IMG/VR virus record: IMGVR_UViG_3300046009_010890
Location: 1 to 22,498 of that record
DNA from: a virus
Direction: 5' to 3' (one strand)
Length of the DNA: 22,498 nt
Notes under the pieces: model-generated
What the model was told of the DNA's origin: nothing
Database searches by the model: none
The model's input: the letters and a program-made list of their open reading frames with translations, nothing else
Position numbers and translations under genes: made by a program
Shown here: positions 1 through 22,498 of the stretch, piece after piece
Layout of the letters: the number at the start of each line of letters is the position of its first letter
How positions within the stretch are numbered: position 1 is the first letter of the stretch

Positions 1-1
1 A

Positions 2-2116
2 CCATTATTTGGGCCTAGAAGTAAGTATGAATATTTAATAATGAGAGCTCGGATGGATGATTTATTCACTGATAAATCATTAGAAGATTTCACAGCCAAT
101 AATTTAATTCAATATCCTAAAATATTAGATAAAGTTTCTATTCTAACAGGAGAAACTTCTGTTATACCACAAGAACTGTTGTTAAAACATATTGAAAAAT
201 TTCCTAAATCAAATCAAACTTCAATACTTAAAAATATATTTGAAAATAGTTTAGATCTTAGCCTTCTTTCTTCTGATGCTTACTCATGGGAATTAAAAAA
301 ATTATTAGTAAAGTTTAATAAATTTAAACTTAAATCTGATGAAAAAATATATGTCACTAAGGACGGAAGTACTATAGTTGTTTTAACAATAAAACCAAAT
401 AATATAAAAGCTGATTTATATAAAGAAGATGATGAATTTAAAGATATAGATCTTAATAAAAACACAGCTACTAAATATTTAGAAGATTATCCTGAAATAG
501 ATACAATACCATTTAAAGTATTATTAAAACTAGCAGCCAAAGACGCTATAAGCCAAAGTGCAATTAAAAAAGCTATAGACACAGCTAAAAACTCACCTGA
601 ATCTGCTTTAATATTTAAAGAATTAGAAGATGGTTCTTCTTTACTTATAGATACTAATGCGTTTGATGCGTATAAAATAACAGGTAGTAAAATATCAAAA
701 GTCCCATTTAATAGTGAAGAAGTGCAAACAGCTCTATCAGCCTCAGGTGACAATGAAAGAGCGGCGGATAATATTAAAAAATTATTTTTAGATGCAGTAG
801 GCGGCTATAATAGTAGAATTCCAGATGATATAGATAAAGAAACTCTTTTAAACATCACTAGAAATATACCATTAAATAATAGAATTATAGTAAAAAATCA
901 AATACAATATCTTATTACCTCCGCTGATAATGATTCTGATGAAATATCATTTAATTTACTCCCCATTTCACTTAGCAGCGTTAGTAATACTGTTTATGCT
1001 TTTAAAGGAGAAGATTGGAAAAAACCTGTAGCTCAAAGATGGAATGAACCACTAACTGCTGAACAATTTCAAAAAATATTTGATTATCTTAGAAGTCAAA
1101 ATATAACATATAGTGATAGTAATCTTAGAAGTATATTTAATAATCGAAACTATCAAGCTATTAAAAATTTTACAGAATCTAACCCACCACTTGACCCAGC
1201 TAATATTTTAAGACCTGTAGTATACCAAGGTGGAGTTTATTTATTTAATACTCAAACCCCAAGAAATGGTTTTAGATTAAGCCCACAATCAGGTAGATTA
1301 CTACAAAAAGTATTTACAGCTAGAGATATTGCTGCTATTACAGGCCAACAAACCACTAGAGCTGCTAGAACACCTAGAGCCGCGGCCACAGGAGCAGCAG
1401 CTGGTCAAACTGCACCTGCAGCCGCACCAGCAGCTGGAGGAAACGCTGGAGCTACTCCTACATTAATAGCTAACGCTGGTTTAACAAGAGGATTTGAGGC
1501 CTTACCAGCAGCGTTTAGAAATAGAATAGCCGCTGGGACACCAGTTAACGTTAATTCAAGTAGAACAGCTAGATCTAGACAAGCATCATTAGGTAATAGA
1601 GGACGAGTTATAGGAGCTATAAATGCAGGACAAGATCAATTAGTAATAATACAAATGGGTGATAATACATTTGCTCAAGCTTCATTCCAACCAGATGCTA
1701 GACATTATATTATTACTCCTACTAGAGCTCTTAATATGGGTAGAGTAGGTAACTTTGTAGATTTTATATCTAATAATGCTAACTTAACTGAAACACAAAA
1801 AGAAGCTCTTACAGCGATAGCATCATTTGCAACCACTCCTGAAGAATTAGAAGAAACTAAACCTTATAAAGATTTGGAGATAACAGAAAATTATGTTATC
1901 CGTGAATTTAATGAGAATGTAGATCCTATAGAATTAAAATGGCATCGTGATATGGAAGATCGTTTAGTAGAAATAGTAGGTAATACTGACTGGCAATTAC
2001 AGCTAGAAGATCAATTACCAACTTCTATGAATCAACCCATATTTATACCTAAGGGTGAATGGCATCGTGTTATCAAAGGAACAGGAACCTTAACATTGAA
2101 AATAAATAAAAAATGA
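2..2116 (+). CDS. Large multidomain phage protein with cupin-like C-terminus (5' partial)
   Basis: The frame is open to the window edge with no stop before the ATG at 41, and the codons upstream read like normal coding sequence, so I treat the gene as starting outside the window; 41 is the first in-window ATG (691 aa from there). The N-terminal ~440 residues (counted from 41) match no family I recognise. Residues ~440-480 are a low-complexity Ala/Thr/Pro/Gly linker. The last ~75 residues look like a small cupin-like beta barrel: a W-H-R-D-M-E-D-R stretch, then a W-Q-x-Q-like strand, then I-P-K-G-x-x-H-R and G-T-G-T-L, giving two His and acidic residues as possible metal ligands. Similar C-terminal domains occur in marine T4-like phage proteins, as I recall. 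Its stop overlaps the next ATG (ATGA), suggesting translational coupling. It may be a virion or tail-associated protein; function unknown. Confidence 0.8.
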   Translation, partial: PLFGPRSKYEYLIMRARMDDLFTDKSLEDFTANNLIQYPKILDKVSILTGETSVIPQELLLKHIEKFPKSNQTSILKNIFENSLDLSLLSSDAYSWELKKLLVKFNKFKLKSDEKIYVTKDGSTIVVLTIKPNNIKADLYKEDDEFKDIDLNKNTATKYLEDYPEIDTIPFKVLLKLAAKDAISQSAIKKAIDTAKNSPESALIFKELEDGSSLLIDTNAFDAYKITGSKISKVPFNSEEVQTALSASGDNERAADNIKKLFLDAVGGYNSRIPDDIDKETLLNITRNIPLNNRIIVKNQIQYLITSADNDSDEISFNLLPISLSSVSNTVYAFKGEDWKKPVAQRWNEPLTAEQFQKIFDYLRSQNITYSDSNLRSIFNNRNYQAIKNFTESNPPLDPANILRPVVYQGGVYLFNTQTPRNGFRLSPQSGRLLQKVFTARDIAAITGQQTTRAARTPRAAATGAAAGQTAPAAAPAAGGNAGATPTLIANAGLTRGFEALPAAFRNRIAAGTPVNVNSSRTARSRQASLGNRGRVIGAINAGQDQLVIIQMGDNTFAQASFQPDARHYIITPTRALNMGRVGNFVDFISNNANLTETQKEALTAIASFATTPEELEETKPYKDLEITENYVIREFNENVDPIELKWHRDMEDRLVEIVGNTDWQLQLEDQLPTSMNQPIFIPKGEWHRVIKGTGTLTLKINKK

Positions 2117-2496
2117 AAATTAAAGACTTAAAACGCATCATCAGAGAAGAATTATCATCAATTCAAGAATTAGGATTTGACTACCCAGGTAAAGTAAAAT
2201 CACAAGATTTAGATCAAGAATCTGATGATTACCGTCGTGGATACACTGATGGTTTAAGAGATGGGTATGATAGAGGATTTAAAGATGGACAAGTTGGAGA
2301 TTTAGATGAGAATGCCCCAGCTAAAGAACCAGGAACTAAAGAAGCTCCAACAAAACCAGATACTGGAGAAAAAGCAAAACCAAGAAGAGGATTTGAACCA
2401 AAACCAGGTGCTGAACCTAAGCCTAAAGCTAAAACTTTAAAGGAAGAAGACATGATTAAAAAAATCGCTGATCGTTTTAAAAGTCTTAAAAAATAA
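2113..2496 (+). CDS. Small charged protein with type-A N-terminal tag and GX3 repeat
   Basis: 127 residues, starting in a 4-nt ATGA overlap with the upstream gene and ending in a TAATG overlap with the downstream one, so it is probably translated as part of one unit. Residues 1-19 form the type-A peptide found in several neighbours, with I10-R11-E12 and a following I17-Q18-E19 that resembles a gp21-type cleavage site, although P1' is Leu. Residues ~41-62 place Gly at nearly every fourth position (G-YTD-G-LRD-G-YDR-G-FKD-G), like the GX3 repeats of Yae1-type proteins. The rest is Pro/Lys/Glu-rich, low complexity and probably disordered. I do not recognise a family. A packaged internal head protein is a plausible inference. 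Confidence 0.8.
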   Translation: MKIKDLKRIIREELSSIQELGFDYPGKVKSQDLDQESDDYRRGYTDGLRDGYDRGFKDGQVGDLDENAPAKEPGTKEAPTKPDTGEKAKPRRGFEPKPGAEPKPKAKTLKEEDMIKKIADRFKSLKK

Positions 2497-3506
2497 TGAG
2501 CAAAAAATTAACTGAAATAGAATACGAAAAGATATTTAAACCTGAAACTATGACAGCCTTAAAAGGTAAGTCAGGTGAGTCTTTACGTCAAATGTTAGGT
2601 AACAAATCATTGATGCAGACAATGATACGTTCACAAGAGTTACTTAATCAAATCATAGAAGCTGAATTAAGCTATCGTGATGCTTTAGCTGGTGTAGCTG
2701 TTGATATGGTAACTCAAGCTTATCCTATTATCGACTATGCTAATATTCGTATTGATGCTGAAATAGTAGGTATGGGAGATATGAACATTGGTTCTGGTGA
2801 GGATGAAACTCCATCAGAAGATGTTAATACACCTGAAGCTGTGTTGGCTAAACGCCGTATTATAAACGGTATAACCCAAGGTGCTTCTATTCGTGGAGCG
2901 TTTGCGTTTTACTTATTTAGAGAGTATTTAGACGTTTTAGATGACACTTTAGTTGACAAATATGCTGAAATATTAAGACTAGCATTTGGTATCTATGATG
3001 ATGAAAATGCTATTGCTATGATGTTAGCTATGTTAGCTCAAAATCAAAAAACTCAAGGTGGTGAAAGCGAGATGGTATATGATGAAGATGCTGAACAGTT
3101 TGTTATTAAAGCTAAAGCTGTATGTTTTCCAATGTTAGTACATGAAATTGTAAAAGGACTTTACGAAATTGTTGGTACACAAGGATTTGGACAAGATAAA
3201 GAACAAAACAAAGCAATCATTGGTAAAGTAGATAAATTAGCTAATGAACCACATGATCTACAGTATGGTAAGTTCATTTATGATGAGTTAAATAATTTAT
3301 TTGTTGAAAGTGGAATTGATGATTTACGTGTAAGGGAATTATTTTTCTCTGAAGTATATAAACTTGAAGAAACAGAATTTATTGAGTTTATTGAAAATCT
3401 AATCAATAAGACATTAACTACACCTCAAAAGCAATGGGCTATGGGTGAAATGAAAGATATTGAAAAAGATCTTAAAAAAGACGATACTGGATTAGAGGGA
3501 CTATAA
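2496..3506 (+). CDS. Conserved-looking phage protein of unknown function
   Basis: 336 residues, soluble and mainly helical in appearance, with a largely acidic composition. It starts on the last base of the preceding stop (TAATG) and ends two bases before the next start, so it belongs to the same transcription unit. There is no signal peptide, membrane segment or recognisable catalytic motif. The central part (residues ~45-160) is rich in Ile, Met, Ala and Asp and seems well folded, unlike its low-complexity neighbours. It does not carry the N-terminal tag of the flanking genes. Codon use matches the rest of the window. Its position among tagged small proteins suggests a virion or head/neck component, but nothing in the sequence proves it. 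Confidence 0.85.
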   Translation: MSKKLTEIEYEKIFKPETMTALKGKSGESLRQMLGNKSLMQTMIRSQELLNQIIEAELSYRDALAGVAVDMVTQAYPIIDYANIRIDAEIVGMGDMNIGSGEDETPSEDVNTPEAVLAKRRIINGITQGASIRGAFAFYLFREYLDVLDDTLVDKYAEILRLAFGIYDDENAIAMMLAMLAQNQKTQGGESEMVYDEDAEQFVIKAKAVCFPMLVHEIVKGLYEIVGTQGFGQDKEQNKAIIGKVDKLANEPHDLQYGKFIYDELNNLFVESGIDDLRVRELFFSEVYKLEETEFIEFIENLINKTLTTPQKQWAMGEMKDIEKDLKKDDTGLEGL

Positions 3507-3507
3507 T

Positions 3508-3882
3508 ATGAAACATTCTAGATTAATAGAAATAATTAGAGAAGAATTACAAAGTATTCTAAAAGAAGAATCTACTCAATATAATATTGAAGGATTACTT
3601 CTTACTAATACTGAAGAACGTCCTCAAAAAGACATATTATCTGATATACGTTCATTACCTGGTGTAACAATTGTATCAAGTAAAGATTATGATTTATCAG
3701 GTGAAACATCAGCATTTAGTAATCCTAACTACTATACAATAATTAAAATTAAAGTAGATCCACACCCATATCCTGACGGATTTAAAGATGAAGATTTACA
3801 ACAATTGTTTAAGGATATTAGAGCAATTAAAGGTGTTAGAAACTTTAAATTAAACAAATCAGTAGAGAAAAAAACAGTATAA
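3508..3882 (+). CDS. Small protein with type-A tag and ferredoxin-like fold pattern
   Basis: 124 residues. Residues 1-20 are a type-A tag with I10-R11-E12 and a [L/I]-x-E motif at L18-K19-E20. The body has a beta-alpha-beta rhythm: a helix plus P-G-V-T-I-V-S-S strand, a Y-T-I-I-K-I-K-V strand, then a helix and G-V-R-N-F-K-L strand. This suggests a small alpha+beta sandwich of ferredoxin-like type, which is a structural guess only. An AGAGGG string about eight bases before the start could act as a ribosome binding site, although it also lies in the coding end of the upstream gene. Two bases separate the genes. The start is well placed because it aligns the tag exactly with those of the other tagged proteins. 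Confidence 0.8.
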   Translation: MKHSRLIEIIREELQSILKEESTQYNIEGLLLTNTEERPQKDILSDIRSLPGVTIVSSKDYDLSGETSAFSNPNYYTIIKIKVDPHPYPDGFKDEDLQQLFKDIRAIKGVRNFKLNKSVEKKTV

Positions 3883-3899
3883 TAATTAAAAACAAAAAT

Positions 3900-4406
3900 A
3901 TGGAAAATTATCTTGAGCTTAAGAAAATACAAAAAATTGCCGGAGTAATAACTGAAGGTGAGTATAGAATGATTATTGAAGCTCTTCATGATGAAACTTT
4001 AGATGAATCATTAAAAAGTTGGTTACTAGGTGGTCTATTAACATTAACCACATTAGCAGGTATTGGTAAAGTATATCAAATGGACCAGCAAGCTAAAGCT
4101 GATAAAGCTAAGCAAACTGAGTATTATGATAATGTTCTTAGTAAAGAATTAGCTAAATTAGATGACCAAGACTTTGGAGAAATGGGATATGACATTGATA
4201 AAAAGACTAATGCTTTTTCTGTATCCCCAAATAGTAAACTTACACCTCAAGAAATATTTGACACTATGGCTTCATATGCTAAAGATTATATTAAAGCACA
4301 CCCAGATGAATTCTCAGTTGGAGAAAATGGAGGAATATTTTGGAATAAAGGACAATGGAGCTTTAATCAATTTACTAACTCAAAATATACTTACCAATAT
4401 AAATAA
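3900..4406 (+). CDS. Type-B-tagged protein with one hydrophobic segment
   Basis: 168 residues. Residues 1-22 are a type-B peptide: K-K-I-Q-K-I-A-G-V-I-T-E followed by G20-E-Y22. I17-T18-E19|G20 fits the T4 gp21 cleavage rule. Residues ~40-58 (S-W-L-L-G-G-L-L-T-L-T-T-L-A-G-I-G) form one hydrophobic, Gly-containing stretch long enough to span a membrane. After it come a Lys/Ala/Gln-rich helix and a C-terminal domain of ~90 residues that I do not recognise. The start has no Shine-Dalgarno sequence and is preceded by an A-rich leader (AAAAACAAAAAT). Removal of the tag would leave the hydrophobic segment near the new N-terminus. A head-packaged, later ejected membrane-interacting protein is possible. 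Confidence 0.85.
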   Translation: MENYLELKKIQKIAGVITEGEYRMIIEALHDETLDESLKSWLLGGLLTLTTLAGIGKVYQMDQQAKADKAKQTEYYDNVLSKELAKLDDQDFGEMGYDIDKKTNAFSVSPNSKLTPQEIFDTMASYAKDYIKAHPDEFSVGENGGIFWNKGQWSFNQFTNSKYTYQYK

Positions 4407-4428
4407 ATTATTTTTCTAAAATAATAAC

Positions 4429-4437
4429 ATATTTATA
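4429..4437 (+). promoter_or_regulatory. Candidate class-2 promoter element (ATATTTATA)
   Basis: ATATTTATA ends 16 nt before the ATG of the 294-aa tagged protein, in the 47-nt gap after the preceding gene. The same element stands at nearly the same distance from four other starts. There is no TTTGGC box upstream. The motif contains TATTTATA, the reverse complement of the T4 late promoter core, so its orientation is uncertain. Confidence 0.4.
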
Positions 4438-4453
4438 ATAAAATAAAAACAAA

Positions 4454-5338
4454 ATGAAAATTAACAAATTACGCACTCTTATTCGTGAATCTATTAACGA
4501 GTATATTAAAGAAATAGATGAAGCTGGCACTAGAGCTATGTATGAAGCTAAAATGAAAGCTTGTGATAAAGCTATGGAAGATAGAAAGAAAAAAATTGAA
4601 ATGGCTGAGTCATTAGAAGAAATGCAGGGCATGTTTGATGAAACCAAAATGGGTGAATTAAAGAAAGAAATTAAAATGCTTGAAAAGCAAAAAGCTAAAT
4701 ATGGCAAAATGCTTGAAAAGATGAATAAAGGAAAAGAAGTAGTAACTGAAGAACCAACTGAAGAAGCACCAGTAGAAGAAGCTGATGTTACTGCTAAAAT
4801 GAGTGTGTCTGATGAAGCAGTTGAAGAAACAGCTATCAATGAGTCATTCCTTAAAATGCAAAAATTAGCAGGTGTAATTACAGAAAGTCAGTACAATAAG
4901 AAAAAAAGTTTGATTGAGAATGAGTTAGGTGAAGCTTCTTTTATAGATAAAGCTAAATCTGCTATTGGGGCAGAGCTTAAAGAACCAAAAGAATTTAATT
5001 CTGGGAAAATTAGTGGGAAAACATTAAATTCTGACCAAAAAGATGTAAAAAATAAAATAATTATGGCTTTAAATGATTTTAATAAAAATATTAAAGATAA
5101 TTTTTTTAAAGAAACAATAAATGTTGATGGATTAGTAGATAACGGTTTAATCATTAACACAACAGAAGGTGATAGAACAAAAGGACAAACAAAGAAATTT
5201 GAAGAAGAATTAAAAAGAAAAGGTCTTAAAGTATCATCAACTTCAAAATCTAGTACATCTCAAATAGATTATGGTGAATATCGATCAGATACCCGTGATG
5301 TTACTCAAATTACTACAACTATGACTGTAACTAAATAA
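4454..5338 (+). CDS. Double-tagged protein (type A at N-terminus, type B internal)
   Basis: 294 residues in three parts. Residues 1-23 are a type-A tag with I10-R11-E12 and a cleavage-like I21-D22-E23|A24. Residues ~24-125 are a Lys/Glu-rich coiled-coil-like stretch ending in an acidic Pro/Glu/Val/Thr linker. Residues 129-160 are a type-B tag (F132 to E144, then S145-Q-Y), with I142-T143-E144|S145 as a second possible cleavage point. The C-terminal ~130 residues form a separate unknown domain ending in a Ser/Thr-rich strand-like region. The layout looks like a fusion of two tagged cargo proteins, or a polyprotein that the prohead protease would split into two or three pieces. The type-B part is closely similar, also at nucleotide level, to the start of the next gene. 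The start lacks a Shine-Dalgarno sequence and follows an A-rich leader. Confidence 0.85.
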   Translation: MKINKLRTLIRESINEYIKEIDEAGTRAMYEAKMKACDKAMEDRKKKIEMAESLEEMQGMFDETKMGELKKEIKMLEKQKAKYGKMLEKMNKGKEVVTEEPTEEAPVEEADVTAKMSVSDEAVEETAINESFLKMQKLAGVITESQYNKKKSLIENELGEASFIDKAKSAIGAELKEPKEFNSGKISGKTLNSDQKDVKNKIIMALNDFNKNIKDNFFKETINVDGLVDNGLIINTTEGDRTKGQTKKFEEELKRKGLKVSSTSKSSTSQIDYGEYRSDTRDVTQITTTMTVTK

Positions 5339-5343
5339 ACAAC

Positions 5344-5379
5344 ATATAGACAGATTCATAGCCTGTTAACTTAACAAAA
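5344..5379 (+). repeat. 36-bp direct repeat, copy 1
   Basis: This copy begins ATATAGACAGATTCATAGCC and ends CTTAACAAAA. It matches the copy at 6090-6125 at 35 of 36 positions (A here at 5368, G at 6114). It ends 5 nt before the ATG of the 233-aa tagged gene. It contains a weak inverted ACAG/CTGT pair. Confidence 0.9.
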
Positions 5380-5384
5380 ATAAT

Positions 5385-6086
5385 ATGAATAAAGAATTTC
5401 TCAAAATGCAAAAATTGGCTGGTGTAATTACCGAAGCTCAATATAATCAAAGAAAAAGCTTAATTGAAAATAAAATTATTAATGCTGATCAAGCATTAAA
5501 AAATTCTGAAATACAAGCTGCTGGGGAAAAATTAGCTGATAATCCAACTTTACTTCAAAAAGCTATAAAGGATTTAGAAAAATTAAATATTAATAAAGCT
5601 ACTTTAGAAAAAATTGCCCAAGCTTATAAAAATGGTAAAGATATAAGTAATATCATTGATGATGAAACTAAAAATATAGTCAATAAGCTAGACGAAATTG
5701 ACTCACCAGAGAAATATTCAACAAAACAAGGATTACAAGGAGCAGCTTTAGGTGGACTTACTTCTGGAGTTGTTGGAAGTCTTTTACCTACTTTTATTGC
5801 TGGCCAGGATCTAAGTGCCCCACAAACAATGATAGCCACAGCTATATCAGCAGTAGTATTAGGAATAGCAGGAGCTATTGGGGGTTATAAAGCAGCTAAA
5901 AAATCTGCTGAAGATGATTATAAGTATAAAGCTTTAAAATTAATAAAACAATTTGGTAGTAAAGAAAAAGCAATTCAACACGTTAAAGATGAGTTAGAAA
6001 AAAGAAAACAACAACTTCCTCAACTTGGATATAGTGGTGAAATGGAGTATACATCAACAATTCAAGCGTTAAATGATTTAAAATAA
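5385..6086 (+). CDS. Type-B-tagged protein with two Gly-rich hydrophobic segments
   Basis: 233 residues. Residues 1-17 are MNKEFLKMQKLAGVITE, the clearest type-B tag, followed by A18-Q-Y, so I15-T16-E17|A18 matches the gp21 rule exactly. Residues ~20-110 are charged and helical. Two hydrophobic segments rich in Gly and Ala lie at ~117-139 and ~148-168, the second ending in G-I-A-G-A-I-G-G-Y, a glycine-zipper-like pattern seen in membrane-inserting and pore-forming proteins. A charged helical tail of ~65 residues follows. The gene is bracketed by the two copies of a 36-bp direct repeat. No Shine-Dalgarno sequence is present. A packaged protein that inserts into the host membrane at DNA entry is an inference; a scaffold-associated structural role is the alternative. 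Confidence 0.85.
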   Translation: MNKEFLKMQKLAGVITEAQYNQRKSLIENKIINADQALKNSEIQAAGEKLADNPTLLQKAIKDLEKLNINKATLEKIAQAYKNGKDISNIIDDETKNIVNKLDEIDSPEKYSTKQGLQGAALGGLTSGVVGSLLPTFIAGQDLSAPQTMIATAISAVVLGIAGAIGGYKAAKKSAEDDYKYKALKLIKQFGSKEKAIQHVKDELEKRKQQLPQLGYSGEMEYTSTIQALNDLK

Positions 6087-6089
6087 AAT

Positions 6090-6125
6090 ATATAGACAGA
6101 TTCATAGCCTGTTGACTTAACAAAA
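6090..6125 (+). repeat. 36-bp direct repeat, copy 2
   Basis: Second copy of the repeat at 5344-5379, with one mismatch (G at 6114). It starts three bases after the stop of the tagged gene and ends 4 nt before an ATG that opens only a 22-codon frame through a hairpin. Together the copies bracket the 233-aa gene. Confidence 0.9.
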
Positions 6126-6137
6126 TATTATGGAGCT

Positions 6138-6162
6138 GTGGCCCACCCTAAAAGTGGGCCAC
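6138..6162 (+). terminator. Strong hairpin, possible terminator
   Basis: A perfect 9-bp GC-rich stem, GTGGCCCAC with GTGGGCCAC, closes a 7-nt loop. An outer GAGC (6133-6136) / GCTC (6172-6175) pairing is also possible. It lies in the 118-nt gap between the tagged block and the oxidoreductase gene. There is no good T-run after the stem, so a structured RNA or a processing site is an alternative to an intrinsic terminator. Confidence 0.45.
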
Positions 6163-6167
6163 CTTAG

Positions 6168-6198
6168 TTTGGCTCTTAGGATAAATTTATTATATTAA
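6168..6198 (+). promoter_or_regulatory. Candidate class-1 promoter (variant)
   Basis: TTTGGC (6168-6173), 16 nt, then TTATATTAA (6190-6198), a near copy of the exact elements at 7530, 8769 and 11851, with one base less spacing and one mismatch in the second box. It ends only 6 nt before the ATG of the oxidoreductase, so a transcript from it would be leaderless or nearly so. It is weaker than the other three. Confidence 0.4.
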
Positions 6199-6204
6199 TA
6201 CTAT

Positions 6205-7500
6205 ATGGAAAAGAAAATAGTAATTATAGGTGCGGGAGTAGCAGGTATAAATGCAGCTACTAAGTTAGTCGATAACGGCTACCCAGGTGAATTGATCACC
6301 ATTATAGACAAAGGAAATGACCCACATAATCGTTTACCTGAAGAAGTAATGACAGGTATGTTAGGTGCTGGTGGGTGGAGTGATGGTAAATTAACATACC
6401 ATACCGCAATCGGAGGTGTATTATCTAAGTATTGTGGTGAAGACAAAGCAATGGAATTGATGGACCAAGTTATTAGTAACTTTAGACGTTTCCACCCTAA
6501 ACCAGAAGAAATATTTTGCTCTGATCCACAAGCAGAACCTGATTTTATTAAACCATACTTTGGATTACGTTTATTCCCAGTGTGGCATATTGGTTCAAAT
6601 TATCTACATGAGATCGCTAAAGCATGGTATTCATATTTAATTGATAAAGGTGTTAAATTTAAATGGAATGCTGAAGTTTATGCTATTGATTTTGAAAATG
6701 CAAGAGTATTAGGTAAATTTTTAGATAAAGAAAACCATGAGTTAGAATACAGATATGATGAACTTATATTTGCTGTAGGTAAATCAGGTATTGATTTTGG
6801 TAAACAATTAGCTGATGATTACAAATTACCAACAGAACCAAAATCAGTTCAAATTGGAGTTCGTTTTGAAGCACCACAAAAATACTTCCAAAAACTAATT
6901 GATGTTAGTTATGATTTTAAACTATATCAAAAGTTTGATAACATATCATTACGTTCATTCTGCACTAACAATAACGCAGCTTATGTAGCGGTAGAAGAAA
7001 CATATGGTGATATTAGTTACAATGGTCATGCTAAGAAAGGTGAAGAATTTAGAAACGATATGACTAACTTTGGTATTCTAATGGAAATCAAAGGTATTGA
7101 AAATCCATTTGAATGGTCAAGAGATGTAGTTAATAAATTACAAATCGATGGTAAAGGATTATATTATAGCCCATCTAGAACACCAGGTATAACATCTGAG
7201 GGTAATAAGGTAACAGCAACTCAAATATCTAATTTAAAAATATTTGAAGAAGCAATGGGTAAATATGCTAAATATATTACTGACTTTATTGACCAAATGA
7301 ATAAAATATTTGAATTCAGAAATGATTATGGAATTTATATACCTGAAGTAAAGTATTTAAGTCCTGAACCATTAGTAGACTATAAAAACTTAGCATTAGT
7401 TGATTATCCTAATGTACATTTTGTAGGAGATGCGTTATCTGCTCGTGGTATTACTGTAAGTGGAGCGCAAGGAATTTATGTAGCTGAGTCGCTTTTGTAA
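6205..7500 (+). CDS. FAD-dependent oxidoreductase (COG2509-like)
   Basis: 431 residues. The N-terminus is a dinucleotide-binding Rossmann fold: I-V-I-I-G9-A-G11-V-A-G14 followed by an acidic residue at the end of the second strand (D35 in T-I-I-D-K). The C-terminus has the second FAD-contact motif, H-F-V-G408-D409-A-L-S-A-R-G, followed by S-G-A-Q-G. The long middle region and overall layout resemble the uncharacterised 'NAD(FAD)-utilising dehydrogenases' of COG2509; that assignment is from memory. A soluble flavoenzyme with unknown substrate is expected. No signal peptide is visible. Codon use does not stand out from its neighbours. Such an enzyme is unusual in a T4-like phage and stands at the left edge of an accessory block with its own promoter-like elements. 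Confidence 0.85.
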   Translation: MEKKIVIIGAGVAGINAATKLVDNGYPGELITIIDKGNDPHNRLPEEVMTGMLGAGGWSDGKLTYHTAIGGVLSKYCGEDKAMELMDQVISNFRRFHPKPEEIFCSDPQAEPDFIKPYFGLRLFPVWHIGSNYLHEIAKAWYSYLIDKGVKFKWNAEVYAIDFENARVLGKFLDKENHELEYRYDELIFAVGKSGIDFGKQLADDYKLPTEPKSVQIGVRFEAPQKYFQKLIDVSYDFKLYQKFDNISLRSFCTNNNAAYVAVEETYGDISYNGHAKKGEEFRNDMTNFGILMEIKGIENPFEWSRDVVNKLQIDGKGLYYSPSRTPGITSEGNKVTATQISNLKIFEEAMGKYAKYITDFIDQMNKIFEFRNDYGIYIPEVKYLSPEPLVDYKNLALVDYPNVHFVGDALSARGITVSGAQGIYVAESLL

Positions 7501-7524
7501 CAAACTATACATAAATTTGACATG

Positions 7525-7552
7525 AAGGGTTTGGCTTTGCTGAACCCTTTTG
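7525..7552 (+). terminator. Intrinsic terminator after the oxidoreductase gene
   Basis: AAGGGTT (7525-7531) pairs with AACCCTT (7543-7549) around an 11-nt loop, followed directly by TTG and a T-rich sequence. It sits 24 nt after the stop. The TTTGGC box of the next promoter lies inside the hairpin, so terminator and promoter overlap. Confidence 0.65.
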
Positions 7553-7561
7553 TTATATTTA
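7530..7561 (+). promoter_or_regulatory. Candidate class-1 promoter
   Basis: TTTGGC (7530-7535), 17 nt, then TTATATTTA (7553-7561), ending 20 nt before the ATG of the metallopeptidase/VWA gene. The same two boxes with identical spacing recur at 8769 and 11851. The pattern resembles the Bacteroidetes -33 TTTG / -7 TAnnTTTG promoter, with the final G replaced by A. Confidence 0.6.
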
Positions 7562-7581
7562 ATAAATAAATACACAAAAAT

Positions 7582-8784
7582 ATGTCAAATTTAAATGAAG
7601 AGTTAGCTAGTATTGGCAAACAATTAATGTTTTCTGAACCGTTTTATGGTATTTTTCTATCAACTCTTAATAAAGTTGAAAGAAAAGATCTACCTACCGC
7701 AGGAGTTAGTCTAAATGGTCCAAATTATCAATTATCTGTTAATAAAGAATTTTGGAATTCACTAAATAATGATAAAAAGAAGATAGGATTATTAAAACAT
7801 GAATTACTTCATATATGTTTTAACCATCTTCATGACAAAGAATGGTTCCCTGATCAAGAATTACATAATATAGCTGCAGATATTGAAATTAACCAATATT
7901 TAACACCAGAATATTACCCAACAGACAGTATATTATTACCCACATCATTTCCTGAACTTAACTTACCATTAAAAGCTGGTACTAAAGTATATTATAGTTT
8001 GTTATTACAAGCTAAAGAATCAGGTTCATCACCTACATTAAATGAATTACTAAAAGATATAGGTGATTTAGAAGGTGGATTACATCCAACATGGAAAGAA
8101 ATGGATGGATTATCTGAAGCTGATAAAAAATTGGTTAAAGCCCAATTAGAACATCAAATTAAAAGTATATTAGAGGACCAATCTAAACAAAGCAATGGTA
8201 GAGGATTTATACCAGCAGAATTAGAATCATTTATTGAAGAATTACTTAAAGATTCTGAACCAACATATGATTGGAAAACATATTTTAGAAGATTCTCAAG
8301 TACATCTTCAAAAGTATACACTAAAAAAACTAGAAGAAAACATAATAAACGATTCCCAGGCAACCCAGCATTAAAAATTAAACCTAAAAAGAAAGTATTA
8401 GTAGGTGTTGATACATCTGGATCAGTTGGTGACAAGGATTTAGCTGAATTCTTTACTGAAATTAATCACATGTATAAATCTGGAGTGGAAATTACCATAG
8501 CTGAAGGTGACGCAGCTATTAATAACATATATGAATATAATGGAACACCACCAGAAAAAATATCAGGTAGAGGTGGTACAGATATGAATCCATTTATTAC
8601 ATATTTTAATGAACATCCCGGTTTTAGCAGCCTAATTATATTAACTGATGGTTATATTGGTAATAGGGAAGTTAAATCATTTAAACCAACTCTATTAGTA
8701 CTATGTTCTAATGGGGAAGAAGTTGAAAAAGTAAAAGAAAATGGATGGGGCCAAACAATTAAAATAAATTTGGCTTCTAATTAA
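7582..8784 (+). CDS. DUF2201-type metallopeptidase-like / VWA-like protein
   Basis: 400 residues with two parts. The N-terminal region carries an HExxH zinc motif, H73-E-L-L-H77, followed by H-N-I-A-A-D-I-E-I-N, a possible site for further ligands, as in the predicted metallopeptidase domain of the DUF2201 family. After a basic linker (~245-265) the C-terminal region is VWA-like: strand V-L-V-G-V, MIDAS-type D277-T-S-G-S281, then G-R-G-G-T-D-M-N and L-I-I-L-T-D-G. In bacteria, proteins of this type are typically encoded next to a MoxR-type AAA+ ATPase and act with it; here the next gene is that ATPase, 40 nt downstream. The likely role is remodelling, or zinc-dependent cutting, of a protein target. 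The target is unknown. The start has no Shine-Dalgarno sequence but an ACACAAAAAT leader. Confidence 0.87.
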   Translation: MSNLNEELASIGKQLMFSEPFYGIFLSTLNKVERKDLPTAGVSLNGPNYQLSVNKEFWNSLNNDKKKIGLLKHELLHICFNHLHDKEWFPDQELHNIAADIEINQYLTPEYYPTDSILLPTSFPELNLPLKAGTKVYYSLLLQAKESGSSPTLNELLKDIGDLEGGLHPTWKEMDGLSEADKKLVKAQLEHQIKSILEDQSKQSNGRGFIPAELESFIEELLKDSEPTYDWKTYFRRFSSTSSKVYTKKTRRKHNKRFPGNPALKIKPKKKVLVGVDTSGSVGDKDLAEFFTEINHMYKSGVEITIAEGDAAINNIYEYNGTPPEKISGRGGTDMNPFITYFNEHPGFSSLIILTDGYIGNREVKSFKPTLLVLCSNGEEVEKVKENGWGQTIKINLASN

Positions 8785-8800
8785 TAATATATTATATTTA
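8769..8800 (+). promoter_or_regulatory. Candidate class-1 promoter
   Basis: TTTGGC (8769-8774), 17 nt, then TTATATTTA (8792-8800), 24 nt before the ATG of the AAA+ ATPase. The first box overlaps the coding end of the VWA gene. Boxes and spacing are identical to 7530 and 11851. Confidence 0.6.
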
Positions 8801-8824
8801 AACATATTAAAAAATAAAGGTTAT

Positions 8825-10015
8825 ATGGCTAAAAAATCAAAACATGCAAAAGTGTCTCTAAATGTTAAAGAGGCGAAGTTATTCTTAAAACACATCATAA
8901 ATAACAATCGTTATTTACAATCTCAAAACAAACCACCAGTAGCGGTTGAGGTAGTTGGTGATTCAGGTATTGGTAAAACATCAACTATTGTTCAATTAGC
9001 TGAAGAGTTAGATTTGAACTTTGTTAAGTTAAACTTAGCTCAAATTGAGGAGTTAGGTGATTTAGTAGGTTTTCCAATTCGTCAATTTGAAGTTTGTAAA
9101 GCAGATAATGATTGTTTATGGATTGATGAACAAGCAGTTACTGAATATACACATCAAGGTTACTCATTTACAGGTAAAAATAGGATGAGTTATTGTCCAC
9201 CTGAATGGATTAGTGGTAAGAGTAAAGGTGGTATATTATTATTAGATGACTGGAATCGCGCTGATGTAAGATTCATTCAAGCTGTTATGGAACTAATTGA
9301 TAGACAACAATATATTAGTTGGGAGTTACCTAAAGACTGGCATATCATATTAACAAGTAATCCTGATAATGGAGATTATTTAGTTAATAGTATTGATAAC
9401 GCTCAAAAAACACGATTTATATCTGTTGATTTAAAATTTGATATTAATTGTTGGGGTGAGTGGGCTGAGAATGCTTCAATAGATAGTAGATGTATTAACT
9501 TCTTATTAAAACACCCAGAACTAGTATCAACAAATACTAACTCAAGAAGTATCACAACATTCTTTAATTCAATTTCATCATTAAAGTCATTTGATAGTGA
9601 GTTAGGTTTGATTCAAATGATTGGAGAAGGTAGTGTTGGTAGTGAATTCACAACTATGTTCTCAATGTTTATCAACAATAAACTTGATAGGATTATCTCA
9701 CCAGAAACAATTATGACTCATGAAAGTGAGGAGTATGTTTTAAATACTTTAAAAGGTATTATTGGTAAAGATGATAACTATAGAGCAGATTTGGCATCAA
9801 TTATATCAACTCGTATTGTTAATTTTAGTTCATTTTACGCTAAAAATAATAAAGTAGAAAAAGCATACATTGATCGTTTAGCATTATTAATGAATGAAGA
9901 ATTGTTTGCTGTTGATTTAAAATATAAAATAGTTAAAAATGTTTATAACAATAACACATCAGCTTATAAGTCATTAATGTTAAATAAAACTTTAATTAAA
10001 TTCTTAACTAAGTAA
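8825..10015 (+). CDS. MoxR-like AAA+ ATPase
   Basis: 396 residues. Walker A is G45-D-S-G-I-G-K51-T52-S; Walker B is L-L-L-D141-D142, followed by W-N-R-A; sensor 1 is in I-L-T-S-N179-P, as expected for a MoxR/CbbQ-type AAA+ ATPase, whose members often read L-D-E-x-N-R-A here. N-A-Q-K-T-R-F supplies a plausible arginine finger. The C-terminal ~170 residues are helical and not diagnostic. The gene lies between the VWA/metallopeptidase protein and an unknown 366-aa protein that starts 2 nt after its stop, so the three probably form a functional set: a ring ATPase using ATP hydrolysis to remodel a target selected by the VWA partner. A second D in place of the usual Walker B glutamate is worth noting, but family variation allows it. 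Confidence 0.87.
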   Translation: MAKKSKHAKVSLNVKEAKLFLKHIINNNRYLQSQNKPPVAVEVVGDSGIGKTSTIVQLAEELDLNFVKLNLAQIEELGDLVGFPIRQFEVCKADNDCLWIDEQAVTEYTHQGYSFTGKNRMSYCPPEWISGKSKGGILLLDDWNRADVRFIQAVMELIDRQQYISWELPKDWHIILTSNPDNGDYLVNSIDNAQKTRFISVDLKFDINCWGEWAENASIDSRCINFLLKHPELVSTNTNSRSITTFFNSISSLKSFDSELGLIQMIGEGSVGSEFTTMFSMFINNKLDRIISPETIMTHESEEYVLNTLKGIIGKDDNYRADLASIISTRIVNFSSFYAKNNKVEKAYIDRLALLMNEELFAVDLKYKIVKNVYNNNTSAYKSLMLNKTLIKFLTK

Positions 10016-10017
10016 TT

Positions 10018-11118
10018 ATGAAAAATACAACAATAGGTCATTTAATGCTCAACCATGATGGTAGAGGAAATAGAATATTTGGTGTGGGATATAATATGAT
10101 TGGAGGTATTATACCTGAAGATTATCAACTTAAAATAAGAAAGTTCTTTGATGAATCAAAAGATAATAAACTAACAGACAATAGTACAATATATGTTACT
10201 CCATTATCTGAACTACCAGCTTATAAATTAAAGAATTATATCCAGGAAAATAAATTTAAAATTACTACTGCTCGTAAATTTGAAAAATTAGATACATTAA
10301 TAGTTAATAAAGAATTTATTGAAAGACATTACTTTAACATTACAGTATGGAATAAAAAAACAAGTAATCATGAAATTAATTATACAACTGATTATTTAAT
10401 ATTCCCAATAGATGTTATAACTAAAGATAGTGGATTTAAAAAATATGTTAATCCTCATAATAATCGTTGGAATTCAATTACTGAAAAAGGAAGAAAGAAA
10501 ATTACTCATTATTGTGTATCAATGGACGAATATCATGATATATGTACTTATATTCCTTATTTCGCACATATTATAGACAAATCTACAACAGTTAGAGGAA
10601 TTATATTAGAAGGATCACATGGTTCTAAAAAAGCATTTGATGGACTTGAATTTTATATTAATTTATTAGACAATGTTAAAAAACATAATTTAAAAGTTGT
10701 ATTTGACTCAAGTGTAAATGAAGATATTAATAAAGGATTAGTTATTGATTTTGAAATATTCCAAAATTTATATGGAATGTTAAAAAGTACTGATATAGAA
10801 AATTGGGAAGTAGCTAAAGAAATTATAGCTAACTGTGAATTTGAAGCATCAAAAGCCTACATTATAGCTTTATATAATATGTTTGCTGACTTACATAAAA
10901 CTAGTGCTAATAAAAACTATAATTTAGTTAAAAAAGCAATAGAAGCTAAAAAGTATGGTCTTTATTTTGGTAGAAATAGTTATATACCATTTGAATTATT
11001 ATTAGGTCATTTCGCTAAAGTATGTCCTGAATTACTCCCACAACAATTACCTTGTTTAGTTCATCACTTAAATTACATATCTAAAAAAGAAGTAATTAAA
11101 GAGATAGTACTCGCTTAA
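10018..11118 (+). CDS. Unknown protein, putative third partner of the AAA+/VWA pair
   Basis: 366 residues with no motif I recognise. It begins 2 nt after the ATPase stop, with no promoter-like element between them, so co-transcription and coupled translation are likely. The sequence alternates strand-like and helical stretches. Residues ~150-240 (H-Y-C-V-S-M-D-E-Y-H through V-V-F-D-S-S) look like an alpha/beta domain. Residues ~250-366 look like a helical bundle with several aromatic and Leu-rich stretches. There is no signal peptide or membrane segment. Its fixed position suggests an adaptor or target-recognition subunit for the AAA+ ATPase; this is inference from context only. Confidence 0.85.
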   Translation: MKNTTIGHLMLNHDGRGNRIFGVGYNMIGGIIPEDYQLKIRKFFDESKDNKLTDNSTIYVTPLSELPAYKLKNYIQENKFKITTARKFEKLDTLIVNKEFIERHYFNITVWNKKTSNHEINYTTDYLIFPIDVITKDSGFKKYVNPHNNRWNSITEKGRKKITHYCVSMDEYHDICTYIPYFAHIIDKSTTVRGIILEGSHGSKKAFDGLEFYINLLDNVKKHNLKVVFDSSVNEDINKGLVIDFEIFQNLYGMLKSTDIENWEVAKEIIANCEFEASKAYIIALYNMFADLHKTSANKNYNLVKKAIEAKKYGLYFGRNSYIPFELLLGHFAKVCPELLPQQLPCLVHHLNYISKKEVIKEIVLA

Positions 11119-11126
11119 TATTTATA
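11118..11126 (+). promoter_or_regulatory. Candidate class-2 promoter element (ATATTTATA)
   Basis: ATATTTATA overlaps the stop of the preceding gene (TAATATTTATA) and ends 14 nt before the ATG of the DUF6884-type gene. The same arrangement of stop codon plus element occurs at 12727-12737, and with a final T at 14862-14872. Confidence 0.4.
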
Positions 11127-11140
11127 CGTAAACAATATTA

Positions 11141-11623
11141 ATGGCTAAAGTAGTACTTTTAAGTTGTACCAAATCAAAGACTAAACACGCAGCTCCAGCA
11201 CAGGAGCTGTATTCTGCTTCTCCAATGTTCCAAAAGACATTAGAGTATGGTAAGTCACTTAAACCAGATAAAATGTTTATCTTATCAGCTAAACATCATT
11301 TAGTTCCTTTAACTAAAAAATTAGAACCTTATGATAAAACTCTTAAGGAAATGCCTAAAGATGAAAAGGAAAAATGGGGTGAAGAAACAGTTAAGCAAAT
11401 GAAATCTCATGGTATAAATGTGGATAAAGACAATTTTATATTCCTTACCGGAAGTGAATATATGAAGCCGTTAACTAAATATATCCCCGAAGCTAACATT
11501 GAAAAACCAATGGAAGGTCGTAGAATGGGAGAACGTTTACAGTGGTTAAACAGCCAAATTAAGAAATTAAAAGAAGTAGTGTCTAAACTTAAGAAAATTA
11601 TATATGAAGTATTCCAAAAATAA
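11141..11623 (+). CDS. DUF6884-type protein
   Basis: 160 residues. The pattern V-V-L-L-S-C-T-K-S-K near the N-terminus, then A-x-E-L-Y-x-A-S-x-x-F, then I-L-S-A-K-H-H-L-V-P and L-E-P-Y-D, is the layout I associate with DUF6884 proteins found in phages and bacteria. The Cys of S-C-T-K-S-K and the downstream Tyr and Ser are the obvious candidate functional residues. No reaction is established that I can name. The last ~35 residues are a Lys-rich helix. Its end overlaps the next gene by 20 nt in another frame. The start aligns the conserved N-terminal strand at residue 2, which supports it. Confidence 0.75.
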   Translation: MAKVVLLSCTKSKTKHAAPAQELYSASPMFQKTLEYGKSLKPDKMFILSAKHHLVPLTKKLEPYDKTLKEMPKDEKEKWGEETVKQMKSHGINVDKDNFIFLTGSEYMKPLTKYIPEANIEKPMEGRRMGERLQWLNSQIKKLKEVVSKLKKIIYEVFQK

Positions 11624-11843
11624 ATTAAACGAGTATATCCAACTATATCTTAATGATTTAGAAGACTATGGTGATGAAGGTGATAATGTATTAATAGCTG
11701 AGGTAGCACTATCAGAATTTAAGTCATTATTAGTTGAATCTGATCAAAATATATTGTCACTCTTAAACGAAGCTAAAAAAGATCCACGTCCTGCTTATCG
11801 AGTTGTGTACAAAAACTTTGTAGAATATTTAGAAAATATATAA
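11604..11843 (+). CDS. Small acidic protein of unknown function
   Basis: 79 residues. The start lies 20 nt inside the end of the preceding gene, so translation is probably coupled. The protein is acidic and helical, with a Leu-rich second half (residues ~28-56) and a short aromatic C-terminal helix. It has no motif or tag I recognise. The overlap is unusually long compared with the 1-4 nt overlaps elsewhere in the window. A later in-frame start is possible but none is obviously better, and the helical pattern begins at residue 1. It is followed by a 58-nt gap that holds a class-1 promoter. Confidence 0.65.
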   Translation: MKYSKNKLNEYIQLYLNDLEDYGDEGDNVLIAEVALSEFKSLLVESDQNILSLLNEAKKDPRPAYRVVYKNFVEYLENI

Positions 11844-11850
11844 CCCTCTG

Positions 11851-11882
11851 TTTGGCCTTGTGGAGTTTTGATGTTATATTTA
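11851..11882 (+). promoter_or_regulatory. Candidate class-1 promoter
   Basis: TTTGGC (11851-11856), 17 nt, then TTATATTTA (11874-11882), 19 nt before the ATG of the 78-aa gene. Boxes and spacing match 7530 and 8769 exactly. The bases after the first box (CTTGTGGA) also resemble those at 7530 (TTTGCTGA). Confidence 0.6.
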
Positions 11883-11901
11883 GAATATAAAATTAAAACA
11901 T

Positions 11902-12138
11902 ATGGGAATTGATCCAACATTACAAGTTAAAAAGTACACATCAACAGATGGAGTAGTACGTTACATGAAAGATGGTAAATTACACAACTGGGAAGGTCCA
12001 GCTGTAATTCACCCAGATGGAAAAGTAGAATATTTTATTAATGGTTTTGAACACACTAAAGATAGTTGGAAAAAAGCTAGAAAAAGTGGTGTAGGTCTTC
12101 CATGGTATAAAAGTGGTGTTGCTAAGCAACGATTCTAA
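11902..12138 (+). CDS. Small MORN-like repeat protein
   Basis: 78 residues. The core V-R-Y-M-K-D-G-K-L-H-N-W-E-G-P-A followed by H-P-D-G-K-V-E-Y-F-I-N-G is two copies of a short beta-hairpin unit with a G-P-A turn. This is common in small phage proteins of unknown function and recalls MORN or toxin-antitoxin-like repeat hairpins. The C-terminal ~25 residues are basic and contain W-Y-K-S-G. It has its own class-1 promoter-like element upstream and a good intrinsic terminator downstream, so it may be a single-gene transcript. I know of no function. Confidence 0.75.
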   Translation: MGIDPTLQVKKYTSTDGVVRYMKDGKLHNWEGPAVIHPDGKVEYFINGFEHTKDSWKKARKSGVGLPWYKSGVAKQRF

Positions 12139-12160
12139 TTTTTATAAACATTTCAAATTA

Positions 12161-12184
12161 GGCTTGCAAATGCAAGTCTTTTTT
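12161..12184 (+). terminator. Intrinsic terminator
   Basis: GGCTTGCA (12161-12168) pairs with TGCAAGTC (12171-12178), including one G-T pair, around a very short loop. Six T residues follow (12179-12184). It lies between the 78-aa gene and the P-loop gene. Confidence 0.75.
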
Positions 12185-12198
12185 ATTACATTATAAGT

Positions 12199-12729
12199 AT
12201 GAAAATAGGATTAACAGGAACAATGAGTGTTGGAAAAAGTACACTCGTACATGTGTTAAGAGAATTACCTGAATTTAAAGATTATTTCTTTGCTACTGAA
12301 CGTAGTAAATATTTACGTGATTTAGGTATTCCGTTAAATACTGATAGTACATTAAAAGGTCAAACAATATTCTTAGCTGAGCGTTGCTCTGAATTAATGA
12401 GAGAAAATGTTATTACTGATAGAACAGTTATTGATGTAATGTCATTTGCTAAGTGTGCTCAATCAATTCATGATGAAGATAAAATAGCATTTACTAATTA
12501 TGCTGCTCCATTTATTTGGGAATATGATTATATATTCTATGTTTCACCTGTTGGAGTTGAAATAGAAGATAATGGAGTTAGGGAAACAGATGCTAATTAT
12601 CGTAAGTTGATTGATATATCTATTAAAAATACTATCACTGAGAATCTGAATAATATACAAAACTTTGGAATAATATCAGGTACTACTGAGGAAAGAATAA
12701 AACAAATTAAATCTTATTTAGGTTTTTAA
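12199..12729 (+). CDS. P-loop NTPase, kinase-like (AAA_28/NadR-like)
   Basis: 176 residues. Walker A is G7-T-M-S-V-G-K13-S14-T15, at the N-terminus after strand I-G-L-T. Residues 39-66 contain E-R-S-K-Y-L-R-D-L-G-I-P-L-N, a pattern seen in the NadR-like AAA_28 family, and N-V-I-T-D-R-T follows as a second acidic/basic site typical of nucleoside or nucleotide kinases. Y-D-Y-I-F-Y-V-S-P is the strand carrying the later nucleotide contacts. The likely reaction is transfer of a phosphate from ATP to a small nucleotide-like substrate, supporting phage nucleotide metabolism; a dNMP kinase or a NadR-type ribosylnicotinamide kinase are both possible. It has no Shine-Dalgarno sequence and starts 14 nt after a terminator T-run. 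Confidence 0.8.
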   Translation: MKIGLTGTMSVGKSTLVHVLRELPEFKDYFFATERSKYLRDLGIPLNTDSTLKGQTIFLAERCSELMRENVITDRTVIDVMSFAKCAQSIHDEDKIAFTNYAAPFIWEYDYIFYVSPVGVEIEDNGVRETDANYRKLIDISIKNTITENLNNIQNFGIISGTTEERIKQIKSYLGF

Positions 12730-12737
12730 TATTTATA
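12729..12737 (+). promoter_or_regulatory. Candidate class-2 promoter element (ATATTTATA)
   Basis: ATATTTATA overlaps the preceding stop codon and ends 15 nt before the ATG of the tagged 172-aa gene. It and the copy at 11118-11126 share a longer TAATATTTATAC match. Confidence 0.45.
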
Positions 12738-12752
12738 CACAAACCTAACATA

Positions 12753-13271
12753 ATGAAACGTACTGAATTAGAAGAATTAATTAGAGAAACTATATTTGAA
12801 ATTTTAGACGAAGGAGCAGCTACTCAAGCAGCTCTAGCCGCCGGAGCTAGCAACCCATCAGCGGCTGCTAAGACAGCTAAAGACGCAGCTGCGAAAGATC
12901 CAACAGGTACATCTACTATAGTTGGACCTAAAGGTAGTAAAGTTATTGATAAAGCAACTCCTTTAGAAGAAAAAAAAGAAGAAGATGAGGAAGTAGAAGA
13001 TACTTATGGTAAAGAAGATGAAGATGATAAAAAAGATGCTAAAATAAAAGCAGCTAAGCCTTCAAAAGCTGAACTTAAAAAGAATGCTAGTATAGCTACT
13101 ATAACAGATGCATTAGCTAAAGCAACTAAAGAGTTTAAAGAAATTACTGAGAAGTATAAAAAAGCAGAAGGTAAAGAAAAAGCTAATTTTTTAGCTAAAT
13201 TAAAAGATTTAACACCAAAGATACAAACACTAAAAAAAGCTTTAGAAAAAAAAGAGGAAGCTCTTAAATAA
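12753..13271 (+). CDS. Type-A-tagged Ala/Lys/Glu-rich protein before the terminase
   Basis: 172 residues. Residues 1-20 are a type-A tag with I10-R11-E12 and L18-D19-E20|G21, a clean match to the gp21 cleavage rule. The rest is low complexity: an Ala-rich part (22-50), an acidic Glu/Asp/Lys part (~70-100) and a Lys/Ala/Leu helical coiled-coil-like tail (~105-172). Such charged, Lys-rich composition fits a DNA-contacting internal head protein. It lies 21 nt upstream of the terminase large subunit, where T4 has the small terminase gene 16, which is of similar length, so a diverged small terminase is the alternative. The tag argues for a head-internal protein. Confidence 0.8.
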   Translation: MKRTELEELIRETIFEILDEGAATQAALAAGASNPSAAAKTAKDAAAKDPTGTSTIVGPKGSKVIDKATPLEEKKEEDEEVEDTYGKEDEDDKKDAKIKAAKPSKAELKKNASIATITDALAKATKEFKEITEKYKKAEGKEKANFLAKLKDLTPKIQTLKKALEKKEEALK

Positions 13272-13292
13272 GCTAACAAATAATGGTTATTT

Positions 13293-14864
13293 ATGAGTCA
13301 AGATATAAAGCAAATAATTCGTGAAGAATACCTGAAGTGCGCCTCTAATCCAGCGCACTTCATGCGTAAATACTGCTATATCCAACATCCACAACGTGGT
13401 AGAGTATTATTCAATCTATACCCATTCCAAGATAAAGTACTTAATTTATGGAAAGATAACCCATATGATATAATACTTAAATCAAGACAGTTAGGTATAT
13501 CAACATTAGTAGCAGGTTATTCATTATGGTTAATGTTATTCCATAAAGATAAAAACGTCTTATGTATAGCTACTAAACAAGAGACAGCTAAAAACATGGT
13601 AACGAAAGTTAAATTCATGTTTGAAAACTTACCTTCATGGTTAAAAATAACAGCTGAAGAAAATAATAAACTAACATTACGGCTAAGTAATGGATCTCAA
13701 GTTAAAGCCGTATCAGCAGCGGGTGACGCAGGGCGATCTGAAGCAGTTTCACTTCTCATTATAGATGAGGCTGCGTTTATTGATGGTATTGCTGAGATAT
13801 GGGCATCTGCTCAACAAACCTTAGCCACTGGGGGAGGAGCAATTGTGTTATCTACTCCATACGGTACTGGTAACTGGTTCCATCAGACATGGGTCAGAGC
13901 AGAAGCAGGTGAAAACCAATTCTTACCCATTAAATTACCATGGTATGTTCATCCTGAACGAGATGAAAGTTGGAGAAAAAAACAAGATGAACTATTAGGT
14001 GACCCAAGATTAGCAGCTCAAGAATGTGATTGTGACTTTAATACATCAGGTGATGTAGTATTTTATCCTGAATATCTTGAATTTATCACTCAAACTTATA
14101 TTAAAGATCCCTTGGAAAGACGGGGTGCTGATCGTAACTTATGGATATGGGAACCAGCAGATTACACCCGTAGTTATATGGTTGTAGCTGATGTTGCTCG
14201 AGGAGATAGTAAAGACTTCTCTGCGTTTCATATTATTGATATAGATACTAATACTCAAGTAGGTGAATATAAAGGACAATTATCACCTAAAGAATTTGGT
14301 TATTTGTTAGTAGCAATAGCAACAGAATATAATGAAGCATTGTTAGTAATCGAAAATAATAATATAGGATGGGCGACATTAGACGCAGTTCAGGAAAGAG
14401 GATATAGAAATTTATATTATTCTCCTAAAACTGAAGCAACAACTGCAGAATCTTATTTAGAAAGATTAGACGACCCATCAAGACTAGTGCCTGGTTTTAC
14501 AATGAATTTAAGAACCAGACCATTAGTTATTAATAAGTTTAGAGAATATATTGGTGATAAAAGTGTCATTATACAATCTAAACGTTTAGTTGAAGAAATG
14601 AAAGTGTTTGTGTGGAAAAATGGTAAAGCAGAAGCACAATCAGGTTATAATGACGACTTAGTTATGAGTTTTGGAACAGCAATGTATATAAGAGACACAG
14701 CTCTTAAGTATAAATCACAAGGTATTGATTTAGCTAGAGCAATGTTATCAAATATATCAAACACCAGACCTAATTCTCAAGGAGCTTATACCCCAAACGC
14801 GTACAATAATCCATACCAAATTAATTACGGTCACGGAACTGAGGACATTAGCTGGTTACTGTAA
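13293..14864 (+). CDS. gp17: Terminase large subunit (T4 gp17-like)
   Basis: 523 residues, somewhat shorter than T4 gp17. It packages DNA into the prohead at the portal vertex, using ATP, and cuts the concatemer. The N-terminal ATPase domain has the variant Walker A S64-R-Q-L-G-I-S-T71, Walker B L-L-I-I-D158-E159 and the coupling motif L-S-T-P-Y-G. The C-terminal RNase H-like nuclease has D300 (V-V-A-D-V-A-R-G-D), E354 (L-V-I-E-N-N-N) and D454-D455 (Y-N-D-D-L), the expected acidic metal-binding residues. All motifs are intact. It is followed at 26 nt by the portal gene; the sheath and tube genes that T4 has in between are absent here. The N-terminal I-I-R-E-E superficially resembles the type-A tag but is followed by conserved terminase sequence. 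Confidence 0.96.
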   Translation: MSQDIKQIIREEYLKCASNPAHFMRKYCYIQHPQRGRVLFNLYPFQDKVLNLWKDNPYDIILKSRQLGISTLVAGYSLWLMLFHKDKNVLCIATKQETAKNMVTKVKFMFENLPSWLKITAEENNKLTLRLSNGSQVKAVSAAGDAGRSEAVSLLIIDEAAFIDGIAEIWASAQQTLATGGGAIVLSTPYGTGNWFHQTWVRAEAGENQFLPIKLPWYVHPERDESWRKKQDELLGDPRLAAQECDCDFNTSGDVVFYPEYLEFITQTYIKDPLERRGADRNLWIWEPADYTRSYMVVADVARGDSKDFSAFHIIDIDTNTQVGEYKGQLSPKEFGYLLVAIATEYNEALLVIENNNIGWATLDAVQERGYRNLYYSPKTEATTAESYLERLDDPSRLVPGFTMNLRTRPLVINKFREYIGDKSVIIQSKRLVEEMKVFVWKNGKAEAQSGYNDDLVMSFGTAMYIRDTALKYKSQGIDLARAMLSNISNTRPNSQGAYTPNAYNNPYQINYGHGTEDISWLL

Positions 14865-14872
14865 TATTTATT
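14864..14872 (+). promoter_or_regulatory. Candidate class-2 promoter element (ATATTTATT)
   Basis: ATATTTATT overlaps the terminase stop codon and ends 18 nt before the portal ATG. It differs from the other class-2 copies only in the last base. Confidence 0.35.
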
Positions 14873-14890
14873 GGTATAATTTAATATAAA

Positions 14891-16774
14891 ATGGCAGATA
14901 CTAGTGTATTTTCAAGGCTACAGCGACTATTCGCTACTGATGTAATAATCAGAAATGCTGGAGGAAATGAATTAAAAGTATTGGATGTTAATAGCATCCA
15001 AATGACTGGAGAATATCAAACAAATTCTCTTATAGATAGATATAATCGAATCTATTCAAGTAACAGCACATCTCTTTTTGGTGCTCAATTAAACATTAAC
15101 TGGAAATATCTACGCACTCAAATCTACTCAGACTATGATGCTATGGATACAGATGCAATTATCTCTTCTGCCTTAGATATTATTGCTGATGAATGTACAC
15201 TTAAAAATGATATGGGTGAAGTACTTCAAATTAGAAGTAGTGATGAAGACACACAAAAGATTTTATACAACTTATTCTATGATGTATTAAATATTGAGTT
15301 TAATTTATGGTCTTGGATTCGCCAAATGTGTAAATATGGTGATTTTTTCTTAAAATTAGAAATTGCTGAAAAATTTGGAGTATATAATGTTATACCATAC
15401 ACAGCATATCATATTGAAAGACAAGAAAATTATGACTATAAAAAACCAGCTGAAGTAAGATTCGCTTTTTCACCAGATGGTTATGCTGGTGGTTCAGGTT
15501 ACTATGGAATTGGAGGTCAAGGTACTCAATCATCTAGAAAAGACGATAATAAAATATTCTTTGATAACTATGAAATGGCTCACTTCAGATTGATTACTGA
15601 TGTGAACTATTTACCTTATGGTAGATCATATTTAGAGCCTGCTCGTAAATTATATAAACAATACATTTTGATGGAAGATGCTATGTTAATCCATCGTATT
15701 GTTCGTGCCCCAGAAAAACGTATTTTCTATATTAATGTTGGTTCAATTCCACCTAATGAAGTAGAAAACTTCATGCAAAAGACTATCAATACAATGAAGA
15801 AAACTCCATTTATTGACCCTCAAACAGGTGAATATAATATGAAGTATAATCAACAAAATTTATTAGAAGATTTTTACATCCCAGTAAGAGGTAATGATAG
15901 TGCTACTAAAATTGAACCTACTAAAGGAATGGATTACACAGCTATTGAAGATGTGAATTATTTAAGAGATAAATTATTCGCTGCTTTGAAGATACCTAAA
16001 GCATTCATGGGTTATGAAAAAGACTTAACAGGTAAAGCAACATTAGCAGCTGAAGATATCCGTTTTGCTCGTACAATTGACCGTATTCAAAGGATCATAC
16101 TATCAGAATTATATAAAATTGCTTTAGTTCACTTATACACTCAAGGATATAGAAATGAAGCATTAACTAATTTTGAATTGTCATTAACTACTCCTTCTAT
16201 CATTTATGATCAAGAAAGAATAGCATTAATGAAGGAAAAAGTAGATTTAGCTCGTAATATTATTGAAACTAAAATATTGCCTACTGATTGGATTTATGAT
16301 AATATATTCCATTTAAGTGAGGATCAATTTGATGAATATAGAGACTTAATCGCTGAGGATCAAAAGCGTATCTTTAGAATGAAACAAATTGAAAACGAAG
16401 GTAACGACCCATTAGAATCAGGTAAGTCTTATGGTACACCTCATGATTTAGCAACATTATATGGTGCTAGTAGAATGGGTAGTTTACCTGATGGATATGA
16501 TGAAGATCTTAAATTAGGTCGTCCCGAAGAAAAAGCATCAAATATGGGAACTCAAAAGAATGCGTTTGGTACTGATAGATTAGGTAACAAAGGTATGAAG
16601 AAAGGTGATGATACTGGTGAAGATAAATCATTAAAAAATAATTTTAAAGGTGGATCACCATTAGCTCTTGAAAATATGCTTAAAAATAAACCATTATTTG
16701 AAAGTTTAGACAAGAAAATATCAATGAAAAAAGACGATTCTTCATTATTAGATGAGTCTCAAATACGAGAATAA
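14891..16774 (+). CDS. gp20: Portal protein (T4 gp20-like)
   Basis: 627 residues, about 100 longer than T4 gp20. It forms the dodecameric ring at the head vertex, starts prohead assembly and is the channel for DNA. Recognition rests on overall pattern and context: an early D-A-M-D-T-D-A-I-I-S-S-A-L-D-I-I-A-D-E-C segment, the M-A-H-F-R-L and P-Y-G-R-S-Y-L-E-P-A-R-K stretch, the I-H-R-I-V-R-A-P-E-K-R-I-F-Y segment with I-N-V-G, and a helical stem-like region after it. The C-terminal ~100 residues are Lys/Asp/Gly-rich low complexity and probably disordered; this tail accounts for most of the extra length. The start has no Shine-Dalgarno sequence. It lies between the terminase and the head-core genes. 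Confidence 0.94.
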   Translation: MADTSVFSRLQRLFATDVIIRNAGGNELKVLDVNSIQMTGEYQTNSLIDRYNRIYSSNSTSLFGAQLNINWKYLRTQIYSDYDAMDTDAIISSALDIIADECTLKNDMGEVLQIRSSDEDTQKILYNLFYDVLNIEFNLWSWIRQMCKYGDFFLKLEIAEKFGVYNVIPYTAYHIERQENYDYKKPAEVRFAFSPDGYAGGSGYYGIGGQGTQSSRKDDNKIFFDNYEMAHFRLITDVNYLPYGRSYLEPARKLYKQYILMEDAMLIHRIVRAPEKRIFYINVGSIPPNEVENFMQKTINTMKKTPFIDPQTGEYNMKYNQQNLLEDFYIPVRGNDSATKIEPTKGMDYTAIEDVNYLRDKLFAALKIPKAFMGYEKDLTGKATLAAEDIRFARTIDRIQRIILSELYKIALVHLYTQGYRNEALTNFELSLTTPSIIYDQERIALMKEKVDLARNIIETKILPTDWIYDNIFHLSEDQFDEYRDLIAEDQKRIFRMKQIENEGNDPLESGKSYGTPHDLATLYGASRMGSLPDGYDEDLKLGRPEEKASNMGTQKNAFGTDRLGNKGMKKGDDTGEDKSLKNNFKGGSPLALENMLKNKPLFESLDKKISMKKDDSSLLDESQIRE

Positions 16775-16785
16775 AAATCCCTCAT

Positions 16786-16798
16786 ATATTTATAAATA
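16786..16798 (+). promoter_or_regulatory. Candidate late promoter (ATATTTATAAATA)
   Basis: This stretch holds ATATTTATA (16786-16794) and TATAAATA (16791-16798), the exact T4 late promoter core, on the + strand. TATTTATAAATA is a perfect 12-bp palindrome, so the element could be read either way. It ends 13 nt before the GTG start of the next gene. Confidence 0.5.
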
Positions 16799-16811
16799 AA
16801 AATATACCAAA

Positions 16812-17669
16812 GTGAATATTAAACACTCGAAGTACAAAAATCCAGGAATACTCTTTGAATTACTTGTTAGACAAATAACAGCTGACACATTGTCAGGCAA
16901 AGATTCCCCAGCTTCAAATATATTAAAGAAATACTTTAGTAAATCTGAATTAGGTAAAGAATACAAAATATACGAAAGTTTCTTTAAACATGTAGGAAAT
17001 ATTAGTGAAGCTAAAGCGGATATGGTTGTGTCAACCTTAATTGAAAGTTCAAAACATTTGAACAGATCTGCTCTTAAAAGACAGAAATACAACTTAATTA
17101 AAGAGATTAAGGCTAATTATAATTTAGAGGAATTCTTTAGAACTAAATTACCCAATTACAAAGCACAAGCAGCTTTATTTACATTATTAGAGGTATACAA
17201 TAGTGAAAATTTATCTAACCCAGACCAGATTATAGAAAATAAAACTGTTCTTTTAGAATATTTAACTAAAACTACCATTAATAAAAAAGAAGTTAAAGAA
17301 ACTATCTTAGAAGAGTTTAAAAGTCAAGATAAAGATATTCGTGTTCTAACATATAGAGTATTACTTGAAAAATTTAATGACAAGTATGCTGATCTAAACA
17401 AAAATCAAAAATCAGTATTAAAAGAATTTATTAATAGCATTGATAGTACTCCTAAGTTAAAGGAATTCTATAATACTAAAGTAAATGAAATTAAAGAGGC
17501 TTTAATCGCATTAAATAAAAAAGTAACTGATAAAGCTATTCAAATTAAAATTCAAGAAGTTATGAACATTTTGCCTTCATTAGGTAAAACAGATAAAGTT
17601 AATGATGATCATCTAGTAAATCTTCTTCAATATTATCAATTATTAGAAGAACTTGAATCAGCAAAATGA
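16812..17669 (+). CDS. Head-region protein, putative prohead core component (GTG start)
   Basis: 285 residues. The start is GTG: an in-frame TAA stands 15 nt upstream and no ATG lies between, and the conserved-looking segment K-Y-K-N-P-G-I-L-F-E-L-L-V-R-Q-I-T-A-D-T begins at residue 8, so a later start would lose it. I recall this opening in proteins of other T4-like phages at the same place. The rest is Lys/Glu/Leu-rich and almost entirely helical, with no catalytic motif. It stands between portal and protease, where T4 encodes small prohead core proteins, but it is much longer than T4 gp67 or gp68. It overlaps the next gene by 4 nt. A scaffold or core role is inferred from position. Confidence 0.85.
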   Translation: MNIKHSKYKNPGILFELLVRQITADTLSGKDSPASNILKKYFSKSELGKEYKIYESFFKHVGNISEAKADMVVSTLIESSKHLNRSALKRQKYNLIKEIKANYNLEEFFRTKLPNYKAQAALFTLLEVYNSENLSNPDQIIENKTVLLEYLTKTTINKKEVKETILEEFKSQDKDIRVLTYRVLLEKFNDKYADLNKNQKSVLKEFINSIDSTPKLKEFYNTKVNEIKEALIALNKKVTDKAIQIKIQEVMNILPSLGKTDKVNDDHLVNLLQYYQLLEELESAK

Positions 17670-18169
17670 GTTTAAGAGATAAAATAAAAGAAATAGTTAA
17701 AAAGCACTTGAAAGAAACAAGTGCTACTGGAACTGGATCTGGATTTACAGCTGGTTCAGGTGTTAATTATGCTACTCCATTTGCTTTTAATCCTAAAAAA
17801 GGTGCTAAGGGTGCTGAACATATTTATTATTATAAACTTGGTTACAAACCAGTTAATAAGAAAGCACTTAATAAAAAAGCTAAAGGTATTGAAGTAAAAC
17901 AATTATGGGAAGAAGAAAATCCTCATTTTGATATTGAATCATATTTATCATCGTTACAAGCTGATGATGAAACTAAAAAATACATAGCTGGTAAATTAGG
18001 AGATTTTAATATATTAGCTAGTAAATTAAAAGAACTCATTACTTTAATAGGAAAAGCTAAAAATGAATCAATAAACTCATATAGAGATAACCCTCAAATG
18101 AGATCAATTTATGGAACAGATTTAGCTAGTTCTATGTTAGATGATATAATTGAATTATTTAAAGACTAA
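17666..18169 (+). CDS. Head-region protein with type-A-like N-terminus
   Basis: 167 residues. Residues 1-17 resemble the type-A tag (L-R-D-K-I-K-E-I-V-K-K-H-L-K-E), with L15-K16-E17|T18, but Arg-Glu at 11-12 is replaced by Val-Lys. Next comes T-S-A-T-G-T-G-S-G-F-T-A-G-S-G, then Y-A-T-P-F-A-F, a Gly/Ser/Thr-rich stretch that I recall from hypothetical proteins of marine T4-like phages. The C-terminal half is helical, with a Y-G-T-D-L-A-S-S-M-L segment. It overlaps the preceding gene by 4 nt (ATGA) and precedes the next one by 2 nt. It is a likely internal head or core protein; the function is not known. Confidence 0.82.
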   Translation: MSLRDKIKEIVKKHLKETSATGTGSGFTAGSGVNYATPFAFNPKKGAKGAEHIYYYKLGYKPVNKKALNKKAKGIEVKQLWEEENPHFDIESYLSSLQADDETKKYIAGKLGDFNILASKLKELITLIGKAKNESINSYRDNPQMRSIYGTDLASSMLDDIIELFKD

Positions 18170-18171
18170 AA

Positions 18172-18963
18172 ATGAAAACACTACAAGAACAATATAACCT
18201 TATTAAAGAAGGTAAAGGAAATAAAGATTATTTCCTAAAAACAGCTTTACGCCAATTTCCAGATATGTTATCACCTGTTAACACATTTGATGATACTGTT
18301 AGAATTCTTAAAAATAGAAGTATCATTAATGAGAATACTTGGGGTGTAGTTACTACAGGCAAAAAACAAGATTGGCATTCTATCTTTAATGAGAATATGA
18401 CTGCTCTTAAAGAAGAAAAGGAAGCTAAAGCCGAAGAAAAAGAAACTACTAAAGAAGTTACAGACATGGCTACTCGTGGTTATGATTATAAAGACGAAAA
18501 AAACTATGATAACGTATTTGGTGAAGAATTTTTAAAAGGATTCTATACTGAAATGGGTGATATAAAAAATAAAGATAAAAGTGTAAATGAATTAAGAGCA
18601 ATTGTAGCTAAAAATTTAGCTAAAGATTGTAATTATTATGTTAAAGATGGACAGTTTGGAATTAAAGGAGTAGGATACACAACTGAAGCGCCTGGTTTAG
18701 GTGAACCAAAAGAACCTAAAGGTAAACATAAGTCATCAGGATATGGTGATTTAAAAGAATCAGTATTACGCTCTCAAATTCATCTTTTAATTAAAGAAGT
18801 ATTAGCTGAAGCAAAAGAACCACCTAAAGCTGCTTTAACTGCCTCAGAAAAATTATATGATAAATTAGGAAGCGTTAAAAAAGCTATAGACGCACTTCCA
18901 GAAAAATATAAAGAATATAAAGACACATTAGAAGCTCATCTTAAATTTAAATACAGAGACTAA
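18172..18963 (+). CDS. Head-region protein with T4-internal-protein-like N-terminus and internal tag
   Basis: 263 residues. The N-terminus MKTLQEQYNLIKE|G resembles the capsid-targeting peptide of T4 internal protein III as I remember it (MKTYQEFIAE|A); I11-K12-E13|G14 fits gp21 cleavage. Residues ~20-65 are folded-looking (F-P-D-M-L-S-P-V-N-T-F-D-D-T-V), followed by an acidic/Lys linker, a domain around 98-165, a Gly/Pro/Lys linker, and at 197-213 a second tag of type A (S-V-L-R-S-Q-I-H-L-L-I-K-E-V-L-A-E|A). A helical tail ends the protein. The stop overlaps the protease ATG (TAATG), so it is translated together with the enzyme that would cut it. I infer a core protein processed during head maturation. 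Confidence 0.83.
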   Translation: MKTLQEQYNLIKEGKGNKDYFLKTALRQFPDMLSPVNTFDDTVRILKNRSIINENTWGVVTTGKKQDWHSIFNENMTALKEEKEAKAEEKETTKEVTDMATRGYDYKDEKNYDNVFGEEFLKGFYTEMGDIKNKDKSVNELRAIVAKNLAKDCNYYVKDGQFGIKGVGYTTEAPGLGEPKEPKGKHKSSGYGDLKESVLRSQIHLLIKEVLAEAKEPPKAALTASEKLYDKLGSVKKAIDALPEKYKEYKDTLEAHLKFKYRD

Positions 18964-19574
18964 TGAAACAAGTATTAATAGAAACCCAATATTTTACTGC
19001 TAAACCTATTAAATTAGCTGAAGGAAAATCTTCAACAGGTAATCCTTTAGTTCAAGGTATTTTAGCCACAGCTGAAGTAAAAAATGGGAATGGTAGATAC
19101 TATTCTAAAGACTTGTGGGAACGTGAGATTAAGAAATATATGGAGTGTGTTAATGCTAATAGAGCATTAGGTGAATTAGACCACCCAGACTCATCTATTA
19201 TCAATTTAAAAAATGTTTCTCACAATATTAAAAAGATTTGGTGGGATGGAGACCATGTAATGGGTGCGATTGAAATTTTACCTACACCATCAGGTAATAT
19301 ATTAGCTGCTTTATTTGCTAATAATATACCAGTAGGTGTTTCATCACGTGGTATGGGCTCATTAAAACAAATGGGTGAATTAATGGAAGTACAAGATGAC
19401 TTTGAGTTGTTATGTTGGGACTTTGTATCAACTCCTTCAAACCCAGGTTCGTATATGAAAGAAGTAGGTATGATGAATGAATCTAAAACACCTCAACAAA
19501 TTAATAAGTATCAAAAAGTAAATTCTGTTATCACAGATATATTATGTGCTAATGGAACTTGCCCAATATTTTAA
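18963..19574 (+). CDS. gp21: Prohead maturation protease (T4 gp21-like)
   Basis: 203 residues, close to the T4 length. It is a serine protease packaged inside the prohead, where it cuts scaffold, core and capsid proteins after [L/I]-x-E. Catalytic candidates are His74 in E-L-D-H-P-D-S, Ser127 or Ser128 in G-V-S-S-R-G, and Asp153 in C-W-D-F-V-S-T-P-S, in the order expected for the prohead protease family. N-G-N-G-R-Y-Y near residue 45 is typical of the same fold. The C-terminal ~30 residues, with two Cys, are not conserved to my knowledge and may be a propeptide. The start overlaps the upstream stop. The gene is followed by a strong terminator. Confidence 0.95.
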   Translation: MKQVLIETQYFTAKPIKLAEGKSSTGNPLVQGILATAEVKNGNGRYYSKDLWEREIKKYMECVNANRALGELDHPDSSIINLKNVSHNIKKIWWDGDHVMGAIEILPTPSGNILAALFANNIPVGVSSRGMGSLKQMGELMEVQDDFELLCWDFVSTPSNPGSYMKEVGMMNESKTPQQINKYQKVNSVITDILCANGTCPIF

Positions 19575-19579
19575 CCTCT

Positions 19580-19598
19580 CCTAGAATAGTATTTTAGG
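19580..19598 (+). other. Small hairpin after the protease gene
   Basis: CCTAGAAT pairs with ATTTTAGG (one G-T pair) around a 3-nt loop, four bases upstream of the main terminator stem. The two hairpins are in tandem. Confidence 0.5.
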
Positions 19599-19602
19599 AC
19601 TG

Positions 19603-19633
19603 ATGCCTCTCGAAAGAGAGGCATTTCTTTTTT
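19603..19633 (+). terminator. Intrinsic terminator after gp21
   Basis: A perfect 9-bp stem, ATGCCTCTC (19603-19611) with GAGAGGCAT (19616-19624), closed by a GAAA tetraloop and followed by a T-rich tract to 19633. It is the best terminator in the window. It separates the protease transcript from the scaffold and capsid genes, which need higher expression. Confidence 0.88.
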
Positions 19634-19678
19634 ATAAAAGGTGACTTTACATAAATCTATATATATGTATACTCAAAT

Positions 19679-19705
19679 ATGCTACCCCAATCTACTATGT
19701 AGCAT
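19679..19705 (+). other. Hairpin in the gp22 leader
   Basis: ATGCTAC (19679-19685) pairs perfectly with GTAGCAT (19699-19705) around a 13-nt loop, about 70 nt before the scaffold start. It has no T-run, so it is not a standard terminator. Confidence 0.4.
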
Positions 19706-19725
19706 GAATTAATAAAAAAATCTAT

Positions 19726-19745
19726 TACGTTTCTTAATAAACGTA
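19726..19745 (+). other. Second hairpin in the gp22 leader
   Basis: TACGTTT (19726-19732) pairs with AAACGTA (19739-19745) around a 6-nt loop. It ends 30 nt before the scaffold ATG and upstream of its ribosome binding site. It may stabilise the scaffold-capsid mRNA 5' end or mark a promoter region. Confidence 0.4.
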
Positions 19746-19763
19746 TTTCCAAAACAATTATTT

Positions 19764-19768
19764 GAGGA
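19764..19768 (+). promoter_or_regulatory. Shine-Dalgarno sequence of gp22
   Basis: GAGGA with a 7-nt A-rich spacer before the ATG. It is the one clear ribosome binding site outside a coding region here; most other genes have only A-rich leaders. Its presence may mark a need for strong translation of the scaffold. Confidence 0.65.
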
Positions 19769-19775
19769 CAAAAAA

Positions 19776-20918
19776 ATGAACAGAGAAATGCTTAAAGAAG
19801 CAATCGCTGAAGCTAAGACCATCAAGGAAACTGCTATCGCGAATGCTAAAGTCGCTCTTGAAGAAGCTTTTACTCCTACTTTAATGGCAAAATTTGCTGA
19901 AAAGTTAAATGAGACTGAAGACGAAGAAACGACTAATGAAACCTACAGCTTGGAAGAGGAAGGATTAGAAGAAGATTTTAATCTAGAAGAAATCTTAGCT
20001 GAACTTGACGAAATGAATTATGAAGAATTAGAAGAAACTGAAGACAAACTTGAAGAAGATTTAATGCTTGAAGAAATGTCTGATGAAGAAATCGAAGAAC
20101 TTATCTTAAAAGTATTACGTCAAGAAATTGAGTCTGGTAACATTGAAGCCGGAGAAAATTTTGAAGAAGAAGAAACTGAAGTTGAAGACATGGAAGACAT
20201 GGATGATATGGGTGGTGAAGAAGAAGAAGAGGAAGAAGAAGTTAAATTAGATGAGCTTTTAGCTGAAATCTTAGGTGAAGAGGAAAAAGTTGAAGAGGGT
20301 TTACTTGATAAAATTAAATCTTTCTTTGGTAGTGTACTTTCAAATTTTGAAAATGAAAACAAAGATGTTATCACTAAATTTCAAAATAGTAAAAAAACTA
20401 AAGAAGATCAAATTGAATTTATTAATGCTCTTAACAGCTGGGGAAGAAAAAACCAAATCGAAGGTCCATTTTTACAAGCTGCTAGAACAGCTGCTAGTGA
20501 AAAATATGGATTAGGCCTAAAAGGAGGTTCAGACACCGCAACTATGGGTACTTTTGAAGAAGCTAAAGAAATGGAAGAAACAATTAATGAATTACGTGCT
20601 GAACTTAATGAAGTTAATTTGTTAAACGCTAAACTTCTTTACACAAACAAAATTTTCAAAGCAAAGAATCTTACCGAATCTGAAAAAGTAAAGGTTTTAA
20701 ACACATTCGACAAAGCCGAAACAGTAAAAGAAGTAAAATTAGTATATGAAACTTTAACTGAGTCTTTAAAAGCATCAACTGCTAAAAAGAACACAATTAA
20801 AGAATCATTAGGATCAGCTTCTAGAACAGTAAGTGCTCCTGTTGAATCAAAACAACCAATTATTGAAGTAAATGATGCTTTTGCTCGTATGCAAAGATTA
20901 GCAGGTTTGCGTAAATAA
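19776..20918 (+). CDS. gp22: Prohead scaffold protein (T4 gp22-like)
   Basis: 380 residues. It is the main core protein around which gp23 assembles, and it is then destroyed by the prohead protease. The N-terminus has E-A-I-A-E|A, a gp21-type site (I10-A11-E12). Residues ~48-170 are very acidic (long Glu/Asp runs), as usual for the family. Residues ~260-340 contain the helical E-L-R-A-E-L-N-E-V-N-L-L-N-A-K-L-L-Y-T-N-K-I-F and L-T-E-S-E-K-V-K-V-L segments recognised in marine T4-like scaffolds. Residues ~175-255, starting G-L-L-D-K-I-K-S-F-F-G, look like an inserted segment. The C-terminus D-A-F-A-R-M-Q-R-L-A-G-L-R-K matches the type-B tag core but stops before the I-T-E site. The gene has a Shine-Dalgarno sequence and is followed at 41 nt by the capsid gene. 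Confidence 0.92.
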   Translation: MNREMLKEAIAEAKTIKETAIANAKVALEEAFTPTLMAKFAEKLNETEDEETTNETYSLEEEGLEEDFNLEEILAELDEMNYEELEETEDKLEEDLMLEEMSDEEIEELILKVLRQEIESGNIEAGENFEEEETEVEDMEDMDDMGGEEEEEEEEVKLDELLAEILGEEEKVEEGLLDKIKSFFGSVLSNFENENKDVITKFQNSKKTKEDQIEFINALNSWGRKNQIEGPFLQAARTAASEKYGLGLKGGSDTATMGTFEEAKEMEETINELRAELNEVNLLNAKLLYTNKIFKAKNLTESEKVKVLNTFDKAETVKEVKLVYETLTESLKASTAKKNTIKESLGSASRTVSAPVESKQPIIEVNDAFARMQRLAGLRK

Positions 20919-20959
20919 AAAATTAAATTAAAATAAACTAAAACCAATAAATTAAAAAA

Positions 20960-22498
20960 ATGGAAACAATTCAATCATTAGTTGAATCTGCAAACCCATG
21001 GAAATCACTTCAAAGCGACGCTGCTAAGTTAGCTAACAAGTGGTCTAAAACTGGCCTTTTAGAAGGTTTGGGTGAGGATGTCAACCGTAACAACATGGCT
21101 TTGATGTTAGAAAACCAAGCAAAGCAATTAGTAGTAGAATCTTCTGCTACTGGAACTCAATCTTATTTTACCTCTGGTAACTCAGGTGAAAACTGGGCTG
21201 GTATTGCATTACCATTAGTACGTAAGGTATTCGGTCAAATCGCAGCGAAAGAATTCGTTAGTGTTCAACCAATGAACTTACCTTCTGGTCTTGTATTCTT
21301 CTTAGATTTCCAATATGGTACTACTAAGAACCCATTCACCTCAGGTGATTCTTTATATGGTAACCGCAATGCTTCTAGTACTACAACACCATTTGCTAAT
21401 ACAGCTGCTAATGGTGGATTATATGGTGCTGGTCGTTTTACTTACTCTACTAACCAATTCTCAGCTTCTGTAGCTTCTGGTTCTGTAGCCGCTTCTGAAG
21501 CAGTTATTGGCACAGCTACTTGGGCTATGATTGGGTATGACTCAGATCTATCAGCTTCTTTAGGTACTGGTAAGTTATTTACAGCTACTATTTCAGCTAG
21601 TGTTCTTAGCAACCCAGACTTAGATGCTGTTCGTGGATTTATAATTAGTGGTTTAACTAATCAATCTAGTATAGCTGCTGGTAGTCTTTTAAATGCTTAT
21701 ACTACTTATGATTCTACAACTAACACTATTAGATTTGTTGTTAGCGCATCTGCTGCTCCAACTGGTACAGCTTTAGTTGAGTACAACAAGAAAACTACTG
21801 ATCAATATCGTGGTGATTTTGAAGATACATCTGCTACTTCATATTCAACACCTAATGCTGAAAGTGCTACAACTATTGTTATCCCAGAGATTAACATTTC
21901 TATGCAATCTCAAGCAATCACAGCTAAAACTAAGAAGTTAAAAGCTGCTTGGACACCTGAATTCGCACAAGATTTGAACGCTTACCAAAACTTGGACGCT
22001 GAAGCTGAATTAACTAACATCATGAGTGAGTACATCTCTTTAGAGATTGATCTTGAAATCTTAGACATGTTAATTGAAAATGTAACTTCAACTAATACTG
22101 AATATTGGTCAGCTGTTAACAATGTTACTTTGAATGCTACTACTTTACCAACAGCTAGTTTAGGATTCTACAACACTCAAGGTCAATGGTTCCAAACTCT
22201 TGGTACCAAAATCCAGAAGTTAAGTAACAAGATCCATCAGTTAACTTTACGTGGTGGTGCTAACTTTATTGTAGTATCTCCAACAGTAGCTACTATCATC
22301 GAATCTATCCCAGGATTTGCTTCTAACTCTAATGGAGACGCAGCAGATATGGAATATGCATTTGGTGTACAGAAAGCTGGTCAATTCAACAGCCGTTACA
22401 CTGTTTATAAGAACCCTTACATGACTGAAAACACTATCTTAGTTGGTTTCCGTGGTAAGCAGTTCCTAGAAGCAGGTGCTGTATTCGCTCCATATATT
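20960..22498 (+). CDS. gp23: Major capsid protein (T4 gp23-like), 3' partial
   Basis: 513 codons from the ATG to the window edge without a stop; the gene continues beyond. It is the main shell protein of the head. The first ~60 residues are the expected removable prosequence (M-E-T-I-Q-S-L-V-E-S-A-N-P-W ... L-E-N-Q-A-K-Q-L-V-V-E|S-S), with V-V-E|S at about residue 60 as the likely cleavage point, a small departure from [L/I]-x-E. The shell core then opens with P-L-V-R-K-V-F-G and V-Q-P-M-N-L-P-S-G-L-V-F, which is diagnostic. Residues ~125-290 are Ser/Thr/Ala-rich and correspond in position to the variable inserted domain of gp23. The C-terminal part seen here (L-E-I-D-L-E-I-L-D-M-L, then G-G-A-N-F-I-V-V-S-P) is again conserved. 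No Shine-Dalgarno sequence; an A-rich leader precedes the ATG. Confidence 0.96.
   Translation, partial: METIQSLVESANPWKSLQSDAAKLANKWSKTGLLEGLGEDVNRNNMALMLENQAKQLVVESSATGTQSYFTSGNSGENWAGIALPLVRKVFGQIAAKEFVSVQPMNLPSGLVFFLDFQYGTTKNPFTSGDSLYGNRNASSTTTPFANTAANGGLYGAGRFTYSTNQFSASVASGSVAASEAVIGTATWAMIGYDSDLSASLGTGKLFTATISASVLSNPDLDAVRGFIISGLTNQSSIAAGSLLNAYTTYDSTTNTIRFVVSASAAPTGTALVEYNKKTTDQYRGDFEDTSATSYSTPNAESATTIVIPEINISMQSQAITAKTKKLKAAWTPEFAQDLNAYQNLDAEAELTNIMSEYISLEIDLEILDMLIENVTSTNTEYWSAVNNVTLNATTLPTASLGFYNTQGQWFQTLGTKIQKLSNKIHQLTLRGGANFIVVSPTVATIIESIPGFASNSNGDAADMEYAFGVQKAGQFNSRYTVYKNPYMTENTILVGFRGKQFLEAGAVFAPYI

Follow-up and report, generated by a model that had tools for sequence, protein, structure and literature searches.

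A gp22-like prohead scaffold ends in a short peptide, probably for docking, that is shared with putative cargo proteins

The tail of the herpesvirus scaffold is set off from the body of the protein by a protease site. In bacteriophage T4, the prohead protease gp21 cleaves after L/I-x-E, and the first 10 residues of the N-terminal peptide of IPIII suffice for entry into the head, the peptide later being removed by gp21; residues 4 and 7 are important for targeting and residues 8 and 10 for processing, and with an aspartate at position 10 loading reportedly persists although release fails (PMC9026906). According to the T4 review literature, the targeting sequence binds the core, not the shell (PMC9026906, PMC7411985), and a review of the T4 head describes the sorting of core proteins into the prohead as mysterious and the structure of the core as unresolved (PMC9958956). 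The C-termini of the herpesvirus scaffold and protease bind the major capsid protein (PMC8539031), and fusions to the P22 scaffold bring foreign cargo into capsids (PMC9962691).

The window analysed here is a viral contig of 22.5 kb (22,498 nucleotides) with a T4-like order of head genes. A terminase (13293-14864) and a portal (14891-16774) are followed by a gp21-type prohead protease at 18963..19574 on the + strand (Pfam Peptidase_S77, E=1.7e-28; PHROG head maturation protease, E=3.5e-55) and by a gp23-like major capsid protein at 20960..22498 (+; Pfam Gp23, E=1.3e-61), which is truncated by the end of the window. Between protease and gp23 lies an open reading frame at 19776..20918 (+) encoding an acidic protein of 380 residues, which we name a gp22-like prohead scaffold or core protein on the basis of gene order and composition. 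It has no match in Pfam or PHROG, and comparison with nine T4-type gp22s by hhalign gave no significant similarity (probability 1.3%, E=0.04). The order gp17-gp20-x-gp21-gp22-gp23 of the window is identical in Flavobacterium phage immuto and Microcystis phage Mel-JY01, and both of these phages, along with more than 60 viral contigs, contain relatives of this gp22. A conserved helical region of the protein spans residues 260-336.

The C-terminus of gp22 reads ...P-I-I-E-V-N-D-A-F-A-R-M-Q-R-L-A-G-L-R-K. A preliminary description of this DNA had pointed to its ending, F-A-R-M-Q-R-L-A-G-L-R-K, and to the resemblance of that ending to tags of sequence F-L-K-M-Q-K-L-A-G on other proteins. Both observations hold. 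The ending occupies residues 369-380 (nucleotides 20880-20915, the stop codon extending to 20918), and both tags of that sequence, at 4847-4873 and 5397-5423, match it; a third, weaker match, L-K-K-I-Q-K-I-A-G, is found at 3918-3944. The core common to gp22 and the cargo tags is F-A-R-M-Q-R-L-A-G, residues 369-377 of gp22 (20880..20906, +). It was scored with a nine-position profile made from 26 distinct cargo cores, from which C-terminal occurrences, and hence all gp22 tails, had been excluded. On this cargo-only profile the gp22 core reaches 29.1 bits, third among all 9-mers of the window's genes; the tags of the window score 31.0, 31.0 and 15.9 bits and the best non-tag 9-mer 9.0. The maximum over 200 shuffles of the proteome was 16.8 bits, and over 1000 shuffles of gp22 it was 13.6 bits. 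The likeness of the gp22 core to the tags is real and not the product of chance. When the profile was run over an initial 16 phage contigs, whatever reached 16 bits or more was either the C-terminus of a gp22 or a site resembling a tag. Residues 7-15 of the portal, F-S-R-L-Q-R-L-F-A, bear a faint likeness to the core; the portal N-terminus was considered as a core carrier and rejected, its 9.0 bits falling inside the shuffle noise.

Relatives of gp22 were gathered by whole-protein similarity and then with a model of the body only (residues 1-335), which recovers gp22 in 27 phage records and five window-size contigs. Each complete gp22 from the body-only search closes with (I/L/V)-x-E followed, after a short spacer, by the core or a distant variant of it. 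Pooling every contig gives 44 distinct gp22s that match the cargo profile, and all 44 have the core at the C-terminus. A distant gp22 branch, represented by five contigs, ends in F-L-R-M-K-D-[LI]-M or F-K-E-M-K-R-L-W instead of the core; cargo tags of this branch's own type (F-L-R-M-K-D-L-M-G) were sought and none was found, its longest contig being 66.7 kb. An alignment of 24 gp22s that reaches down to 23% identity was inspected over its last 45 columns. The linker preceding E364 and the core is variable across the 24 sequences, R371 is near-invariant (23/24), and L375, A376 and G377 are kept in 20-21 of them. E364 is one of 12 invariant columns and one of two invariant glutamates, in a protein containing 83 glutamates.

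This glutamate bears on the suggestion, made in the preliminary description, that gp22 carries the core without a cleavage site. The I-T-E-x-x-Y of the tags is indeed absent downstream of the gp22 core, but I-I-E stands upstream of it, on the body side, at residues 362-364 (20859..20867, +). As E364 is third in I-I-E, in keeping with the T4 gp21 motif, and is present in 24 of 24 gp22s, the gp22 tail has a predicted gp21-type cleavage site before the core, which would free the tail. Four residues separate I-I-E from the core in the gp22 of the window, and the spacing is usually four among its relatives as well. A further site, I-K-E, lies 21 residues ahead of I-I-E, at residues 341-343 (20796..20804, +); of the conserved (I/L/V)-x-E sites that precede the tail it comes first, and E343 is kept in 23 of the 24 gp22s. 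Given this second near-invariant site, the end of gp22 is probably cut twice. The gp21-type protease of the window is the presumed cutter of (I/L)-x-E sites.

The predicted releasable docking tail is V-N-D-A-F-A-R-M-Q-R-L-A-G-L-R-K, residues 365-380 (20868..20915, +). In a structure model of gp22 built with 19 sequences (mean pLDDT 62.6), residues 336-362 form a disordered linker and residues 367-375 a short helix, the latter at a pLDDT of about 61-70. In the model of a cargo protein with an internal tag (mean pLDDT 59.8), one helix runs as far as residue 138 and is interrupted at A-G, after which a second helix begins. Both are models of low confidence, and both would be compatible with a linear docking motif. 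A search for a solved structure of T4 gp22 found none.

Among the putative cargo proteins of the window, tags containing this core, here called type B, are found in different positions. A protein of 233 residues begins with M-N-K-E-F-L-K-M-Q-K-L-A-G-V-I-T-E (5385..5435, +; 31.0 bits), where a cleavage-type site is present only downstream of the core. The tag of a 294-residue protein is internal, I-N-E-S-F-L-K-M-Q-K-L-A-G-V-I-T-E at residues 128-144 (4835..4885, +; 31.0 bits), and here sites flank the core on both sides and both are kept in homologues. A protein of 168 residues has a diverged N-terminal tag, M-E-N-Y-L-E-L-K-K-I-Q-K-I-A-G-V-I-T-E (3900..3956, +; 15.9 bits); a homologue on contig L170 has I-K-R-M-Q-K-L-A-G. 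A second, T4-like class of N-terminal tag, type A, with the pattern M-K-x-x-x-L-x-x-[IL]-I-R-E, is carried by several proteins of the window (2113-2160, 3508-3560, 4454-4510 and 12753-12810), and the protein encoded at 4454-5338 bears tags of both classes.

If the sites serve to free a protein body from its tag, they are expected between tag and body. Their position was counted in contigs fetched via gp22, not via the tag sequence, after near-duplicates had been collapsed. N-terminal tags have (I/L/V)-x-E downstream in 15 of 16 cases and upstream in 1 of 16, C-terminal cores have it upstream in 13 of 13 and downstream in 0 of 13, and internal tags have it on both sides in all four. The association of site position with tag position gives a Fisher P=2e-7 each way, on counts that are not independent, many of the contigs being closely related. 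A larger set of tags agrees with this rule, although it is biased to downstream sites, having been selected in part by a DNA pattern that contains I-T-E. In the pooled contigs, the site precedes the core in 43 of the 44 distinct gp22s and follows it in none. Eleven distinct proteins other than gp22 have a C-terminal core tail like that of gp22, nine with the site upstream and two with it downstream; in two of the 11, M-N-E stands in place of (I/L/V)-x-E. In some large cargo proteins the site is missing beside the N-terminal tag, and tags with another sequence in place of I-T-E often have a different L-x-E (L-N-E, L-G-E) a few residues further on. Most C-terminal cargo tails finish I-I-K, V-I-K or L-I-K, and the gp22s of immuto and Mel-JY01 finish like them, in I-I-K or I-V-K.

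The core is portable. When 40 tagged proteins are aligned, the mean column identity is 8% and the only near-invariant columns are the M, Q, L, A and G of the core, with little in common beyond the tag; a scan of the same 40 proteins against Pfam and PHROGs gave no match. Direct evidence of an add-on module comes from a family of 800-940 residues in which a gp22-like tail is present in some orthologues and absent from others. Its members have an N-terminal tag, to which some (L268/L384, L276/L386 and L391) add a C-terminal P-(V/I)-K-E-S-F-T-R-M-Q-K-L-A-G-(V/I)-I-K, and L387, L388 and L389, lacking this tail, end about 20-35 residues earlier. The loci of the family include L268:2104-4518 and L276:16474-19251, and those members that were scanned have no Pfam or PHROG match.

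We consider it probable that the short peptide at the end of gp22 serves for docking, that the same peptide gives cargo proteins a tag for entry into the prohead, and that a protease then releases it. The peptide would be carried on the flexible linker, and its core, F-x-R-M-Q-[K/R]-L-A-G, would fold as a small helix and bind a partner in the prohead. The sequence itself points to no particular partner among the candidates gp23, another gp22, gp20 and gp21; most likely the partner would be the gp23 shell, bound on its inner face as by the P22 and herpesvirus scaffolds, and less likely another core protein. Cargo bearing the peptide, whether N-terminal, internal or C-terminal, would enter the prohead at the docking sites of the scaffold, and we infer that a single binding site serves both. 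After assembly, the gp21-type protease would cut the (I/L)-x-E sites on the body-facing side of the peptide; cutting at E364 and E343 would free the scaffold, and cargo would be left loose inside the head.

Seen against the described systems, the gp22 tail would work like the T4 targeting sequence and like a tail of the herpesvirus or P22 type, yet it is a distinct peptide. The T4 capsid-targeting sequence (M-K-T-Y-Q-E-F-I-A-E in IPII/IPIII) is likewise a short, portable terminal peptide found on diverse internal proteins of the head, and both it and the type-B tags end in a prohead-protease (I/L)-x-E site. The sequences differ, however, the T4 consensus from the N-termini of IPI-III being M-K-T-[Y/F]-x-E-F and that of type B F-x-[RK]-M-Q-K-L-A-G, and while the T4 peptide is N-terminal, type B is also internal and C-terminal and is shared with the C-terminus of the scaffold. 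The herpesvirus scaffold similarly has a short C-terminal peptide and is set free when the maturation protease cuts it, but its sequence and cleavage motif are different, and the review consulted (PMC8539031) describes the tail for the scaffold and the protease and not for cargo of diverse kinds. In P22, too, the C-terminus of the scaffold docks to the shell and brings in fused cargo. There, however, the coat-binding helix-turn-helix is a larger folded domain and the cargo fusions are man-made, whereas here natural proteins carry a core of about nine residues. What the gp22 tail has in common with the herpesvirus and P22 types is a short conserved C-terminal peptide placed after a variable, predicted disordered linker. 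The literal peptide MQKLAG had no occurrence in the literature searched.

A comparable tail may exist in T4 itself. Nine diverse T4-type gp22s (L080, at 6118-6927, and L201-L208) have an invariant C-terminal tyrosine, Y262 in T4, as one of six invariant columns. These proteins, from T4, cyanophages and vibriophages, also have a short conserved C-terminal peptide, several with an upstream x-x-E, so that scaffolds in general may keep a conserved tail; their core, M-A-x-Y-L-x-x-L, is unlike that of the gp22 of the window. Y-x-x-F occurs in the T4 targeting peptide as well. Parallel scaffold mimicry in T4 is possible, the sharing between scaffold and cargo having been examined within the phage group of the window. 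More tentatively, and with rather less confidence than in a shared docking peptide as such, one peptide could act both as the shell anchor of the scaffold and as a universal entry tag that competes with the scaffold, and the T4 peptide may mimic the Y-x-x-hydrophobic end of gp22.

Use of the core by the scaffold at its C-terminus and its borrowing by cargo at the N-terminus had been proposed in the preliminary description, with the capsid shell or the portal as the possible binding partner. The shared module stands, but on cargo the core is internal and C-terminal as well. The scaffold tail is also more widespread than the tags: a gp22 core with no tag detected is found in Mel-JY01 (190 kb) and in contigs G011, G010 and G013, and among the complete gp22s of tag-bearing contigs none is without the core. 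Presence of the core on scaffolds without tags, and never the reverse, favours borrowing from scaffold to cargo, and this distribution suggests a tendency for cargo to have acquired the scaffold tail later, in records that are often fragments. Recent copying of DNA from the end of gp22 into cargo genes was considered and rejected, the cores being identical at 14-20 of 27 nucleotides with mixed codons and no sign of such copying.

Covariation of gp22 C-termini with the tags, raised at the same time, did not emerge as a lineage-specific signal in 17 phages (permutation P=0.28). Scaffold and tag agree at 5.60 of nine positions on average within the same phage and at 5.55 between different phages. 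The tags are near-fixed at M-Q-K-L-A-G, as a conserved receptor would explain, and gp22 drifts at three positions (M to W/F, Q to K/R). On sequence grounds, these data would fit one shared site or separate sites alike. A variant core, L-A-F-G-K, occurs in a small-cargo family (L353, L370, L372 and L383) and in some gp22 tails. Five contigs have gp22 tails ending R-E-L-A-F-G-K-K, and both long contigs of the five, G019 and G048, combine an LAFG gp22 with M-Q-K-L-A-F-G cargo, the one parallel change seen. LAFG cargo also occurs alongside an LAG gp22, however (G033, G035 and G042), so LAFG as a marker of covariation is only suggestive.

Alternatively, the peptide might bind the body of the scaffold, making gp22-gp22 contacts within the core which cargo would join in the same way, with the shell uninvolved. 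T4 internal proteins co-purify with gp22, the T4 targeting sequence is described as having affinity for the core (PMC9026906, PMC7411985), and gp22 itself has a conserved helical stretch, residues 260-336. We nevertheless think this unlikely, as the gp22 tail is modelled as a separate helix beyond a disordered linker, albeit in a single-chain model in which intermolecular contacts are invisible, and the better studied tails of the herpesvirus and P22 scaffolds bind coat.

It is more doubtful still that the core is a handle for recruiting the gp21 protease, marking what gets cut rather than what enters. Such a handle would suit the general occurrence of the core beside (I/L/V)-x-E, on the body side and at near-fixed spacing, but gp23 and many type-A tags have (I/L)-x-E without the core, the core stands alone, with no adjoining site, in some large cargo proteins, and L/I-x-E alone is enough for T4 gp21 (PMC9026906). 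It would also leave unexplained why the cutting of cargo requires the core, unless the cargo has entered the prohead beforehand. That the tag is instead a SHOCT-like helix-turn-helix oligomerisation domain, with I-T-E a helix cap and the likeness to gp22 one of helix type, is very improbable: two tags of the window do match Pfam SHOCT (PF09851) at 18.0 and 15.5 bits, under the 27-bit cut-off, and the model of the 4454-5338 protein has a helix break at A-G with a second helix after it, but four other queries, the gp22 tail among them, gave no SHOCT match, and the half following I-T-E is variable and is absent from gp22 and most C-terminal tags.

If gp22 and cargo do share a docking peptide, as we favour, the partner of the gp22 tail, once found, will probably prove to be the receptor for cargo. 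A core of at least 16 bits with (I/L/V)-x-E on the body side provides a rule that predicts virion-internal proteins across a large group of uncultured phages, and the core suggests itself as a compact tag with which proteins may be loaded into phage heads.
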